64,000 nucleotides of DNA from contig NZ_BJMN01000005.1 of the NCBI RefSeq assembly GCF_006539185.1, positions 124,001 to 188,000 of the forward strand, read 5' to 3'. Positions 1 to 64,000 of the stretch are shown piece after piece. The translations under genes and the position numbers were made by a program. The number at the start of each line of letters is the position of its first letter. Within the stretch, counting starts at the first letter, position 1. The notes under the pieces are model-generated. The model saw nothing but the letters and a program-made list of their open reading frames with translations. It ran no database searches and had not been told where the DNA came from. Origin of the DNA: Streptomyces gardneri (GTDB taxonomy: Bacteria; Actinomycetota; Actinomycetes; Streptomycetales; Streptomycetaceae).

Positions 1-653
1 GCAGGCGCCCCGTCCCTCTCGGTGTTCTCCTCGACGAGCACCACACCGCGCGCGTCGAGGACGAGGAACCGTCCCCCGTCCGGCACGGCGGCGGGTTCCT
101 CCCAGGCCTCCGGACAGAGCGGAACAAGCCCGGCTCCGTCCCCGTCCCCGTCGAAGAGCCAGGGTCCGTCCAGGTCCACGTCGTCGAGCGGCTCGGCCGT
201 CCCGTCGGCCGGGGCGGCGCTGCGCTCCCCGGTGGCCAGGTCGAACCACGTGTCCTCGCACCACAGGGCCCACACCTTCACGAGCCGCCGGCCCTCGACC
301 TCGTACACCTCGGCCGTGCGGTCGCCGCTCAGGTTCGGCTCGGCCGTGTACGCGCCGACCGGCCGCCACCAGGCCCACACCGTCCGCCAGGGCAGCGCCG
401 GTTCGGCGGCGGCGACCCGCTTCGCGTAATCGTGGTGGCCCAGGACGGTCGCCGCGAAGTGCAGCCACGAGGCGAACTCGGCGGAGGGTGCGCCGGCGCC
501 CCCGAACACGGCCTCGGCCTGGGTGAACACCTCGCGGCCCACGCCGCCGAGCCCGTCGGGCAGAGCGGTCAGCCGGGCGCGGAGCTCGGCGCGGTCGTGG
601 CGGAGGACGAGGGCGGGGTCGTCCAGCAGGGAGCAGAAGTCATGGTCGTTCAC
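1..653 (-). CDS. Hypothetical protein, partial (runs off the left edge)
   Basis: An open minus-strand frame runs from a GTG at 653 to the window edge without a stop, so the C-terminus is missing. The visible ~217 residues begin VNDHDFCSLLDDPALVL and are rich in Trp, Asp and Gly, with no signal peptide or membrane segment. Codon use has the strong third-position GC bias of its neighbours, which supports coding on this strand over the plus-strand frames that overlap it. A start at 653 is the furthest upstream before the CorA stop region; no clear Shine-Dalgarno was seen. I do not recognise the family. The acidic stretch rich in DGD near the middle looks like a variable loop. Confidence 0.6.
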   Translation of the reverse strand, partial: MNDHDFCSLLDDPALVLRHDRAELRARLTALPDGLGGVGREVFTQAEAVFGGAGAPSAEFASWLHFAATVLGHHDYAKRVAAAEPALPWRTVWAWWRPVGAYTAEPNLSGDRTAEVYEVEGRRLVKVWALWCEDTWFDLATGERSAAPADGTAEPLDDVDLDGPWLFDGDGDGAGLVPLCPEAWEEPAAVPDGGRFLVLDARGVVLVEENTERDGAP

Positions 654-712
654 CCCAGCAGGGTGTCAGCCACCGGGAGCCGCGGTCGCCCCGCCCCCGC
701 GTAACTCGGCGG

Positions 713-1801
713 TCAGAGCCAGCCGTTGCGGCGGAAGCCCCGGTGGATGACGAAGCACGAGACGGCGATGACGCCGAGGACCAGCGGGTAGCCGTAGGTC
801 CAGCGCAGCTCGGGCATGTGCTCGAAGTTCATGCCGTAGACGCCGCAGACCATGGTCGGGACGGCGACGATCGCGGCCCAGGCGGTGATCTTGCGCATGT
901 CCTCGTTCTGGGCGACCGTCACCTGCGCGAGATGGGCCTGGAGGATCGAGTCGAGGAGGGCGTCGAAGGACGTGACCTGCTCCGCGACCCGGGCGAGGTG
1001 GTCGGCCACGTCGCGGAAGTACGCCCTGATGTCCGGGTCGACCAGCGGCATCGGGTGGGTGGCGAGGTGCTGGAGCGGTCGGCCCAGCGGCGTCACGGCC
1101 CGCTTGAGTTCGAGGAGTTCGCGCTTGAGCTGGTAGATCCGCCCGGCGTCGCGCCGGTCCGCCTGCTCGGAGAAGACCGCGCTCTCGATCGCGTCGAGGT
1201 CGTCCTGCACGGCGTCCGCGACGGCGAGGTAGTCGTCCACCACGTGGTCCACCATCGCGTGCAGCACCGCGGAGGGCCCCTTGGCCAGCTGCTCGGGCAG
1301 GTCCTCCAGGGCCTCGCGCAGCGGACCGAGCGAGCCGTGGCCGCCGTGCCGGATGGTGATGACGAAGTCCGGGCCGACGAAGGCCATCAGCTCGCCCGAG
1401 TCCACGACCTCGCTGGTCGCGGTGAGTTCCTCGTGCTCGACGTAGCGGACGGTCTTGAAGACGGCGAACAGCACGCCGTCGTACTCCTCGACCTTGGGCC
1501 GCTGATGGGCGTTGACCGCGTCCTCCACGGCCAGCGGGTGGAGCCCGAAGAGCTCGGCGAGGCCCGTGAACTCCTTCTCGTCCGGTTCGTGCAGACCGAT
1601 CCAGACGAAGCCGTCGCCGGCCTTGCGGACCTGCCGCAGTGCCTCCTCGGCCGAACCGCGCCCGCTCCGCCGTACGCCGTCGGTGTAGACCACGCAGTTG
1701 ACGACCGCGCTGCCGAGCGGGGAGCGGGCCGGGTGACTGAGGTCCACGGCACGCCGGTACGTCAGACGGACAGCCCTGCGCAGGCGCTGGATCATGGACA
1801 C
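713..1801 (-). CDS. corA: CorA family magnesium/divalent metal channel
   Basis: Membrane pentameric channel for Mg2+ (and Co2+/Ni2+) uptake. About 362 residues. The family signature Gly-Met-Asn is at about residues 323-325 (YGMNFEHMP), at the end of the first of two C-terminal transmembrane helices, and the protein ends in a short basic tail (HRGFRRNGWL), all as expected for CorA. The large N-terminal part is the cytoplasmic funnel. Two starts are possible: GTG at 1801 has AAGGAG six bases upstream, while ATG at 1795 (MIQRLRRAV) has the same site twelve bases away; I prefer 1801. No M-box-like leader structure was recognised upstream. It is transcribed alone towards the hypothetical gene at the left edge. 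Confidence 0.92.
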   Translation of the reverse strand: MSMIQRLRRAVRLTYRRAVDLSHPARSPLGSAVVNCVVYTDGVRRSGRGSAEEALRQVRKAGDGFVWIGLHEPDEKEFTGLAELFGLHPLAVEDAVNAHQRPKVEEYDGVLFAVFKTVRYVEHEELTATSEVVDSGELMAFVGPDFVITIRHGGHGSLGPLREALEDLPEQLAKGPSAVLHAMVDHVVDDYLAVADAVQDDLDAIESAVFSEQADRRDAGRIYQLKRELLELKRAVTPLGRPLQHLATHPMPLVDPDIRAYFRDVADHLARVAEQVTSFDALLDSILQAHLAQVTVAQNEDMRKITAWAAIVAVPTMVCGVYGMNFEHMPELRWTYGYPLVLGVIAVSCFVIHRGFRRNGWL

Positions 1802-1909
1802 GACGTGCTCCTTCGGCGGATCGACGCGCCAGTCTGCCACCGGCGGCGACACGTCCGCGAGTGCCCGCCGGTGGCGGATGCCCCCGAAGGGTGTCCGGCG
1901 GACCAGGGT

Positions 1910-2869
1910 CTAGGGGGCGACGAGGTCCGTCGGGTCGGTGTTCGCGCCGCAGAGGACCACGCAGACCGTCTCGCCGGGCGCGGGGCGGTACGCGGTGTCC
2001 GGGACGTCCGCCCCGGGGCGGGCCACGGCGGCCAGGGCGGTGGCGGCGGCGTGCTCCACGGCGAGCCGGCGGTCGTCCCACAGGGTCTGCCGGGCGCGGA
2101 CGATCGCGGTGTCGGGGACGAGGACCGAGTCCACGCCCTCCTGCTGTGCCGCCCGCACGGCGGTGGCGGAGGCGCGGCGGGCGCCGAGGGAGTCGGCGGC
2201 GACGGAGTCCACGGTGACGTCGACCGGCCGGCCGGCCCGGACGGCGGCGTCGAGGGCGCGGCAGTTCTCGGGTTCGACGGCGACGGTGCGGATGCCGTGG
2301 TGCCGGGCCGCGGTGGCGACCCCGGCGAAGAGACCGCCGCCGCCGACCGAGACGACGACGGTGTCGAGGCCGGGCACCTGTCGGCGGATCTCGTCGAGCA
2401 GGGTGCCCGCGCCGGCGGCGATCAGCGGATGGTCGTACGCGTGCGAGGCGAGCGCCCCGGTCTCCGAGGCGAACTCCTCGCAGGCGGCGAGGGCCTCGGC
2501 GTACTCCGTACCGACGAGCCGGACGTCCGCGCCGTACTCGCGGAGGCGGGCCACCTTCACCCGGGGCGCGGTGGCCGGCAGGAAGACGGTGGCGGGGACG
2601 CCCTGCCGGGCGGCGGCCCAGGCGCAGGCGAGACCGGCGTTCCCGCCGGAGGCGATCGTGACGCCGGCGTCGGGGAGGGTGCCGGCCTCGCGGTGGGCGA
2701 GGAGGAAGTTCTGCGCGCCGCGCGCCTTGAACGAGCCGGTGTGCTGCATCAGCTCCAGCGCGAGGTGAACACCACCGGGCTCCGTGGGCCCCGCGAGGGC
2801 GACGGGCCGGACATGGCCGGCGACGCGGTCGGCGGCGGTCGTGATGTCGTCGTAGACGAGGGTGTGCAC
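1910..2869 (-). CDS. PLP-dependent serine/threonine dehydratase family protein
   Basis: Fold-type II PLP enzyme resembling threonine/serine dehydratases, which deaminate hydroxy amino acids to 2-oxo acids. The Schiff-base lysine is in GSFKARGAQN at about residue 48, an SGGNAG substrate-loop motif follows, and the phosphate-binding glycine loop is SVGGGGLFAG at about residues 165-175. About 319 residues, so it lacks the C-terminal ACT regulatory domain of biosynthetic IlvA and fits a catabolic or racemase-type member. The GTG at 2869 has GGGAG six bases upstream and opens directly before the conserved region; the frame extends further but without support. No operon partner is evident. The exact substrate cannot be told from sequence. 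Confidence 0.82.
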   Translation of the reverse strand: MHTLVYDDITTAADRVAGHVRPVALAGPTEPGGVHLALELMQHTGSFKARGAQNFLLAHREAGTLPDAGVTIASGGNAGLACAWAAARQGVPATVFLPATAPRVKVARLREYGADVRLVGTEYAEALAACEEFASETGALASHAYDHPLIAAGAGTLLDEIRRQVPGLDTVVVSVGGGGLFAGVATAARHHGIRTVAVEPENCRALDAAVRAGRPVDVTVDSVAADSLGARRASATAVRAAQQEGVDSVLVPDTAIVRARQTLWDDRRLAVEHAAATALAAVARPGADVPDTAYRPAPGETVCVVLCGANTDPTDLVAP

Positions 2870-3050
2870 CTGGGGCTCCCGGGGGTGATCGGCCGGGGTG
2901 ATCGGCGACCCCGCTGCACGTCCCCCGAACCTACCGTGGCGCCCGTGTCGCACGTCGCTCGTCACCCGCGACCGTCATGCGTCACTCGTCATGGTGGACA
3001 CGGTCCGTGCGGCGGGCGTGCCCCGGGGCGGCTCGGGCAGCGTGAGCCCC

Positions 3051-3626
3051 ATGAACTCCCGCCGAGCGATGGTCGCTCTCCTCGCCGCGTTCCTCACCAG
3101 CGGATGCGTGGCCGTCCCCGAGGCCCCGGCCCCGAGCGCCCCACCCCGGCCCGCCGAGCTCGCCCCCGCGGCCGAACGTCCGCCCGCCGCGCTCCCGGCA
3201 TGGCCGGAACCCACCCAGGCTCCGCCCCGGGAGAACCTCGCCGCCACCGATCCGCGCCCCGGCCGCCCGCCCGCGAAGTCCGCACCGGCGAAGGCCGCGC
3301 CTGCCGAGCAGGCACCTGCCGGGCGCGCACCCGCCAAGCACCGCCACACCCCGAGGCAGGCCGTCGAGAAGGCGCCCGCTCGCCCCGCCGCGCCGCGGAA
3401 GAACCCGCGGACGACGACGGAGCGGCGGAAGCCCGAGCCGGTCGGGAAGCCCGCCCGGAGGACCGTCCCGAGTCCGAAGCCCCGGCACTCACAGCCGTCC
3501 GCCCCGCGCCCGCGGCAGCCGGTGACGGGTCAGGCCCCCGAGATGCGCGCCCTCTGCCGCCAGGCCCAGGAGGTCGACGCCCCGATGGGCGCCGCCGACC
3601 TGTGCCGCGGCATGTACGGACACTGA
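3051..3626 (+). CDS. Pro/Ala/Lys-rich putative lipoprotein
   Basis: About 191 residues. The N-terminus MNSRRAMVALLAAFLTSGC is a lipoprotein signal with lipobox LTSG before Cys19, so the mature protein is probably anchored to the outer face of the membrane. Residues ~20-155 are low complexity, dominated by Pro, Ala, Lys and Arg, including PAK and PAE repeats that look like an extended wall-spanning linker. The C-terminal ~35 residues are different (EMRALCRQAQEVDAPMGAADLC) with two cysteines and may be a tiny folded domain. The ATG at 3051 is chosen because it immediately starts the signal peptide. Function is unknown; a structural or adhesin-like wall linker is possible. Confidence 0.7.
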   Translation: MNSRRAMVALLAAFLTSGCVAVPEAPAPSAPPRPAELAPAAERPPAALPAWPEPTQAPPRENLAATDPRPGRPPAKSAPAKAAPAEQAPAGRAPAKHRHTPRQAVEKAPARPAAPRKNPRTTTERRKPEPVGKPARRTVPSPKPRHSQPSAPRPRQPVTGQAPEMRALCRQAQEVDAPMGAADLCRGMYGH

Positions 3627-3636
3627 CCCGGCCCGC

Positions 3637-5658
3637 TCAGGGGGTCACGATCGGGAACTCCGGCTGGGGGGCTTCGAGGACCGCGAGCAGCCGGGGCAGG
3701 AGCGCGCGGTCGCCGGTCATCGTGATGCCGTCGGTGCCCTTTCCGGCGAGCAGGGAGATGAGCTGGGGCTTGGTCATCGTCAGCGTCAGGCCCGCGTCGG
3801 CGGCGGGGCGGGTGTCCCTGGTCCAGGTGAGCAGGCCGTTGACGAGACGCAGGTGCCAGTAGTCGCCGCCGATGTGCCAGTCCATGGCGATCCGCAGCGA
3901 CCAGGCCTTCGGGCCGTCGACGCGGACGGCCATGCTGTCGATGATCTGGCCGACGGTGAGCGCCAGGTACATGTCGGGGCCGAGGGAGGCGGTGGCGTGC
4001 GGCGTGATGCCGTGGAGGAGCTCCTGGGCGCCGGTGAGGTAGAAGTTCCTCCAGACGGCGTTCTCGACGGCCTGCCCGAGACGGGTGTAGAGAGCGGCGA
4101 GCCGGCGCCGCGCCCGGCTGTCCCGGGGGTCGTTGAACACGGCGTGGTTGAGCAGGGTGACGGCGAAGCGCAACTCGCCCCGGTCGGCGTAGTGCCGGGC
4201 GCGGGCGAGGACCGCGGCCTGACCGCCGAGGGACTCCACGTAGAGGCGGGCCTCCTCGACCGGCGGGTGTTCCCAGAGGTGCGCCGGGTTGCCGTCGAAC
4301 CAGCCCATGTAGCGCTGGTAGACCGCCTTGACGTTGTGGCTCAGCGAGCCGTAGTAGCCGCGGTTGGCCCAGACTCCTTCGAGCTGGGGCGGGAGCCGGA
4401 ACGTCTCCGCGATCTCGATGCCGGTCATGCCCCGGTTGATCAGCCGGACGGTCTGGTCGTGCAGGTAGCCGTACAGGTCCCGCTGGTGGGTCAGCAGGCC
4501 GACGATGGCGTCGTTGCCCCAGGTGGGCCAGTGGTGCGAGGCGAAGGCGACGTCGGCGGTGCCGTCGTAGAGGCCGATCGACTCGGTGAGGTAGCCGGCC
4601 CAGGCGTGGGCGTCGCGCACCTGGGCGCCGCGCAGGGTCAGGATGTTGTGCATGGTGTGCGTGGCGTTCTCCGCCATGCACACCGCGCGCAGGTCGGGGA
4701 AGAGGAAGTTCATCTCCTCCTGGCACTCGGTGCCCGGGGTCATCTGGAACCGGATCCGCACCCCGTCGAGGACGACCTCCTCGCCCGTGGTGCCGATGAG
4801 CTGGGTGGGGGCGATGAGTCCGACGGTGCCGAGCGAGACCGTGAGGCCGAGCCCGCAGCCGACCTGGGCGCCCGCGTTCTTGGGGAGCGTGGAGCCGTAC
4901 ATGTAGGCGGCGCGGCGGGCCATCGCCGTGCCGACGTACACGTTCTCGCTGACCGCGTGCTCCATGAAGCCCTCCGGAGCGAGGACGGGGACGTCCCCGG
5001 CGCCGTTCGGCAGGACGCCCCGGCAGCCGCCGAAGTGGTCGACGTGCGGATGGGTGTAGATCATCGCCCGGACCGCGCGGTCGCCGCGGTGGGTGCGGTA
5101 GAGCCGCAGGGCCGCGGCGGCGGTCTCGGCGGAGATCAGCGGATCGATGACGATGATGCCGGTGTCGCCCTCGACGATCGTCATGTTGGACAGGTCCAGG
5201 CCCCTGACCTGGTAGATCCGGTCGGTGACCCGGTACAGGCCCTGGCGTGACAGGAGCCGCGCCTGCCGCCACAGGCTGGGGTCGACGGTGTCGGGGCCCT
5301 CGGGGCCCTCGTGGCCGGGGTGGCCGGCGTGGCCGCCGTGGTCGTCACGGCCGCCCTGGCTGTCCCGCCCGTCCGCAGCCTCGGTGAGGAAGCGGTAGGC
5401 GGCGGGGTCCCAGACGGTCTTCCCTGCGGCGGTGGTGATCGGCCCGCCGGTGAACGCGGCGATGAACCCGCGGTCCGCGTCCGCGAAGTCGGCCTCGTCG
5501 TCGTACGGGAGGCCGTCGGTCCGCGTGGGGGTCCGCGTCTCCCCGGACCGGTGCCCGGCCAGCGCCTGGGCGGTCTGCGGGTTCAGGGATACGGAGGCGG
5601 CCGCGGCGCCCATGGCGGCGGCGGCCGCGACGAAGCCGCGCCGGTTCATCGGAGTCAT
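3637..5658 (-). CDS. Alkyl sulfatase, metallo-beta-lactamase fold (SdsA1/YjcS type), Tat-exported
   Basis: Zinc hydrolase that cleaves alkyl sulfates such as SDS, releasing sulfate and an alcohol. The hallmark THPHVDHFGG binuclear zinc motif is near residue 200. The order is N-terminal MBL catalytic domain, helical dimerisation domain with LNHAVFNDP, and a C-terminal sterol-carrier-protein-like domain, matching the usual ~650-residue architecture (673 here). The N-terminus MNRRGFVAAAAAMGAAAA is a twin-arginine signal, so the enzyme is probably exported folded. ATG 5658 is the start just ahead of this signal. The gene lies 60 bases after a TetR-type regulator on the same strand, with a palindromic operator and promoter between them, suggesting induction by a sulfate ester or detergent-like ligand. 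Confidence 0.9.
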   Translation of the reverse strand: MTPMNRRGFVAAAAAMGAAAASVSLNPQTAQALAGHRSGETRTPTRTDGLPYDDEADFADADRGFIAAFTGGPITTAAGKTVWDPAAYRFLTEAADGRDSQGGRDDHGGHAGHPGHEGPEGPDTVDPSLWRQARLLSRQGLYRVTDRIYQVRGLDLSNMTIVEGDTGIIVIDPLISAETAAAALRLYRTHRGDRAVRAMIYTHPHVDHFGGCRGVLPNGAGDVPVLAPEGFMEHAVSENVYVGTAMARRAAYMYGSTLPKNAGAQVGCGLGLTVSLGTVGLIAPTQLIGTTGEEVVLDGVRIRFQMTPGTECQEEMNFLFPDLRAVCMAENATHTMHNILTLRGAQVRDAHAWAGYLTESIGLYDGTADVAFASHHWPTWGNDAIVGLLTHQRDLYGYLHDQTVRLINRGMTGIEIAETFRLPPQLEGVWANRGYYGSLSHNVKAVYQRYMGWFDGNPAHLWEHPPVEEARLYVESLGGQAAVLARARHYADRGELRFAVTLLNHAVFNDPRDSRARRRLAALYTRLGQAVENAVWRNFYLTGAQELLHGITPHATASLGPDMYLALTVGQIIDSMAVRVDGPKAWSLRIAMDWHIGGDYWHLRLVNGLLTWTRDTRPAADAGLTLTMTKPQLISLLAGKGTDGITMTGDRALLPRLLAVLEAPQPEFPIVTP

Positions 5659-5690
5659 GGCAGTGTCACGTCCTTCTCGGGGAGGACGCC

Positions 5691-5722
5691 CACTATTGCA
5701 GTCTGACTGCAATACGAGTCAA
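5691..5722 (-). promoter_or_regulatory. Promoter with embedded 21-bp TetR-type operator for the alkyl sulfatase
   Basis: On the minus strand TTGACT (5717-5722, overlapping the TetR stop codon) is followed after about 18 bases by CAATAG. A perfect inverted repeat at 5694-5714, arms TATTGCAGTC and GACTGCAATA around a single central base, fills the spacer. The arrangement is typical of repression by steric block. The adjacent TetR gene is the natural candidate regulator (inference). Confidence 0.75.
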
Positions 5723-6363
5723 GGGCTGCGCGGCGCGACCTCCAGGAGCGCCCGCACCGTACGGGCGATCGCCGCCCCGGCCGCCGCCTCGTCGAGCCCT
5801 CGGCGGGAGCGCAGATGGTCCCAGGCCGCCCAGGACGAGGCGGCCTCCAGCGCGTCGAGCGGCCCGCCGGGCTCCTCGGCCTCCGGCATCCGGCCCAGCT
5901 CCGGCGCGAACACCGCGGCCAGGTCCGCCCGGAACCAGGCGTCACCCTCCGCCATCACGCCGCGCAGGCCCGGCGAGTCCGGTTCCAGACCGAGCCCGAT
6001 CCTGCGGATCGGCGTCATCACCTCGTACATCCGGCCACGCTGTGTCACGAGCGCCGCCACCTTGCGTGCCGTCTCCCACGCGGGCGGCACCGGTTCCGCG
6101 TGGGCGCGCCACCGCTCGGCCTGCCGCCGGGCAGCCGCCACGTACAGCGCCTCGCGGTCGGCGAAGTGCACGAACACCGTCCGCTCGGACACCCCCGCCC
6201 GCTCCGCGATGGCCTTCCTGGTGGGCTCCCGGCCGCTCTCCGAGGCCAACCCGAGCAGCGCGTCGAGCAGCGCCGCGTACGTCCACTCCGGGTCCCGCCG
6301 ACGCCGCCCCCGCGCGCCGGTCTCCGCACGTCCGGGGCCCTTTCCCGCCTCTGTGTCGCTCAC
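5719..6363 (-). CDS. TetR family transcriptional regulator (of the alkyl sulfatase)
   Basis: About 214 residues. The N-terminal helix-turn-helix is visible in RKAIAERAGVSERTVFVHFADREALY (read in two parts: RKAIAERAGVSERTV, then FVHFADREALY), followed by a variable helical ligand domain, standard for TetR/AcrR repressors. GTG 6363 is chosen because it begins a short basic tail before the HTH; the Shine-Dalgarno (GATGAG) is weak. The gene runs into the alkyl sulfatase gene with a 60-base gap that contains a perfect 21-bp palindrome, so it probably represses the sulfatase from that site. No second copy of the palindrome was seen upstream of the regulator itself, so autoregulation is unclear. Confidence 0.88.
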   Translation of the reverse strand: MSDTEAGKGPGRAETGARGRRRRDPEWTYAALLDALLGLASESGREPTRKAIAERAGVSERTVFVHFADREALYVAAARRQAERWRAHAEPVPPAWETARKVAALVTQRGRMYEVMTPIRRIGLGLEPDSPGLRGVMAEGDAWFRADLAAVFAPELGRMPEAEEPGGPLDALEAASSWAAWDHLRSRRGLDEAAAGAAIARTVRALLEVAPRSP

Positions 6364-6680
6364 CGGCTCATCGTGGCAGAAGCCCGGATGACCGGAGGCT
6401 CGGAAGGCCTCCGAGCCTCCCGAGCGCGACGGTGTGGACCATTGGCTCCGTCCGGTCAGTCGCCCCACTGCACGGCTGGGCCAATGGCCCACCCTTTCCT
6501 CCGCCGGTTGAGCCGCTGTACCCCTCTCGGTCTATCCTTGTAGGCATCACATACCTTCGGCGCCGCGCAGCGCCGTCCGGCGACGAGGCCGGACCGGCCC
6601 GCGGTGCTTTCGTCGTGTCCGAGCCCCCACCACCCCCGGGGAGCCTCGCGCGGCGAGGATCAGGAACAAGGGGGGCGGGA
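6364..6680. other. Gene-free divergent intergenic region (TetR / FUSC)
   Basis: No convincing gene. It holds an inverted repeat with arms CCATTGGC (6439-6446) and GCCAATGG (6480-6487) separated by 33 bases, and a weak candidate promoter reading right, TTGAGC near 6508 with TATCCT about 19 bases on. The stretch 6540-6680 is open in the FUSC frame but is Pro/Gly/Arg-rich and looks untranslated. Confidence 0.5.
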
Positions 6681-8210
6681 TTGGCCGCCGTGCAGAAGCT
6701 GCAGAAGTACTTCATGGCCCCGGATCCGGGGCGCGTCCGACTCAGGGTCTCGCTCCGTGCCGTCCTCGGCATCACGCTCGCGGTCGCCCTGGCCGAACTC
6801 CTCGGCTTCTCGCTCACCGCCTCCATCACCGCCGGCCTCGCCGCCCTGCTCGCGCTGTTCACCGTCGGTGACCCCACCGTGCGCCGTCAGGCCGTCACGA
6901 CCGCCCTGCTGCCGGCGGCCGGCTTCCCCGTCCTCGCGCTCGCGACCCTCCTCCACGGCGCACCCCTGCTCAGGGACGCGGCCTGGCTGCTCGTCGTCTT
7001 CGCCGGGGTCTACGCCCGCCGCTGGGGACCGCGCGGCCACGCGCTGGGCATCTTCGCCTTCATGCAGTTCTTCGTGACCCAGTTCCTGCACGCCCTCCCC
7101 GCCCAGCTCCCCGAGCTGTACGCGGCGGTGGCCCTCGCCCTGCTCGCCGCCGGAGCCGTCCGCTTCGGCTTCTGGTGCATCGAGCGGCGCGTCCCGCCGC
7201 CCGCCGCGCCCGCCCCGCTGCCGGGGACCGGCCTGGCCCGCGCCACCACCCGGCAGGCCTTCCAGGCCACCGCGGCCTGCGCCGTCGCCCTCGCCGCGGG
7301 CCAGTTCATCTCCCACGAGCGCTGGTACTGGGCCGTCGGCACGGCCTGGTGGATCTTCGTCAACACGGCCTCGCGCGGCGAGACGCTCGTCCGCGGCTTC
7401 CGACGCGTCCTCGGCACGGTCACGGGCATCGCCGCCGGCCTCCTCATCGCCGTCCCCCTCGCGGGCGCCCCCGCCCCCACCGCCCTGCTGGTCGCCGTCT
7501 GCGTCTTCGGGATCTTCTACACGGCCCCGCTCTCGTACAGCTGGATGATGTTCTTCGTGACCGTCATGGCCGGGCTCCTCTACGGGCTGCTCGGCGTCCT
7601 GCACCCCGGTCTCCTCGTCCTGCGCTTCCAGGAGACCGCCGTCGGCGCCGTCGGTGCGGCGATTGGTGTGGCCCTGCTGCCGGTGACGACGCACGCCGCC
7701 ACCAACGCCTGGATCGAACGGGCCGTGACCTGTGTGCACACCTGCACCACGGCCGCCGCCCGGCGGCTCGCGGGCGATCCGGTCGCCGATCCCGCGCCGC
7801 ACGCCGCCGAGCTGGAGATCCTGCTCGGCCGCGTCCGGCTCTCCCTCGCGCCGCTCGTCCACCCGCTGAGCCCGCTGCGCGCCCGCAAGGCCCGGGCCCG
7901 CCGGGTGCTCGCGCTCCTGGACGACTGCGCCCGCGAGATCAGGGGCCTCGCCGTCGTCGCGGCCGACCCCGACGCCTCCCACGACGCCCGGCTCGCGGCC
8001 GCGGCCTGGCGGGTCGAGGCCGCCGTCCACGCCCTCGTACCCCCGGCACGTCCCGTGCGGGCGTCCGTCGGAGAGGCCGCCGCGACACCGCGCCACCACC
8101 CCGGCGCCGAGGCGGCCCTCGGGCACCTGCACGGCCTGGAGCAGGCCCTCGTCGACCTGGCGGCCCCGCTGCGCACCTCACCGAGCGCCCCGCTGGTCCC
8201 GGCGGCCTGA
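6681..8210 (+). CDS. FUSC family inner-membrane transporter (aromatic acid/efflux type)
   Basis: Integral membrane protein of about 509 residues with two blocks of transmembrane helices (roughly residues 25-170 and 205-350) separated by a short linker, and a cytoplasmic helical tail, which is the FUSC/aromatic acid exporter layout. The second block contains the characteristic ERWYWAVGTAWWIFVNT-type segment. The likely role is proton-driven efflux of small aromatic or hydrophobic acids; the substrate is unknown. The start is uncertain: TTG 6681 has a G-rich Shine-Dalgarno five bases upstream, GTG 6690 and ATG 6714 are alternatives. The stop codon is followed at once by degenerate GATCCGGC repeats. 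Confidence 0.82.
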   Translation: MAAVQKLQKYFMAPDPGRVRLRVSLRAVLGITLAVALAELLGFSLTASITAGLAALLALFTVGDPTVRRQAVTTALLPAAGFPVLALATLLHGAPLLRDAAWLLVVFAGVYARRWGPRGHALGIFAFMQFFVTQFLHALPAQLPELYAAVALALLAAGAVRFGFWCIERRVPPPAAPAPLPGTGLARATTRQAFQATAACAVALAAGQFISHERWYWAVGTAWWIFVNTASRGETLVRGFRRVLGTVTGIAAGLLIAVPLAGAPAPTALLVAVCVFGIFYTAPLSYSWMMFFVTVMAGLLYGLLGVLHPGLLVLRFQETAVGAVGAAIGVALLPVTTHAATNAWIERAVTCVHTCTTAAARRLAGDPVADPAPHAAELEILLGRVRLSLAPLVHPLSPLRARKARARRVLALLDDCAREIRGLAVVAADPDASHDARLAAAAWRVEAAVHALVPPARPVRASVGEAAATPRHHPGAEAALGHLHGLEQALVDLAAPLRTSPSAPLVPAA

Positions 8211-8360
8211 TCCGGCGCGATCCGGCCCGATCCGGCGTGACCCGATCCGATTCGACCCGTCCGGCCTGACCCGATCGGGTCGGGCTCGTCCGGCGTGACC
8301 CCGTCGAATCCGGCCCATCCGGCCCATCCGGCGGCCTGATCCGATCGGTATCCGGCCGGA
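8207..8360. repeat. Degenerate tandem GATCCGGC-type repeats after the FUSC stop codon
   Basis: Directly after the stop codon the sequence repeats variants of GATCCGGC with a period near 10-11 bases, then a longer duplicated block (TCCGGCNTGACCC twice). It fills most of the 267-base gap before the lactonase gene. No gene is seen in the gap. Confidence 0.65.
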
Positions 8361-8477
8361 TCGGAACCGACGCCGCCCGTCCGGGCCGCACGGAACGAGG
8401 CTGGTCTAGACCGCCTGCTACCGTCGGCCGGACGACGGCCGGTCGTCCGTGACCGGTCCCGCGACAGGGGAGGCGCC

Positions 8478-9533
8478 ATGGGCGACACACGGGCGGTACA
8501 GGGCCGGAGCGCGCCGCGCGCGTACATCGGGTCGTTCACCTCGGCGGGCGGTCGCGGCGTCCTCGCCGCCGACGTCGACGCGGCGACGGGCGCCCTGACC
8601 GTCACCGGGGCCAGCGACGCCGTCGCCGACCCCTCTTTCCTCGCCCTCGCCGGCCCCGTGCTCCACGCGGTCTCCGAGACCGAGTCGGGCGCCGTCGCCG
8701 CCTTCGACGTCACCGGCCCGGCGCCCCGGCCGCTCGGCGACCCCGTCCCGGTCGAGGGCGCGGGCCCCACCCACCTCGCCCTCGCCGCCGGCCACCTCGT
8801 CACGGCCAACTACACCTCCGGCAGCGTCACCGTCCTGCCGCTGGCCGCGGACGGCACTCCCCGCCCCGCCACGGCCGTCCTGCGGCACGAGGGCCGCGGC
8901 AGCGTCCCCGGCCGCCAGAGCGGCCCCCACGCCCACCAGGTGCTCCCCGACCCCTCCGGCCGTTGGGTCGTCAGCGTGGACCTCGGCACCGACTCCGTGC
9001 GGGTCTGCGCCCTCGATCCCGCGACCGGCGCGCTCACCCTCCACCGTGAGACCACGCTGCGCCCCGGCACCGGCCCGCGTCACCTCGCCTTCCACCCGGC
9101 GGGCACCCACGCCTACGTCCTGAACGAGCTGGAGCCCACGCTCACCGTCTGCCGCTGGGACGCGGCGGCGGGCATCCTCGAACCGCTCGGCGAGACCCCC
9201 GTCGTCCCCGAGGGCACCACGGGTCCCAGCTACCCCTCCGAGGTCGTCGCGTCCCCCGACGGCCGCTTCCTGTGGGCCGCCGTCCGTGGCGACGACACCC
9301 TCGCCGTCCTCGCCCTCGGCCCGGACGGCGCGAAGGCCGACCTGGTCGCCACCGTGCCCTGCGGAGGCGCCTGGCCCCGCGACCTGACGCTCGACCCCTC
9401 CGGGCGGCGGCTGTACGCGGCCAACGAGCGCTCCGGCGACGTCACCTGGTTCGACGTCGACCCGGAGACCGGCGTACCGGTCCGGGCGGGCGCGATCGAG
9501 GTCCCGGCGGCCTCCTGCGTCGTCTTCGGCTGA
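8478..9533 (+). CDS. Lactonase family beta-propeller protein (YbhE/6-phosphogluconolactonase-like)
   Basis: About 351 residues with recurring propeller strand motifs (AYIGSFTSAGGRGVLAADVD near the start; HLAFHPAGTHAYVLNE mid-protein; GDDTLAVLALGPDGAKADLV late), typical of the seven-bladed Lactonase family that includes E. coli Pgl/YbhE and cis,cis-muconate-type lactonizing enzymes. A role in hydrolysing sugar lactones is the family prediction, but many members are uncharacterised. No signal peptide, so it is cytoplasmic. ATG 8478 has GGGGAGG four bases upstream. It is followed by stop-anchored 23-bp repeats and then a strong bidirectional terminator. Confidence 0.85.
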   Translation: MGDTRAVQGRSAPRAYIGSFTSAGGRGVLAADVDAATGALTVTGASDAVADPSFLALAGPVLHAVSETESGAVAAFDVTGPAPRPLGDPVPVEGAGPTHLALAAGHLVTANYTSGSVTVLPLAADGTPRPATAVLRHEGRGSVPGRQSGPHAHQVLPDPSGRWVVSVDLGTDSVRVCALDPATGALTLHRETTLRPGTGPRHLAFHPAGTHAYVLNELEPTLTVCRWDAAAGILEPLGETPVVPEGTTGPSYPSEVVASPDGRFLWAAVRGDDTLAVLALGPDGAKADLVATVPCGGAWPRDLTLDPSGRRLYAANERSGDVTWFDVDPETGVPVRAGAIEVPAASCVVFG

Positions 9534-9637
9534 GCCGCACGCGAGCCCGCAGCTGAGCCGCACGCGAGCCCGCAATCGAGCCGCACGCGAGCCCGCGACC
9601 GAGCCGCACGCGAGGCGGCGCCGCACGCGAGGCGGCG
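9532..9637. repeat. 23-bp tandem repeats starting at the lactonase stop codon, then a 17-bp repeat pair
   Basis: Four copies of GAGCCGCACGCGAGCCCGC plus four variable bases occur with exact 23-base spacing (starts 9532, 9555, 9578, 9601). The first copy shares bases with the TGA stop. Two copies of CCGCACGCGAGGCGGCG follow with 17-base spacing (9604 and 9621). There are no spacers, so this is not a CRISPR array. Confidence 0.85.
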
Positions 9638-9648
9638 CCGCGCACGAG

Positions 9649-9686
9649 AAAGGGCCCGTACCGGATGTTCCCGGTGCGGGCCCTTT
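9649..9686. terminator. Bidirectional terminator between convergent genes
   Basis: A 16-bp stem with one G-U wobble (left 9649-9664, right 9671-9686) and a 6-base loop. The arms begin with AAA and end with TTT, so it can act in both directions, serving the lactonase gene and the convergent CbiX-like gene. Confidence 0.85.
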
Positions 9687-9702
9687 GCTCTCGTGTCGCG
9701 CC

Positions 9703-10626
9703 TCAGAGCGACGGAGCGCCCTGCGGCTGCTGCGGCGGGATGCCCAGCGCCGAGGTGTACTGCGAGAGCACCAGCTTGCCGATCGCCGGGTAGGCCCCCA
9801 GCGGCTCGGCGGCGGCGCACCCGGCCTCCTTCGAGGCCTCGTCGAGCAGACCCTCGGCCAGCTCCGGGCCGATCAGGTACGGCGCGAGCGCCAGCTGGGC
9901 CGAGCCCGCGGCGCGCAGCTGCTCGGCGATGGAGGTGATCGAACCCTCCTGGTCGAGCGCGGCGGCCATCACCGGCACCGCGAGGCGCGCGGCGAGCAGC
10001 ATGCCGGTGATCCCGGCGGCCTGCACGGCCTCCTCGCCACCGACCGTGGCCAGGATGATGCCGTCGGCGGCCGTCGCGACCGTGAACAGCCGGGCGCGGT
10101 CGGCGCGGGCGAGGCCCGCCTCGGACAGGCGCACGTGCAGCGCCTCGGCGAGCAGCGGGTGCGGGCCGAGGACCTCGGTCAGCTCGGCGGTGTTGCCGCT
10201 GTCCATGACTGCCTGGCGCACCTGGCGCATCACGGCGCTGTCCGGGCCCGCGAGCAGCGGGACCACGACGGCGGCGGGACCGGTCGGGGCGGCGACCTCA
10301 CGGCCGGCGGCCACGGCCAGCTGGTACCGCTGGGCGCGGAGCGCGTCGGCGCCGGTCAGCACGGTCGCGAGCGCGGGGTACTCGATGTCGTCGCCGTCCA
10401 GGAAACCGATCACGGCCTCCAGGCCGGGCAGCTCCGAGCGGGCGATGCTCACGACCTCTTCGGCCAGCGAGCGTATGGCGGCCGAAGGCACACCGGGAAT
10501 GGCGAGAACCAGTGCGGGAGCGCCCTCGGGCGCCGCCGCGGGTTCGGGGCGACGGTGCCGCCCGGACTGGCGGGGTCGAGGCATTCGTACAGGCAGGCCG
10601 GAAGCAGGCCCAGTGGGGGAGCTCAT
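9703..10626 (-). CDS. CbiX/sirohydrochlorin chelatase-like protein, divergent
   Basis: About 307 residues with the two-fold repeated Rossmann-like organisation of two-domain CbiX/SirB-type ferro- or cobaltochelatases, including LGPHPLLAEALHVRLSEAG as in actinobacterial members. The first-domain metal-binding His-Gly motif expected after strand 1 is replaced here by AIPGVPSAA, so chelatase activity is doubtful and the protein may have another role. The N-terminal ~40 residues are Pro/Arg-rich and disordered. ATG 10626 is preceded eight bases upstream by TAGCAT, so the message may be nearly leaderless; no Shine-Dalgarno was found. No tetrapyrrole gene is nearby. Confidence 0.68.
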   Translation of the reverse strand: MSSPTGPASGLPVRMPRPRQSGRHRRPEPAAAPEGAPALVLAIPGVPSAAIRSLAEEVVSIARSELPGLEAVIGFLDGDDIEYPALATVLTGADALRAQRYQLAVAAGREVAAPTGPAAVVVPLLAGPDSAVMRQVRQAVMDSGNTAELTEVLGPHPLLAEALHVRLSEAGLARADRARLFTVATAADGIILATVGGEEAVQAAGITGMLLAARLAVPVMAAALDQEGSITSIAEQLRAAGSAQLALAPYLIGPELAEGLLDEASKEAGCAAAEPLGAYPAIGKLVLSQYTSALGIPPQQPQGAPSL

Positions 10627-10772
10627 GGCGCCGCATGCTACTGGTTTCGTCGGCCACGCTCTTCGGTGAGGTGCGATCGCGCGCCGTCTGTCCCCCTATG
10701 TCCGGTCTCCGTGTCCACTCCCGGCCCGGTTTTCCCTTCCGCACCACCCCCGACCTGGGCGGATGCCGCCGC

Positions 10773-11795
10773 CTACGCCGCTCCGCCGTCGAACAGGGCC
10801 AGCAGCGACGGATCATCCGGCAGGCGCAGTGTGCCGGTGGCGAGCGCGGAGGCCAGGCCGACCGCCCCGGCCAGCGGATCGCCCGCGGGCGCGACCGTCC
10901 GGGCGTGCGGGATCCGCTCCGCGAGAGCCGCCCGCAGGGGTACGAGGAGGGGGTCGCCCATCCTGAAGAGACCGCCCGTCAGGGCGACGAGGGCCCCCGG
11001 GCCGGCCGGGCACACGGCCTCGGCGGCGTCCGCGATGTGCGCCGCGGCGCGAGCGAGGACGTCCGCCGCGACCGGGTCGCCGGCGGCGGCGCAGGCCCCC
11101 ACCTCCGGGGCGAACGAGGCGAGGACGGCGGGCCGGTCGGTTCGGGGGTAGAGCGCGCCCGGCAGGCCCGCCGCCGGCCCGAACAGCTTCTCGGCCCGGG
11201 CGAGGAGCCCCGCCGAACCGCCGCGCCGCCCGTCGTGGGCGCGCATCGCCGCCTCCAGGCCGGCCCGGCCGATCCAGGCGCCGCTGCCGCAGTCGCCGAG
11301 GAGGTGTCCCCAGCCGTCGGCCCGGCGCCAGGAGGCCAGATCCGTACCGAGCGCGATCATCCCCGTCCCGCCCGCGACGACCGCGCCCGGACGCTGGCCG
11401 AGCGCCCCGGCGTACGCGGTGACGGCGTCGGCCGCGAGCACGAGCCGTCGCACGCCCCACGCCTCGGCGAAGGCGCCCGGCAGCTCGGCGCGCAGCTCGT
11501 CCCCGAGCGTCGCCATCCCGGCGGCGCCCACGGCCACCGCGAGGACCGGCCGGCCGGTCGCCGCCTCCGCCGCCCCCGTCGCGGCGCGTTCGCGCAGGGC
11601 GCGGACGGCCGGGAGGACCTGCTCCAGGAAGTGGGCCGCCGAGATGCCGCCAGGTCCGGTCCGGACGGGTTCCCGCGAGGTGAGGGTGTCGAGAACCGTG
11701 CCGCCCGCCGCCTCGGCCAGGGCGACCCGCAGCCCGGAACCGCCGGAGTCCACACCGACGACAAGCCCCTCGGCGGGTTCGTTCACGGAATCCAC
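10773..11795 (-). CDS. N-acetylglucosamine kinase-like protein (BadF/BadG ATPase family)
   Basis: ASKHA-fold kinase of about 340 residues. The phosphate-1 loop is VGVDSGGSGLRVALAE at the N-terminus, the second phosphate motif is AGGTGMIALG, and GWGHLLGDCGSGAWIGR is the hallmark stretch of eukaryotic-type GlcNAc kinases and BcrAD-like ATPases; the adenosine motif is LTGGLFRMGD. Probable role: phosphorylation of N-acetylglucosamine or a related amino sugar recovered from chitin or wall turnover. GTG 11795 has AGGA nine bases upstream; GTG 11786 is a less supported alternative. It diverges from ung across about 120 bases. Confidence 0.82.
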   Translation of the reverse strand: MDSVNEPAEGLVVGVDSGGSGLRVALAEAAGGTVLDTLTSREPVRTGPGGISAAHFLEQVLPAVRALRERAATGAAEAATGRPVLAVAVGAAGMATLGDELRAELPGAFAEAWGVRRLVLAADAVTAYAGALGQRPGAVVAGGTGMIALGTDLASWRRADGWGHLLGDCGSGAWIGRAGLEAAMRAHDGRRGGSAGLLARAEKLFGPAAGLPGALYPRTDRPAVLASFAPEVGACAAAGDPVAADVLARAAAHIADAAEAVCPAGPGALVALTGGLFRMGDPLLVPLRAALAERIPHARTVAPAGDPLAGAVGLASALATGTLRLPDDPSLLALFDGGAA

Positions 11796-11916
11796 GGTGC
11801 ACCATCCTGACGTGAAGGGGACAAGAGGCGGGCGGGTCACGGGAGTCCAGGTCCCGGCGATCGGACCGGACCGGGGCGGACCCGGGTGTCACTGTAGGCC
11901 GGTAGAGTGACGGACC

Positions 11917-12594
11917 GTGACAGCGCGACCCTTGAACGAACTGGTGGAGCCCGGCTGGGCGGAGGCTCTGAGCCCCGTCGCGGGACGTGTGGCGGAGATG
12001 GGCGACTTCCTGCGCGCGGAGATCGCCGCGGGCCGGACGTACCTGCCGTCCGGTCCGAACGTCCTGCGGGCCTTCCAGCAGCCCTTCGACGACGTGCGGG
12101 TCCTGATCGTCGGTCAGGACCCCTACCCGACGCCGGGGATGGCGATCGGACTCAGCTTCGCGGTCGCTCCGGAGATCCGCTCGCTGCCGGGCAGCCTGGA
12201 GAACATCTACCGCGAGCTGAACACCGACCTGGGTCTGCCCAGGCCGTCGAACGGCGACCTGACCCCCTGGACCCGCCAGGGCGTCCTGCTGCTCAACAGG
12301 GCCCTGACCACGGCCCCGCGCAAGCCGGCCGCCCACCGCGGCAAGGGCTGGGAAGAGGTGACCGAGCAGGCCATCCGCGCCCTGGCCGCCCGGGGCAAGC
12401 CGCTGGTGTCCATCCTGTGGGGCCGGGACGCCCGGAACGCCCGGCCGCTCCTCGGGAACCTCCCCGCGATCGAGTCGGCGCACCCGTCCCCGATGTCGGC
12501 GGACCGGGGCTTCTTCGGCTCCCGCCCCTTCAGCCGCGCCAACGAACTCCTCCTGGAACAGGGCGCCCAGCCCGTGGACTGGCGCCTGCCCTGA
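11917..12594 (+). CDS. ung: Uracil-DNA glycosylase, family 1
   Basis: Removes uracil from DNA in base excision repair. About 225 residues, the normal family length. The water-activating loop GQDPYPTPG has the catalytic Asp at about residue 68, the uracil-contact Asn is in LLLNRALT, and the DNA-intercalation loop [11 protein letters not shown] has His at about 189. The GTG start at 11917 has no Shine-Dalgarno; TAGAGT at 11903-11908 is placed so that transcription would begin at or within two bases of the GTG, which suggests a leaderless mRNA (inference). It is convergent with the BNR-repeat gene, with a hairpin terminator between. Confidence 0.96.
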
Positions 12595-12622
12595 TCCGTG
12601 CGCGGCGGCCGGGCGACGGGTC

Positions 12623-12659
12623 ACGGCTCCGGCCGGGTCGCCGCCGCGGCCGGAGCCGT
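12623..12659. terminator. Hairpin terminator between ung and the BNR-repeat gene
   Basis: Perfect 12-bp arms ACGGCTCCGGCC (12623-12634) and GGCCGGAGCCGT (12648-12659) with a 13-base GC-rich loop. There is no T-run, as is common in Streptomyces. It abuts the stop codon of the minus-strand gene. Confidence 0.65.
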
Positions 12660-13741
12660 CAGATCACCGCGGCCCGCACGCACAGGACGTCCGGAAGGTG
12701 CTCCGCCAGGAGCTGCCAGCTCTCCCCGTCGTCGGCGCTCGCGTACAACTCGCCGTTGCGGTTGCCGAAGTAGACGCCCGCCGGGTCCGCGTCGTCCGTA
12801 CAGAGCGCGTCCCGCAGCACCGTGCCGTAGTGGTCGCCCTCGGGCAGTCCCCGGGTCAGCGGTTCCCAGGTGGCTCCGGCGTCGTTCGTCCGGTAGACGC
12901 GGCAGCGGCGGCCCGCCGGGACGCGGTCGGAGTCGGCCGTGATGGGGAAGACGTAGGCGGTGTCCGGGCGGTGCGGGTGGGCGGCGATGGCGAAACCGAA
13001 GTCGGAGGGGAGTCCGGCGCCGATGTCGGACCAGGTGCCACCCGCGTCGTCGCTGCGGAAGACGCCCCAGTGGTTCTGGAGGTACAGCCGGTCCTTGTCG
13101 GCCGCGTCCTGGGCGATCTTGTGGACGCACTGCCCGAAGTCGGGGTTCGGGTCGGGCAGGAAGACCGCGGACACCCCTTGGTTGGACGGCGCCCACGCGG
13201 CCCCGCCGTCCCGGGAGCGGAACACCCCGGCGGTCGACACCGCCACGGTGAGCGCGTCCGGATCGCGGGGGTCGGTGACGACCGTGTGGACGGCCTCGCC
13301 GCCTCCGCCGGGCACCCACCGGTCGCGGGTGGGATGCTCCCAGAGCGGGCGGACGAGCTCGAAGGACTCCCCGCCGTCCGCCGAGCGGAACAGCGCCGCC
13401 GGCTCCGTCCCCGCGTACACGACGTCGGGGGAGTGCCCGGGCGCCGGGTGCAGCTGCCAGACGCGCTCCAGCGAGGCCCCCGTGTCCTCGGGGAACTTCA
13501 CCGCGGGCCGCGCGGGCTCGGTCCAGTTCTTGCCGAGGTCGTCGGAGTGGAAGACGGACGGCCCCCAGTGGGAGCTGTCCCCGCCCACGAGGAGCCGCGG
13601 GGCCGGCCGCCGGGTGTCGATCGCGACCGAGTAGACGGCCTGCGCGGGGAAGGCCGGATCGTCGAACTCCCATCGGCCGTCGTGCCGGTGGCCGATGAAG
13701 AGCCCCTTGCGGGTGCCCACGGTGAGGAGTACGTCAGGCAT
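12659..13741 (-). CDS. BNR/Asp-box repeat protein (sialidase or WD40/YCF48-like fold)
   Basis: About 360 residues with six Asp-box type motifs of the form S/T-x-D-x-G-x-x-W/F (for example SDDLGKNW, SADGGESF, SRDGGAAW, SDDAGGTW, TNDAGATW, SADDGESW), indicating a beta-propeller. Automated annotation would call this exo-alpha-sialidase, but no signal peptide or arginine triad could be confirmed and similar cytoplasmic proteins have no known activity. It begins MPDVLLTVGTRKGLFIGH. ATG 13741 has GGAGG nine bases upstream. It stands alone between ung and the flavoprotein gene. The fold is well supported; the function is not. Confidence 0.82.
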   Translation of the reverse strand: MPDVLLTVGTRKGLFIGHRHDGRWEFDDPAFPAQAVYSVAIDTRRPAPRLLVGGDSSHWGPSVFHSDDLGKNWTEPARPAVKFPEDTGASLERVWQLHPAPGHSPDVVYAGTEPAALFRSADGGESFELVRPLWEHPTRDRWVPGGGGEAVHTVVTDPRDPDALTVAVSTAGVFRSRDGGAAWAPSNQGVSAVFLPDPNPDFGQCVHKIAQDAADKDRLYLQNHWGVFRSDDAGGTWSDIGAGLPSDFGFAIAAHPHRPDTAYVFPITADSDRVPAGRRCRVYRTNDAGATWEPLTRGLPEGDHYGTVLRDALCTDDADPAGVYFGNRNGELYASADDGESWQLLAEHLPDVLCVRAAVI

Positions 13742-13861
13742 GGTGCGGTACCTCCAGGACGCCGTTGTCGCGGATACGGGCCAGTCTGCACCCGGCCACT
13801 GACAACGGCCCCCGGACACACCTGAGGCGCCCCGGGACACCGCCCCGGGCCCCGTACCCCC

Positions 13862-14944
13862 TCAGATCGCCCAGGCGTACTGCGCCGGGGCGTGGGTCTC
13901 CGCGCCGAGTTCGCGGGCCGCGCGGCGGGGCCAGGAGGCGTCGCGGAGCAGCTCGCGGCCGAGGAGGACCGCGTCGGCCTCGCCGTTGGCGAGGATCTTC
14001 TCGGCCTGCTCGCTCTCGGTGATCAGGCCGACGGCGGCCACCGGCAGCCCGGTCTCCGCCTTGACCCGGGCGGCGAAGGGCACCTGGTAGCCCGGACCCA
14101 CGGGGATCCGCGCCGGTCCGCCGTTGCCGCCGCTGGAGACGTCGAGGAGGTCGACGCCGTGCTCGCGCAGCAGCGCGGCGAACCGTACGGTCTCGTCGGC
14201 CGTCCAGCCCTGCTCCTCCAGCCAGTCGGTGGCGGAGATCCGGAAGAAGACGGGCAGCTCCTCGGGCCACACGGCCCGCACCGCGTCGACGACCTCCAGG
14301 GCGAGCCGGGTCCGGTTCTCGAAGGAGCCGCCGTACTCGTCGGTGCGGTGGTTGCTGTGCGGGGAGAGGAACTCGCCGATGAGGTAGCCGTGGGCGCCGT
14401 GCACCTCGACGACCTCGAAGCCGGCGTCCAGCGCGCGGCGGGCCGCGTCGGCGAACTGCCCGGTGATCTCGTGGATCCGCTCGACGGTCAGCTCGGTCGG
14501 CACCGGGTAGCCCTCGTCGAAGGCGACCGGGCTGGGGCCGACGGGCTGCCAGCCGGGCCCGCCCGGCGCGACGGGACCGCGGCCCTGCCAGGGGCGGTTG
14601 GTCGAGGCCTTGCGCCCGGCGTGGCCGATCTGGATGCCGGGCACGGTGCCGTGGTCCTTGAGGAAGCCCGCGATCCGGCGCAGCCCCTCCGTCTGGGTGT
14701 CGTTCCACAGGCCGAGGTCCGCCGGGCTGATCCGGCCTTCGGGGGCGACGGCGGTCGCCTCGACGAGGATGAGTCCGGCGCCGCCGGTGGCCCGGGAGGC
14801 GTAGTGGGCGAAGTGCCAGTCTCCGGCCACACCCGCGTTCGGTCCGGTCATCTCGGCCGAGTACTGGCACATCGGCGCCATCCAGACCCGGTTGGGCACG
14901 GTCAGCGAACGCAGGGTGTAGGGCTGGAAGAGGGCGACGCTCAT
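13862..14944 (-). CDS. NADH:flavin oxidoreductase, Old Yellow Enzyme family (YqjM-like)
   Basis: FMN TIM-barrel enzyme that reduces activated C=C bonds (enones, nitro-compounds) with NAD(P)H. About 360 residues. The N-terminal MAPMCQYSAEMTGPNAG is the YqjM-class flavin loop with its redox-tuning Cys; EVHGAHGYLIGEFLSPHSN is the substrate/FMN signature with the anion-binding His pair region, followed by RTDEYGGS. ATG 14944 has GGAG six bases upstream. It diverges from an ArsR-type regulator, and the shared intergenic DNA carries two matching palindromes, so it is probably induced by an electrophile sensed by that regulator. Confidence 0.93.
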   Translation of the reverse strand: MSVALFQPYTLRSLTVPNRVWMAPMCQYSAEMTGPNAGVAGDWHFAHYASRATGGAGLILVEATAVAPEGRISPADLGLWNDTQTEGLRRIAGFLKDHGTVPGIQIGHAGRKASTNRPWQGRGPVAPGGPGWQPVGPSPVAFDEGYPVPTELTVERIHEITGQFADAARRALDAGFEVVEVHGAHGYLIGEFLSPHSNHRTDEYGGSFENRTRLALEVVDAVRAVWPEELPVFFRISATDWLEEQGWTADETVRFAALLREHGVDLLDVSSGGNGGPARIPVGPGYQVPFAARVKAETGLPVAAVGLITESEQAEKILANGEADAVLLGRELLRDASWPRRAARELGAETHAPAQYAWAI

Positions 14945-14980
14945 GACGGACTCCGTTTCGGGGGCCTCGAAGGATGCTCG

Positions 14981-15034
14981 TACGATACTCATCGTAGTAC
15001 GGCATCTGTCAAACTACGAGAGTTCTCGTACAAT
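14981..15034. promoter_or_regulatory. Shared divergent promoter with two matching operators (OYE / ArsR)
   Basis: Two 16-bp inverted repeats share the form TACGA-N6-TCGTA: TACGATACTCATCGTA at 14981-14996 and TACGAGAGTTCTCGTA at 15015-15030, centres 34 bp apart. A rightward promoter CTGTCA (15006-15011), 17-base spacer, TACAAT (15029-15034) has the second operator in its spacer. The leftward -35 TTGACA (complement of 15007-15012) overlaps the rightward -35, and the first operator covers the expected leftward -10. Confidence 0.8.
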
Positions 15035-15066
15035 GAGGCTCACCCGGATGAAGTGGAGCCGCCGCC

Positions 15067-15426
15067 ATGTCGACCGCAGCCAGCCCTCGCGCACTCGAGC
15101 ACCCCACGAGGGACCAGATCGGCCTCGAAGGGGTGCTGCACGCGCTCTCGGACGCCGTGCGGCTGCGCATCGTGCGGGACCTGGCGCGCGAGGATGACGC
15201 CCTCAGCTGCTCGTACTTCGACCTCCCCGTCACCAAGTCCACGACGACGCACCACTTCCGCGTCCTGCGCGAGAGCGGCGTCATCCGGCAGATGTACCAG
15301 GGCACGGCGAAGCTCAACGCCCTGCGCAAGGACGACCTGGACGCCCTCTTCCCCGGCCTCCTGGACACCGTCCTGACGGCGGCCGAAGCGCAGGCCGGCC
15401 GCCGGGACGGCGCCGAAGGGGTCTGA
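15067..15426 (+). CDS. ArsR/HxlR-type winged-helix transcriptional regulator
   Basis: Small DNA-binding protein of about 119 residues. The winged helix is seen in ALSDAVRLRIVRDLAREDD followed by TTTHHFRVLRESGVI and a hairpin ending near KLNALRKDDLDALFPG, the ArsR fold. No CxC metal-binding pair of classical arsenic sensors is present; a single Cys lies in ALSCSYFD, which could be a thiol switch. ATG 15067 has GGAG five bases upstream. It diverges from the Old Yellow Enzyme gene and its promoter carries one of two matching operators, so it likely represses both itself and the enzyme. Confidence 0.88.
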   Translation: MSTAASPRALEHPTRDQIGLEGVLHALSDAVRLRIVRDLAREDDALSCSYFDLPVTKSTTTHHFRVLRESGVIRQMYQGTAKLNALRKDDLDALFPGLLDTVLTAAEAQAGRRDGAEGV

Positions 15427-15463
15427 GCCGAAGGGGCCCGGGTCTAACGGAGTCCGGGTCGCC

Positions 15464-16114
15464 CTACAGCGACTGCATGCGGTTGATCTCCGAGGTCTGC
15501 TGGGCGATCACGTCGTTGGCCATCTCCTCCACCAGGACGTTGTTGCCGTCGCTCAGCACCTCGGCCGCCATCGTCACGGCCCCCTGGTGGTGCGTGATCA
15601 TGAGCTTCAGGAACAGCTCGTCGAAGGCCTTGCCCTTCGCGCCCCTCAACTCCTTGAGCTGAGCCTCGGTCGCCATGCCCGGCATCGAGTGATGGTCGTG
15701 GCCGCCCTGCTCACGCGGCCCGCCGTTGTTCTTCAGCCAGCCTTCCATCGCGGCGATCTCCGGCTGCTGCGCGGCCGAGATCCGCTCGGCCACCTTCTTC
15801 ACCGCCGGGGATCCCGCCCGCTGCGGGGCGAGTTCCGTCATGGTCAGCGCCTGGCGGTGGTGGACGATCATCATCTGCGTGTACGTGAAGTCGGCGCTGT
15901 TCGGGCGCTCGTCGGGGAGGAGCCGGGCGGCCTCCTCCGGCGATATCCGTTTGGCCGGCTCGCCGGGCTTCCCCGGGGCCACCACCGAGCCTCCGGCCGA
16001 GGCCTCGGCCTTCGGCGCGGCCGCGTCGGATCCCGAATCGCAGGCGCCCAGGGCGAGTACGGCGACGGCGGACAGGGCCACGGCGACGACGGCACGCTGA
16101 CGGCGGATCAACAA
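15464..16114 (-). CDS. DUF305 lipoprotein (copper/metal-binding helical domain)
   Basis: About 216 residues. Lipoprotein signal ending ALGAC (Cys about 25) indicates anchoring on the outer membrane face. The DUF305 ferritin-like helical domain is marked by two MMIVHHRQALTM / LMITHHQGAVTM motifs, whose His pairs and Met residues suggest metal (often copper) binding; a HDHHSMPGM segment between them adds more ligands. The TTG start at 16114 has GGAGG five to six bases upstream. It diverges from the LVIVD-repeat gene, a pairing often seen in Streptomyces, suggesting that the two secreted proteins work together. Confidence 0.88.
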   Translation of the reverse strand: MLIRRQRAVVAVALSAVAVLALGACDSGSDAAAPKAEASAGGSVVAPGKPGEPAKRISPEEAARLLPDERPNSADFTYTQMMIVHHRQALTMTELAPQRAGSPAVKKVAERISAAQQPEIAAMEGWLKNNGGPREQGGHDHHSMPGMATEAQLKELRGAKGKAFDELFLKLMITHHQGAVTMAAEVLSDGNNVLVEEMANDVIAQQTSEINRMQSL

Positions 16115-16212
16115 CGCGACCTCCAGATGTTCTTGCGGGGACAGTGACCGTTCCTAGCACTTTTCTCAGGGGGATCGATCAAAAACCTTCATTACGTCTG
16201 TGTTGCCATCTG

Positions 16213-16275
16213 TTGAGATGCGCACGCCAAGGACCATACTGCCGGGGTCCAACATCCGTTCAAGGCTGAACGGAT
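16213..16275 (+). promoter_or_regulatory. Candidate promoter and 22-bp inverted repeat upstream of the LVIVD gene
   Basis: TTGAGA (16213-16218), 16-base spacer, CATACT (16235-16240). Downstream, arms ATCCGTTCA (16254-16262) and TGAACGGAT (16267-16275) form a perfect inverted repeat with a 4-base centre, about 15 bases before the GTG. It could be an operator or a 5' leader hairpin. Confidence 0.55.
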
Positions 16276-16290
16276 ACCAGCGAGGACGGA

Positions 16291-17817
16291 GTGACTTCGT
16301 TGCGAATATCGCGTACCCCGCGTAGCCCGCGTGCACGGATCAGACGCCTGGGTGTGGCGTCGGCAGCCGCCGGCCTGCTGGCCACGATGCTGGCGGCCGG
16401 ACCCTCGGTCGCCACCCCCGACCCCGGAGACGCCCTCACTCAGGGCACGGTCTCCGCGGAGCAGGCCGCCGAAGCGCGTTCCGCCATCCAGAGCGGTGAC
16501 ATCCCCGGTGTGGACGAGATCGTCCACAGCAAGAACATCGAGCACCTCGCCAACATCCCGAAGGACGCCCTCAAGGGCACCAACTCGGACCTCGCCTTCC
16601 AGGGCAAGTACGCCTTCGCAGGCAACTACGACGGCTTCCGGATCTTCGACATCAGCAACCCGAAGGCCCCGAAGACCGTCGCCCAGGTCCTCTGCCCCGG
16701 TTCCCAGAACGACATCTCCGTCTCCGGGAACCTCGTCTTCCTCTCCACCGACTCCTCCCGAAGCGACAACTCCTGCGCCAGCACGACGCAGCCCGCCTCG
16801 GTGAAGGAATCCTGGGAGGGCGTGAAGATCTTCGACATCAGCGACATCACGAACCCGAGGTACGTCGCCGCCGTCGAGACCGCCTGCGGTTCGCACACCA
16901 ACACGATCCTGCCCAAGGGCAAGAACGTGTACGTGTACGTCTCCTCCTACTCGCCCAACGCCGCCTTCCCGGACTGCCAGCCTCCGCACGACGGCATCTC
17001 GGTCATCAAGGTGCCGCGCAAGGCGCCCGAGAAGGCCGCGCTCGTCGGCTTCCCCGTCCTCTTCCCGGGCGAGGGCCCGGACGGCGGCGGCAACCCGGGC
17101 GGTCCCACCAACCCGGGCGTCTCCAAGACCACCGGCTGCCACGACATCACCGTGCTGCCGGAGAAGGACCTCGCCGCCGGCGCCTGCATGGGTGACGGCA
17201 TCCTCTTCGACATCAAGGACCCCGAGCACCCGCGGGTGATCGACCAGGTCCAGGACAACGTCAACTTCGCCTTCTGGCACTCGGCCACCTTCAACCAGAA
17301 GGCCAACAAGGTCGTCTTCACCGACGAGCTCGGCGGTGGCGGCGGCGCCACCTGCAACGCCGTGGTCGGCCCGAACCGGGGCGCCGACGGCATCTACGAC
17401 ATCGTCGGCAAGGGCGACAAGCGCAAGCTCGTCTTCCGCAGCTACTTCAAGATCCCGCGCCACCAGGCCGACACCGAGAACTGCGTCGCCCACAACGGCT
17501 CGCTCATCCCGGTCAAGGGCAAGGACCTCATGGTCCAGGCCTGGTACCAGGGCGGCGTCTCCGTCTGGGACTTCACGGACTCCGCCAACCCGAAGGAGAT
17601 CGGCTTCTTCGAGCGCGGCCCGCTGTCCGCCACCACCATCGCCACCGGCGGCTCGTGGTCCGCGTACTACTACAACGGCTACATCTACTCGAACGACATC
17701 GCCAAGGGCTTCGACGTCCTGAAGATCTCCGACCGTCGTACCGACCCCGCGAAGCGGATCCGGATGGACGAGCTCAACGTCCAGACGCAGCCGGACTACT
17801 TCGACTTCGACGACTGA
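16291..17817 (+). CDS. Secreted LVIVD-repeat beta-propeller protein
   Basis: About 508 residues. A basic N-terminus and hydrophobic stretch ending GPSVATPDP form a signal peptide. The body carries repeated strands of the LVIVD type, such as FRIFDISNPKAPKTV, VKIFDISDITNPRYV, ILFDIKDPEHPRVI and VWDFTDSANPKEIG, giving a propeller. Several Cys residues suggest disulfides. Activity is unknown; pairing with a DUF305 lipoprotein hints at an extracellular metal-related or wall role. GTG 16291 has GAGGA nearby upstream. The 3' end overlaps the convergent TetR gene by 22 bases. Confidence 0.87.
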   Translation: MTSLRISRTPRSPRARIRRLGVASAAAGLLATMLAAGPSVATPDPGDALTQGTVSAEQAAEARSAIQSGDIPGVDEIVHSKNIEHLANIPKDALKGTNSDLAFQGKYAFAGNYDGFRIFDISNPKAPKTVAQVLCPGSQNDISVSGNLVFLSTDSSRSDNSCASTTQPASVKESWEGVKIFDISDITNPRYVAAVETACGSHTNTILPKGKNVYVYVSSYSPNAAFPDCQPPHDGISVIKVPRKAPEKAALVGFPVLFPGEGPDGGGNPGGPTNPGVSKTTGCHDITVLPEKDLAAGACMGDGILFDIKDPEHPRVIDQVQDNVNFAFWHSATFNQKANKVVFTDELGGGGGATCNAVVGPNRGADGIYDIVGKGDKRKLVFRSYFKIPRHQADTENCVAHNGSLIPVKGKDLMVQAWYQGGVSVWDFTDSANPKEIGFFERGPLSATTIATGGSWSAYYYNGYIYSNDIAKGFDVLKISDRRTDPAKRIRMDELNVQTQPDYFDFDD

Positions 17818-18446
17818 CCGAGCCGCACCACGGGCGCGCTGTCGGGCGGACCTCCGTCCGGCGGCGCGCCCTGCTCCCAGCCGAGCCCGTACCGCTGGAA
17901 GAGCTCCCACCGCAGCCGCGCCATCGGCATCGGGGCGCCCGGCAGCAGGACCGCCACCACCGCGCCCATCAGCAGCGCGCGCAGCAGCGGATAGTCCGTG
18001 TCCACGTCCTCGGAGCCGTACCGGGTGACCGTGTCCCGCAGCAGGAACGCGAGGCGCTGCTGCTCCTGGCACTGCACGAACCCCTCGGCCTGAAGGATTC
18101 CCGCCATGTGGGTCCGCATCAGCGTGGGGCGTGCCACCGCGAGGCCCAGGATCGCGTCGATCGCCCGCGCCAGCCGCTCCCGGCCGTCCTCCGTGCGCGG
18201 CTCGCGCTCCAGCGCCTCCTCCAGCGTCAGGTGCATCAGCCGGTGCACCGCCGCCTGCAGCAGCTGCCGCTTCCCCGGGAAGTAGTACGAGATGAGTCCG
18301 CGCGCCGTACCGGCACGCTCCGCGATGTCGCCGAGCGTGGTCGCCTCGTAGCCGTGCGTCGACACCAGGTCCACGGTGGCCTGCAGAATCCGCTCACGTG
18401 AGCGTCGTCTGAGCTCTTCATTGACCGATGGGCTGCGCGGGGACAT
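17796..18446 (-). CDS. TetR/AcrR family transcriptional regulator
   Basis: About 216 residues. The HTH is TTLGDIAERAGTARGLISYYF within an N-terminal domain opening SRERILQATVDLVSTHGYE; the remainder is a helical ligand-binding domain with PTLMRTHMAGILQAEG. ATG 18446 has GGAG six bases upstream (an earlier in-frame start is not supported). The 3' end overlaps the end of the LVIVD gene. No divergent partner or clear palindrome was seen upstream, so its targets are unknown. TATATT (complement of 18478-18483) upstream is a possible -10 element. Confidence 0.86.
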   Translation of the reverse strand: MSPRSPSVNEELRRRSRERILQATVDLVSTHGYEATTLGDIAERAGTARGLISYYFPGKRQLLQAAVHRLMHLTLEEALEREPRTEDGRERLARAIDAILGLAVARPTLMRTHMAGILQAEGFVQCQEQQRLAFLLRDTVTRYGSEDVDTDYPLLRALLMGAVVAVLLPGAPMPMARLRWELFQRYGLGWEQGAPPDGGPPDSAPVVRLGQSSKSK

Positions 18447-18530
18447 GCTTGGCTCCTGCGTTGACTGGCTGCCGGCCAATATACTCAGCGCATCCCGTCG
18501 GCGGGCCCCTGTGGCAGGCCGGTGGGAAGG

Positions 18531-18573
18531 CCGTCTGTTCTGGGCGACACGGGGGATCGTCCAGAACAGGCGG
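18531..18573 (-). terminator. Hairpin downstream of the PAP2 phosphatase gene
   Basis: Arms CTGTTCTGG (18535-18543) and CCAGAACAG (18561-18569), extended by a few GC pairs, with a 17-base loop. It lies a few bases after the PAP2 stop, between it and the TetR promoter region. Confidence 0.55.
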
Positions 18574-18575
18574 CT

Positions 18576-19208
18576 TCATCGCTTCACTGCCATTCTCCTC
18601 CGGCGGTACGTGAGGACGGCGGCGACCACGCAGCACCAGCCGAGCAGCCAGCCGCCGACCACGTCCGACGCCCAGTGCACGCCCAGGTAGATCCGGGTCC
18701 AGCCGACCCCGAGCACCGAAACGACCGCGGCGCTCGCGAGGACGCTCCAGCCGCGCCACTCCGCCCGCCAGTGCAGCGCGAGCACCCACAGCAGCAGCCC
18801 GCAGGTCACCGTCGCGGTCATCGCGTGCCCGGAGGGGAAGGCCGCGAACCGCGCGGAGTCGACCGGGTCGGGCCACGCGGGCCGGTCCCGCCCCACCAGC
18901 GACTTCAATCCCTGCTGCAGACCCACCGCGACGAGGCTCGTGCCGGCCACCCACAGGGCGAGGAGCCGTTCCCGCCGCCACCACAGCAGCACCACGGCCA
19001 CGGCGGCCAGGGCGCGCATCGTCCAGGGATCCCACACCCAGTCGCTGAGGAGGCGGTTGAGGCCCGTGACGCCCGGCCGGGCGACGGCGTCGCGGTGCAA
19101 CTCCTCGGCGACCGACCGGTCGAAGGAGATCAAGGGGGACCAGCCGACGGCGACGAGCGCGAGCAGCAGGACGAACAGGACTCCGGAGACCACGGCGGAG
19201 GAGCGCAT
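18576..19208 (-). CDS. PAP2 superfamily membrane phosphatase
   Basis: About 210 residues with about five or six transmembrane helices. The three type-2 phosphatidic acid phosphatase motifs are present in order: KSLVGRDRP, FPSGHAM with the catalytic His, and the third motif around TRIYLGVHWASDVVGG with the second His and Asp. Probable substrates are lipid phosphates such as phosphatidate or undecaprenyl pyrophosphate at the outer face of the membrane. ATG 19208 has AGGA seven bases upstream. Same strand as the M56 gene but separated by about 70 bases, so co-transcription is possible. Confidence 0.92.
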   Translation of the reverse strand: MRSSAVVSGVLFVLLLALVAVGWSPLISFDRSVAEELHRDAVARPGVTGLNRLLSDWVWDPWTMRALAAVAVVLLWWRRERLLALWVAGTSLVAVGLQQGLKSLVGRDRPAWPDPVDSARFAAFPSGHAMTATVTCGLLLWVLALHWRAEWRGWSVLASAAVVSVLGVGWTRIYLGVHWASDVVGGWLLGWCCVVAAVLTYRRRRMAVKR

Positions 19209-19278
19209 GCGCCGATCCTGCCCGACGCTCCGCCCCGGGAGACTGTCCGCCCCGCCTTTCGCGGACGATCCGCCTCCG

Positions 19279-20214
19279 CTACCCCAGTGCCGTGAGCGCC
19301 GGGACGAAGGCCACGAGGACCGGGACCACGGGCACCAGGGCCGCGCAGGCGGTCAGGCGCAGCCGGCGCCCCGCCGTGAGCCGCGGAGCGGCCGTGAGGA
19401 GCCGGTGCACCCGCTGGGGCAGATCCGCGTCCGGTGCGGGGCCGGGACCGAACACGCCCCGGTCCTCGTTCAGTTCGACGAGGGCGAGTGCGATCGTCAG
19501 CCGCCCGAAGCGGCGCGAGGCGACGTCGTCGGCGGCCAGCTCCACCAGCCGGTGCATCTCCTCACGGAAGGCCGCGAAGACCGGGATGCCCGGGAAGCCG
19601 CCCGCGAGCGCGGCCGAGCAGTGCAGCAGCCAGTCGTGGCGGGCCCGGGCGTGACCCTGCTCGTGCGCCAGTACCGCGTCCAGCTGCCGGCCCTTCAGGC
19701 GGCGCAGCGCGGCCGTGGTGATGACCAGTTGGGGCGCGCCCCCGGCCATCCACCAGGCGTCCGCCCGCTCGCCCTCCAGGACGACGAGCCGCTCGCTGCC
19801 GGGCTGTTCACCGGGCAGCAGGGGGGAGCGGACGAGGAGATCGCGGTGGCGCTGCCTGCGCCGGGCGCGCGCCTGGCCGATCTCCCGGCCGAGCATCGCT
19901 CCGGTCCAGAGCCCACCGCAGGCCAGGGCGACCGCGAGGACGCCCGACCACGGTCCGGTCGTGCCGAGTTCGTACGCGTCGACCACCGCGCGCGGCGCGG
20001 GCGCGAAGAGCTGGCCCCGTACCGCCTGCCAGGCCGCCGACGCGCTCAGGGTCATCGACAGCGCGAAGCTCAGCAGCACCGCCGCCACCACGCACTGCCA
20101 CACCCAGAGCGCGACCACGGGTTCTCGCTCCGCCCAGTCGGCCCGCGCCAGCAGCCGGGGGGCCGCGAGGGCGGTCAGGAAGCCGAGCAGGAGCAGCGCG
20201 AGGGAGACCCACAT
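19279..20214 (-). CDS. M56 family (BlaR1/MecR1-like) membrane metallopeptidase
   Basis: About 311 residues with N-terminal transmembrane helices and a cytoplasmic zinc peptidase domain. The HEQGH motif (HExxH) is at residues 184-188, with downstream ELAADDVASRR supplying the third ligand. BlaR1-type proteins cleave a BlaI-family repressor when a signal is sensed, but no BlaI/CopY gene is adjacent here; the upstream neighbour is DUF5134. The penicillin-sensing C-terminal domain of true BlaR1 is also absent. ATG 20214 has AGGG eight bases upstream and is preferred over GTG 20223. Substrate unknown. Confidence 0.86.
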   Translation of the reverse strand: MWVSLALLLLGFLTALAAPRLLARADWAEREPVVALWVWQCVVAAVLLSFALSMTLSASAAWQAVRGQLFAPAPRAVVDAYELGTTGPWSGVLAVALACGGLWTGAMLGREIGQARARRRQRHRDLLVRSPLLPGEQPGSERLVVLEGERADAWWMAGGAPQLVITTAALRRLKGRQLDAVLAHEQGHARARHDWLLHCSAALAGGFPGIPVFAAFREEMHRLVELAADDVASRRFGRLTIALALVELNEDRGVFGPGPAPDADLPQRVHRLLTAAPRLTAGRRLRLTACAALVPVVPVLVAFVPALTALG

Positions 20215-20354
20215 GAGCGTCACCCTATGAGCGCGGTACTGGTCGGGGGTATGGCCCCGGACGCCAAGTGACGTACGCCACGGTTTCGTTGTGCGAACAG
20301 CGTGGATCGCCCGATCTCACAGAGCCGCAGGTCGCGCGGAGACACACGGCGCGG

Positions 20355-20951
20355 TCACAGCGTCACCAGCATCGCCACCGTCGCCAGGGCCATCGAGAGC
20401 CGGCATACGAGGGTGAGCTCCGGTCGGTGCGCCCAGGCCGGTCCGGGGCCGCCCGTCACCGGCACCGGCACCGGCCCCGTCTTCGGCAGCGCTGACGGCG
20501 CCGGTGCGAGCCGAGCCCCCGCGCGGAGCACGTACACCGTGTAGTAGAGGAGCAGCCCGCCCGTCAGCACGGGTATGCCGCCCGCCGTCCCCGTCGCGTG
20601 CCCCGAGTGCGCCCCCTGTGCGACGGGGGCGGCCATCGCCACCGCCATGTAGAGCATGGCGAGCGAGCCGACGAGGTGGTGCAGATGGTGCCCGCCGCGC
20701 CGGGCCGCGCCGGCCAGCCCGGACAGCGCTGCTCCGCCGAACACCGCCGCGTACACCGCCCAGCTCCACCCCGGCTGCGCCACCACCGTCGCGGGCAGCG
20801 CCATGACGGCCATGCCCAGGCCCATCAGCGCCTCGCCGCCCGCGGCCCGCCGCTCCTCCCCGGCGCACGCGCGCATCCGCAGCAGGCAGTACACGCCAGT
20901 CGCGGCGCAGAGCACGACCAGTAACCACCCCGACAGGGTCGCTCCGTGCAC
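20355..20951 (-). CDS. DUF5134 membrane protein with a TTA codon
   Basis: About 198 residues with about six hydrophobic segments and a His-rich loop (GGHHLHHLVG) near the middle, matching the actinobacterial DUF5134 family of unknown function; the His cluster might bind metal. GTG 20951 has GGGGAGG six bases upstream. Codon 10 is TTA (complement of 20922-20924), the rare leucine codon that in Streptomyces requires the bldA tRNA, so translation is probably developmentally limited. It lies upstream of the M56 peptidase on the same strand with a 140-base gap in which no gene was seen. Confidence 0.82.
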   Translation of the reverse strand: MHGATLSGWLLVVLCAATGVYCLLRMRACAGEERRAAGGEALMGLGMAVMALPATVVAQPGWSWAVYAAVFGGAALSGLAGAARRGGHHLHHLVGSLAMLYMAVAMAAPVAQGAHSGHATGTAGGIPVLTGGLLLYYTVYVLRAGARLAPAPSALPKTGPVPVPVTGGPGPAWAHRPELTLVCRLSMALATVAMLVTL

Positions 20952-21110
20952 GGCACACCTCCCCCTCTCCCAGGGGAATGCCCGCCGCCCGGGGGCCGCA
21001 CGCGGGCGCACGGGCGCGCACGGATGTACGAGGGGGAGTGCGAGATGCGCGCGTTAGGCTCGGGATGATCGCGCACGCCGATCGTCAGCGCCCGAGGGGA
21101 GCCCGTACGC

Positions 21111-21662
21111 ATGGACACCGCCACGTCCCAGGAGACCGGCCGGATCGAGTACCGCGAGGCGGTCCTGGACGACGTCCCCGTCCTCGTCCCGCTCGTCGAG
21201 TCGGCCTACCGGGGCGACGCCAGCCGCGGCGGCTGGACCACGGAGGCGGACATCCTCCAGGGGCAGCGCACCGACCCCGAGGGCGTGGCCGCCGTCATCA
21301 CCGCCCCGGGCAGCCGTCTCCTGGTCGTCGAGCGCGACGGGGAGGTCGTCGCCTGCTGCCAGCTGGAGCACCGCGGCGAGGCCGCCTACTTCGGGATGTT
21401 CGCGGTCCGTCCCGAGCTCCAGGGCGCGGGCCTCGGCAAGCGGATCATCGCGGAGGCCGAGCGGCGGGTGCGCGAGCTCTGGGAGGTCCGCGAGATGCAC
21501 ATGACGGTGATCTCCGTGCGCGAGGAGCTCATCGCCTGGTACGAGCGGCGCGGCTACCGGCGTACGGGGCGGATGACCCCCTTCCCGTACGGGGACGAGC
21601 GCTTCGGCGTGCCCCAGCGTGACGACCTGCGGTTCGAGCTGCTGGTCAAGCCGCTGAGCTGA
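21111..21662 (+). CDS. GNAT family N-acetyltransferase
   Basis: About 183 residues. The acetyl-CoA binding core is AYFGMFAVRPELQGAGLGKRII, with the Q/RxxGxG/A loop QGAGLG, followed by the conserved C-terminal WYERRGYRRTGR motif. This is a standard single-domain GNAT; the acceptor (small amine, antibiotic, or protein terminus) cannot be deduced. ATG 21111 follows GGGGAG. Its 3' neighbour is the DUF6421 operon 190 bases downstream on the same strand, which appears to have its own promoter region. Confidence 0.9.
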   Translation: MDTATSQETGRIEYREAVLDDVPVLVPLVESAYRGDASRGGWTTEADILQGQRTDPEGVAAVITAPGSRLLVVERDGEVVACCQLEHRGEAAYFGMFAVRPELQGAGLGKRIIAEAERRVRELWEVREMHMTVISVREELIAWYERRGYRRTGRMTPFPYGDERFGVPQRDDLRFELLVKPLS

Positions 21663-21852
21663 CGCAGCGTAGTCGGCGGGCGGGTGCCGGAGGCGGTCCG
21701 TACGGCGGAAGGGTGGCTTCCCGCCCGGCAGACAGGAAAAACTTCGGTCCCCATGGGGGTCGCACAGGATAATTTCTCTTCCTCCCCTTGTGTTGAGGAA
21801 CCGTGGATGGTTACGGTGTCTTAACGCGAGGTTCTCCTGTGGAGGAAGAGGC

Positions 21853-23259
21853 ATGACGGAAATTCTTGTGCAGGACGTGACCGGTGGGGCCATATCCGCC
21901 GATGCCCGGGTGATCGACCACCCGGCTTGGGCCGAGCTCAAGAATGCCGTGGAAGCGATCCGCCCCTGGCAGAACGCCGACGGCTCCATCGACTTCGAGG
22001 CCGAGGGCGCCCCCGCCCGCGCGCTCGTCGAGCTGACCGTGGACCGCCTGGTCGCCACCGTCGAGCAGCTCTCCCCGCTCGTCCCGCACGACGGCGCCTA
22101 CCACCGCGCCCTCGTCACGGACCTGCGCAAGTGGGTCGAGAGCGGCTTCACCGTGCCGGACTTCCTGGACTCCCTGATGGAGTTCCACCCGGCCGCCGGC
22201 CGTGCCGACGGGCTCCAGCACCTCGTGCTCTTCCCGATGTACACGCAGAACGGCAACCTGGACCGCAACTTCGAGGCCGTCGTGCTGCGCATGGTCTGGC
22301 CGGAGTGGCTCTCCGAGCTGGAGCGCACCCGCTACGACAACCCGGGCTTCTGCGGCATCACCTTCGAGGACTTCACCGCCGGGTACGACACCAACTCGGC
22401 CGTCCTCTTCCCGGAGACCGTCGCCGTCCGCGAGGTCCCCGAGCGCTTCACCTGGGGCGGCATCTTCTGCGACCGCGAGGCCGCGCGCTTCCGCAAGGTC
22501 ACCGAGGCCGCGGTCGACACCCTCGGCGTGAAGCTGCCCGAGGACATCGCCGTCATGCTCGGCGACCAGGAGCGCTGCCAGCAGGCCTTCGCCCTCTGGG
22601 ACCTGGTCCACGACCGCGCCCACAGCCGCGGCGACCTGCCCTTCGACCCCTTCATGATCAAGCAGCGCCAGCCGTTCTGGATGTACGGCCTTGAGGAGCT
22701 CCGCTGCGACCTCACCGCCTTCAAGGAGGCCGTGAAGCTGGAGGCCGAGGGCAACAGCCACGGCCGCGACGTGCAGTACGCGGTCCTGTTCGACCGGATG
22801 TTCCGCTTCCCGCTCACCGGCGACCGCAACCGCAACTACGACGGTCTGGGCGGCCAGCTCCTCTTCGCGTTCCTCCACAAGAACGACGTGGTGCGCTGGA
22901 CGGACAACGTCCTCACGATCGACTGGGACCGCGCCCCCGAGGTCACCAACCGTCTCTGCTCCGAGATCGAGACCCTCTACCGCGACGGCATCGACCGTCC
23001 GAAGCTGGTCCACTGGTTCAAGGCGTACGAGTTCGTCACCACCTACCTCTCCCCGCACCCGGGATCGAAGTGGGCCAAGGGTCCGGACGCCCTGGACCTG
23101 TCGCTGCCGCCGCGCAAGCTGGTCGACGACGTGCTTCCGGACGAGTTTCCGCTCAGCATGTTCTTTGAGGCCCTCGCCAAGAAGCTGAAGGGCGTGATCG
23201 CCGACACCAAGGGGATCACCGCCGCCGACGTCCCGAGCACCGAGCGGGTCGCCGCGTGA
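21853..23259 (+). CDS. DUF6421 family protein, possible HDxxH metallo-enzyme
   Basis: About 468 residues, soluble, conserved in actinobacteria, no known function. By eye it carries His253-Asp-Arg-Ala-His257 (WDLVHDRAHSRGDL) and, 24 residues on, Glu281-Glu282-Leu-Arg-Cys-Asp286 in YGLEELRCDL. This resembles a gluzincin zinc site in which the HExxH glutamate is replaced by Asp, with a downstream Glu ligand, recalling the HExxxH...EExRAE pair of M49 peptidases (inference). ATG 21853 has GGAGG nearby and is better supported than the upstream ATG. It is the first gene of an operon with an SDR (35-base gap) and a threonine aldolase, so it may act on an amino-acid-like substrate. Confidence 0.83.
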   Translation: MTEILVQDVTGGAISADARVIDHPAWAELKNAVEAIRPWQNADGSIDFEAEGAPARALVELTVDRLVATVEQLSPLVPHDGAYHRALVTDLRKWVESGFTVPDFLDSLMEFHPAAGRADGLQHLVLFPMYTQNGNLDRNFEAVVLRMVWPEWLSELERTRYDNPGFCGITFEDFTAGYDTNSAVLFPETVAVREVPERFTWGGIFCDREAARFRKVTEAAVDTLGVKLPEDIAVMLGDQERCQQAFALWDLVHDRAHSRGDLPFDPFMIKQRQPFWMYGLEELRCDLTAFKEAVKLEAEGNSHGRDVQYAVLFDRMFRFPLTGDRNRNYDGLGGQLLFAFLHKNDVVRWTDNVLTIDWDRAPEVTNRLCSEIETLYRDGIDRPKLVHWFKAYEFVTTYLSPHPGSKWAKGPDALDLSLPPRKLVDDVLPDEFPLSMFFEALAKKLKGVIADTKGITAADVPSTERVAA

Positions 23260-23294
23260 GCGACCTCATCGAGGACACGCAGGAGGCGACGCCC

Positions 23295-24056
23295 ATGAAC
23301 GCCAACGGAAACGGTGGACCGCTCGACGGTGCCGTCATCGCGGTGGCCGGCGCGGCCGGCCCCGCGGGCCGCGCGACACTGCTGCGTCTCGCCGAGGCGG
23401 GCGCGACCGTCGTCGGCTCCGACGCCGACCCGGCGCGCCTCGCGGAGGCCGTCGACGCCGCCCGCTACGCCCACGGCGGCGCCCGGGTCATCGGCGACAC
23501 GGTCGACCTGCTCGACCTGGACGCCACCCGCGACTGGGCCGCGAAGACCGAGAAGGAGTTCGGCCGGATCGACGGCCTGGTCCACCTCGTCGGCGGCTGG
23601 CGCGGCAGCTCCTCCTTCACGGAGACCGAGCTCAAGGACTGGGACTTCCTGGAGAAGCTCCTCATCCGTACCGTCCAGCACACCTCGCTCGCCTTCCACG
23701 ACGGGCTGCTGCGCGCCGGCGGACGCGGCCGGTACGCCCTGATCAGCCAGGTCGGCGCGCACAAGCCGCTCGCCAACAACGCCGCGTACAACGCCGGCAA
23801 GGCGGCCGCGGAGGCCTGGACCCTCGCCATGGCGGACTCGTTCCGCAAGCTGGGGGGCGACGACGGCCCGCAGGCGGCTGCTGCGATCCTGGTGATCAAG
23901 GCACTGGTGCACGACGCCATGCGCGCCGAGCGCCCCACCGCGAAGTTCGCGGGCTTCACCGACGTCAAGGACCTGGCCGACGAGATCGCCGGCCTGTGGG
24001 AAAAGCCCGCCCAGGAAGTGAATGGACAGCGTCTGTGGCTGACCCCCAAGCCGTGA
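23295..24056 (+). CDS. SDR family NAD(P)-dependent oxidoreductase
   Basis: About 253 residues. Rossmann nucleotide loop VAGAAGPAGRATL near residue 17 (a variant of TGxxxGxG), NAG-region equivalent VHLVGGWRG, and catalytic Tyr165-x-x-x-Lys169 in NAAYNAGKAA. Reduces or oxidises a hydroxy/keto group; substrate unknown. ATG 23295 has AGGAGG eight bases upstream; an earlier GTG at 23256 overlapping the DUF6421 stop is possible but less supported. Its stop overlaps the GTG of the threonine aldolase gene, so the two are translationally coupled, and together with DUF6421 they look like one pathway. Confidence 0.88.
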   Translation: MNANGNGGPLDGAVIAVAGAAGPAGRATLLRLAEAGATVVGSDADPARLAEAVDAARYAHGGARVIGDTVDLLDLDATRDWAAKTEKEFGRIDGLVHLVGGWRGSSSFTETELKDWDFLEKLLIRTVQHTSLAFHDGLLRAGGRGRYALISQVGAHKPLANNAAYNAGKAAAEAWTLAMADSFRKLGGDDGPQAAAAILVIKALVHDAMRAERPTAKFAGFTDVKDLADEIAGLWEKPAQEVNGQRLWLTPKP

Positions 24057-25135
24057 CAGCGGGCCCCGGCCCCAGGACCGACGCACGTCGTCGCCACGAC
24101 CCGTCGGTCCGGGGCTTCGCCAGCGACAACTACGCCGGCGCCCACCCCGAGATCCTCGCGGCTCTCGCCCTCGCCAACGAAGGCCATCAGGTCGCCTACG
24201 GCGAGGACCAGTACACCGAGCACCTCCAGCGCGTCATCCACAGCCACTTCGGAGCCGGCGCGGAGGCCTTCCCGGTCTTCAACGGCACCGGGGCCAACGT
24301 GACCGCGCTGCAGGCGCTCACGGACCGCTGGGGCGCCGTCATCTGCGCCGAGTCCGCGCACATCAACGTGGACGAGGGCGGAGCGCCCGAGCGGATGGGC
24401 GGCCTCAAGCTGCTCACCGTGCCGACCCCGGACGGCAAGCTCACCCCCGAGCTGATCGACCGGCAGGCCTGGGGCTGGGAGGACGAGCACCGGGCGATGC
24501 CGCAGGTCGTCTCGATCACCCAGAACACCGAGCTTGGCACGGTCTACACGGTCGAGGAGATCCGCGCGATCGTCGAGCACGCCCATGCCAAGGGCATGAA
24601 GGTGCACCTCGACGGGGCCCGCATCGCCAACGCCGCCGCCTCGCTGGACGTGCCGATGCGCGCGTTCACCAACGCGGTGGGCGTGGACGTGATATCGTAC
24701 GGCGGGACGAAGAACGGCATGATCTTCGGCGAGGCCGTGATCGTCCTCAACCCGGACGCGGTCAGCCACATGAAGCACCTGCGCAAGCTGTCCATGCAGC
24801 TCGCCTCCAAGATGCGCTTCGTGTCGGTGCAGCTGGAGGCGCTCCTCGCCAAGGACCTGTGGCTGCGCAACGCCCAGCACGCCAACGCGATGGCCCAGCG
24901 CCTCGCGGCGGGCGTGCGCGCGGTCGACGGGGTGGAGATCCTCTACCCGGTGCAGGCCAACGCGGTCTTCGCGCGGCTTCCGCACGAGGTGACCAGGCGC
25001 CTGCAGGAACGGTTCCGCTTCTACTTCTGGGACGAGGCCGCCGGCGACGTGCGCTGGATGTGCGCCTTCGACACCACGGAGGACGACGTGGACGCCTTCC
25101 TCCAGGCTCTCAAGGAAGAGATGGCGCGGCAGTAG
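24053..25135 (+). CDS. Low-specificity L-threonine aldolase family (beta-eliminating lyase)
   Basis: Fold-type I PLP enzyme of about 360 residues that cleaves beta-hydroxy amino acids to glycine and an aldehyde. SDNYAGAHPEI is the N-terminal substrate motif, FNGTGAN contacts the cofactor phosphate, HLDGARIANA holds the PLP-ring Asp, and SYGGTKNG carries the Schiff-base Lys (about residue 220). GTG 24053 overlaps the preceding SDR stop by four bases; GTG 24035 is an alternative start. It is followed by a strong hairpin terminator, which ends the DUF6421-SDR-aldolase operon. Confidence 0.93.
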   Translation: MTAGPGPRTDARRRHDPSVRGFASDNYAGAHPEILAALALANEGHQVAYGEDQYTEHLQRVIHSHFGAGAEAFPVFNGTGANVTALQALTDRWGAVICAESAHINVDEGGAPERMGGLKLLTVPTPDGKLTPELIDRQAWGWEDEHRAMPQVVSITQNTELGTVYTVEEIRAIVEHAHAKGMKVHLDGARIANAAASLDVPMRAFTNAVGVDVISYGGTKNGMIFGEAVIVLNPDAVSHMKHLRKLSMQLASKMRFVSVQLEALLAKDLWLRNAQHANAMAQRLAAGVRAVDGVEILYPVQANAVFARLPHEVTRRLQERFRFYFWDEAAGDVRWMCAFDTTEDDVDAFLQALKEEMARQ

Positions 25136-25177
25136 TCGCCCCGCGAGTGGTCAGCCCCGCGTGACTGCATGAATATA

Positions 25178-25214
25178 CGGCCGGACGGAAAGTCATTGAC
25201 TTCCGTCCGGCCGT
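25178..25214 (+). terminator. Terminator after the threonine aldolase operon
   Basis: An 18-bp stem (left from 25178, right to 25214) with one bulged A and a very short loop, ACGGCCGGACGG opposite CCGTCCGGCCGT, followed by TTTCC. It ends about 20 bases before the ATG of the transglutaminase gene, so that gene may be transcribed from within or just after the hairpin, or depend on readthrough. Confidence 0.85.
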
Positions 25215-25233
25215 TTCCTTACGCTCTCACCGC

Positions 25234-25833
25234 ATGGAACTCGTGCAGCAGCACTCTGATGTCTCGGCCTACCTGGCAGTCGGCGAGGCGGTCGATCATG
25301 ACCACCCCTTGGTCGGGGAGGTCGCGACCCGGCTCGCAGACGTGCATCCCGACGCATACTCATACGCCGAAGCGGCCTTCGCGTACGTCCGCGACACCAT
25401 CCCGCACTCCCAGGACTCGGGCGACCTCCGCGTCACCTGGCGCGCCTCAGACGTCCTGGAGCAGGGCACCGGTATCTGCTACGCCAAGTCCGTCGCGTAC
25501 GCCGCGCTCCTGCGGGCCCGCTCCATCCCGGCCGCCCTCTGCTACCAGCGGCTCGCGGAGGACGACGGCACGAACCCCGTGATCCACGGCCTCGTCGCCG
25601 TCCTGCTGCCCGGCGAGCGGGAGTGGGCCCGGCAGGACGTGCGGGGGAACAAGCCGGGCGTCGACGCCCGGTTCTCGCTGGGGGAGGAGCGCCTCGCCTG
25701 GACCGTACGGCCGGAGCTCGGCGAGGTGGACTACCCGCAGCTGTACGCCGAACCGCACCCGGCCGTCCTGGGCGCGCTGAAGGCGGCCCCGGACCGGCTG
25801 TACCTCTGGCGGACGCTCCCTGCGGAGCTGTGA
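25234..25833 (+). CDS. Transglutaminase-like domain protein
   Basis: About 199 residues forming a papain-like transglutaminase core: Cys82 in GTGICYAKSVAYAALLRA, His118 in PVIHGLVAV, and Asp144 in GVDARFS, spaced as in bacterial transglutaminase-like proteins. These act as proteases, amidases or peptide ligases; the substrate is unknown. No signal peptide, so cytoplasmic. ATG 25234 lacks a Shine-Dalgarno and directly follows the aldolase terminator by 19 bases, an unusual location that may mean a leaderless or very short 5' leader. It is convergent with the acyltransferase gene. Confidence 0.87.
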   Translation: MELVQQHSDVSAYLAVGEAVDHDHPLVGEVATRLADVHPDAYSYAEAAFAYVRDTIPHSQDSGDLRVTWRASDVLEQGTGICYAKSVAYAALLRARSIPAALCYQRLAEDDGTNPVIHGLVAVLLPGEREWARQDVRGNKPGVDARFSLGEERLAWTVRPELGEVDYPQLYAEPHPAVLGALKAAPDRLYLWRTLPAEL

Positions 25834-25888
25834 CCCCGGCCGGGGCCTGTCCGGCGGGATCAGGGCCGGGTGGGCCCCAGGGGCCGGC

Positions 25889-26611
25889 TCAGCCCGCTTC
25901 CTTGACCTGCGCCGGCGTCGGAGCCGTGCCGCCGAGGTGCGCGGGCACCCACCACGTGTCGTTCGCGTCCTTCGGGCGGACCGGGTAGGCGCGCTGCGCG
26001 GCCTCCAGGAGCTCCTGGACGCGCTCGCGCAGCCGTCGGGTGATGGCGCCCGCGTACTGGTCGGCGGGGGCCTCCAGGGGCTCGCCGACGCGGATCGTCA
26101 CCGGGATGTGGCTCCGCTTGAAGTTCCGGGGACGGCCCTTCGTCCACACCCGCTGGGTGCCCCAGAGCGCCATCGGGATCAGCGGGACGCCCGCCTCCTG
26201 CGCCAGGCGCGCGGCACCCGTCTTGAAGCTCTTGAGCGTGAAGGACTGGGAGATGGTCGCCTCGGGGAAGACGCCGATGATCTCGCCGGCCCGCAGGGAC
26301 TCCAGCGCGTGCTTGTAGGCGTGCTCGCCCGCCGTGCGGTCGACGGGGATGTGCTTCATGCCGCGCATGAGCGGCCCCGAGACCTTGTGCTTGAAGACGG
26401 AGTCCTTCGCCATGAAGCGCACGAGCCGCTTCTGCGGCAGGGCCGCGAGCCCCGTGAAGATGAAGTCCAGATAGCTGATGTGGTTGCTCACGAGCACCGC
26501 GCCGCCCGTGCGGGGGATGTTCTCGGAACCCTGCGTGTCGATCTTCAGGTCGAGCGCCTTGAACAGCGTGAGCGCGGCACCGACGACCGGTCGATAGACG
26601 AGTTCTGCCAT
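25889..26611 (-). CDS. Lysophospholipid acyltransferase (1-acylglycerol-3-phosphate acyltransferase, PlsC family)
   Basis: Membrane-associated enzyme adding an acyl chain to lysophosphatidic acid in phospholipid synthesis. About 240 residues. Motif I SNHISYLD carries the catalytic His44 and Asp49 (HxxxxD), motif II is around FKHKVSGPLMRGMKHIPVDR, motif III is VFPEATIS, and motif IV VPLIPMALWG. The basic C-terminus is cytoplasmic. ATG 26611 is chosen; a GAGG lies about ten bases upstream within a small palindromic AGAGG-AA-CCTCT. The gene stands alone and converges on the transglutaminase gene. Confidence 0.92.
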   Translation of the reverse strand: MAELVYRPVVGAALTLFKALDLKIDTQGSENIPRTGGAVLVSNHISYLDFIFTGLAALPQKRLVRFMAKDSVFKHKVSGPLMRGMKHIPVDRTAGEHAYKHALESLRAGEIIGVFPEATISQSFTLKSFKTGAARLAQEAGVPLIPMALWGTQRVWTKGRPRNFKRSHIPVTIRVGEPLEAPADQYAGAITRRLRERVQELLEAAQRAYPVRPKDANDTWWVPAHLGGTAPTPAQVKEAG

Positions 26612-26840
26612 CGGAGAGGAACCTCTTCTTCGTGTGCCCGGAGCGGATTCTCCCGGCGAAGTTACGCGGCCGTAGGTTTTCGGCTTTGGGCAGATCGTGC
26701 CCCATGTGGGGCGCCGTGACCAGTCCAGACGCCTTCGTACAGAGAGATTCTCGTCACCCCCGGTGGCCGTGGCGGGAATCGAACGGTCCCGTGCGACGCT
26801 GCTGGTGGGGGAGAAGAGGCGCACGGGAAAGGGGAGAAGG

Positions 26841-27167
26841 ATGTCGGAGGCTCTGGAGACGGAGGTCCTGCGGCCGGAGCGGCTCGGTGCCGAGCTGGGC
26901 GAGCGGGCCACCCTCGTGCAGTTCTCGACCGCCTTCTGCCAGCCCTGCCGTGCGACCCGCCGCACCCTCGCCGAGGTGGCCGCCATGGTGCCGGGCGTCG
27001 GGCACGTGGAGATCGACGCCGAGGAACGGCTCGATCTCGTACGGGAGCTGGGCATCGCCCGGACGCCCACCGTCCTCGTCCTCGACCGCACGGGCCGGGT
27101 CGTCCGCCGGGCGGCCGGGCAGCCCCGCAGGGCCGACGTCATCGCGGCGCTGGGGCGGGCGGTCTGA
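26841..27167 (+). CDS. Thioredoxin-fold protein
   Basis: About 108 residues, a single thioredoxin domain. The redox motif is Cys33-Gln-Pro-Cys36 in STAFCQPCRATRR, a variant of CGPC, and the cis-proline loop is ARTPTVLVLD. Lacks a signal peptide, so it is a cytoplasmic disulfide reductase or monitor. The CQPC motif would shift the redox potential from canonical thioredoxin. ATG 26841 directly follows a GGAGAAGG Shine-Dalgarno. The stop codon region is tandemly duplicated in frame. The next gene downstream is a cysteine-type leader peptide, in keeping with thiol metabolism. Confidence 0.9.
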   Translation: MSEALETEVLRPERLGAELGERATLVQFSTAFCQPCRATRRTLAEVAAMVPGVGHVEIDAEERLDLVRELGIARTPTVLVLDRTGRVVRRAAGQPRRADVIAALGRAV

Positions 27168-27202
27168 CGCGGTGACACCCGAACGGTCTGACGCGGTGAC
27201 AC
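27160..27202. repeat. In-frame 24-bp tandem duplication across the thioredoxin stop codon
   Basis: CGGTCTGACGCGGTGACAC occurs at 27160-27178 and again at 27184-27202. The 24-base period keeps frame, so a second TGA stop lies eight codons after the first. This matches repeats at other stop codons in the window. Confidence 0.8.
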
Positions 27203-27261
27203 TTCTCCCACATCCCGGTACGCACTTGACTGTGCCCACCAACGATCGTCACTCTGACGGA

Positions 27262-27342
27262 GTGCCCCCAGAACTCCTTCTCTACGGCCGGGTCCACGTC
27301 GACCTGGCCCGCAACGCGAGCGCGCGCTGTCCGGGTGTCTGA
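27262..27342 (+). CDS. Cysteine-type leader peptide upstream of the flavin reductase
   Basis: A 26-codon ORF from GTG 27262, too short for routine gene calling. The encoded peptide contains RVHVDLARNASARC, the pattern R-x-H-x-D-L-x-R-x-x-S-x-x-C that recurs in Streptomyces leader peptides found upstream of sulfur and thiol genes. It ends 46 bases before the flavin reductase ATG. TTGACT at 27226-27231 with CACTCT at 27250-27255 places transcription start at about the GTG, so it is probably leaderless. The likely role is to sense Cys-tRNA by ribosome stalling at the Cys codon near its end (inference). An in-frame GTG at 27232 is an alternative start. Confidence 0.68.
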   Translation: MPPELLLYGRVHVDLARNASARCPGV

Positions 27343-27388
27343 CCACCCCAGGACTCCCCTCATGACGCCCTCGCAGAAGGACAATTCC

Positions 27389-27913
27389 ATGACGGTCACG
27401 CCCGACCTCCGCACTGCTCCCACGATCGGCGCACCCCGGCAGGCCTCTCCCGATCTGCTCCGCTCCGTCTTCCGCCGGCACGCCGCCGGTGTCGCGGTGA
27501 TCACCGCGCACGGCGAGCGCCCGGTCGGCTTCACCGCCACCTCGCTCAACTCCGTCGCCGCCGAGCCCCCGCTGATCTCCTTCGGGGTGGGCACCTCATC
27601 CTCCAGCTGGCCCGTGGTGGCCGAGGCCGAGCACATCGGCGTACACATACTCGGCGAGCACCAGCAGGAGCTGGCGGCCACCTTCGCGCGCAGCGGCGCC
27701 GACCGCTTCGGCGGGGCGACCCGCTGGAGCCTGGGGCCGGAGGGAGTGCCCGTCCTGGACGGCGTCCTCGCCTGGCTGGTCTGCCGCGTGGTGGCCCGGG
27801 TGCCCGCGGGCGACCACCGGATCGTGATCGCTCAGGCCGTCGCCGGAGACCCGGACGGGGCGGGCCGGCCGCTGCTCTACCACCACGGGCGCTTCAACGC
27901 GCTGCGCGACTGA
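27389..27913 (+). CDS. Flavin reductase (DIM6/NTAB FMN-binding) family protein
   Basis: About 174 residues. The split-barrel FMN-binding fold is shown by RRHAAGVAVITAHGERPVG, GFTATSLNSVAAEPPLISF and VLDGVLAWLVCRV, characteristic of flavin reductases that supply FMNH2 to monooxygenases or of related oxidoreductases. ATG 27389 has AAGGA seven bases upstream and is preferred over ATG 27362. It sits 46 bases after a Cys-containing leader peptide, which suggests cysteine-responsive control and a possible role in sulfur assimilation (for example with a desulfonating monooxygenase elsewhere in the genome). Confidence 0.9.
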   Translation: MTVTPDLRTAPTIGAPRQASPDLLRSVFRRHAAGVAVITAHGERPVGFTATSLNSVAAEPPLISFGVGTSSSSWPVVAEAEHIGVHILGEHQQELAATFARSGADRFGGATRWSLGPEGVPVLDGVLAWLVCRVVARVPAGDHRIVIAQAVAGDPDGAGRPLLYHHGRFNALRD

Positions 27914-27971
27914 GAGTTCCCGTACGCGCCCCTCTCCGCGCGTTGTCAAGGTCACATGGCTGAGCGCTTGC

Positions 27972-28008
27972 TTACTGGTAACGGACTGGGTGTACTGACG
28001 AGTAATAT
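27972..28008 (+). promoter_or_regulatory. Operator-like palindromes and -10 upstream of etfBA
   Basis: TTACTGGTAA (27972-27981, arms TTAC/GTAA) and TACTGACGAGTA (27993-28004, arms TACT/AGTA) lie 100 bases before etfB, the second overlapping a good -10 TAATAT (28003-28008). The shared TACTG core resembles sites of TetR-type regulators of fatty-acid oxidation genes (inference). Confidence 0.5.
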
Positions 28009-28112
28009 TTCGGTCGGGGCGTCCGGCGCCCCGACCGGAAACCCGCCCTTCAGGCGCCTATGCTGCGAGCAACAAGGCAGCCAAGTTATGACGATGCAGT
28101 AGGAGAGCCGGC

Positions 28113-28898
28113 GTGAGCTTGAGGATCGTTGTCTGTGTGAAGTACGTGCCCGACGCGACCGGAGACCGTAAGTTCGCGGACGACCTGACGGTCGACCGCG
28201 ACGACGTCGACGGCCTGCTGTCGGAGCTCGACGAGTACGCGGTCGAGCAGGCCCTGCAGATCGCCGAAGAGGCGGACGACGCCGAGGTCACCGTGCTGAC
28301 GGTCGGCCCCGAGGACGCCAAGGACGCGCTGCGCAAGGCGCTGTCCATGGGCGCCGACAAGGCCGTCCACGTCGAGGACGACGACCTGCACGGCAGTGAC
28401 GTCATGGCGACGTCGCTCGTGCTCGCCAAGGCGATCGAGAAGACCGGCTACGACGTCGTCATCGCCGGTATGGCTTCCACCGACGGCACCATGGGTGTCC
28501 TGCCGGCGATCCTCGCCGAGCGCCTGGGCGTCCCGCAGGTCACGCTGCTCTCCGAGGTCAAGATCGAGGACGGCAAGGTGACCGGCCGTCGCGACGGCGA
28601 CACCGCCTCCGAGCAGCTGGAGGCCTCGCTTCCGGCCGTCGTGTCCGTGACGGACCAGTCGGGCGAGGCGCGCTACCCCTCCTTCAAGGGCATCATGGCC
28701 GCCAAGAAGAAGCCGGTGGAGTCCCTGGAGCTCGACGACCTCGACATCGACGCCGACGAGGTCGGCCTCGAGGGCTCCTGGACGAAGGTCGACTCGGCCG
28801 CCGAGCGTCCGGCGCGCACCGCGGGCACGATCGTCAAGGACGAGGGCGAGGGCGGCAAGCAGCTCGCCGAGTTCCTCGCGAGCCAGAAGTTCATTTAG
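28113..28898 (+). CDS. etfB: Electron transfer flavoprotein subunit beta
   Basis: About 261 residues. Forms a heterodimer with EtfA that accepts electrons from acyl-CoA and other dehydrogenases and passes them to the respiratory chain. The N-terminus MSLRIVVCVKYVPDATGDRK and the GMASTDGTMGVLPAILAERLGVPQVT stretch (given as the hallmark AMP-binding region) are typical of EtfB. GTG 28113 has AGGAG seven bases upstream. EtfA starts 100 bases downstream on the same strand, so they form an operon. The promoter region carries two TACTG palindromes, suggesting regulation by lipid metabolism. Confidence 0.96.
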   Translation: MSLRIVVCVKYVPDATGDRKFADDLTVDRDDVDGLLSELDEYAVEQALQIAEEADDAEVTVLTVGPEDAKDALRKALSMGADKAVHVEDDDLHGSDVMATSLVLAKAIEKTGYDVVIAGMASTDGTMGVLPAILAERLGVPQVTLLSEVKIEDGKVTGRRDGDTASEQLEASLPAVVSVTDQSGEARYPSFKGIMAAKKKPVESLELDDLDIDADEVGLEGSWTKVDSAAERPARTAGTIVKDEGEGGKQLAEFLASQKFI

Positions 28899-28998
28899 TC
28901 GCTGGGGGTCCGGGGGTCGTCCCCCGGGCCGGCGCAGCATCTAAGGCTCGCGCGAGCCGTTCCGTCCGCCCCTTTCGTTCGCAGGAGACTGAAGTCCC

Positions 28999-29961
<963 letters not shown>

Positions 29962-29981
29962 CCTGCGGTTCTGTACGGTCC

Positions 29982-30017
29982 GGGGGCCGCGTGGCGATTC
30001 GTCGCCGCGCGGCCCCC
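29982..30017 (+). terminator. Terminator after etfA
   Basis: A 16-bp stem with one G-U wobble, left GGGGGCCGCGTGGCGA (29982-29997) and right TCGCCGCGCGGCCCCC (30002-30017), closed by a TTCG tetraloop, about 20 bases after the stop. There is no T-tract. Confidence 0.85.
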
Positions 30018-30035
30018 AGCCGTTTCGGACACCCA

Positions 30036-30098
30036 TTGACGTGAGTCCAGGCCGACTATTAACTTCGCTATACGGATTGTTGATTCCGTGCAGCGGAA
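30036..30098 (+). promoter_or_regulatory. Promoter and IclR-like palindrome upstream of the aldolase gene
   Basis: TTGACG (30036-30041) with TTAACT after 17 bases. Further down TTCCGTGCAGCGGAA (30084-30098) is an inverted repeat of TTCCG and CGGAA around five bases, just before the Shine-Dalgarno, resembling IclR-type half sites. A looser copy (TTCGCTATACGGA) lies at about 30064-30076. Confidence 0.5.
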
Positions 30099-30114
30099 AA
30101 CAGGAGGGTGTGGA

Positions 30115-31404
30115 ATGGGTCAGCAGGAGAAGGTGTCGACGAGCCTCGCGGGCGCGGTCAGCGAGGGCATCAGCGCCTCCCTGGCGGCGGTGGACGCGGA
30201 GCTCGACCGTCGCTACCCGGGAGACCCCGGTACCCGCCAGCCCGTCCACACGGTCTACGTCCCCGGCAACGTCTTCGACGCCGACACCGTCCGCTCCTGG
30301 GGCGACCAGGCCCTCGCCGCCCTCGACGAGCACGCCCCGGACGCCGCCTCCTTCGCGGCCGTCCTCGGCCTCACCGACGACCTCGCCGAGGACGTCTACA
30401 GCCGCGTGCGCGCCAAGCTGGAGCGCGAGCCCATCGAGGACCTCCGCGTCGACTTCGAGGACGGGTACGCCGGTCAGGACGAGGACCAGGACGCCGCCCG
30501 GGCCGCCCGGCTGATCTCGGAGGCGTACCGGAACGGCACCGCCGCCCCGTACATGGGCATCCGGATGAAGTGCATGGAGTCCGCCGTACGCGACCGCGGC
30601 ATCCGCACCACCGACGTCTTCCTCACCGGCCTTCTGGAGAACGGCGGCCTCCCCGACGGCCTCGTCCTCACGCTTCCCAAGGTGACCTACCCCGAGCAGG
30701 TCTCCGCCTTCGTCCGCCTCCTGGAGGCCTTCGAGAAGGCCCACGGCCTGGACGCGGGCCGCCTCGGCTTCGAGATCCAGATCGAGACCAGCCAGTCCAT
30801 CCTGGCCACCGACGGCACCGCGGCCGTCGCCCGCATGATCGGCGCCGCCGAGGGCCGCGCGACCGGCCTGCACTACGGCACCTTCGACTACAGCGCCTGT
30901 CTCGGTGTCTCCGCCGCCTACCAGGCCAGCGACCACCCCGCCGCCGACCACGCCAAGGCGATCATGCAGGTCGCCGCCGCAGGCACCGGCGTCCGCGTCT
31001 CGGACGGCTCCACCAACGTCCTCCCGGTCGGCTCGAAGGAGCACGTCCACGAGGCCTGGCGCCTGCACTACGGCCTGACCCGCCGTGCCCTCGCCCGCGC
31101 CTACTACCAGGGCTGGGACATGCACCCCGGCCACATCCCCACCCGCTACGCCGCCGTCTTCGCCTTCTACCGCGAGGGCTTCGAGGCCGCCGCCAAGCGA
31201 CTCTCCGCCTACGCCAACCACGCGGGCGGCGACGTCATGGACGAGCCCGCGACCGCCAAGGCGCTCTCCTCGTACCTGCTGCGCGGCATCGACTGCGGCG
31301 CCCTCGACACGGCCGAGGTCGACGCGCTCACCGGCATGACCCGCGCCGCCCTCGACCGCTTCGCGGCCCCGCGCCGCGGCGACCTCACGGCCTCGGCCGA
31401 GTAG
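30115..31404 (+). CDS. HpcH/HpaI aldolase/citrate lyase-like protein (DUF6986)
   Basis: About 429 residues. TIM-barrel enzyme of the phosphoenolpyruvate-binding superfamily, similar to HpcH/HpaI aldolases and citrate lyase beta. It contains VDFEDGYAGQDEDQDA as a metal-binding type segment, LTLPKVTYPEQV, and GFEIQIETSQSIL, as in the family core (Arg/Glu/Asp metal and carboxylate ligands). A C-terminal extension (YYQGWDMHPGHIPTRYAAVFAFY) is malate-synthase-like in flavour. The exact reaction is unknown. ATG 30115 has GGAGG seven bases upstream. Regulated possibly through an upstream TTCCG/CGGAA palindrome. Confidence 0.88.
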   Translation: MGQQEKVSTSLAGAVSEGISASLAAVDAELDRRYPGDPGTRQPVHTVYVPGNVFDADTVRSWGDQALAALDEHAPDAASFAAVLGLTDDLAEDVYSRVRAKLEREPIEDLRVDFEDGYAGQDEDQDAARAARLISEAYRNGTAAPYMGIRMKCMESAVRDRGIRTTDVFLTGLLENGGLPDGLVLTLPKVTYPEQVSAFVRLLEAFEKAHGLDAGRLGFEIQIETSQSILATDGTAAVARMIGAAEGRATGLHYGTFDYSACLGVSAAYQASDHPAADHAKAIMQVAAAGTGVRVSDGSTNVLPVGSKEHVHEAWRLHYGLTRRALARAYYQGWDMHPGHIPTRYAAVFAFYREGFEAAAKRLSAYANHAGGDVMDEPATAKALSSYLLRGIDCGALDTAEVDALTGMTRAALDRFAAPRRGDLTASAE

Positions 31405-31506
31405 ACACGAAGATCAGATAAGGGTCTCGATCCGGCCAACTGCCCCGTACCCTGTACGAGTTCGTGCGCATTGCGCGCACGTGCTCGACAGGGGAACGGG
31501 GCAGCG

Positions 31507-33426
31507 GTGTCATCGGGGGAGAACGAGCGGCTCGCGGGCCGCTACAGAATCGTGCGCAGACTCGGACGCGGCGGCATGGGAGTCGTCTGGCGTGCCGTCG
31601 ACGAGGTCCTCGGGCGCGAGGTCGCCGTCAAGGAACTCCGCACGTTCACGGACGCGGCCGCGCCCGAACTGGCCGACCTGCGCCTGCGGATGACGCGCGA
31701 GGCACGCGCCGCCGCCCGGGTCCGCCACCCCGGAGTCGTGGCCGTCCACGACGTCACCGAGCACGAGGGCCGGCCCGTCATCGTCATGGAGCTCGTCGAC
31801 GGGCCCTCCCTGGGCGACGTTCTGGGAGAGCGGGGCACCCTGGACCCGGCCGAGGCCGCCCGGATCGGCGCCCACGTCCTGGAGGCGCTCGCCGCCGCGC
31901 ACGACGTCGGTGTGCTCCACCGGGACGTGAAGCCCGGCAATATCCTGCTCGACCGCTCGGGACGGATCGTCCTCACCGACTTCGGCATCGCGACCATGGA
32001 GGACCCGGGCGACGGCTCCGCGACCCACCTCACGCGCAGCGGCGAGATCGTCGGCTCCCTCGACTTCCTCGCCCCCGAGCGGGCGCGCGGGCAGGACCCC
32101 GGCCCCGCCTCGGACGTGTGGGCCGTCGGCGCCACCCTGTACGCGGCGGTCGAGGGCGCCTCGCCCTTCCGCCGTACGTCGACCTGGTCGACCCTCGCGG
32201 CCATCGTCGGCGAACCCCTCCCGGAACCCGTGCGCGCCGGGCCCCTCGCCCCGGTCCTGACCCGGCTGCTCGACAAGGACCCCGCCTCGCGGCCGGGCGC
32301 CCGCGAGGCGGCACGCCTCCTCGGAGCGGTGGCGGAGTCGGGGTGGGAGCCGGAGTCGGTGTCGGAATCGGTGGTGGAAGCAGAGGCAGGGCCGGTTTCG
32401 GGAGCGGACGCCGGTCCACCCGCCGTGCCGGTCGAGGGCTTCGGCCCGCCGGTGATGCCCGTGGCGCCGCTGATACCGCCCGCCCCCGTGATGGCCGCGG
32501 GAACCGTGCCGCCGGTGGTCTCCGGGCCCGACACCGTCGGCGCGAGTGGCCGACGGGCCCGTGCCGGGCGGCGTGGTGTGGCGAATCGACGCCGGGGCAG
32601 TGCGCTGGTCGCCGCCTCCGTGGCCGCCGTCCTGCTGGCCGGGGGTGGCCTCACCTACGTCCTCATGGAGCACGGCACGACGGAGCAGGTCTCCGACGGG
32701 AACCTTGCGGGCGGGGGCCCGGGGGACGTCCCGGGCGAGGACACCGGCCGCGTACTGGATCCGGGGAGCAGCGGCACGCCTTCCTCCGGCGCGACCGGTG
32801 GCACCGGGGCGCCCTCCCCTACGGGATCCGGCGGGGCGAGCCCCTCGGGCCAGGAGTCCGGGGAGCCGGGCGACGACCGGGGACCGGCCACAGACGGCAC
32901 AGGGCGCGACGGCTCGGAACCCGGTGACGGGTCCAGTACGGGCACGGGCACGAGTACGAGGGACACGACGACGGGGGCGCGTGGCGGCAACGGTTCCGGC
33001 TCCGCTTCCGGGGACGGTTCGGCCACCGGCGGCACGACGACGGCCCCGAGCTCCCCCGGCCGTGGCACCGCGACGACGGACGCCCCCACCGAGGACGGCG
33101 CCGGGGCCGGCGGCACGACGGCGCCGGCCACCGAGGCCCCTGCGCCCGCGGGGTGCGAGTCCGCGGGTTCCTCCTCGACCTGCCAGGTCGTGCGGAGCGC
33201 GACGACGACCCGCTACGACGGCGGTGAGATGGGGACGGTCGGCGCGGGCCCGCACGTCCTCTACTGCCAGGTCGACCTCGACCGCAGCGAGACGTACGAC
33301 GGACGGACCAGCCGATGGTTCGCCAGGACCGACGACGACAGCGGCAACACCAACGTGTACCTCAGCGTGCTGCACCTCGCGGGCGGTGCGGCCGGTGGTC
33401 CTGTGGAGGGGCTGCGGATCTGCTGA
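31507..33426 (+). CDS. Transmembrane serine/threonine protein kinase with a Cys-rich extracellular end
   Basis: About 639 residues. Kinase domain at residues ~12-275: glycine loop GRGGMGVVW, ATP Lys42, catalytic Asp140 in HRDVKPGN, DFG at 158-160. After a Ser/Val/Glu-rich linker, a transmembrane helix lies near residues 365-387 (ALVAASVAAVLLAGGG). The outside part is a long Gly/Ser/Thr/Pro linker ending in a ~85-residue domain with four cysteines (CESAGSSSTCQVV ... VLYCQVDL ... LRIC), distinct from PASTA repeats, so it may be a different sensor. GTG 31507 is the chosen start. Convergent with the LacI gene. Confidence 0.92.
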   Translation: MSSGENERLAGRYRIVRRLGRGGMGVVWRAVDEVLGREVAVKELRTFTDAAAPELADLRLRMTREARAAARVRHPGVVAVHDVTEHEGRPVIVMELVDGPSLGDVLGERGTLDPAEAARIGAHVLEALAAAHDVGVLHRDVKPGNILLDRSGRIVLTDFGIATMEDPGDGSATHLTRSGEIVGSLDFLAPERARGQDPGPASDVWAVGATLYAAVEGASPFRRTSTWSTLAAIVGEPLPEPVRAGPLAPVLTRLLDKDPASRPGAREAARLLGAVAESGWEPESVSESVVEAEAGPVSGADAGPPAVPVEGFGPPVMPVAPLIPPAPVMAAGTVPPVVSGPDTVGASGRRARAGRRGVANRRRGSALVAASVAAVLLAGGGLTYVLMEHGTTEQVSDGNLAGGGPGDVPGEDTGRVLDPGSSGTPSSGATGGTGAPSPTGSGGASPSGQESGEPGDDRGPATDGTGRDGSEPGDGSSTGTGTSTRDTTTGARGGNGSGSASGDGSATGGTTTAPSSPGRGTATTDAPTEDGAGAGGTTAPATEAPAPAGCESAGSSSTCQVVRSATTTRYDGGEMGTVGAGPHVLYCQVDLDRSETYDGRTSRWFARTDDDSGNTNVYLSVLHLAGGAAGGPVEGLRIC

Positions 33427-33493
33427 CAGGGGGACGAGCCGCGGGGCCGCACGGCCTCAGGCCGCAGGGGCGCGCGGGCCGCAGGGTGCTCTC

Positions 33494-34528
33494 TCAGGCC
33501 GTCGGCGGTGCGATCTCGCCCGAGCCGCGGGCGAGGAGCGTCGTGCCGAGCACGACCCGCTCCGGCGCCCCGCCGGCCCCGTCCAGGCGCCGGAAGAGCC
33601 GCTCCGCGGCCGTCCGGCCGAGCGCGGCGGCGTCCTGGGCGATGACCGTGATGCCCAGCAGATCGGCCAGCTCGATGTCGTCGAAGCCGACGAGGGCGAC
33701 CGGGGACGGGTGCGCGGCGAGGGTCCGCACCGCCGTCACCGTGACCCGGTTGTTCCCCGCGAACAGCGCCGTCACCGGCTCCGGCGCGGTCAGCATCTCC
33801 CGTACGGCCGCGCTCACCCGCTCCGGGTTCGTCGACCCGAGGGAGATCCACTCCTCCCGGACCGGCAGGCCCGCGTCCTCCATCGCCGCACGGTAACCGC
33901 GCAGCCGCTCGGCGCCCGTGTGGATACGCGGACGGTCGCCGACGAAACCGATCCGGCGGTGCCCGTGGGCGATCAGATGGGCCACGCCCTCGCGCGCCCC
34001 GCCGAAGCTGTCCGAGAGCACGGCGTCGGCGTCGATCCGCCCGGCCGGCCGGTCGACGAAGACCGTGGCGACACCCGCCCTGATCTCCGGCTCCAGATAG
34101 CGGTGGTCGTCGCCCGCGGGAATGACGATGAGGCCGTCGACCCGGCGCGCGCACAGCGCGAGCGCCAACTCCTGTTCCCGTTCCGGTTCCTCGGCGCTTG
34201 AACCGTTGATGAGGAGCGCGCCGTGTGCCCGCGCGACCTCCTCGACCGCGCGGCTGAGCGGCCCGTAGAAGGGGTCGGCGAGATCTTCGAGGACCAGGCC
34301 GATGGTGGCCGTCCTGCCCTTGCGCAGGACCCGCGCGCTGTCGTTGCGGCGGAAGCCGAGGGCCTCGATGGCCTCGTGGACGCGGCGCTCGGTGTCCGGC
34401 GTGACGCCCGGCTCGCCGTTGACGACCCGGGAGACCGTCTTGAGGCCGACACCGGCGCGGGCGGCCACGTCCTTCATCGTGGGCCGGTTGCCGTAGCGGT
34501 GATCGGTGCGGCGGGCGATGTCGGCCAC
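33494..34528 (-). CDS. LacI family transcriptional regulator
   Basis: About 344 residues. The HTH is TMKDVAARAGVGLKTVSRVVNGEPGV near the N-terminus, followed by the periplasmic-binding-like effector domain (GLVLEDLADPFYGPLSRAVEE; GIDVDGL-type VDGLIVIPAG; IGFVGDRPRIHTGAERL). Likely represses the divergent ROK kinase and senses a sugar. GTG 34528 has GGAGG ten bases upstream. A 12-bp GACAACGTTGTC palindrome with the central CG typical of LacI operators lies at 34650-34661 between the two genes. The upstream leader is made of GGTTCCGG/GGTCCCGG-type repeats. Confidence 0.93.
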   Translation of the reverse strand: MADIARRTDHRYGNRPTMKDVAARAGVGLKTVSRVVNGEPGVTPDTERRVHEAIEALGFRRNDSARVLRKGRTATIGLVLEDLADPFYGPLSRAVEEVARAHGALLINGSSAEEPEREQELALALCARRVDGLIVIPAGDDHRYLEPEIRAGVATVFVDRPAGRIDADAVLSDSFGGAREGVAHLIAHGHRRIGFVGDRPRIHTGAERLRGYRAAMEDAGLPVREEWISLGSTNPERVSAAVREMLTAPEPVTALFAGNNRVTVTAVRTLAAHPSPVALVGFDDIELADLLGITVIAQDAAALGRTAAERLFRRLDGAGGAPERVVLGTTLLARGSGEIAPPTA

Positions 34529-34649
34529 GGTGCGGGGTTCCTCCGTCGTGTCGGTTCCGGTTCTGCTTCCGGATCAGGTTCCGGTTCGATTCCCGGTCCG
34601 GGTCCCGGTCCGGGTCTCGATTTCGGCTTAAGGTCGAGCATAGAGGCTG

Positions 34650-34661
34650 GACAACGTTGTC
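34650..34661. promoter_or_regulatory. LacI-type operator between lacI and the ROK kinase gene
   Basis: GACAACGTTGTC is a perfect 12-bp palindrome with the central CG of LacI-family sites. It overlaps divergent -35 elements: leftward TTGTCC with TTAAGC after 17 bases, and rightward TTGTCA with CAGACT after 17 bases. Confidence 0.8.
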
Positions 34662-34730
34662 AGATCGCGAGTGACTGGGCAGACTGTACGGATCGTCCCA
34701 GGCCGCTCCCGGCCGCCGACTGGAGGATCC

Positions 34731-35705
34731 GTGCCCAGGCTCACCGACCCCGCCCCCCGACCCTCGCCGGGTCCCGTCGTCGCGCTCGACATCGGCGGCA
34801 CCAAGATCGCCGGGGCGCTGGTCGACGGTGAGGGGCGGGTCCTCGCGCGGTCCAGGCGGCCCACCCCCGCACGGGAGGACGGCGAGACGGTGATGAAGGC
34901 GGTGGAGGCCGTCCTCGGGGAGCTCGCCGCCTCGCCGCTGTGGGAGGCGGCGGGAGCCGTCGGCATCGGCAGCGCCGGCCCGGTCGACGCCTCACGGGGA
35001 ACCGTCAGTCCGGTGAACGTGCCCGGCTGGCGCGACTTCCCGCTGGTCGAGCGGGTCCACCGGGCGACGGGCGGACGCCCGGTCACGCTGGTCGGCGACG
35101 GGGTGGCCATGACCGCCGCCGAACACTGGCTCGGTGCCGCCCGCGGCCATGACAACGCCCTCTGCCTCGTGGTCTCCACGGGCGTCGGCGGCGGTCTCGT
35201 CCTCGGCGGCCGGCTCCACCCCGGACCCACCGGCAACGCCGGTCACCTCGGCCACATCTCCGTGGACCTGGACGGCGAGCCCTGCGCCTGCGGCGGGCGC
35301 GGCTGCGTCGAACGGCTCGCCGGCGGCCCGCACATCGCGCGCCGCGCCCTGGAGAACGGCTGGCGGCCGGGGCCCGACGGCGACGCCTCCGCCGCGGCGG
35401 TGGCCGCCGCCGCACGCGCCGGGGACCCGGTCGCCGTGGCCTCCTTCGAGCGGGCCGCACAGGCGCTCGCGGCGGGGATCGCCGCCACGGCGGCGCTCGT
35501 CGAGGTCGACATCGCGGTCGTCGGCGGCGGGGTGGCGGGCGCGGGCGAGGTCCTCTTCGGCCCGCTGCGGCGCAGTCTCCGGAGCTACGCGACGCTCTCC
35601 TTCGTACGGAACCTCACGGTCGTCCCGGCCGCCACGGGGACCGACGCCGGCCTCCTGGGCGCCGCGGCCGCGGCCGGGTGGGCCTCGTCCGGCCCCGACT
35701 CCTGA
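34731..35705 (+). CDS. ROK family sugar kinase (glucokinase-like)
   Basis: About 324 residues. N-terminal ATP-binding LDIGGTKIAGALVDG, GSAGPVDASRG, the ROK His/Asp region LHPGPTGNAGHLGHISVD, and the zinc motif CACGGRGCVERL (CxCGGxGCxE). It lacks an N-terminal HTH, so it is an enzyme rather than a NagC-type repressor, and is predicted to phosphorylate glucose, N-acetylmannosamine or a related sugar. GTG 34731 has GGAGG four bases upstream. It diverges from a LacI regulator, with a shared palindromic operator, so its expression should depend on that repressor. Confidence 0.93.
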   Translation: MPRLTDPAPRPSPGPVVALDIGGTKIAGALVDGEGRVLARSRRPTPAREDGETVMKAVEAVLGELAASPLWEAAGAVGIGSAGPVDASRGTVSPVNVPGWRDFPLVERVHRATGGRPVTLVGDGVAMTAAEHWLGAARGHDNALCLVVSTGVGGGLVLGGRLHPGPTGNAGHLGHISVDLDGEPCACGGRGCVERLAGGPHIARRALENGWRPGPDGDASAAAVAAAARAGDPVAVASFERAAQALAAGIAATAALVEVDIAVVGGGVAGAGEVLFGPLRRSLRSYATLSFVRNLTVVPAATGTDAGLLGAAAAAGWASSGPDS

Positions 35706-35841
35706 CCGCCCGGGTCCCCCGCGCTCCGGCCGCCCCGCCAAGTGGCCCGCACCTCCCCGGACATCTGCCGGACATGTGTTCGTGGTTTTCGTGGCAGGGT
35801 GTTGCGGGCAATCCACTGGGGGCTACCCAAGAGGGGGAATC

Positions 35842-36888
35842 GTGATCGTCTGGATCAACGGTGCGTTCGGCGCGGGGAAGTCGAGTACCGCGCGCGAACT
35901 GGTCGATCTGATCCCGCACAGCACGCTGTACGACCCGGAACTCATCGGCGGTGCCATGACCTGGCTGCTGCCGGCCAAGCGGCTCGCCGAGGTCGAGGAC
36001 TACCAGGACCTGGCGATCTGGCGGCGCATGGTCGTCGACACCGCCGCCGCTCTGCTGGCCGAGGTCGGCGGGGTGCTGATCGTCCCCATGACCCTGCTTC
36101 GACAGGAGTACCGGGACGAGATATTCGGCGCGCTGGCCGCACGCCGTATCGAGGTGCGGCATGTCCTGCTCGCTCCGGAGGAAACGATCCTGCGGCAGCG
36201 GATCGACAGCCGGACCGAGCATGGCGAGCCCGAGGCCGACGCGCGTGTACGGCGGTGGTGCCACGGCCACCTCCCGCCGTACCGCGCAGCGCTCGGTTGG
36301 CTCGCCGGGGACGCGTACGCCGTCGACACCACGGCGCTCACCGTGGCCGAGGCCGCCCGGGCCGTCGCCGACGCGGTCCTGGCCGACCTGGCCGCGCCCT
36401 GCGGGATCGTCCAGACGCCCGAACCGACCGGCGAGACCCTGGCGGCGGGCGTCCTGCTCTTCGACGAGGACGACCGCTTCCTCCTCGTCGACCCCACCTA
36501 CAAGCCCGGCTGGGAGTTCCCCGGCGGTGTCGTCGAACCGGGCGAACCACCGGCCCGTGCCGGAGTGCGCGAGGTCGCGGAGGAGATCGGCCTCGAACTC
36601 GACGCCGTGCCCCGGCTGTTGCTCGTCGACTGGGAACGGCCCAAGCCCCCGGGCTACGGCGGCCTCCGCCTCCTCTTCGACGGAGGCACCCTCAGCGCCG
36701 ACGACAGATCGCGCCTCCGCCTCCCCGGCGCCGAGCTCCGCGAATGGCGCTTCGTCACCGAACAGGAGGCCGCCGACCTCCTGCCACCGGTCCGCTACAC
36801 CCGCCTCCGCTGGGCCCTCCGAGCCCGCGAACGCGGCACGGTACTCAACCTGGAGGCGGGGGTCCCGGTGGGAGGGGACGCCTCCTGA
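35842..36888 (+). CDS. TmrB-like ATP-binding kinase domain fused to a Nudix hydrolase
   Basis: About 348 residues. N-terminal half (1-200): IVWINGAFGAGKSST with Walker A at 7-14, DPELIGGAM, VPMTLLRQEY, HVLLAPEETILRQRI, matching the layout of TmrB-type P-loop proteins (B. subtilis TmrB confers tunicamycin resistance). C-terminal half: a perfect Nudix box from Gly229 to Leu251, GVVEPGEPPARAGVREVAEE then IGL, following GWEFPG. Thus a kinase-type ATPase fused to a nucleoside-diphosphate hydrolase, plausibly acting on a nucleoside-like antibiotic or a nucleotide derivative. GTG 35842 has GGGGGAA nearby. Stands alone. Confidence 0.88.
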   Translation: MIVWINGAFGAGKSSTARELVDLIPHSTLYDPELIGGAMTWLLPAKRLAEVEDYQDLAIWRRMVVDTAAALLAEVGGVLIVPMTLLRQEYRDEIFGALAARRIEVRHVLLAPEETILRQRIDSRTEHGEPEADARVRRWCHGHLPPYRAALGWLAGDAYAVDTTALTVAEAARAVADAVLADLAAPCGIVQTPEPTGETLAAGVLLFDEDDRFLLVDPTYKPGWEFPGGVVEPGEPPARAGVREVAEEIGLELDAVPRLLLVDWERPKPPGYGGLRLLFDGGTLSADDRSRLRLPGAELREWRFVTEQEAADLLPPVRYTRLRWALRARERGTVLNLEAGVPVGGDAS

Positions 36889-36992
36889 GTTCTGTCCGGT
36901 CGACCGCGCGGCGCCGGGCTCGGCCGGTCCCGCGCGGTCGCCGATGCCCTAAGCCTCGGCGACCGCCTCGAAACCGTCACGTCGCACCGCGC

Positions 36993-37319
36993 TCACGAGC
37001 CTTCTCCGTCCGGGTGGTTCGAGGCCGAGGTGACGGTGACGTCGGCGCTCCAGGACCAGGGTTCGCGGGGCGGCTTCCACGCCACCTCGACCTCGGCTCC
37101 GTGAAAGTCCCGTGCGAGTCCCATCACCATGGCGGCAGTGGCCGAACGCGCCTCGCCGGGGTCGCAGTGGACCGGAAGATCCTGGAGACTCCCGCAGAGC
37201 ATGCCGCCCTCCGCGGTCAGGACGCTGTGGCGCCAGCCTTCGGGAGTGGCCAGCAGGAGGACACCCACCGGCAGACCGAAGGAAGGCCGGTTCTTGTTCT
37301 CTCTCTTCCGCCTCGCCAT
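36993..37319 (-). CDS. Hypothetical protein of about 108 residues
   Basis: Begins MARRKRENKNRPSFGLPVGVLLL and ends with a Trp-rich stretch (VEVAWKPPREPWSWSADVTVT). The hydrophobic patch LPVGVLLLATPEGW is too short to be a confident transmembrane helix. Codon bias supports coding on this strand. I do not recognise the family. ATG 37319 was chosen over an upstream TTG. It is flanked upstream by a GGGGC pentamer repeat and the MarR gene, on the same strand but not close enough to call an operon. Confidence 0.6.
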   Translation of the reverse strand: MARRKRENKNRPSFGLPVGVLLLATPEGWRHSVLTAEGGMLCGSLQDLPVHCDPGEARSATAAMVMGLARDFHGAEVEVAWKPPREPWSWSADVTVTSASNHPDGEGS

Positions 37320-37352
37320 GTGGCCATCCAACACCCCGGCTTCATCGCTGCC

Positions 37353-37379
37353 GGGGCGGGGCGGGGCGGGGCGGGGCGG
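37353..37379. repeat. Pentanucleotide repeat (GGGGC)5GG
   Basis: Five GGGGC units in a row plus GG. Four G4 tracts spaced by one base could form a G-quadruplex on the plus strand, just upstream of the hypothetical gene on the minus strand and downstream of MarR. Confidence 0.9.
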
Positions 37380-37419
37380 AGCTGGGCCGGGTGGTGTTCC
37401 CGTGCGGGGGTGTCGCCCT

Positions 37420-37908
37420 CTACGAGGTGACTCCCTCGATGTTGGCGACCATCCGGCGCAGGACCTTGAGGGCGGCCACGTACTCCTCGTCGCTGATGCC
37501 CTCGTGGACCTCGGCGCGTAGCTCGGTGACCAGGGAGCGGAGTCGTACGCGCGCGGTCTCGCCCGGCTCGGTGAGGTGCAGCGTGTGGGTGGCGTCCGTC
37601 CTGAGCCAGCCGCGGTGCAGCAACTGGTCGACGACGCGCGCGATCTCGTGCGGCCCGTCCGCGAGGGGCGTCAGCTGGCTGACGACCTCCTCGCGGCTCG
37701 GCGCGGCGGGGCCGCCGTTCACGCGGTTGAGCACCCAGTACTGCGGCTGCGTGACGTCGATCCGGGCCATGGCGTCCCGCAGGTGCCGGGTCACGGCCGT
37801 GTGGGCGAGGCCGCTCCAGTAGCCGATGGGCTGGGTGGCGAGGGCTTCGTCGGAGGCCGTCGGGTCGGCGGGTGCCTGGTCGGTGGCGGAAGAGGTGGGC
37901 GGTTTCAT
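37420..37908 (-). CDS. MarR-like winged-helix regulator
   Basis: About 162 residues. Winged-helix features: VTQPQYWVLNRVNGGP, SREEVVSQLTPLADGPHEIARVVDQLLHRGWL and the wing DATHTLHLTEPGE, typical of MarR family dimers. No metal-ligand clusters. ATG 37908 is chosen; a GAAGGAAGG stretch lies upstream and GTG 37917 is possible. It lies 17 bases after the MBL hydrolase gene on the same strand, so the two are probably co-transcribed, with the regulator perhaps controlling the hydrolase and the downstream gene. Confidence 0.85.
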   Translation of the reverse strand: MKPPTSSATDQAPADPTASDEALATQPIGYWSGLAHTAVTRHLRDAMARIDVTQPQYWVLNRVNGGPAAPSREEVVSQLTPLADGPHEIARVVDQLLHRGWLRTDATHTLHLTEPGETARVRLRSLVTELRAEVHEGISDEEYVAALKVLRRMVANIEGVTS

Positions 37909-37925
37909 GATCGACACCCTTCCTT

Positions 37926-38606
37926 CTAGCCGGCCGCGGCGGCGAGCAGGTCCGCCGTGTCCTCGGTCACCGGGGCCCCGTGGCCGCAGCACAGCACCGA
38001 GGGAGCCAGCTTCGCGAGACGGCGCATCGACTCCATGGCGAGATCACGGTCTACGTGGAAGACGCCGAACGTCACGCCCTGCACGGTCGCCACCGTGTCG
38101 CCCGTGAACAGCACGCCGTGGCGCGGGAGATGGACCGCGAGCGAGCCGGGCGTGTGGCCCGGGGTGTGCACCGCCACCGCGCCGTCGCCGAAACCGAGCT
38201 CCTCGCCGTCCTCCACCTCCCGGTCCACCCGGGTCGGCGGCGCCACCGGCACGGTCAGCCCGTGCTCGTACAGAGGGAGTTCCCAGTCCAGCAGGTCGGG
38301 CTCGGGGACCGGGGCCTCACCCCGGACCACCGGGGCGTCAAGACGATGGGCGAGGATCTCGGCGCCGTGGCGGTCCGCCAACTCCTGGGCCGCGCCCACA
38401 TGGTCCCGGTGACAGTGGGTCAGGACGATCCGCCGCAGCCGGTCCGGGTCGAGGCCCGCCGCCCGGATCGCCCCCGTCGTCGCGTCCGCCGAGCCCGCCC
38501 ACCCGGCGTCGACGAGGGTCAACTCCTCCTCGTCCCGCCAGAGATAGGCCTGGCCTATGGAGTAGTCGAGGAGGTGCAGCCGAGGAGTGATCGGGATGAG
38601 TTCCAT
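37926..38606 (-). CDS. MBL-fold metallo-hydrolase (glyoxalase II-like)
   Basis: About 226 residues. The zinc motif THCHRDH (His64, His66, Asp68, His69) with later PGHTPGS and FTGDTVATV and the C-terminal CCGHGAPV are the standard beta-lactamase-fold hydrolase positions. Could hydrolyse thioesters or lactones; substrate unknown. ATG 38606 is the start. The MarR regulator follows 17 bases downstream, so the pair forms an operon. The next gene upstream is the M20 dipeptidase on the same strand. Confidence 0.88.
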   Translation of the reverse strand: MELIPITPRLHLLDYSIGQAYLWRDEEELTLVDAGWAGSADATTGAIRAAGLDPDRLRRIVLTHCHRDHVGAAQELADRHGAEILAHRLDAPVVRGEAPVPEPDLLDWELPLYEHGLTVPVAPPTRVDREVEDGEELGFGDGAVAVHTPGHTPGSLAVHLPRHGVLFTGDTVATVQGVTFGVFHVDRDLAMESMRRLAKLAPSVLCCGHGAPVTEDTADLLAAAAG

Positions 38607-38680
38607 ACGGCGAACCTACGCATCCGCGCAGGTCCGCCGCATGCTTGTCCGCTCTCGGCGAGCTTCGCCGAGCGCTGAAT

Positions 38681-38732
38681 CCGAGCCGGATCCCACTCGG
38701 ATCCGAGCCGGATCCGAGCCCGATCAGAGCCG
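38681..38732. repeat. Degenerate GATCCGAGCCG tandem repeats after the dipeptidase stop
   Basis: Variants of GGCTCGGATCCG (read on the minus strand) are repeated three to four times between the dipeptidase stop and the MBL gene. A perfect 8-bp hairpin, CTCGGCGA and TCGCCGAG with a 3-base loop, lies just beyond at 38654-38672 and could end the dipeptidase transcript. Confidence 0.65.
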
Positions 38733-38743
38733 GGACCGGTCCG

Positions 38744-40108
38744 TCAGGCCTGCTTCGAGCGGGCGTAGTTGACGAGGAAGTGCGCCTCGGCCACCGAGAG
38801 CCGCTCCAGCTCCTCGGGCGAGACCGACTCGTTGGGCGCGTGGATCTGCGCCTCCGGCTCGCTCAGGCCGATCAGCAGGATCTCCGCCTCCGGGTACAGC
38901 GAGGCCAGCGTGTTGCACAGCGGGATCGAGCCGCCCATGCCCGCCGTCTGCATCTCCTGACCGGGGTACGCGATCCTCATGGCGTCGGCCATCGAGGCGT
39001 ACGCCGGGCTCGACGTGTCCGCCTGGAAGGCCTGGCCCTGGCCGACCTGCTCCAGGGACACCCGGGCGTTCCACGGGGTGTGCTTCTCGATGTGCGCGAA
39101 GAGCAGCTTCGTCGCCTCGGCCGCGTCCTGGCCGGGCGGCACCCGCAGGCTGATCTGGGCGCGGGCCGAGGCGGGGATCGACGGGGTCGCCCCGGCGACC
39201 GGGTGGCAGTCGATGCCGACGACGGTCACGGCCGGGCGCGCCCAGATCCGGTCGGCGACGGTGCCGGCGCCCGGCAGGTCCACGCCCGAGAGGACCTTGG
39301 CGTCCTGGCGGAAGTCCTCCTCCGGGTACTGGAGGCCCTCCCACGCCTTGTCGCCCGGCAGGCCGTCGATGACGGTGGAGCCGTCGGGGCCGCGCAGCGA
39401 GTCGAGGACGCGGATGAGCGCGGCCAGCGCGTCCGGCGCGGCGCCGCCGAACTGACCGGAGTGCAGGTTGCCCTCCAGGGTGTCGATCTGCACCCGGATC
39501 ATCGTCATGCCGCGCAGCGTCGCGGTCACCGTCGGCAGGCCCACGCGGAAGTTGCCCGCGTCGCCGATGACGATCGTGTCGGCGGTCAGCACCTCGGGGT
39601 GCTGCTCCGCGTACCGCTCCAGGCCGCCGGTGCCCTGCTCCTCCGAACCCTCGACGATCATCTTGACCGTCACCGGCACGCCGCCGTTCGCCTTGAGGGC
39701 GCGCAGCGCGAGCAGGTGCAGGATGAAGCCGCCCTTGCAGTCGGCCGTGCCGCGCCCGTACCAGCGGCCGTCCCGCTCGGTGAGCTCGAACGGCGGGGTC
39801 AGCCACGCGGACTCGTCCAGCTTCGGCTGCACGTCGTAGTGCGCGTAGAGGAGGACGGTCGGCGCTCCGGCCGGGCCGGGCAGGATGCCGTACACGGCCT
39901 GCGAACCGTCGGGCGTGTCGAGCAGCGCCACGTCCTCGAAGTCCTCGGCGCGCAGCGCGTCCGCGACCCAGTTCGCCGCCGCCTCGCACTCGCTGCGGGG
40001 CGCCACGGCCTCGTCCGCCACCGACTCGAAGGCCACGAGCTCCGTGAGCTCGGCCTTGGCCCTGGGCATCAGGGACCGGACGGTCTCGGCGATCGGATTC
40101 GCGGTCAT
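38744..40108 (-). CDS. M20 family dipeptidase (ArgE/DapE/ACY1/CPG2)
   Basis: About 454 residues. Di-zinc peptidase: first metal motif LLYAHYDVQP, the GTADCKGG bridging Asp, EGSEEQGTGG with the general-base Glu, and IDCHPVAGATPS late in the protein; the interrupting dimerisation domain contains HSGQFGGAAPDAL. Cytoplasmic; predicted to cleave dipeptides. ATG 40108 has AGGAG seven bases upstream; GTG 40114 is less likely. It is divergent from the flavoprotein gene across 165 bases, and its stop is followed by GATCCGAGCCG repeats. Confidence 0.93.
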   Translation of the reverse strand: MTANPIAETVRSLMPRAKAELTELVAFESVADEAVAPRSECEAAANWVADALRAEDFEDVALLDTPDGSQAVYGILPGPAGAPTVLLYAHYDVQPKLDESAWLTPPFELTERDGRWYGRGTADCKGGFILHLLALRALKANGGVPVTVKMIVEGSEEQGTGGLERYAEQHPEVLTADTIVIGDAGNFRVGLPTVTATLRGMTMIRVQIDTLEGNLHSGQFGGAAPDALAALIRVLDSLRGPDGSTVIDGLPGDKAWEGLQYPEEDFRQDAKVLSGVDLPGAGTVADRIWARPAVTVVGIDCHPVAGATPSIPASARAQISLRVPPGQDAAEATKLLFAHIEKHTPWNARVSLEQVGQGQAFQADTSSPAYASMADAMRIAYPGQEMQTAGMGGSIPLCNTLASLYPEAEILLIGLSEPEAQIHAPNESVSPEELERLSVAEAHFLVNYARSKQA

Positions 40109-40273
40109 GGGCACGCTCCTGGTGGGTGCGACGTTACGACGTACGTGAGGGCGTTCGTCGTATGTCGTGGTACGGCGAACGCACCGTAGATCCTACGGCG
40201 CGGGGCTCCGGCTACCGAGCCGTAGGATGCGTCGAGAGCAGACCACCGGTCGGATCAGGAGCAGAAGCACATC

Positions 40274-41827
40274 GTGAGCAGCGAGCACGCAGAGAACGCC
40301 GGTCCCGAGAACGCCGCCAACGCTGACGACGCCGCCGAGTTCGGCGACGCCGCCGAAGCTGCCGCCGACGACATCGCCACCGCCGCCGAAAGTCCCCGCC
40401 CCGGCCCCGCCGTCGAGGCCGCCGATGCCGATGCGGACGCCGACACCGACAGCGGTGCGGACGAGCAGGCCGAGGTCTGGGACGTGGTCGTGGTCGGCGC
40501 CGGCCCGGCCGGCGCGTCCGCGGCCTACGCGGCGGCGGTCGCGGGCCGCCGGGTCCTGCTCCTGGAGAAGTCGGAGCTGCCCCGGTACAAGACCTGTGGC
40601 GGCGGCATCATCGGCCCCTCCCGGGACTCCCTTCCGCCCGGCTTCGAACTGCCCCTCCAGGACCGGGTGAACGCCGTCACCTTCTCCCTCGACGGCCGCT
40701 TCGCCCGCACCCGCCGCTCGCGCCGGATGCTCTTCGGGCTCATCAACCGGCCGGAGTTCGACGCCCAGCTCGTCGAGCACGCGCAGAAGGCGGGCGCCGA
40801 GCTGCGCACCGGCGCCACGGTGAGCCGGGTGGAGCAGCACGGTCCGTCCGTGCCGGACCGGCGGACCGTCGCCGTCGTCCTGGCCGACGGCGAGACCGTC
40901 CTCGCGCGCGCGGTGGTCGGGGCCGACGGCAGCGCCAGCCGCATAGGAGCGCATGTCGGGGTGAAGCTCGGTCAGGTCGACCTGGGCCTGGAGGCGGAGA
41001 TCCCCGTGCCGCCGTCCGTGGCCGAGGACTGGAAGGGTCGCGTCCTCATCGACTGGGGGCCGATGCCCGGCAGTTACGGCTGGGTCTTCCCCAAGGGTGA
41101 CACGCTGACCGTCGGCGTCATCTCGGCGCGCGGCGAGGGCGCCGCCACCAAGCGGTACATGGAGGACTTCGTGGCCCGGCTCGGCCTCGCCGGCTTCGAG
41201 CCCACGATCTCCTCCGGGCACCTGACGCGCTGCCGCACCGACGACTCGCCGCTCTCCCGCGGCCGGGTCCTCGTCTGTGGCGACGCGGCCGGACTCCTGG
41301 AGCCGTGGACGCGCGAGGGCATCTCGTACGCGCTCCGCTCGGGACGGCTCGCGGGGGAGTGGGCGGTCCGGGTCGCCGAGGCGAACGACGCGGTCGACGC
41401 CCGGCGCCAGGCCCTGAACTACGCGTTCGCCATCAAGGCCGGTCTCGGTGTGGAGATGGCGGTCGGACGGCGCATGCTCGCGCTGTTCGAGCGGCGCCCG
41501 GGGCTGCTGCACGCCACGATCACGGGCTTCCGCCCCGCCTGGAACGCCTTCGCGGACATCACCCGTGGCTCCGCCACGCTCGGCGGCATGGTCCGCTCGA
41601 ACGGCTTGGCCCGGCGGGCGCTGGAGATCCTGGACAAGCGGATGGACACCTCCTCCGGCGTCGGCCCCGCCGGCCGGGGCGTCACCGCGCGCGAGCGCGC
41701 GGAGTCCGACGAGACGGAGACCGGGACCGAGCCGGAGACGGGGGCCGTGTCGCCGTCGGGTCCCGGGGCGAACGCGGACGGTCAGGCGACCTCGTCCTCG
41801 GCTTCGGAGGCCGCGGAGCAGGTCTGA
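40274..41827 (+). CDS. Geranylgeranyl-reductase-type FAD-dependent oxidoreductase
   Basis: About 517 residues. An acidic, low-complexity N-terminal ~68 residues precede the FAD-binding VVVVGAGPAGASAAYAA (Gly75, 77, 80), then LPRYKTCGGGI, VGADGSASRIG and the FAD-ribityl region LVCGDAAGLLEPWTREGISYALRSG (given in part), as in geranylgeranyl reductase and related flavoproteins that saturate polyprenyl chains such as menaquinone. The Ser/Thr/Glu-rich tail after residue ~470 is disordered. GTG 40274 is the start. Downstream lies the convergent nitroreductase gene. Confidence 0.9.
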   Translation: MSSEHAENAGPENAANADDAAEFGDAAEAAADDIATAAESPRPGPAVEAADADADADTDSGADEQAEVWDVVVVGAGPAGASAAYAAAVAGRRVLLLEKSELPRYKTCGGGIIGPSRDSLPPGFELPLQDRVNAVTFSLDGRFARTRRSRRMLFGLINRPEFDAQLVEHAQKAGAELRTGATVSRVEQHGPSVPDRRTVAVVLADGETVLARAVVGADGSASRIGAHVGVKLGQVDLGLEAEIPVPPSVAEDWKGRVLIDWGPMPGSYGWVFPKGDTLTVGVISARGEGAATKRYMEDFVARLGLAGFEPTISSGHLTRCRTDDSPLSRGRVLVCGDAAGLLEPWTREGISYALRSGRLAGEWAVRVAEANDAVDARRQALNYAFAIKAGLGVEMAVGRRMLALFERRPGLLHATITGFRPAWNAFADITRGSATLGGMVRSNGLARRALEILDKRMDTSSGVGPAGRGVTARERAESDETETGTEPETGAVSPSGPGANADGQATSSSASEAAEQV

Positions 41828-41900
41828 CGCCTCGACGACAGCAGGGTCGGCGACGCCATGGGCGCCGCCGGCGCGTACGGGCTCCGCTGCCCTGGCCGGT

Positions 41901-42380
41901 TCACACGGCCGGGGCGGCGGGGCCCGTCGTCGTGATGCGGAAGACGGGGTGCTTCGGCGCGATGGCGCGGAGTTCCTCGTCGGAGGAGTCGGGGCCGATG
42001 CCGCCGAAGAAGACGCCGACCTCGGCCTTCCAGCGCTTGAGGTAGGCGCGGAGCAGCGCGGGCTTGTCGTCGTCGGCCAGCTCCACGGCGGTGAAGCCCT
42101 CGGCGTGCTTGCCGAGGAGCAGCTGTCCGCCGCCGGCGGCCCGCATGTTGTGGGTCCACTGGACGTGGCCGCGCGGGGCCACCAGGTACTGGGCGCCGTC
42201 CACCGTCAGGAGGTTGACGGGGGTGCGGCGCCATTCGCCGCTCTTGCGGCCGCGGACCGCGAGGACGCGGGAGCCCCAGACGCTGATGCCGCGACGGGTC
42301 ATCCACGCGACGGCGCGGTTGAGGACGTTGACCGTGAACCAGCCGGGCTTCATGACGTGGGCGGCGGGCTGAGCGGACAT
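41901..42380 (-). CDS. Nitroreductase family deazaflavin-dependent oxidoreductase (DDN-like)
   Basis: About 159 residues, split-barrel fold. LNRAVAWMTRRGISVWGSRVLAVRGRKSGEWRRTPVNLL matches the F420-binding region of DDN-type reductases (read in segments), followed by APRGHVQWTHNMRAAGGG, also typical. Uses F420H2 rather than FMN. ATG 42380 has AGGAGG five bases upstream. It diverges from a TetR regulator across 138 bases holding two GAGCA-TGCTC palindromes, so that regulator probably controls it. Confidence 0.9.
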   Translation of the reverse strand: MSAQPAAHVMKPGWFTVNVLNRAVAWMTRRGISVWGSRVLAVRGRKSGEWRRTPVNLLTVDGAQYLVAPRGHVQWTHNMRAAGGGQLLLGKHAEGFTAVELADDDKPALLRAYLKRWKAEVGVFFGGIGPDSSDEELRAIAPKHPVFRITTTGPAAPAV

Positions 42381-42414
42381 GGGTTCCTCCTGTGGAACGG
42401 TGGGAGCAAAGCGT

Positions 42415-42478
42415 GAGCACTGCTCTCGCTTGTCTCCAGTCTGCACGGAGCGGCGCTCTCATGCAAGAGCAGTGCTCT
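42415..42478. promoter_or_regulatory. Two palindromic operators between nitroreductase and TetR genes
   Basis: GAGCACTGCTC (42415-42425, extending to GAGCACTGCTCTC) and AGAGCAGTGCTCT (42466-42478) are inverted repeats of GAGCA and TGCTC around one base, 51 bp apart centre to centre, both in the divergent intergenic DNA. Confidence 0.8.
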
Positions 42479-42518
42479 CGTTTCGGGGCGGTGCTCTGCA
42501 AGTGGCACACTGCTCCGC

Positions 42519-43214
42519 ATGACAACCGTTAGAGGAGCCCGCGCCCGCGCACGTATCGAGATCACCGCGGCCATCAAGGCCGAGGCCCGTACCCAGCTCG
42601 CCGCCGAAGGCGCCGCCAAACTGTCCTTGCGCGCCGTCGCCCGTGAGCTGGGCATGGTGTCCTCCGCGCTCTACCGGTATTTCCCCAGCCGCGACGACCT
42701 GCTGACCGCCCTCATCGTCGACGCCTACGACGCCGTCGGGGCCGCCGCCGAGAGCGCCGCCCGCGAGACCGCCGGGCAGCCATCGCTGGACCGCTGGACC
42801 GCCGTCTGCCGGGCCGTCCGCGCCTGGGCCGTCGCGCACCCGCACGAGTACGCCCTGATCTATGGTTCCCCCGTCCCCGGCTACACCGCACCCCAGGACA
42901 CCAACGCCCCCGCCGCCCGCGTCGGTCTCGTCCTCGTCGGCATCGCCCGCGAGGCCCATGAGGGCGAGGGCGTCGCCCTCCCCCCGCTCCCGGACGCACT
43001 CCGCCCCGAGGCCGTCCGCATCACCGCGGACATGGCCCCGGACCTCCCCCCGGCGCTCGTCGTCGCACTGGTCGCGGCCTGGTCCCAGCTCTTCGGCACG
43101 ATCTCCTTCGAGGTCTTCGGCCAGTTCCACCGGCTCGTCGAGGACCGCGACGCCTTCTTCGCGACGGCGGCCCGCCGCCTGGGCCAGGACGTGGGGCTCC
43201 TCCCTCGCGGCTGA
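42519..43214 (+). CDS. TetR family transcriptional regulator
   Basis: About 231 residues. The HTH is LSLRAVARELGMVSSALYRYFPSRDDLLTAL (read in parts), followed by a helical C-terminal domain with HPHEYALIYGSPVPGY, a feature of the WHG/TetR_C_13-type ligand domains. Divergent from the nitroreductase gene and likely binds the GAGCA-TGCTC palindromes between them. ATG 42519 has no Shine-Dalgarno; the CACACT twelve bases upstream suggests a leaderless or very short leader. Downstream, the two-component system starts 145 bases on. Confidence 0.9.
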   Translation: MTTVRGARARARIEITAAIKAEARTQLAAEGAAKLSLRAVARELGMVSSALYRYFPSRDDLLTALIVDAYDAVGAAAESAARETAGQPSLDRWTAVCRAVRAWAVAHPHEYALIYGSPVPGYTAPQDTNAPAARVGLVLVGIAREAHEGEGVALPPLPDALRPEAVRITADMAPDLPPALVVALVAAWSQLFGTISFEVFGQFHRLVEDRDAFFATAARRLGQDVGLLPRG

Positions 43215-43358
43215 GCACGCCGAGCTCGTACGCCGACCTCGTACGACGCCCCCCCCCGGACGTGCCCCCCGTACACAGCCCTGTACTCCGGCGGGAGTAC
43301 GGGCGACCACCTCGCCGGGCTGACGTACTCGGGGGCCGGGCGCGGCTAGCGTGGCGGT

Positions 43359-44633
43359 ATGGACGAGGAGCGGACCGCCGGGCGCGGTGTCGGAGGCATC
43401 GGCCGGGCGCCGTGGGGGCCCTCGGGGTGGTGGGCCGGCGAGCGGGACACCGGCGGCGGCCTGCCGTGGCGGTCCACGCTGGTGATCGCCGTGCTCGTCA
43501 TGGCGGGGACCGGGTTCGCCGCGCGGAACCAGCCCGACCGGGAGACGCTCGACGCCCTCGGGCGGGCCCTGCTGCTCCTCGGGGCGGCGGCGCTGGTGCT
43601 GCGTCACCGGTGGCCCGTTCCCGTGGTGTTCGGCGTGGCGGCCGTCACCCTCGCCTATCTGGCGGCCGGTTACCCGTACGGCCCGGTCTTCGTCCTGATC
43701 GCCGTCGCCTGCTTCGCCGCCGTCGTCCAGGGTCACCGGATCGCCGCCGGGTGCGCCCTCGGCCTGTTGTGGGCGGGGCACCTGCTGCTCTCGCACTGGC
43801 TCTACCGGTGGCTGCCCCCGGCCGGCGACGGCCCCGCGCCCTGGGGCCAGGAGCTGCCCGCCGGTGCGTTCGCCGTCGCCGTGCTCGCCGCCTCCGAGCT
43901 CGTACGGGTGCGGCGCGAGCAGTGGGCGCAGCAGCGGGCCGAGCGTGCCGCCGCCGAGCGCCGCCGCGCCGACGAGGAGCGGCTCCGCATCGCCCGCGAA
44001 CTCCACGACGTGCTCGCCCACTCGATCTCCGTGATCAATGTGCAGGCGGGGGTCGGTCTCGCTCTCCTCGACGCCGACCCCGAGCAGGCCCGCACCGCGC
44101 TGACCACCATCAAGGCGGCCAGCAAGGAGGCGCTCGGCGAGGTGCGGCAGGTCCTCGACACGCTCCGTACCCCCGGCGACGCCCCGCGCGCACCGGCCCC
44201 CGGCCTCGCCCGCCTCCCCGAACTCGTCGAGCAGGCCGCCGCCGCGGGCCTGACCGTCACCGTCACGACGAGCGGCCCGCCCGCCGCTGCAGGGAAGGCC
44301 GGGAAAGCCGCCACCGGGAAAGCCGCCGCCCTGCCGCCCGGCGCCGACCTCGCCGCCTTCCGGATCGTGCAGGAGGCGCTCACCAACGTGGTCCGGCACT
44401 CCGGTTCCCGTACCGCCCGGGTGGAGATCGCACACGGCCCCGCCCGCCTAGACCTGCGCGTCGACGACGACGGTCCGGCCACCGGCACCGAGGCGGGCGG
44501 CAGCGGCAACGGACTTGCCGGGATGCGGGAGCGCGCCGCCGCCCTCGGTGGCACGATCGACGCGGGCGTCCGGCCGGACGGTGGCTTCCGCGTCCACGCC
44601 GTCCTTCCGCTCCGCCCCGAGGAGACCCCGTGA
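43359..44633 (+). CDS. Sensor histidine kinase (NarL/DesK family)
   Basis: About 424 residues. N-terminal half has four to six hydrophobic membrane helices (VIAVLVMAGTGFAARN, ALLLLGAAALVLRH, VVFGVAAVTLAYLAAGY and others), then the HisKA_3 dimerisation box LHDVLAHSISVINVQ with phospho-acceptor His216, and the HATPase with RIVQEALTNVVRHS and NGLAGMRERAAALGG. It signals to the response regulator immediately downstream, whose GTG overlaps this stop codon. ATG 43359 is preceded by TAGCGT at 43347-43352, so the mRNA may be leaderless. Input signal unknown. Confidence 0.93.
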   Translation: MDEERTAGRGVGGIGRAPWGPSGWWAGERDTGGGLPWRSTLVIAVLVMAGTGFAARNQPDRETLDALGRALLLLGAAALVLRHRWPVPVVFGVAAVTLAYLAAGYPYGPVFVLIAVACFAAVVQGHRIAAGCALGLLWAGHLLLSHWLYRWLPPAGDGPAPWGQELPAGAFAVAVLAASELVRVRREQWAQQRAERAAAERRRADEERLRIARELHDVLAHSISVINVQAGVGLALLDADPEQARTALTTIKAASKEALGEVRQVLDTLRTPGDAPRAPAPGLARLPELVEQAAAAGLTVTVTTSGPPAAAGKAGKAATGKAAALPPGADLAAFRIVQEALTNVVRHSGSRTARVEIAHGPARLDLRVDDDGPATGTEAGGSGNGLAGMRERAAALGGTIDAGVRPDGGFRVHAVLPLRPEETP

Positions 44634-45295
44634 TCCGTGTCCTGCTCGCCGACGACCAGTCGCTGGTCCGCGCGGGATTCCGGGCGCTGCTCGACGCCCA
44701 GCCGGACATCGAGGTGGCGGGGGAGGCGGCGGACGGCGGCGAGGCCGTCGAGCGGGTGCGGTCGCTGCGCCCCGACGTCGTCCTCATGGACATCCGGATG
44801 CCGGGCGTCGACGGGCTCGACGCGACCCGGCGCATCACGGACGACCCGGACCTCACCGGGGTCCGGGTCGTGATGCTGACCACCTTCGAACTCGACGAGT
44901 ACGTCTTCGAGGCGATCCGCGCCGGCGCCTCCGGCTTCCTGGTGAAGGACACGGAACCGGAGGAGCTGCTGCGGGCGGTGCGGGCCGTCGTCCACGGGGA
45001 CGCGCTGCTCTCCCCTGGTGTGACGCGGCGGCTGATCGAGGAGTTCGCGGCCCGCTCCAAGCCCCCGTCGGTCGCGGCCGGGCTCGGCGCGCTGACCGAA
45101 CGGGAGCGGGAGGTGATGGCCCTCGTGGGGATCGGCCTCTCGAACGAGGAGATCGCCCGCCGACTGGTCGTCAGCCCGCTCACCGCGAAGACCCATGTGA
45201 GCCGCGCGATGGTGAAGCTGGGCGCCCGGGACCGGGCCCAACTCGTCGTCATCGCCTACGAGTCGGGCCTTGTGCGGCCGGGCTGGCTGGGCTGA
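44630..45295 (+). CDS. LuxR/NarL-type response regulator
   Basis: About 221 residues. Receiver domain with Asp54 in LMDIRMPG and acidic LADDQ at the start, Thr in LTTFELDEY and Lys in FLVKDTEP, followed by the LuxR HTH LTEREREVMALVGIGLSNEEIARRL and AKTHVSRAMVKLG. It is the cognate partner of the upstream histidine kinase; the GTG start (44630) overlaps the kinase TGA by 4 bases, with GAGGAG upstream. No adjacent target operon is obvious, although an MFS exporter gene follows in the opposite orientation. Confidence 0.94.
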   Translation: MIRVLLADDQSLVRAGFRALLDAQPDIEVAGEAADGGEAVERVRSLRPDVVLMDIRMPGVDGLDATRRITDDPDLTGVRVVMLTTFELDEYVFEAIRAGASGFLVKDTEPEELLRAVRAVVHGDALLSPGVTRRLIEEFAARSKPPSVAAGLGALTEREREVMALVGIGLSNEEIARRLVVSPLTAKTHVSRAMVKLGARDRAQLVVIAYESGLVRPGWLG

Positions 45296-45317
45296 TCCCG
45301 GGGCGTCGGCGGCAGCC

Positions 45318-46886
45318 TCAGTCGCGTACGGCGACCTTCGCCGTGGAGCCCGTGGAGCCCGTGGAGTCGGTGGAGTCGGTGGAGTCGGCGGTGGAATCAG
45401 CGGTACTCGTCGAGCCGGTTGTGTCCGAAGGCGTCGAGCGTGCCACGACCACCGACTCCGTGGTGCTCGGCCGCTTCCTCCGGAGCCCCGGCAGGGTGAT
45501 CAGGAGTCCGGCCAGCGCGATGACCGTGACCACGGCGAGGCCCGGGCGGAAGCTGTCCAGGGTGGCCTGCGGAGAGGCCGAGGCCTGCCCGTCCGCGGTG
45601 ATGACGGCGGTGATGACGGCGAGGAAGAGCGCGCCGCCCACCTGGATCGAGGTGTTGAGCAGCCCCGAGACCATGCCCTGCTCGCGGTCGTCCACGCCGT
45701 TGGTGGCCTGGATGTTGAGCGAGGGGAAGACCAGGGCGCAGGCGGCGCCGAGGAGCAGCATCGAGGGCAGGATCACGGCCGCGTACTGCGGGGTCAGCGA
45801 GATCCGCAGGAACAGCGCGTACGCGACGACGAGCAGCGTGAAGCCGACGGCGATCACCCGGGGGGTGCCGAAGCGGTCCACGATCCCGCCGATCTTCGTG
45901 GAGGACAGGGCCACGAGCACGCCGGCCGGGAGGAAGGCCAGCGCCGTCTGGAGCGCGGACCAGCCGAGGAGCGACTGCATGTACTGGGTCACGATGAACT
46001 GGAAGGCCACGTACGAGCCGAAGAACGCCGCCGCGCCGAGTTGGGCGCGGACCTGGGAGCCCGAGCGCAGGACGCCGAGCCGGACGAGCGGGCTGGCGCT
46101 CCGTCGTTCCACCAGGACGAAGGTGACGAGGAGTGCGGCGGCCACGAGGAAGGACAGCAGCGTCCGGGCGGAGGTCCAGCCGACCTCGGGTGCCTGGACG
46201 ACGGTGAAGACGAGCAGCAGCATCGCGGCCGTGCCGGTGACGGCGCCCGGCAGGTCGTAGCCGCCGGAGGAGTCCTCGCGGGGGCTGTGCGGGATGAGGC
46301 GGAGCGCGAAGACGAGCGCGATCAGGGCCACGGGGGCGGGCAGGAGCATGGTCCAGCGCCAGCTGAGCTCGGTGAGCAGTCCGGACAGGACCAGGCCCAT
46401 GGAGAAGCCGGTGGCGGCGCAGGTGGTGTAGATCGACAGGGCCCGGTTGCGCTCGGGGCCCTCCTTGAAGGTCGTCGTGATGATCGACAGGCCCGCGGGG
46501 GCGGTGAAGGCCGCGCTGAGGCCCTTGATGAACCGGCTGGCGATCAGGAGCGGGCCTGAGTCGACGAGTCCGCCGAGGAGCGAGGCGAGCGCGAAGACGG
46601 CGAGGGCGATGAGGAAGACGCGCCGGCGGCCGAGGAGGTCGGCCGCGCGACCGCCGAGGAGCAGCAGGCCGCCGTAGCCGAGGATGTAGCCGCTGACGAT
46701 CCACTGGAGCGTGGCGGTGGACAGGCCGAGGTCGGAGGCGATCGAGGGCAGGGCGACGCCGACCATCGAGACGTCGAGGGCGTCGAGGAACATCGCGGCG
46801 CAGAGCACGAGCAGTGTGCCCCAGAGCCGCGGACTCCAGCGTTCCTGCTTGACGGCCGTGGGTGCGGCGGTGAGCGGAGAGGTCAT
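45318..46886 (-). CDS. MFS drug exporter, DHA2/EmrB-QacA family (14 TM)
   Basis: About 522 residues with the fourteen-helix DHA2 layout. The N-terminal motif C region LFLDALDVSMVGVALPSIASDLG and the second motif GYGGLLLLGGRAADLLGRRRVF (read as motif A) are clear, followed by the third antiporter motif region. Probably a proton/drug antiporter. The C-terminal tail after the last helix is a low-complexity Ser/Thr/Asp/Gly repeat (STADSTADSTDSTDSTGST). ATG 46886 is the start; divergent from a MarR regulator with palindromes between them, so the exporter is probably ligand-inducible. Confidence 0.9.
   Translation of the reverse strand: MTSPLTAAPTAVKQERWSPRLWGTLLVLCAAMFLDALDVSMVGVALPSIASDLGLSTATLQWIVSGYILGYGGLLLLGGRAADLLGRRRVFLIALAVFALASLLGGLVDSGPLLIASRFIKGLSAAFTAPAGLSIITTTFKEGPERNRALSIYTTCAATGFSMGLVLSGLLTELSWRWTMLLPAPVALIALVFALRLIPHSPREDSSGGYDLPGAVTGTAAMLLLVFTVVQAPEVGWTSARTLLSFLVAAALLVTFVLVERRSASPLVRLGVLRSGSQVRAQLGAAAFFGSYVAFQFIVTQYMQSLLGWSALQTALAFLPAGVLVALSSTKIGGIVDRFGTPRVIAVGFTLLVVAYALFLRISLTPQYAAVILPSMLLLGAACALVFPSLNIQATNGVDDREQGMVSGLLNTSIQVGGALFLAVITAVITADGQASASPQATLDSFRPGLAVVTVIALAGLLITLPGLRRKRPSTTESVVVARSTPSDTTGSTSTADSTADSTDSTDSTGSTGSTAKVAVRD
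45342..45386 (-). repeat. Five 9-bp repeats encoding the Ser/Thr-rich tail of the MFS exporter
   Basis: CGTGGAGCC, CGTGGAGCC, CGTGGAGTC, GGTGGAGTC, GGTGGAGTC lie head to tail with 9-base spacing and encode STGSTGS-type residues at the protein end. They look like a slippage-derived tail. Confidence 0.8.
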
Positions 46887-46907
46887 GGGCAGCACGGTAC
46901 ATGCGCG

Positions 46908-46927
46908 TGCATTGAATGCAAACGCAT
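46908..46927. promoter_or_regulatory. MarR-type operators in the divergent MFS / MarR intergenic region
   Basis: TGCATTGAATGCA (46908-46920) is a 13-bp palindrome and ATGCAAACGCAT (46916-46927) overlaps it as a second inverted repeat. They sit in the 88-base gap between exporter and MarR. TTGCAC on the minus strand and TAACGT (46962-46967) on the plus strand are candidate promoter elements. Confidence 0.65.
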
Positions 46928-46973
46928 TTAATTCCCGTGCAACAAAGTCGGTCGTTTCTGCTAACGTGCGGGG

Positions 46974-47372
46974 ATGGCAGCGAACCAGTCCGAACGCGCG
47001 CTCGTGGACGAGTGGCGTGACGTCCTCGCCCTGCACGCCCGTACGACCTGCGAGCTCGACCGGGCCCTCCATCCGTACGGGCTCGGCGCCAGCGACTTCG
47101 AGGTCCTCGACGTCCTCGCCGAGGGCGCGGCCGAGGACGGCCCGGGCTCCTGGCGCGTCCAGGAGCTCGCCGGGCGGGTCCACCTCAGTCAGAGCGCGCT
47201 GTCCCGGACGGTCGCGCGCCTGGAGAAGGACGGCCTGGTCCTGCGGGGGATGTGCGCAGAGGACCGGCGCGGTGTCCAGGTGAAGCTCACGGAGAAGGGG
47301 CTCGCGCGCCATGCCGAGGTGCGGCCGCTCCAGCGCGAGGTGCTGATCCGGATGCTGGACCGCAGCTCCTGA
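46974..47372 (+). CDS. MarR family transcriptional regulator
   Basis: About 132 residues. Winged helix: YGLGASDFEVLDVLAEG, VQELAGRVHLSQSALSRTVARLEKDGLV (split) with DRRGVQVKLTEKGLARH as the wing, a typical MarR. Diverges from the MFS exporter and probably represses it through the TGCATTGAATGCA-type palindromes between the two genes. ATG 46974 with an AT-rich leader. The stop codon is immediately duplicated by a 21-bp in-frame repeat, followed by a bidirectional terminator. Confidence 0.9.
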   Translation: MAANQSERALVDEWRDVLALHARTTCELDRALHPYGLGASDFEVLDVLAEGAAEDGPGSWRVQELAGRVHLSQSALSRTVARLEKDGLVLRGMCAEDRRGVQVKLTEKGLARHAEVRPLQREVLIRMLDRSS

Positions 47373-47415
47373 GCGTCGGCCCCTGGCTCCTGAGCGTCGG
47401 CCCCTGGCTCCTGAG
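47365..47415. repeat. 21-bp in-frame tandem repeats across the MarR stop codon
   Basis: The unit GCTCCTGAGCGTCGGCCCCTG is present at 47365-47385 and 47386-47406, then partly at 47407-47415. The period is divisible by three, so three TGA stops lie in the same frame. Confidence 0.85.
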
Positions 47416-47419
47416 TCGA

Positions 47420-47453
47420 GGGCCTGTTCGGCGGATCAGCGCCGAACAGGCCC
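47420..47453. terminator. Bidirectional terminator between MarR and isomerase genes
   Basis: Perfect 14-bp stem, left GGGCCTGTTCGGCG (47420-47433) and right CGCCGAACAGGCCC (47440-47453), 6-base loop. It lies between convergent genes and ends 14 bases before the isomerase stop. Confidence 0.85.
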
Positions 47454-47466
47454 GAGCCCGGCGAGA

Positions 47467-48225
47467 TCAGGTGACCGCCGAGTTCTCCCGCCACAGCCGG
47501 GCGACGGCGTCGTCCCCGGTCAGGGTCACGGCGTCGGCCGGGAGTCGGTTCCACAGGGTCAGGTACAAGCGGTCCGCGGGCCCGGCGAGCTCCACGTCCG
47601 CCGCCCCCCACTCCGTCGCCGCGGCCGGGGTGCCACGCTCCGTCCGGGGCGGCTCGACGGCCGAAAGGCGTACGTTCCAGAGGTCGCCGGTGTCCGTGGC
47701 CCGCACCCGCAGGACCCGCGGCTCCGGCGAGCGCACCCGGCTCTTGTCGCCGCCGTGGAAGCCGCGCAGCAGCTCGTCGATCCCGTCGACGGCCGACGCC
47801 GGGTCGATCGCCCCCGGTCCGCTCGCGAGCGCCGACTCGGCGTCCGCGCGGTGCACGAGCGTCTCGTGCGCCTGCCGCCGCGCCCAGAAGGCGAGCGGCG
47901 AGGGCGCCGGGAGGAAGGTCCAGCACTCCAGCGTCTCCGGCGCCGCGCGCAGGGCGGCGACCAGGCCCTCGTGGCCCTCCTGGTAGTACGCGAGCAACTC
48001 GTCGCCGTCGAGGGCCGGTTCACCGCCGTCCGGGTGGTAGGAGGTGTGACCCTCGACCACGAAGGCCGTGGCCCAGCGGTGCACCGTCGTGGTGTGCCGG
48101 AGGAGGTCCCGGATCCGCCAACCCGGGCAGGTCGGGACCTCCGCGTCCGGCCCTGCCTTGGCCGCCGCCTCGGCGAGCGCCTGCCCGCCCGCCTCCAGCG
48201 CCGTGATGTGTTCTGCGATCCTCAT
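47467..48225 (-). CDS. Maleylpyruvate isomerase family mycothiol-dependent enzyme
   Basis: About 252 residues. N-terminal DinB-like domain with metal ligands from HRWATAFVVEG and HETLVHRADAE, and the opening PTCPGWRIRDLLRH typical of mycothiol-dependent isomerases, plus a C-terminal SCP2-like region (WNRLPADAVTLTGDDAVARLW). Mycothiol is the actinobacterial thiol, consistent with the organism. Substrate unknown; family members handle maleylpyruvate or conjugates. ATG 48225. Convergent with MarR, with a terminator between. Confidence 0.9.
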   Translation of the reverse strand: MRIAEHITALEAGGQALAEAAAKAGPDAEVPTCPGWRIRDLLRHTTTVHRWATAFVVEGHTSYHPDGGEPALDGDELLAYYQEGHEGLVAALRAAPETLECWTFLPAPSPLAFWARRQAHETLVHRADAESALASGPGAIDPASAVDGIDELLRGFHGGDKSRVRSPEPRVLRVRATDTGDLWNVRLSAVEPPRTERGTPAAATEWGAADVELAGPADRLYLTLWNRLPADAVTLTGDDAVARLWRENSAVT

Positions 48226-48285
48226 CGTGCCGCCCCGTTCGTCGTCTCCATGGGCGGATTCTCGCAGGCCGCGTGAGTGCGGCTC

Positions 48286-49518
48286 TCAACTCGCCGGATC
48301 GGCGGCCGCGTTCCGTGCCCAGTAGCCCATCGCCGCGGCACCGGCGGCGAGGACCGCGACGGTGGTGAGCGCGACCGGCAGGGAGAACCAGTCGGCGAGG
48401 AACCCGATGGACGGCGGGCCGAGCAGCATGCCCCCGTAACCGAGCGTGGAGGCGGTCGCCACGCCGCCGGGACCGGCGATCGCGCCGGCGCGGGCGACGG
48501 CGACGGGGAAGATGTTGGCGAGGCCGAGCCCGGTCACCGCGAAGCCGAGCAGCGTGGCCCAGACGGTCGGGGCGAGCGCGCCGAGCAGCATGCCGGCGGC
48601 GGCCGTGGCGCCGCCCGCGACGAGGGTGCGGGTCTGGCCGAGGCGTTCCAGGAGCAAGGTGCCGGAGAGCCGGCCGGCGGTCATCGTCAGGGCGAAGACG
48701 GAGTATCCGGCGGCGGCCACGCCCGGGTGGGCGCCCAGGTCCTGTTCGAGGTGGAGCGCGCCCCAGTCGGCCAGCGCCCCTTCGCCGTACGCCGTGCAGA
48801 GGGCGATCACACCGAAGACGACGACCGTTCGGCGGGCCGCCCGTGAGGGCTTTCCGGCCGTCCTGGGCCCGGCGGGCGCCGCGAGGGTCTCGGGCAGGGC
48901 GGGCGAGGGGTGGCGCAGGAGTACGGGACCGGCGGCGGCCGTCAGGGCCAGGCCGACGACCGTCAGACCGAGGAGGTGGGTGGTGGGGGAGAGGCTGCCG
49001 GCGAGCAGCCCGCCGATGCCGGCGCCGAGCATGCCGCCGAGGCTGAACGCGGCGTGGAAGCTCGGCATCACCGGGCGGCGCAGGGCGGTCACCAGGTCCA
49101 CGGCCGCGCTGTTCATGGCGACGTTGATCCCGCCGTACGCGGCGCCGAAGACCAGCAGGACGAGGCCGAGGGCGAGCGGGGACCGGGTGAGCGCCGGGAG
49201 GGCGACCGAGAGCGAGAGGAGTACGGCGGTGGCGACCGTGACGGCGTGGGAGCCGTAGCGGCGGCAGAGCCGGCCGGTCAGCGTCATGGTGACGACGGCG
49301 CCGGCGGACACCCCGAGAAGGGCGAGGCCGAGGTCACCGGCCGAGGCGCCGGTCTGCTGCTTGACGGCGGGGATGCGGACCACCCAGCCGGCGAACAGGA
49401 AGCCGTCGAGGGCGAAGAAGAGGGTCAGGGCGGAGCGGAGGCGGGACAGGGAGTGGGTGGCGGTGTCTCCGCCGGGGCCCCCCGATACGGCCGTCCGTAC
49501 TTTGTTTAGTAGCGGCAC
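48286..49518 (-). CDS. MFS transporter, 12-helix (YbjJ/fucose-permease-like)
   Basis: About 410 residues with twelve hydrophobic helices. Recognisable pieces: GFLFAGWVVRIPAVKQQTGAS, GRLCRRYGSHAVTV and FGAAYGGINVAMNSAAVDL, as in YbjJ-type sugar or metabolite permeases. The GTG at 49518 lies seven bases after TATCCT (complement of 49525-49530), with TTGATT 18 bases further upstream, so the transcript is probably leaderless. A perfect GGGGGATCCCCC palindrome fills part of the spacer. Substrate unknown. Confidence 0.88.
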   Translation of the reverse strand: MPLLNKVRTAVSGGPGGDTATHSLSRLRSALTLFFALDGFLFAGWVVRIPAVKQQTGASAGDLGLALLGVSAGAVVTMTLTGRLCRRYGSHAVTVATAVLLSLSVALPALTRSPLALGLVLLVFGAAYGGINVAMNSAAVDLVTALRRPVMPSFHAAFSLGGMLGAGIGGLLAGSLSPTTHLLGLTVVGLALTAAAGPVLLRHPSPALPETLAAPAGPRTAGKPSRAARRTVVVFGVIALCTAYGEGALADWGALHLEQDLGAHPGVAAAGYSVFALTMTAGRLSGTLLLERLGQTRTLVAGGATAAAGMLLGALAPTVWATLLGFAVTGLGLANIFPVAVARAGAIAGPGGVATASTLGYGGMLLGPPSIGFLADWFSLPVALTTVAVLAAGAAAMGYWARNAAADPAS

Positions 49519-49873
49519 AAACTCAGGATAGGGGGATCCCCCGGCCGCAATCAAGCGAGCGGTGGGCGAACCCGAAGGCGGCTCTTGATCGCCGACGTCC
49601 GCCGGCCGCCGGACGGCGCCGATGAGGCCGAACCCTCCGCGCCGAACCGTGATGTCCCAGGCCGTGGACGCTGTTCGGGTGACAAAGGCCAGGTCATCGC
49701 GGTGAGGGTGCTGCCCAACGGGCCACTGGAGAGCATCGTTTCTGCGCCCGCGCGAGCCCTGGATCCGACTGCCCGGCATTGGAGTGAGACGCCGTGTCCC
49801 GCCTTTTCCGAAGGCGTTTGACCGGCAGACGAGCACCTTCTGGCACGTCATTCCGAGATCTTGAGGAGTAGCT
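49519..49873. promoter_or_regulatory. Gene-poor divergent intergenic region with MFS promoter
   Basis: Minus strand: TTGATT, 18-base spacer, TATCCT, then seven bases to GTG 49518; GGGGGATCCCCC at 49531-49542 sits in the spacer as a possible operator. For 49543-49873 I see no convincing gene; a small hairpin, CGCCTT and AAGGCG around TTCCG (49800-49816), followed by TTTGACC lies before the secreted protein gene. Confidence 0.6.
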
Positions 49874-50107
49874 ATGCGTTCTCTCGCCGCGTCTGTCCTG
49901 GCCGTGGGCATTCTGCTGGGCGGCGCCGGTGCCGCGCTCGCCAACGACGGAGTCGGCACGGGGTACTTCTCCGGCGGCAGCGCGGGCTTCAGCTCGCACT
50001 GCTCGGCGACCGGCGTCCCGTCCGTGTACGGAACGATCTTCACCGGCTCGTGTCACGACAAGGGCTGGGAGAAGGGCCCGGAGGGCGCCTTCCTCGCCGC
50101 CCACTGA
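49874..50107 (+). CDS. Small secreted protein of 77 residues
   Basis: MRSLAASVLAVGILLGGAG then AALAND is a clear signal peptide (cleavage near residue 24), leaving a mature ~53-residue protein rich in Gly, Ser and aromatic residues with two cysteines (SSHCSATG and GSCHDKG) that could form one disulfide. No domain is recognised. ATG 49874 has GAGGAG five bases upstream, a strong start. Flanked by MFS and ROK genes. Small secreted proteins of this kind in Streptomyces can be morphogenetic or bioactive peptides, but function here is unknown. Confidence 0.82.
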   Translation: MRSLAASVLAVGILLGGAGAALANDGVGTGYFSGGSAGFSSHCSATGVPSVYGTIFTGSCHDKGWEKGPEGAFLAAH

Positions 50108-50218
50108 CCTGACACACCCCTGGCTCGGGCGAGGACGCAGCCCTCGCCCGAGCCGGCCCACTGCGGAGGCGGGGCCGGCCGGCGCGACCGGACCGGACGG
50201 GGCGCCCGCCCGACCGCC

Positions 50219-50298
50219 CGGCGACCGTAGGCCCGGCCCGGCGACCACAAGCCCTGCCCGGCGACCACCGGCCCCGCCCAGTGGCCACAGGCCCCGCC
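50219..50298. repeat. Four 20-bp tandem repeats upstream of the ROK regulator
   Basis: Four units of the form CGGCGACCACNNGCCCNGCC occur with exact 20-base spacing (50219, 50239, 50259, 50279). They are in the 255-base gap between the secreted protein and the ROK gene; the unit is GC-rich and not a clear operator. Confidence 0.75.
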
Positions 50299-50362
50299 CG
50301 GCGGATACCCCGCACCCCGTCCAGGGAACACCCCACCCTCCGATCATGGGAGACTCCACCCC

Positions 50363-51589
50363 ATGAACGGCAAGGCGACGACGACCCGGACACGGCTGGA
50401 CAGGGGGCGCAGCGCGCTCGGCCCCGCGCTGGAGCTGGTGCACACCGGAAGGGCTCCGACCAGGGCCGTCCTCACCGCCGAGCTCGGCGTCACCCGGGCC
50501 ACCGCCGGCGCGGTCGCCGCCGAGCTGGAGGCCCTCGGCCTCATCCGCGTCGACTCCAACCCCGGTGCCGCCGCCGGCTCCCAGGGGCGTCCCTCCCACC
50601 GGCTCGCCGTCGACGAGAAGGGCCCCGTCGTCCTCGCCGCCCAGGTGCACGCGGACGGCTTCCGGGCCGCGCTCGTCGGCCTCGGCGGCACCATCGTCGC
50701 CACGGCCCCCGGCTGCGTCACCGTCTCCGCCGACCCGGCCCAGGTCCTCGGCGCCGTCGTCGACGCGGGAGCCGCGCTGCTCCGGGAGAGCGGCCGCCGC
50801 TGTGTCGGCGCCGGACTGGCCGCGCCCTCCGCAGTGGCCGAGCCCGAGGGCACCGCCCTCAACCCGCTCCACCTCGCCTGGCCCGCCGGCGCGCCCGTCC
50901 GGGAGATCTTCGCCGAGCGGGTCCGGGCCGCCGGGATCGAGGGCCCCGCCTTCACCGGCAACGACGTCAACCTCGCCGCCCTCGCCGAGCACCGCCACGG
51001 CGCCGGGCGCGGCGCCCGCGACCTCCTGTGCGTGGCCACCGGCCACCGGGGCGTCGGCGGCGCGCTCGTCCTCGACGGCCGACTGCACACGGGCAGCGCG
51101 GGCCTCGCCCTGGAGGTCGGCCATTTGACGGTCAATCCGGAGGGGCGCCCCTGCCACTGCGGCAGCCGCGGCTGCCTCGACGTCGAGACCGACCCGCTCG
51201 CCTTCCTCACGGTCGCGGGCCGGGACCCCGGGCCCGAGGTCTCCCTGCTCCAGCAGGCCCGTGACCTGCTGCGGACCAGCCGGGACGACCCGGGTGTCCG
51301 GGTGGCCGTCGGGGAGCTGATCGACCGTCTCGGCCTCGGCCTCGCGGGCCTGGTGAACATCCTCAACCCGGACCGGATCATCCTCGGCGGCCTCCACCGC
51401 GAGCTCCTCGACGCCGACCCCGAACGCCTCCGCGCGGTCGTCGCCGACCGCAGCCTCTGGGGCCGCAGCGGCGGTGTCCCGATCCTGCCCTGCACCCTGG
51501 ACCACAACAGCCTGGTGGGCGCCGCCGAGCTGGCCTGGCAGCCGGTGCTCGACGACCCGCTGGCCGCGCTCGGCCGGGAGCCCGTCTGA
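50363..51589 (+). CDS. ROK family transcriptional regulator (NagC/XylR type)
   Basis: About 408 residues. N-terminal winged HTH (APTRAVLTAELGVTRATAGAVAAELEALGLI, in parts), then the ROK sugar-kinase-like fold with EVGHLTVNPEGRPCHCGSRGC carrying the zinc motif CHCGSRGCLDVE. The HTH makes it a repressor rather than an enzyme. GHRGVGGALVLDGRLH is the sugar-binding area. ATG 50363 follows GGGAGA. Probably regulates a distant sugar operon, as no transporter is adjacent. The stop codon lies in a 38-bp tandem repeat. Confidence 0.9.
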   Translation: MNGKATTTRTRLDRGRSALGPALELVHTGRAPTRAVLTAELGVTRATAGAVAAELEALGLIRVDSNPGAAAGSQGRPSHRLAVDEKGPVVLAAQVHADGFRAALVGLGGTIVATAPGCVTVSADPAQVLGAVVDAGAALLRESGRRCVGAGLAAPSAVAEPEGTALNPLHLAWPAGAPVREIFAERVRAAGIEGPAFTGNDVNLAALAEHRHGAGRGARDLLCVATGHRGVGGALVLDGRLHTGSAGLALEVGHLTVNPEGRPCHCGSRGCLDVETDPLAFLTVAGRDPGPEVSLLQQARDLLRTSRDDPGVRVAVGELIDRLGLGLAGLVNILNPDRIILGGLHRELLDADPERLRAVVADRSLWGRSGGVPILPCTLDHNSLVGAAELAWQPVLDDPLAALGREPV

Positions 51590-51662
51590 GTGACTTGCCG
51601 GCTGCGCTCGTCCGAGAGCCCGTCGGAGCGACTTGCCGGCCGCGCTCGTCCGAGAGCCCGGG
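51566..51662. repeat. 38-bp tandem repeats spanning the ROK regulator stop codon
   Basis: Units starting GCGCTCGNCCGNGAGCCCG at 51566, 51604 and 51642 have an exact 38-base period. The first unit includes the last codons and TGA of the gene; the third is partial and runs into GGGAGTCGGGGAGTCGGGG. Confidence 0.85.
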
Positions 51663-51794
51663 AGTCGGGGAGTCGGGGAGCCGGTCCGAGTCGGCCCTTC
51701 GCCGCACCGGTGGGACACCGGTGTGACGTACTCGGCGTCGCCCTGGCCGAAAACCAGTGGGCGGCGGACGTCGTACGGCGTAGCGTTCCGCATC

Positions 51795-52565
51795 ATGATC
51801 ACTTCCGACTCCGGTCTCCCCCCACGCCTCGGCAGCCTCACCTTCCACGGGCCCCTCTCCGAGACCCGCGCCACCCGCATGATCGAACGGCTCGCCGCCG
51901 AAGCTCCCGCGGACGTCCTCGACATCGGCTGCGGCTGGGGCGAGCTGCTCCTCCGCGTGCTGGAGAACGCCCCGGGCGCCAAGGGCATCGGAATCGACAT
52001 CAACGCCGAGGACCTGGCCCGCGGCCGGGCGCTCGCCGACGAGCGCGGTCTCGCCGACCGCGTGCTCTTCGTCGAGGAGTCGGCGCTCGGCACCGAGCGG
52101 GGACCCGTCGACGCGATCCTCTGCCTCGGATCGAGCCAGGCGCTCTGCGACCCCGAGCAGCCGTACGACCCCGCCGCCGTCTTCCGTGAGCTGCGTCGAC
52201 TGGTCCGGCCCGGCGGCCGGGTCGTGCTCGGCGAGGGCTTCTGGGAGCGCACCCCGACGGACGAGGAGCTGGCCGGCATGTGGCCCGGCGCGCACGCCGG
52301 CGACCACCTCTCCCTCGGCGCCCTCGTGGACCTCGCGATCGAGGCGGGCTTCCGGCCCGCGTGGATCGAGACGGCGAGCGCCGACGAGTGGGAGGACTTC
52401 GAGTCCGGCTACCGGTACGACACCGAGGTCTGGCTCGCGGCCAACCCCGACCACCCGCTCGCCGCGGAGACCCGCGAGCGCGTCGACCGCCAGCGGTCGA
52501 CCTGGGTGAACGGCTACCGCCGGGTCCTCGGAATCGCCTACCTCACGCTCATCGCCGTGGTCTGA
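51795..52565 (+). CDS. Class I SAM-dependent methyltransferase
   Basis: About 256 residues. SAM-binding motif I VLDIGCGWGELLLRVLE near residue 41, IGIDINAEDLARGR as motif II with the acidic ribose-binding residue, ILCLGSSQAL as the post-II region and LRRLVRPGGRVVLGEGFW as motif post-III. Substrate unknown; the C-terminal part is Trp/Glu-rich. ATG 51795 is preceded by TAGCGT (51781-51786), suggesting a very short or absent leader. The stop is seven bases before the convergent DUF4865 gene end. Confidence 0.9.
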   Translation: MITSDSGLPPRLGSLTFHGPLSETRATRMIERLAAEAPADVLDIGCGWGELLLRVLENAPGAKGIGIDINAEDLARGRALADERGLADRVLFVEESALGTERGPVDAILCLGSSQALCDPEQPYDPAAVFRELRRLVRPGGRVVLGEGFWERTPTDEELAGMWPGAHAGDHLSLGALVDLAIEAGFRPAWIETASADEWEDFESGYRYDTEVWLAANPDHPLAAETRERVDRQRSTWVNGYRRVLGIAYLTLIAVV

Positions 52566-52572
52566 GGCCGCG

Positions 52573-53160
52573 TCACCAGCGACGCCGTCCGGCCCCCAGG
52601 TCTTCGCGACCCGGGGCCGACAGGTGCAGCACCCGGAAGCGCTCGCCCTCGCCGGCGGGCGCTTCCGGGTCGGCCCACAGGGTGAAGGCGAGCAGTTCCC
52701 AGTGGCGCGGATCCACGGCCAGGGCCGAGGCGACCACGCCGTCCCGGCGCGCCTCCCGCGCGTGCCGGGCCACCGCCTCCGCCACGGCCTCGCCCGGCGG
52801 CACCCCCTCGCCGAGCGGGGTCCTGCGGCGCGTCGCGGTACCCGGAGCCGAAGCGGCCGCCGGTCCCTCCTCGTACGACAGGCCCGTCCAGTGCTGCACC
52901 ACCGGTCGGCCGAAGTCGTTCACGATGCCCTGGAAGCCGGGCCCCCAGAGGAAGCTGTTCATGCCCTCGGGCGTGGCCCAGAGGTAGAACGGCGCGTACT
53001 GGTTGACCGGCGATCCGGCCTCCCGCTCCCGGATCAGATAGGCCTTCAGCCCGAGCCCGGGGAAGGCGTCGAGGAGATGGCCCCGCGTCGCGACCCGTTC
53101 GCGGATGATGCCCATGTCGTAATCGGCGGGCAGAGTGATCTCGTACTGCATCGCATGCAC
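52573..53160 (-). CDS. DUF4865 family protein
   Basis: About 195 residues, a conserved family of unknown function often encoded beside a TetR regulator. MQYEITLPADYDMGIIRERV, AYLIREREAGSPVNQYAPFYLW and GFQGIVNDFGRPVVQHWTGL are the recognisable core and suggest a ferredoxin-like (dimeric alpha/beta barrel) fold. GTG 53160 has GGAGG seven bases upstream and is preferred over ATG 53151. It follows the TetR gene on the same strand, so the two probably share a transcript; a hexamer repeat lies between them. Confidence 0.82.
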   Translation of the reverse strand: MHAMQYEITLPADYDMGIIRERVATRGHLLDAFPGLGLKAYLIREREAGSPVNQYAPFYLWATPEGMNSFLWGPGFQGIVNDFGRPVVQHWTGLSYEEGPAAASAPGTATRRRTPLGEGVPPGEAVAEAVARHAREARRDGVVASALAVDPRHWELLAFTLWADPEAPAGEGERFRVLHLSAPGREDLGAGRRRW

Positions 53161-53179
53161 GGAACGGCCTCCGGTGGAC

Positions 53180-53225
53180 TCGAAGTCGAAGTCGAAGTCG
53201 AAGTCGGTCTCGGTCTCGATCTCGG
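53180..53225. repeat. Hexanucleotide microsatellite between TetR and DUF4865
   Basis: Four copies of TCGAAG (53180-53203), then TCGGTC, TCGGTC and TCGATC with the same 6-base period, ending by 53225. It lies in the 75-base gap that carries the DUF4865 translation signals, so copy number could alter expression by changing spacing. Confidence 0.9.
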
Positions 53226-53235
53226 AACTGGGGGA

Positions 53236-53805
53236 TCAGGTGGCGGCGAGCAGCGCCAGCAGACCGCGTACGGCGCTGTCGAACGGTGCTCGTGAGCCCG
53301 TGGCGCGGGCCAGGACGTAGCCGCCCTGCACGGTCGCCACGACCGTCGCCGCGATCTCCTCGGGATCGAGGGAACCCCTCAACTCACCGCTGTCCAGGCC
53401 CTCCTGGACCACCTCGGCGAGTCTGCCCCGCAGCCGGCCGAGCACCTCCTCGACGGGGGCGCGGAGTTCGGGGTCCGCGATCACCTCGGGGTCCATGGTC
53501 AGCCGGCCCACCGGGCAGCCGCGCAGGACCTCCCGCTCGCGCAGCAGGTACGCCTCGATCCGGGCGTACGCCGAGCCCTCGCCGCCCAGCACGGCCTCGG
53601 CCGCCGCGCCCATCTCCTCGGCCGTACGCCGGATCGCCGCGAGCGCCAGGTCCTGCTTCCCGGTGAAGTGGTGGTACATGCTGCCCTGGCCCGCGCCCGC
53701 CGCCTGCTGGACGGCCTTGGGGCTGGTGCCCACGTAACCGCGCTCCCACAGCAGCTCGCGGGTGGCCTCGACGAGCCGCTCTGACGTGGTCTTCGGGGTG
53801 CTCAT
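53236..53805 (-). CDS. TetR family transcriptional regulator (LmrA/YxaF-like)
   Basis: About 189 residues. The HTH is SPKAVQQAAGAGQGSMYHHFTGKQDLAL (two parts) within RLVEATRELLWERGYVGTS, a sequence typical of the LmrA/YxaF branch; C-terminal ligand domain. It precedes DUF4865 on the same strand. ATG 53805 is preceded by TACAGT six bases upstream, so the mRNA is probably leaderless. The promoter region carries CTGTAC...GTACAG, likely the autoregulatory operator. Confidence 0.88.
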   Translation of the reverse strand: MSTPKTTSERLVEATRELLWERGYVGTSPKAVQQAAGAGQGSMYHHFTGKQDLALAAIRRTAEEMGAAAEAVLGGEGSAYARIEAYLLREREVLRGCPVGRLTMDPEVIADPELRAPVEEVLGRLRGRLAEVVQEGLDSGELRGSLDPEEIAATVVATVQGGYVLARATGSRAPFDSAVRGLLALLAAT

Positions 53806-53811
53806 GACCGC

Positions 53812-53834
53812 ACTGTACATACCAGTAGGTACAG
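53812..53834 (-). promoter_or_regulatory. Operator overlapping the TetR promoter
   Basis: Arms CTGTAC (53813-53818) and GTACAG (53829-53834) flank a core containing TACC and GGTA. On the minus strand TACAGT (-10) overlaps the inner arm, six bases before the ATG, so binding would block a leaderless transcript. Confidence 0.65.
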
Positions 53835-53977
53835 CCGGGAAGGTCTCCGCACCCGCCCGCCGTACTCCCGCTGTCGTACGCGCGAAGCCGCTGTCCGTAC
53901 GACGCCCCGGACCCCCTCCCGGGGCGAGTCTCGAACCAGAGACACACCACCCCAGCGCACCGAGGAGCTGAACCCTC

Positions 53978-54265
53978 ATGAACACCCTCGCCCACGCGGG
54001 CCCCGGCCCGTGGATCCTTCTCTTCCCCCTGGTCTGGGCCGTCGTCGTCGCCGGGCTCGTCACCCTCGCCCGCCGCGCCGGATGGCGCCCCGGACGCGGC
54101 GGGCGCCCGTACCGGGACAGCCGCCCCGACGAGCACTCGCCGATCGCGCTGCTCGGCCACCGGTTCGCCGCCGGGGAGATCGACGAGGACGAGTACTGGC
54201 GCCGGCTCACCGTCCTGGAGGAGCAGTTCGGCCGCGCCGCGACCACCAAGGAGCGCCGGGCATGA
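53978..54265 (+). CDS. Small membrane protein with SHOCT domain
   Basis: About 95 residues. One N-terminal transmembrane helix (WILLFPLVWAVVVAGLVTLA) followed by a cytoplasmic SHOCT-type end, SPIALLGHRFAAGEIDEDEYWRRLTVLEE, a short motif often at the C-terminus of membrane proteins. The stop overlaps the ATG of the ABC ATPase by 4 bases, so it is the first gene of the ABC operon and may regulate or tether the transporter. ATG 53978 has GAGGAG upstream. Confidence 0.85.
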   Translation: MNTLAHAGPGPWILLFPLVWAVVVAGLVTLARRAGWRPGRGGRPYRDSRPDEHSPIALLGHRFAAGEIDEDEYWRRLTVLEEQFGRAATTKERRA

Positions 54266-55158
54266 CCACCGCCACCCACGCCCCCGCCGGGTACGCCGAC
54301 GCCGCCCGGGTGCTGGACGCCGTCAAGGTCTACGGGCGCGGCGACACCGAGGTCAGGGCCCTCGACGGCGTGAGCGTCGACTTCCCGGCCGGCCGCTTCA
54401 CCGCCGTCATGGGCCCCTCGGGCTCGGGCAAGTCCACGCTCCTGCACTGCGCCGCGGGACTCGACACCCTCACCTCCGGCGCCGCCTTCGTCGGCGGCAC
54501 CGACCTCTCCACGCTCGACGACCGCCGGCTGACGCTGCTGCGCCGCGACCGCGTCGGCTTCGTCTTCCAGGCCTTCAACCTGCTGCCGACCCTGACCGTC
54601 GCCGAGAACATCACCCTTCCGCTCGACCTCGCCGGGAGGACCCCCGACCGGGCCCGCTTCGACCGGCTCGTCGACACCGTCGGTCTGCGCGACCGTCTGC
54701 ACCACCGGCCGGGCGAACTCTCCGGCGGACAGCAGCAGCGCGTGGCCGTAGCCCGCGCCTTCGTCGGCGACCCGGACGTCGTCTTCGCCGACGAGCCCAC
54801 CGGAAACCTCGACTCGCGCTCCGGCGAGGAGGTCCTGCGGCTGCTCGGACGGACCGCGCGGGAGACCGGCCGCACGGTCGTCATGGTCACCCACGACCCG
54901 GTCGCCGCCGCCCACGCCGACGAGGTGGTCTTCCTCGCGGACGGGCGGCTCGTCGACCGGATGGCCGCCCCGACGGCCGACCGCGTCCTCGACCGCATGA
55001 AGGCCTTCGAGACCGGTACCGGCGCGAAGGCCGTCGAGACAGACACCGGCGCGCAGGCCTTCGAGACCGGCAGCGGCGCGAAGGCCTTCGAAGCCGGCAC
55101 GGGCGACAGCGCGAGCGCCGGTTCCGAGGCCGGCGCGACCCGGGGAGCGACGACATGA
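54262..55158 (+). CDS. ABC transporter ATP-binding protein (MacB/LolD type)
   Basis: About 298 residues. Walker [10 protein letters not shown] near residue 51, Q-loop [12 protein letters not shown], signature [15 protein letters not shown], Walker [13 protein letters not shown], and switch His in VMVTHDP. This belongs to the exporter/lipoprotein-release type that pairs with FtsX-like permeases. Unusually the last ~50 residues are four tandem nine-residue repeats (KAFETGTGA and variants), encoded by 27-bp repeats at 55000-55107. The stop overlaps the permease ATG, so the subunits are translationally coupled. Confidence 0.95.
55000..55107 (+). repeat. Four 27-bp repeats in the ABC ATPase gene
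   Basis: Units begin at 55000, 55027, 55054 and 55081 with exact 27-base period and encode the nine-residue repeat (K/Q)AFETGTGA-type. Being in frame, copy number changes would lengthen or shorten the ATPase tail without disrupting it. Confidence 0.9.
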
Positions 55159-57713
55159 GAACCCCCGCCACCCTCCGGCTCACCTTCGCCTCCCTCCGCG
55201 CCCACCGGCGCCGCTTCCTCGGCACCTTCGCCGCCGTCCTCCTCGGCGTCGCCTTCCTCACCGGCACCCTCGTCATGGGCGACACCCTGCGCACGAGCTT
55301 CGACGCGATGTTCACCGGCGCCACCCGCGGCACGGACGCCGTCGTCCGCAGCGCCACCGTCGTCACCGCCGCCGGCGAGGCGCAGGGCACCCGCGGCCCC
55401 GTCGACTCCGGTCTCGCCGACCGGCTCGAGGGGATCCCCGGAGTCGCCGCCGCCGCGCCCCTCGTCGAGGGCGCCGGCCAGCTCCTCGCCGCCGACGGGA
55501 CCCCCGTCGGCGGCAAGGGCCCGCCGACCCTCGCCGGGAACTGGATCGAGGACCCGGCACTCAACCCGTACCGGCTCGCGGAAGGACGCGCTCCGAGCGC
55601 ACCCGGCGAGGCCGTCGTCAACCGCGGCGCGGCGAAGGCCGGCGGCCTCGGCATCGGCGACACGACCGTCCTGCGGACCCCCGACCCCGTCCGGGTCACC
55701 GTCGTCGGCCTCGCCACCTTCGGCGGCGCCGACGGCATGGGCCAGGTCACCTGGACCGGCCTGACCCGCGCCGACGCCGAGCGGTACCTGACGGCACGCC
55801 CCGGCGAGGCGACGAGCATCGCCGTCCGCGCAGGGCCCGGCGTCAGCCAGGAGGAGCTGGTCGCCGCGCTCGCCCCCGCCCTGCCCGAGGGCGTCGAGGC
55901 GATCACCGGGCAGCGCGCCGCCGAGGAGAACACCGAGATGGTCTCCGGACGCTTCCTCGACCTCTTCACCACCTTCCTGCTGGTCTTCAGCGGAATCGCG
56001 GTGCTCGTCTCCGTCTTCACCATCCACAACACCTTCGCCGTCCTCATCGCCCAGCGGACCCGCGAGAACGCCCTGCTCCGCGCCGTCGGCGCCGCCCGCC
56101 GCCAGATCGTCACCGGCACACTCGCCGAGGCGCTCGCCGTGGGGCTGCTCGCCTCCGCCGCCGGGCTCCTCGCCGGGATCGGCGTGGCCGCCGGCCTGCA
56201 GGCCCTCTTCCCGGCCGTCGGATTCCCGTTCCCCGAAGGCGACCTGATCATCACGGCAGGCTCCCTCGCCCTCCCGCTCGGCGTCGGACTCGCCGTCTGC
56301 GCCGGCTCGGCGCTCCTCCCCGCCGTACGGGCCGGACGCACGGCCCCGCTCGCCGCGCTCCGCGAGACGGACGTGGACGGCTCCGGTACCTCCCGGGCCC
56401 GCGCCCTGACCGGCGGTGCCCTGCTGGCCGCCGCCGTCGCCACGGTCCTCGCCGGAGTGCTCGGCACCCCCTCGCTGTGGCTCGCCGCGGCCGGCGCCGG
56501 GCTCGCCGTCGCCGCCTTCGTGGTGCTCGGACCGGTGGCCGCGTCGGTCGCCGTGCGGGCGCTCGGCCGGCCCCTGCGCGGCGCCAACCGCGGCCTCGCC
56601 CGCCGCAACGCCCTGCGCAGCCCCGGGCGTACGGCCGCGACCGCCACCGCCCTCATGATCGGGGTCGCCGTCGTCACCCTCTTCACCGTCTTCGGCGCCT
56701 CCCTCAAGGCGACCATGGACCGCACCGTCGACCGCTCCTTCGCGGGCGACGTGGCCATCGGCGCGCCCTCGTTCGGCGCGGGCGGCAGCGGGCTCAGCCC
56801 CCGGCTCGCCCCGGCGGTCGCGGCGCTGCCCGAGGTCGACACGGCGGTCGGCCTGGGGAGCGCGGTGGCGGAGGTCGACGGCCGGGGGCGCGCCCTGACC
56901 GTCACCGACCCGGCCGCGCTCGCCCGCACCCTCGACCTGGGGGAGGTACGGGGCTCCCTCACCGGACTCGGTACGGACGGGCTCGCCGTCGCGGCCGACG
57001 AGGCCGCCGCCTCCGGTCTGGCGCCCGGGCGCACGGCCGAACTGACCTTCACGGACGGCACCCGGGGGACCTTCACCGTCCGGGCGGTCTACGAGCGCGC
57101 CGACCTCGCCGGCGACTACCTCGTCACCCGGGAGGCCTGGGCCCCGCACCGCACCCAGGACGCCGACCGCCTCGTCGCCGTCGCCTTCGCGGACGGCGTG
57201 TCCGACGCGGACGGCAAGGCGGCCGTGACCGCGGTCGCGGACCGGTACGGCCAGCCGGAGGTGCAGACCAGGGACGAGTACGCGGAGGCCTCGGCGGGCG
57301 GCATCGACATGATGCTCACCCTCGTCTACGCGCTCCTCGCGCTCGCGGTCCTGATCGCACTGCTCGGCATCGCGAACACCCTGACCCTCGCCGTCCACGA
57401 ACGGACCCGCGAACTGGGCCTGTTGAGGGCCGTCGGACAGACCCGCGCCCAACTGCGGGCCATGGTCCGCTGGGAGTCCGTCCTCGTCGCAGCCTTCGGC
57501 ACGCTCGGCGGGCTCACCCTCGGCGGCTTCCTCGGCTGGGTGCTCGTCCGCGCATCGGAGGGATCGGGCGACAGCGCGCTCGCCTTCGCCGTACCGGCCG
57601 CGTCACTGGCTGCCGTGGCCCTGGTCGGCCTGGTGGCGGGCGTCGTGGCGGCCTGGCGTCCGGCGCGCCGTGCGGCGCGCCTGGAGATCCTCCGAGCCAT
57701 CGCCCAGGAGTGA
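55155..57713 (+). CDS. ABC transporter permease, FtsX/MacB-type (two FtsX domains)
   Basis: About 852 residues. N-terminal TM helix near residues 22-42, a large extracellular domain, FtsX-type three-helix bundle around residues 268-400, another block of helices near 420-530, second extracellular domain, and a C-terminal FtsX bundle ending [12 protein letters not shown]. Typical of macrolide or lipid-exporting permeases. ATG 55155 overlaps the ATPase stop. With the SHOCT protein this forms a three-gene exporter operon. Substrate unknown. Nearby TetR (53236) could regulate it but its operator is 140 bases away and oriented to itself. Confidence 0.92.
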
Positions 57714-57736
57714 CCGGGGTACGGACCCGGTGGGCG

Positions 57737-58300
57737 TCAGCCCGGGTGGCCGGCGAGGACCGGGAAGGGGTCGTACTCCGTGTACGCGCGCTCGGTCGGG
57801 GGGACGTGCACGACGTGTACGCGCTCCTCGACCGGCGGGGCGGACGGCGGCGCCGAGAGGGTGAACCACACGACCTTGCCGTCGTCGCCGCACGGGCGGA
57901 CACCCCAACTCTCGCTGACCGCACCGACGATGGCGAGGCCCCGGCCGGAGGTGGCGAGCTCTTCGAACTCGTCGGACCCGTCGCTGTCAAAGGCGCTGTC
58001 GAAGCCGCCGTCATCGGCGCCGTCCAGGTCGGCGGCCCGCGGTATTCGGGGGTCGTGGTCCCTGACCGACACGGTCAGACGGTCGAGTAGCAGCTCGATC
58101 TCGACCGTGCACCGCTTGTCCGGCTGTGCGTGCCGGTGGACATTGGTCAGCAGCTCGGTGACACCGAGCACGGCATGGTCGACCAAAGCGTCGAGATGCC
58201 ACTGGCGCAGATGCGCGGAGACGATTCTGCGGACCTGACCGATCCGCGACGGCAGGGCATGGAGCTCCACCGCGTAATACCTGCTCGGCTCGCTGATCAC
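57737..58300 (-). CDS. ATP-binding (HATPase_c) anti-sigma-type protein
   Basis: About 187 residues. Short GHKL ATPase as in anti-sigma factors: N-box TELLTNVHRHAQ (Asn) and G1/G2 RGLAIVGAVSESWGV, DDGKVVWFTL. N-terminal PSRYYAVELHALPSRIGQVRRIVSAHLRQW (in part) is typical of Streptomyces ATP-binding proteins partnering with BldG-like antagonists. GTG 58300 has GGGGAG eight bases upstream; longer in-frame starts (up to 58351) are less supported. Cognate sigma/antagonist genes were not identified adjacent. Confidence 0.88.
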   Translation of the reverse strand: MISEPSRYYAVELHALPSRIGQVRRIVSAHLRQWHLDALVDHAVLGVTELLTNVHRHAQPDKRCTVEIELLLDRLTVSVRDHDPRIPRAADLDGADDGGFDSAFDSDGSDEFEELATSGRGLAIVGAVSESWGVRPCGDDGKVVWFTLSAPPSAPPVEERVHVVHVPPTERAYTEYDPFPVLAGHPG

Positions 58301-58501
58301 GGCTGCGACTCCCCGAAGTAGTCCGGAAGAAGACGAAGATTCGGATCTCACATGCGGTACTGCGGCACTGCGGTTCAAAGGGGCACCCGTACACCGGGGC
58401 GGCGACCGTAGCGTGACGTCACCACCGGCGAACCCTCGGTGAGGTGGTACCAGCGTGAACCAGCGGTGACCGCCCCGCAACTCGCGGCGAGCCGTGGCAG
58501 G

Positions 58502-58822
58502 TCAGCGCCCGGCGGCCCGCTTCAGCGCCGCGAGGAAGCGCCCCGACTCCGCGGTCTCGCCCCCGCCGCGCCGGTCGCCTTCCCCGTGGTGAAGGGTCAG
58601 CCGGTACCGGGTCCCGTTCACCGTCGCCACCGTCTCGTCGGCCTTGGCGAACCACGGCCGCCCGGCCCGCACGGCGGTCACCGGCGCACTGTCGATCTCG
58701 CTGCCGTAGCTCGTGAGCAGCGCGAGCCGGCCGTCCTCGATCCGCACCTCTCCGGCGCGCGTCAGGGAGCGGGGCCAGCGTGCGATCCGTACACCCCTCG
58801 CGCTGAAATCGGGTTCCGCCAT
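58502..58822 (-). CDS. Hypothetical protein of about 106 residues
   Basis: Begins MAEPDFSARGVRIARWPRS and contains VRIEDGRLALLTSYGSEIDSAP and TVNGTRYRLTLHHGEGD, a beta-rich pattern with no recognised family and no signal peptide. The C-terminal KRAAGR-type end is basic. ATG 58822 has a GGGG stretch upstream. Codon bias supports coding. It lies between the ATP-binding protein and the divergent Cds1-like gene and may be co-transcribed with the former. Confidence 0.7.
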   Translation of the reverse strand: MAEPDFSARGVRIARWPRSLTRAGEVRIEDGRLALLTSYGSEIDSAPVTAVRAGRPWFAKADETVATVNGTRYRLTLHHGEGDRRGGGETAESGRFLAALKRAAGR

Positions 58823-58927
58823 GCCGTCCGCCCCTTTCACCCGGTTGCCGTCACCAGTGTGACGGGTGGCCCGCGACCGCACCAGTAGCCTCCCCACAAG
58901 GGATGCCTATGGAACGTCAAAGGGAAC

Positions 58928-58950
58928 GTTTGCCCAGGTGAGAGGGGTAT
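58928..58950 (+). promoter_or_regulatory. SigB-like promoter candidate for the Cds1 gene
   Basis: GTTT (58928-58931), 13-base spacer, GGGTAT (58945-58950), 45 bases before the ATG. This resembles the GTTT...GGGTA pattern of Streptomyces stress sigma factors. Just upstream GGAACGT is repeated at 58911 and 58923. Confidence 0.4.
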
Positions 58951-58994
58951 TGTCGAGAGCGGGAAGCAGTGGCAGTGAACGAGGAGTGGGACGG

Positions 58995-60125
58995 ATGAGC
59001 ACCACCGAGAACAGCGTGACCGCCGCGCCGGCGACCGTCGACGTCGACCGCAGCGACGCGGCGTACCGGGCCTGGCTGAAGGAGGCCGTCCGCAAGGTTC
59101 ACGCCGACGCCAACCGCTCCGCCGACACCCACCTGCTGCGCTTCCCGCTCCCCGAGAAGTGGGGCATCGACCTCTACCTCAAGGACGAGTCGACCCACCC
59201 CACCGGCAGCCTCAAGCACCGGCTCGCCCGCTCCCTCTTCCTCTACGGGCTCTGCAACGGCTGGATCCGGCCGGGCAAGCCCGTCATCGAGGCCTCCAGC
59301 GGTTCGACCGCCGTCTCCGAGGCGTACTTCGCGAAGCTCATCGGCGTCCCCTTCATCGCCGTCATGCCCCGCACGACCAGCCCCGAGAAGTGCCGGCTCA
59401 TCGAGTTCCACGGCGGGGAGTGCCACTTCGTCGACGACTCGCGGACGATGTACGAGGAGTCCGCGGCCCTCGCCGCGCGCACCGGCGGCCACTACATGGA
59501 CCAGTTCACCTACGCGGAGCGGGCCACCGACTGGCGCGGCAACAACAACATCGCAGAATCGATTTACCAGCAGCTGAAGCTGGAGCGCTACCCCGAGCCG
59601 ACCTGGATCGTGGCCACCGCGGGCACCGGCGGCACCTCGGCGACCATCGCCCGCTACGTCCACTACATGCAGCACGACACCCGGATCTGCGTCGCCGACC
59701 CGGAGAACTCCTGTTTCTTCGACGGCTGGACCCACAACGACCCGGACGCGACCGCCGACTGCGGCTCGCGCATCGAGGGCATCGGCCGCCCCCGCATGGA
59801 GCCGAGCTTCGTGCCCGGCGCGATCGACCGCATGATGAAGGTCCCCGACGCCGCGAGCGTCGCCGCCGTCCGCGCCCTGGAGACGGCCATCGGGCGCAAG
59901 GCGGGCGGCTCCACCGGCACGGGCCTGTGGAGCGCCTTCAAGATCGTGGCCGAGATGGTCAGGCAGGAGCGCACCGGCAGCGTCGTCACCCTGATCTGCG
60001 ACCCGGGTGACCGCTACCTCGACAAGTACTACTCCGACACCTGGCTGGCCGCCCAGGGCCTGGACATCGCCCCGTACAGCGCCGCTATCGAGCGGTTCCT
60101 GGCGACGGGGGTCTGGCCGGAGTGA
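58995..60125 (+). CDS. PLP-dependent cysteine desulfhydrase, Cds1-like
   Basis: About 376 residues, fold-type II PLP enzyme. [14 protein letters not shown] carries the PLP Lys (about residue 74), [25 protein letters not shown] is the cofactor loop, and [13 protein letters not shown] near the C-terminus. Sequence order matches the mycobacterial Cds1 family (L-cysteine to pyruvate, H2S and NH3), giving it a role in cysteine or sulfide homeostasis. ATG 58995 has GAGGAG upstream. The 3' end overlaps the convergent SRPBCC gene by 41 bases. A SigB-like promoter lies upstream. Confidence 0.9.
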
Positions 60126-60585
60126 GCCGCCGGTCCAGGCGGCGCGCCGCGTCCCGGAAGGACAGGCCGACGCCGGGGCGGGCGAGCAGGAGCGCGAGCC
60201 GGACCGGCGCCGGGCCGTCGACGGCCATGGTCCACCGCAGGCGCGTGCCCTTCCCGGCGGGGAAGAGGGTCCATTCCTCCGCCAGGGCCGTGACGCCGGG
60301 GGCGTTCGTGAGGTCCACCCGATAGCCGTACCGGGTGTCGGGCTCGGTGGCGAGGATCGTCTCCTCGAAGACGATCCCGCCCCGCAGCCGTATGGTCCGC
60401 CCCGCCCCGTCGCCCGTCGGGACGGCGGAGGCGACGGCGGTGAACCACGAGGGCATGCTGCCCACCTCCACGGCCAGCGACCGGTAGACGGCCGGCGGTG
60501 GTGCGGCCAGTGTCGCCGTGTGGACGAGACGGACGGGCGCGGTTGCGGTGAAGTCGAGCTCCACCGGCCTCAGTCGGCGTGCCAT
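60085..60585 (-). CDS. SRPBCC family protein (START-like)
   Basis: About 166 residues. SRPBCC/START-like hydrophobic-ligand fold: [51 protein letters not shown] and [19 protein letters not shown] are typical. Probably binds a lipid or aromatic ligand; function unknown. ATG 60585 has GGGGAGG seven bases upstream, a strong start. Divergent from the beta-lactamase gene with a small palindrome between, and overlaps Cds1 at its 3' end by 41 bases. Confidence 0.88.
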
Positions 60586-60626
60586 GGACGGACCTCCCCT
60601 GGACGGATGCGGAAGTGCACCCTAGC

Positions 60627-60639
60627 TGACAGCATGTCA
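60627..60639. promoter_or_regulatory. 13-bp palindrome in the divergent SRPBCC / beta-lactamase region
   Basis: TGACAGCATGTCA is TGACA and TGTCA around three bases. It lies between the minus-strand SRPBCC start (60585) and the beta-lactamase start (60715), with a leftward TAGGGT (complement of 60619-60624) next to it. Regulator unknown. Confidence 0.5.
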
Positions 60640-60714
60640 ACGGCACAGGGTGCCGGTGGTCGCCGCGCATGATGGACTCCGCAAGGATCTCGCCGCGCCG
60701 GAAGGGGAACTCCC

Positions 60715-61653
60715 TTGTCCATCAGGCCCACTGCGTCCCGCACGTCCACGACAGCGCCACACCCGTCCCGCCGCACCGCGCTCGCGCTCGGCGCCGGCAC
60801 CGCGCTCGCCTCCCTCCTCCCGCTCGCGGGGACGGCCCACGCCTCGACGGGCCGCCTCACCGGACGGCTCCGAGAGCTGGAGAAGGAGCACTCCGCGCGG
60901 TTGGGCGTGTTCGCCCACGACGTCCGCACCGGCCGGTCGGTGGCGTACCGCGCCGACGAACGCTTCCCGATGTGCTCGGTGTTCAAGACCCTCGCCGTCG
61001 CGGCCGTCCTCCGCGACCTCGACCACGACGGCTCCTTCCTGGCGAAGCGCATCCGGTACACGGCGGCGTACGTCGAACGGTCGGGCTTCTCGCCGAGGAC
61101 CGGGCTCCCCGAGAACCTCGCCCACGGGATGACCGTCGCCGGGCTCTGCGACGTGACCCTCCGCTACAGCGACAACGCCGCCGCGAACCTGCTGCTGCGG
61201 GAGCTGGGCGGGCCGACGGCCGTCACCCGGTTCGCCCGGTCGATCGGGGACGGCGTCACCCGGCTGGACCGCTGGGAGCCCGAGCTGAACTCCGGTGAGC
61301 CCTGGCGCGACACCGACATCACCACCCCCCGCGCCATCGGCCGGACCTACGGGCGCCTCGTCCTCGGCACCGCGCTGACGCCCCGGGACCGCGACCGGCT
61401 GACCGGCTGGATGCTCGCCAACACCACCAGCGGCGAGCGGTTCCGCAAGGGGCTGCCCGCCGACTGGATCCTCGCCGACAAGACCGGCGGCGGGCGGTAC
61501 GGCGGCAACAACGACGTGGGCGTCGCCTGGCCGCCGACCGGCGGTCCGGTCCTGCTGGCCGTCCTGACGGCCAAGCCCGAGGAGGACGCGGCGGCGGACA
61601 ACCCGCTCGTGGCCGGGGCGGCGGCTCTGGTGGCGGCGGAACTCCGCCCGTAG
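60715..61653 (+). CDS. Class A beta-lactamase, Tat-exported
   Basis: About 312 residues, serine beta-lactamase hydrolysing penicillins. All key sites are present: Ser88-Val-Phe-Lys91 (SxxK), Ser152-Asp-Asn154 (SDN), Glu188-x-x-Leu-Asn (omega-loop), Lys256-Thr-Gly258 (KTG). The N-terminus PHPSRRTALALGAGTAL is a twin-arginine signal. The start is a TTG at 60715 with AAGGGG seven bases upstream. Expressed in a divergent arrangement from SRPBCC with a palindrome between; no BlaI is adjacent here. Probably a chromosomal housekeeping enzyme of Streptomyces. Confidence 0.95.
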   Translation: MSIRPTASRTSTTAPHPSRRTALALGAGTALASLLPLAGTAHASTGRLTGRLRELEKEHSARLGVFAHDVRTGRSVAYRADERFPMCSVFKTLAVAAVLRDLDHDGSFLAKRIRYTAAYVERSGFSPRTGLPENLAHGMTVAGLCDVTLRYSDNAAANLLLRELGGPTAVTRFARSIGDGVTRLDRWEPELNSGEPWRDTDITTPRAIGRTYGRLVLGTALTPRDRDRLTGWMLANTTSGERFRKGLPADWILADKTGGGRYGGNNDVGVAWPPTGGPVLLAVLTAKPEEDAAADNPLVAGAAALVAAELRP

Positions 61654-61689
61654 GACGAAGAGTCCGCCTGCCGCGAGCCCGGGCACTCC

Positions 61690-62127
61690 TTAAGGGCGGA
61701 GCAGGCCGTCCACGGCCCGGCCGAACAGGGCACGCCCCGCGCGCGCCAGGACCGGGTCGAAGGCGCGCGGGAGTCCGCGTACCGCGAGCTCCTCCGTCCA
61801 CTCCACCCGACTGCCGCCGCCCGGGGCCGCCGTCACCGCGACCTCCGCCCAACCCCGCACGACCCGGCCGGACTTGTCGAGCCGGCACACCCCCGGCCGG
61901 CCGGACCCCGGCGGCTCCCAGCGCACGACCTCCATCGGGTCGTCGAAGGACAGCAGGCCGAGCCCGGTCCGCGCCGTGAACCGCGTCCCCGCCCCGTTCG
62001 GGCCCGGCGTCAGGACCGTCGTCCGGGTCAGCGGCACCTGGCGGCCGTGCGCCGGCCAGTCCGTCAGCCGCCGCCACACCTCGTCCGGCGGCAGCGACAC
62101 GGTCCGCTCGACCCGGAAGAGGGTCAC
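61690..62127 (-). CDS. SRPBCC family protein (polyketide cyclase-like)
   Basis: About 145 residues. START-like fold: VTLFRVERTVSLPPDEVWRRLTDW, RFTARTGLGLLSFDDPMEVVRWE, and VTAAPGGGSRVEWTEEL are typical. Its GTG (62127) overlaps the stop of the DeoR gene by 4 bases on the same strand, so it is translationally coupled to that regulator, an unusual association. Function unknown, possibly sensing or binding a hydrophobic metabolite. Confidence 0.86.
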   Translation of the reverse strand: MTLFRVERTVSLPPDEVWRRLTDWPAHGRQVPLTRTTVLTPGPNGAGTRFTARTGLGLLSFDDPMEVVRWEPPGSGRPGVCRLDKSGRVVRGWAEVAVTAAPGGGSRVEWTEELAVRGLPRAFDPVLARAGRALFGRAVDGLLRP

Positions 62128-62951
62128 GCGGGCTCCTCGCCCGCCACCACGAGCCCCGGCAGGTGCTCGGCGACCTCGCCGCGCACCCCCTCGCCCAGGC
62201 CGCGGTCCGTCACCCAGGTGTCCACCTCGCCGAGGTCGGCGAAGGAACTCAGGCCCACCGTCCCCCACTTGGTGTGGTCGGCGACCACCACCACCCGGCG
62301 CGCCGAGCGCATCAGACACCGGTTGGTCTCCGCCTCCGCGAGGTTCGGCGTCGACAGGCCGGCCTCGACCGAGATGCCGTGCACTCCGAGGAAGAGCAGG
62401 TCGAAGTGGAGCGAGCGGATCGCCCGGTCCGCCACCGCCCCGACCAGAGCGTCGGACGGGGTGCGCACCCCGCCCGTCAGGACGACGATCGGCGCCCCGC
62501 GCCGCACCTCGCCCCCGCTGCCGGTCAGTTGCGCCTCGTGGAACACGTCCGCGACCCGCACCGAGTTCGTCACCACCGTCAGATCCGGCACGTCGAGGAG
62601 CTGCCGGGCCAGCGCGTAGGTCGTCGTCCCGCCGGACAGGGCGATGGCCGTGCCCGGTGCGACCAGCGCCGCCGCGGCCCGCGCGATCTCGTCCTTGGCG
62701 CTCGGTTCGAGCACCGACTTGGCCTCGAAGCCCGGCTCGTGGGTGCTCGCCTCGACCACCGGCACGGCCCCGCCGTGCACCTTCGCCAGCATGCCCTGCC
62801 GGGCGAGCGCGTCCAGGTCGCGGCGGATCGTCATGTCCGAGACGTTCAGCCGGCGGGTCAGTTCGTTGACCCGTACACCACCGCGCCGCCGGACCTCGTC
62901 GAGGATCAGGGCGCGCCGCTGCTCCGCGAGGAGGTTCTGGTTGTCAGTCAC
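62124..62951 (-). CDS. DeoR/GlpR family transcriptional regulator
   Basis: About 275 residues. HTH near the N-terminus: LLAEQRRALILDEVRRRGGVRVNELTRRLNVSDMTIRRDL (in parts), then the ribose-isomerase-like C-terminal domain with ALSGGTTTYALARQL and IVVLTGGV, TPNLAEAETNR and VVADHTKWG, as in DeoR repressors of sugar or nucleoside metabolism. GTG 62951 starts just before the HTH and agrees with the family start. It is followed by the SRPBCC gene with overlapping stop/start. Confidence 0.92.
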   Translation of the reverse strand: MTDNQNLLAEQRRALILDEVRRRGGVRVNELTRRLNVSDMTIRRDLDALARQGMLAKVHGGAVPVVEASTHEPGFEAKSVLEPSAKDEIARAAAALVAPGTAIALSGGTTTYALARQLLDVPDLTVVTNSVRVADVFHEAQLTGSGGEVRRGAPIVVLTGGVRTPSDALVGAVADRAIRSLHFDLLFLGVHGISVEAGLSTPNLAEAETNRCLMRSARRVVVVADHTKWGTVGLSSFADLGEVDTWVTDRGLGEGVRGEVAEHLPGLVVAGEEPA

Positions 62952-63085
62952 CGCCGGGGCCGGTCCTTCCGCAGGGGACGAGGGGATCAGTGTCGGATTC
63001 GGTGAGAGACCGTGCGTGGGCGCACGGCCGTCAGCGATCCTGTTTCCGACGTCGCATCCTCCCACTCAGAGAGGAAGTCCCCTAA

Positions 63086-64000
63086 GTGTCCCCTGCCACA
63101 CCCGCCCCGGAGACCGGGGGCGCGGCGCTCGAACTCCTCGTCCACGGAGTCGGCGGAGCCACCCCGCAGTCCATGCTGGACGACCCCAGGACCGTACGCG
63201 TCACCGGCGACGGCACCGCCGCCGTGTACCGGCGGACCGAGGATCTGGACGCCGAGGACCACCCCGAGCGGTACGCCGCGCGGCCGGTGCCGGAGGCGTA
63301 CTGCTGGTCCAACCTCACCTCCGGCGACGGCACCCGCGCCTTATGGCTGCTGCTCCTGCCGTTCATGGTCGTCAACCTGGCCCACTGGATGCGTCCGCCC
63401 GCCCAGGGCAGGCCGGGTCTCGTCCGGCTGTACGGCGTCCTCGTCCGGCTCGTCGCCCTCACCCTCACCGTGCTCCTCACCGCCGCGGCCTGCGAGGTCG
63501 CGCTCGATCTGACGGCCTGGCAGTGCGCGGGCACCTCGGCCTGTTCCGACGCGTACTCCTGGCTCGGTTTCCTCGCCGCCGACCGCGGCGGCTGGTGGTC
63601 CGCGCCGGGGCGCCGCCTCGCGCTCGCCGCGCTGGTGCCGACGGCGCTGGTCGTTCTGCTCTGGTACCTGTCCAACCGGACCTGGAGCGCGTACGAGGCC
63701 CAGCGCCCGCCCACCGGCCACGACGCCCCGGCGGCGCCGGGAGCCGCCCCGGCCGGGATCGGCCCCACCCCGGACGCGCCCGAGCCCGCCGCCGTACCCG
63801 AGCCCACTCCCGCCGTACCCGAGCCCACTCCCGTCGAGCTGCGCCCCGCGCTCGGGCGTCCCGGATTCTGGTACGGGCGGCGTCTCGTCGCCCGGCTCCG
63901 GGGCGCGCACACCGCCGCCGGCTTCCTCACCGTCGCCGCGGCCCTCACCACCGCCACCTCCCGCCACGACACCGGGGCGCGCGCGGCCGTCGGCCTCGCT
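63086..64000 (+). CDS. Partial membrane protein with HGVGG motif and TTA codon
   Basis: Runs off the right edge: 305 codons without a stop. N-terminal LELLVHGVGGATPQSMLDDPRTV recalls the oxyanion-type HGVGG of serine hydrolases, but the rest has several transmembrane segments (WLLLLPFMVVNLAHWM, VLVRLVALTLTVLLTAAACEV, LALAALVPTALVVLLWYL) and a Pro/Glu repeat linker (AVPEPTPAVPEPTPV). Codon 86 is TTA (63341-63343), so translation may depend on bldA. GTG 63086 has GAGGAAG eight bases upstream. Divergent from DeoR by 134 bases. Family unknown. Confidence 0.82.
   Translation, partial: MSPATPAPETGGAALELLVHGVGGATPQSMLDDPRTVRVTGDGTAAVYRRTEDLDAEDHPERYAARPVPEAYCWSNLTSGDGTRALWLLLLPFMVVNLAHWMRPPAQGRPGLVRLYGVLVRLVALTLTVLLTAAACEVALDLTAWQCAGTSACSDAYSWLGFLAADRGGWWSAPGRRLALAALVPTALVVLLWYLSNRTWSAYEAQRPPTGHDAPAAPGAAPAGIGPTPDAPEPAAVPEPTPAVPEPTPVELRPALGRPGFWYGRRLVARLRGAHTAAGFLTVAAALTTATSRHDTGARAAVGLA

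Follow-up and report, generated by a model that had tools for sequence, protein, structure and literature searches.

The closest described relative of the operon presented here is PolE of the polyoxin pathway. By publication, PolE is a member of the DUF6421 family and an Fe/pterin-dependent L-Ile oxidase, which requires Fe(II), O2 and tetrahydrobiopterin (BH4) and desaturates L-Ile for an antifungal (PMC12614342, accessible portion). Addition of dihydropteridine reductase (QDPR) increased PolE activity about 2-3 times; the QDPR in this assay was purchased, and in the accessible portion of the paper a QDPR-like partner gene of PolE goes unmentioned (PMC12614342). The same portion puts DUF6421 homologues at ~10,000, expects DUF6421 genes in unusual-amino-acid pathways, and states that the HExxGH motif and the catalytic His of dipeptidyl peptidase III (DPP III, peptidase M49) are not conserved in DUF6421 (PMC12614342). 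In S. coelicolor, the operon SCO1089-1086, whose annotations match the genes described below, is published with a fourth gene and has a SigB promoter (PMC8346170, as far as the accessible text goes). In a literature collection of 5.39 million papers DUF6421 is named in one paper, and its Pfam entry PF19985 in none.

Layout of the operon

Genes for a DUF6421 protein, an SDR and a threonine-aldolase-like enzyme are found co-directional on the + strand at positions 21853-25135 of the window, i.e., the whole 64,000-nt stretch of Streptomyces gardneri DNA that was analysed. The features are in Table 1. The coordinates and reading frames given for this trio in an earlier note on the same DNA are right, as is the 4-base overlap at the SDR-aldolase junction, where the SDR ends at 24056 and the aldolase starts at 24053. 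The 35-base gap described between DUF6421 and the SDR holds with the ATG at 23295, but not with the alternative GTG at 23256, a start that would share its 4 bases of overlap with the end of the DUF6421 gene. With the GTG as SDR start, both operon junctions could thus be 4-base overlaps.

Table 1. Features of the operon and its surroundings, in positions of the window.
Feature	Position	Strand	Basis
Promoter-like pair (TTG, TACGGT) and leader ACGCGAGGTTCTCC	21787..21837	+	conserved in upstream-region alignments (n=78 and n=31)
DUF6421 protein, 468 aa, proposed Fe(II)/pterin-dependent amino-acid oxygenase	21853..23259	+	PF19985, PolE fold match
HDxxH motif H253-H257 (HDRAH), two proposed metal ligands	22609..22623	+	exact; aligned with PolE HExxH
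EELRCD, E281-D286; E282 is the proposed third metal ligand	22693..22710	+	exact; aligned with PolE EELRVD
SDR, 253 aa, proposed QDPR-like pterin reductase	23295..24056	+	substrate-half profile; GTG 23256 possible earlier start
GGW motif, residues 100-102, at the usual SDR NNAG position	23592..23600	+	W in 34/35 members, Y in one
YxxxK catalytic motif, Y165 and K169	23787..23801	+	invariant in 35/35
PLP-dependent threonine-aldolase-like enzyme, 360 aa, proposed beta-hydroxy-amino-acid aldolase	24053..25135	+	PF01212 (Beta_elim_lyase) 175.9 bits
K220, expected PLP lysine (SYGGTKN)	24710..24712	+	K in 35/35 aligned aldolases
Hairpin, terminator candidate	25177..25214	+	-31.4 kcal/mol, z -7.7 vs shuffles, without U tract
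Transglutaminase-like gene, fourth co-directional gene	25234..25833	+	PF01841

The claim of a single terminator shared by the trio stands in part. A strong hairpin, without a U tract, does lie 3′ of the trio, but a co-directional transglutaminase-like gene follows closely, and the partly accessible S. coelicolor report counts four genes (PMC8346170). A consensus scan gave no terminator, and the transglutaminase-like gene is located 3′ of the aldolase in 63 of the 79 named loci. Upstream, the promoter-like pair was not reported by a general promoter scan. The SigB consensus was sought in the 350 bases upstream of the operon in the window and 77 relatives; the strict form is in 0/78 and the loose form in 1/78, compared with 0/1520 and 4/1520 control pieces. 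Thus SigB control is not carried over to the S. gardneri genome. An Rfam scan of the window gave no match at gathering scores.

Distribution and gene neighbours

The trio is complete in 32 of the 40 chosen loci and in 79 of the 80 named loci, the sole miss being a locus that ends at a contig end. This gene order, proposed earlier for checking, is far beyond chance. The DUF6421 operon gene is present in 149/150 sampled genomes of the window's family, which we take to be the Streptomycetaceae. Outside the genus, this type of SDR is found in 58 of 64 genomes that have DUF6421 vs 8 of 290 others, and it adjoins DUF6421 in 54 of the 58 genomes having both; the coupling of the two genes across genomes is thus directly observed. 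DUF6421 and aldolase genes occur without the SDR in 3/40 loci.

PF01329 (pterin-4a-carbinolamine dehydratase) was rejected as a DUF6421 marker, as it displays no association: outside the genus it is present in 45/64 DUF6421 genomes vs 222/290 others. The S. gardneri genome has two PF01329 matches and no match to PF00351 (aromatic amino-acid hydroxylase).

Beyond the operon, the 36 neighbourhoods outside the window's family have no widely recurring neighbour; the most frequent extra neighbours there are from one family, at six loci, and amino-acid-permease-like frames, at five. Counted over 43 neighbourhoods, such permease-like frames are in five (L078, L086, L094, L176, L177) and SSADH-type aldehyde dehydrogenases in four (L069, L078, L086, L176), both giving weak support; L086 and L176, which enter both counts, are near relatives. 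Some distant DUF6421 genes are situated near NRPS, P450 or ATP-grasp genes.

With a gene near-universal in the window's family and no widely recurrent extra neighbour, the operon looks like core metabolism. The same two observations weigh against a synthetic role, in which the aldolase would run in the forming direction, or act on a desaturated or gamma-oxidised product, and the operon would build an unusual amino acid instead of degrading one. Such a role would agree with the desaturation of L-Ile by PolE for an antifungal, with the pathways its authors expect for DUF6421 (PMC12614342, accessible portion) and with the NRPS, P450 or ATP-grasp genes near distant members, but we regard it as improbable.

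The DUF6421 protein

PF19985 matches the DUF6421 protein over residues 23-457 with 723 bits, vs a curated Pfam cut-off of 25. The motifs H253-D-R-A-H257 and E281-E-L-R-C-D286, from which a metallo-enzyme had been proposed, are exact. In an alignment of 41 DUF6421 proteins, H253, D254, H257, E281, E282, L283, R284 and D286 are invariant (41/41), R255 and C285 are kept at 90% or more, and A256 is variable. The alignment suggested in the earlier note thus shows the expected residues conserved, and the protein is supported as a candidate metallo-enzyme with a His/His/Glu site. By a spacing rule that puts the third ligand X21-23 after the second His, E281 is at X23 and E282 at X24, both invariant; from the numbering, E282 would be the counterpart of PolE Glu230.

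A structure model of the protein was compared with the PDB. PolE entries have Z scores of 29.2-29.8 (best rmsd 3.6 over 358 residues), DPP III entries have 17.6-9.5 (6eom, Z 17.6, rmsd 4.2 over 369 residues), and the next other row has 4.8. The model has a mean pLDDT of 73.6, with weak loops that include 260-272, and the structure models were built from close-relative alignments only (74-84% identical). PolE (PDB 9j2e, 9j3g), which its authors place in the same family, shares with the operon protein the fold, an amino-acid context and aligned HD/ExxH and EELR motifs. However identity is low, 16-19% over the structural alignment, and the operon protein is longer, has other operon partners and has Asp for the Glu of HExxH; in addition, the PolE reaction is a desaturation of L-Ile and that proposed here a hydroxylation. 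Of the three SnPolE residues that the depositors mutated, F140 and Y280 are conserved here as F186 and Y329. The counterpart of the third, Y157, is non-aromatic, I204 or T200 by two alignments, and the alignment is unsure at this position.

The earlier note suggested that DUF6421 could be a hydrolase. As a gluzincin or M49-type zinc hydrolase, it would release a hydroxy amino acid that the SDR and the aldolase then process. The M49 likeness does hold at the level of the fold, where DPP III is the second-best match, and the invariant HDxxH and EExRxD resemble zinc-peptidase motifs; the second M49 motif is presumably EExRxE/D-like, and EELRCD resembles it. However the fold score of DPP III is far below that of PolE, an Fe/pterin oxidase, and DUF6421 has HDxxH, with Asp in place of Glu, and not HExxGH. 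Non-conservation of HExxGH and the catalytic His is also reported by the PolE authors (PMC12614342, accessible portion). Given the much better fit to PolE and the missing HExxGH, the hydrolase reading was rejected, and we regard it as very improbable.

The SDR

The similarity between the substrate half of the SDR and QDPR is new here. A profile of the substrate half, with the N-terminal cofactor half removed, was used to search 177,635 PDB sequences. Dihydropteridine reductases take each of the first six places (E 1.7e-11 to 4.1e-9), and a seventh is at rank 12. The profile was built from 24 of the 35 rows of an SDR alignment that omits two truncated frames (L061, L070) of 36; left out were L073-L077 (divergent C-terminus or apart), the close relatives L064, L066, L088, L090 and L093, and L062. 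With a profile of the C-terminal quarter (25 of 30 pieces), three QDPRs are among ten matches at E 0.69-0.89, and with the substrate half of the single sequence, QDPRs are at ranks 12, 14, 15 and 19 (E 0.14-0.34). In an HMM control, QDPR segments score 42-49 bits vs 11-31 bits for ordinary own-genome SDRs (seven of eight paralogues, L194 being left out), and among 754 matches of a control profile built on an ordinary SDR, the best 60 include no QDPR.

QDPR ranks first only once the N-terminal cofactor half is removed. It is not in the best 60 of 523 PDB matches of the full-length profile, the best 60 of 135 of a phmmer search with the whole SDR, or the best 50 rows of either fold search (Foldseek, VIA-align); generic SDRs are found instead, and generic families are among the matches listed in an NCBIfam scan. 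As these lists are capped, QDPR may still rank further down in them.

The operon SDR shares with QDPR (PDB 8b5t, 8b5u, 1hdr, 9dtw, 1dhr, 1ooe, 3orf) the YxxxK motif, a similar substrate half and GGW, which is present in the five QDPR alignments shown by the substrate-half search; the seven own-genome SDRs have NNAG, ANAG or NAAG at this position and none has GGW. It differs in a generic N-terminal half and at the usual catalytic Ser position ahead of the Tyr, where operon SDRs keep Ser (Thr in some) and QDPR segments have Gly/Ala. Because Gly/Ala is absent at the catalytic Ser position, the SDR is filed as QDPR-like and not as a QDPR member.

The earlier note suggested that the SDR could dehydrogenate hydroxy amino acids. 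Given its substrate half and the controls, a QDPR-like pterin reductase is likely the better reading. An SDR that works on the carbon skeleton, either oxidising the hydroxylated amino acid or reducing the released aldehyde, would leave the oxygenase and aldolase steps unchanged and another enzyme to recycle the pterin. It would be in keeping with the retained classical Ser-Tyr-Lys set, with the generic SDRs among the matches listed in full-length and fold comparisons, and with the SDR-aldolase pairs found without DUF6421 at four loci (L206, L210, L211, L212). However the substrate half is closest to QDPR, the controls agree, and in 3/4 f36 loci DUF6421 adjoins the SDR with no aldolase within 1.5 kb (in two of the three an aldolase is 2.3 and 5.1 kb away). 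Action on the carbon skeleton is thus rather unlikely in our view.

The aldolase

In the PDB, the aldolase matches the L-threonine aldolase 5vye at E 1.5e-80 and the aldolase 1v72, which we take to be a phenylserine aldolase, at E 2.7e-75. It shares with them the PF01212 fold family, high sequence similarity and the PLP lysine, conserved in an alignment of the window's aldolase and 34 of 37 others, with three short ones omitted. However it scores below the NCBIfam cut-offs of both PRK10534 (LTA; 52.5 vs 312 bits) and GntG (100.2 vs 230 bits). No report of a link between threonine aldolase and pterin is found in the searched literature.

A proposed module for amino-acid oxygenation

The operon may encode a pterin-dependent amino-acid oxygenation module, composed of an oxygenase, a pterin-recycling reductase and a beta-hydroxy-amino-acid aldolase, a reading to which we give about an even chance. 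DUF6421 would bind Fe(II) via H253, H257 and most likely E282, with a DPP III-like fold repurposed for O2 chemistry; its Fe/pterin dependence is borrowed from the family member of the PolE paper. Using tetrahydropterin and O2, it would attack an L-amino acid at a C-H bond close to the beta carbon. The QDPR-like SDR would regenerate tetrahydropterin from quinonoid dihydropterin with NAD(P)H, and the aldolase would split the beta-hydroxy-amino acid into glycine and an aldehyde, an end point retained from the earlier note. We infer the beta-hydroxylation, the direction of the aldolase and pterin as the SDR substrate; the gene order, the invariant residues, the PolE fold match, the QDPR likeness of the SDR substrate half and the DUF6421-SDR coupling are observed in this analysis. 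Counting against the module are the low identity to PolE and its different reaction, the non-aromatic counterpart of Y157, the Ser/Thr kept by the SDR, full-length and fold searches whose best rows do not point to QDPR, SDR-aldolase pairs that lack DUF6421, DUF6421-aldolase pairs that lack the SDR, and the missing association with PF01329. More tentative, and with clearly less than an even chance, is a self-contained oxidative amino-acid cleavage in Streptomyces and many other actinobacteria that joins beta-carbon hydroxylation by a DPP III-fold Fe/pterin oxygenase, a dedicated NADH-using QDPR and a PLP aldolase releasing glycine and an aldehyde.

Animal aromatic amino-acid hydroxylases are the best-known users of such a pterin cofactor cycle. 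Since the operon is in nearly all sampled Streptomyces relatives and probably encodes a pterin oxygenase with its recycler, a cofactor system familiar chiefly from animals may belong to basic bacterial metabolism. Reading the second gene as a likely pterin reductase lends a testable role to an operon whose first gene is near-universal in the window's family. If the proposal is true, Streptomyces would be expected to have a free pterin cofactor beyond folate synthesis, and antibiotic producers a hitherto unassigned source of glycine and aldehydes, and a pterin cofactor cycle would be part of the core metabolism of these organisms.

The operon and its conservation

DUF6421 (family PF19985), an SDR and a threonine-aldolase-like protein are encoded by a real and widespread operon. 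The three genes are co-directional, as the earlier note said, and the gene order whose conservation it wanted checked is maintained: all three are present at 79 of 80 named genome loci, the remaining one being cut by a contig end, and in 32 of 40 neighbourhoods chosen from 17 families. In this second set the SDR gene adjoins DUF6421 in 35 neighbourhoods, an aldolase gene lies within 1.5 kb of DUF6421 in 35 (one of these, L094, has broken frames), and the operon is complete in one or more loci of 14 of the 17 families. Streptomyces genomes are the nearest named relatives of the window. Of 150 genomes drawn from its family, assumed to be Streptomycetaceae, 149 carry PF19985, as do 104 of 394 genomes of the class, i.e., 40/40 within the genus and 64/354 outside it.

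Features of the operon in the window, and one fused DUF6421 gene from a compared locus
Feature	Position	Strand	Remark
DUF6421 gene	21853-23259	+	first of three co-directional genes
SDR gene	23295-24056 (alternative start GTG 23256)	+	second gene
Threonine-aldolase-like gene	24053-25135	+	third gene
Hairpin 3′ of aldolase	25177-25214	+	from folding
Transglutaminase-like gene	25234-25833	+	fourth gene, past the hairpin
DUF6421 fusion	L059:6118-8259		example of 19 loci

The aldolase gene is followed by the transglutaminase-like gene at 63/79 named loci. PMC8346170 describes a four-gene S. coelicolor operon, SCO1089-1086, with a SigB-dependent promoter and the annotations HP (hypothetical protein), oxidoreductase, L-threonine aldolase and HP, the last HP gene being reported as an operon member. 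From gene order and annotation this would be the counterpart of the window operon. A promoter of the SigB type was not found upstream of the window operon. The region 5′ of DUF6421 (21693-21855) is strongly conserved between the window and 77 relatives, and includes the elements CAGGAAAAA, CAGGATAATTT, CTTG...TACGGT and ACGCGAGGTTCTCC. A ribosome-binding-site hairpin in this upstream region is not beyond chance (z -1.2).

DUF6421 and the polyoxin enzyme PolE

The DUF6421 enzyme family is already published. According to PMC12614342, PolE, a DUF6421 member of polyoxin biosynthesis, desaturates L-Ile and requires Fe2+, O2 and tetrahydrobiopterin; all soluble mutants of its HExxHxnE motif were without activity. 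Its authors describe a DPP III-like structure from which the DPP III zinc motif is nevertheless absent, and propose Fe/pterin dependence for the whole family.

PolE entries are the top matches of DUF6421 in a PDB sequence search (E 2.8e-12; 2.9e-15 with a profile). The predicted model (mean pLDDT 73.6) matches PolE with Z 29.8 and DPP III entries with Z 17.6-9.5, and the next other match has Z 4.8. The residues quoted in the earlier note correspond exactly to the window sequence, and H253, D254, H257, E281, E282, L283, R284 and D286 are invariant in 41/41 proteins, including all the His and Glu residues for which conservation was in question. By numbering, E282 would be the counterpart of PolE Glu230. 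From sequence and model we propose that DUF6421 is an Fe/pterin-oxidase-type protein. Thus the comparison with M49 peptidases holds for the fold but is most likely wrong for the chemistry, given the matches to PolE and DPP III and the chemistry of PolE.

Fused, divergent and broken DUF6421 genes

An N-terminal domain of ~250 aa is fused to DUF6421 at 19/40 loci, all outside the family to which the window belongs. Its best Pfam matches are DUF4350/ABC_transp_aux, and it presumably resembles glutamine amidotransferases. Distant plasmid copies are found in Pseudoalteromonas, Pantoea (two) and Serpentinimonas (L179, L180, L181, L185), each preceded by a small hypothetical gene (~175-185 aa). Those of Pseudoalteromonas and Pantoea also have ATP-grasp genes close by, and the four loci perhaps serve unknown amino-acid natural products. 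On a Nocardia plasmid a divergent DUF6421 (L178:5968-7323, 37% identical) has a tryptophan 2,3-dioxygenase gene in its vicinity and neither SDR nor aldolase annotated alongside. A contig labelled Microtetraspora glauca (L097) has a DUF6421 90% identical to that of the window, as close as Streptomyces copies, and may be mislabelled or contaminated. Broken frames are found in a small actinobacterial genome (G491:C63, internal stops) and, as two overlapping pieces, in G074:C4, which belongs to the window's family.

The SDR resembles a pterin reductase

Most SDRs carry NNAG where the operon SDR has GGW, a motif also present in dihydropteridine reductase (QDPR). Among 35 aligned operon SDRs, 34 have W at the last motif position and one has Y. 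A profile of the substrate half, built from 24 rows, was searched against 177,635 PDB sequences; the top six were all named dihydropteridine reductase, with a seventh at rank 12, and their alignments span 141-152 of 155 positions. With a control profile from the equivalent half of seven ordinary SDRs of the window genome, QDPR was absent from the best 60 of 754 matches. Against the operon SDR profile, QDPR segments reach 42-49 bits and the ordinary SDRs 11-31 bits. By sequence, then, the operon SDR looks like a pterin reductase. It is termed QDPR-like rather than QDPR because QDPR is not among the matches listed for whole-length and fold searches, the substrate half of a single sequence reaches QDPR at E 0.14 at best, and a Ser/Thr absent from QDPR segments is retained.

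Genome-level coupling

Among the 394 class genomes, 106 contain an SDR of the operon type (E <= 1e-20). Genomes outside the genus divide into 58 with both DUF6421 and this SDR, 6 with DUF6421 only, 8 with the SDR only and 282 with neither (Fisher p 2e-50, kinship not corrected for); the two genes are adjacent in 54 of the 58. Pterin-4a-carbinolamine dehydratase (PF01329) does not track DUF6421 outside the genus (45/64 DUF6421 genomes vs 222/290 others).

In four of the eight SDR-only genomes the SDR lies beside an aldolase without DUF6421, with GGW in L206 and L212 and GGY in L210 and L211. L209 has GGW and no aldolase match, and L213 is a weak SDR match without GGW. In L207 and L208, GGA stands in place of GGW and the YxxxK lysine is replaced by Gln; they are possibly degenerate copies, and both adjoin peptide-transporter solute-binding genes. 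Conversely, at 3/4 loci of one sampled family (f36) DUF6421 and SDR are adjacent with no aldolase within 1.5 kb, the aldolase being 2.3 and 5.1 kb distant in two of them. Since either pair occurs without the third gene alongside, the SDR may alternatively have a role other than pterin recycling, which the SDR-aldolase pairs favor.

A proposed pathway

Within the literature searched, which leaves most subscription papers and supplements outside, DUF6421 is named only in the PolE paper, and a reading of the operon as oxygenase, dedicated pterin reductase and aldolase was not found; the words “aldolase”, “short-chain” and “operon” are absent from the main text of PMC12614342.

Amino-acid-permease-like frames (5/43 neighbourhoods) and SSADH-type aldehyde dehydrogenases (4/43) are found near the operon. 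They fit an amino-acid route via an aldehyde, and are only hints because these counts have no background rate. On a Tsukamurella plasmid (L176) and in a related genome (L086) the genes around the operon include an APC permease, gabT and a succinate-semialdehyde dehydrogenase, and a GABA or polyamine link is possible there.

Most likely the operon works as a sequence of oxygenase, pterin-recycling SDR and aldolase. DUF6421, because of its family membership, would convert an L-amino acid, O2 and tetrahydropterin into a beta-oxidised amino acid and, after water loss, quinonoid dihydropterin. The SDR, because of the half-profile match and the coupling, would return the latter to tetrahydropterin with NAD(P)H, and the third enzyme, because of its aldolase family, would cleave a beta-hydroxy-amino acid to glycine and an aldehyde.
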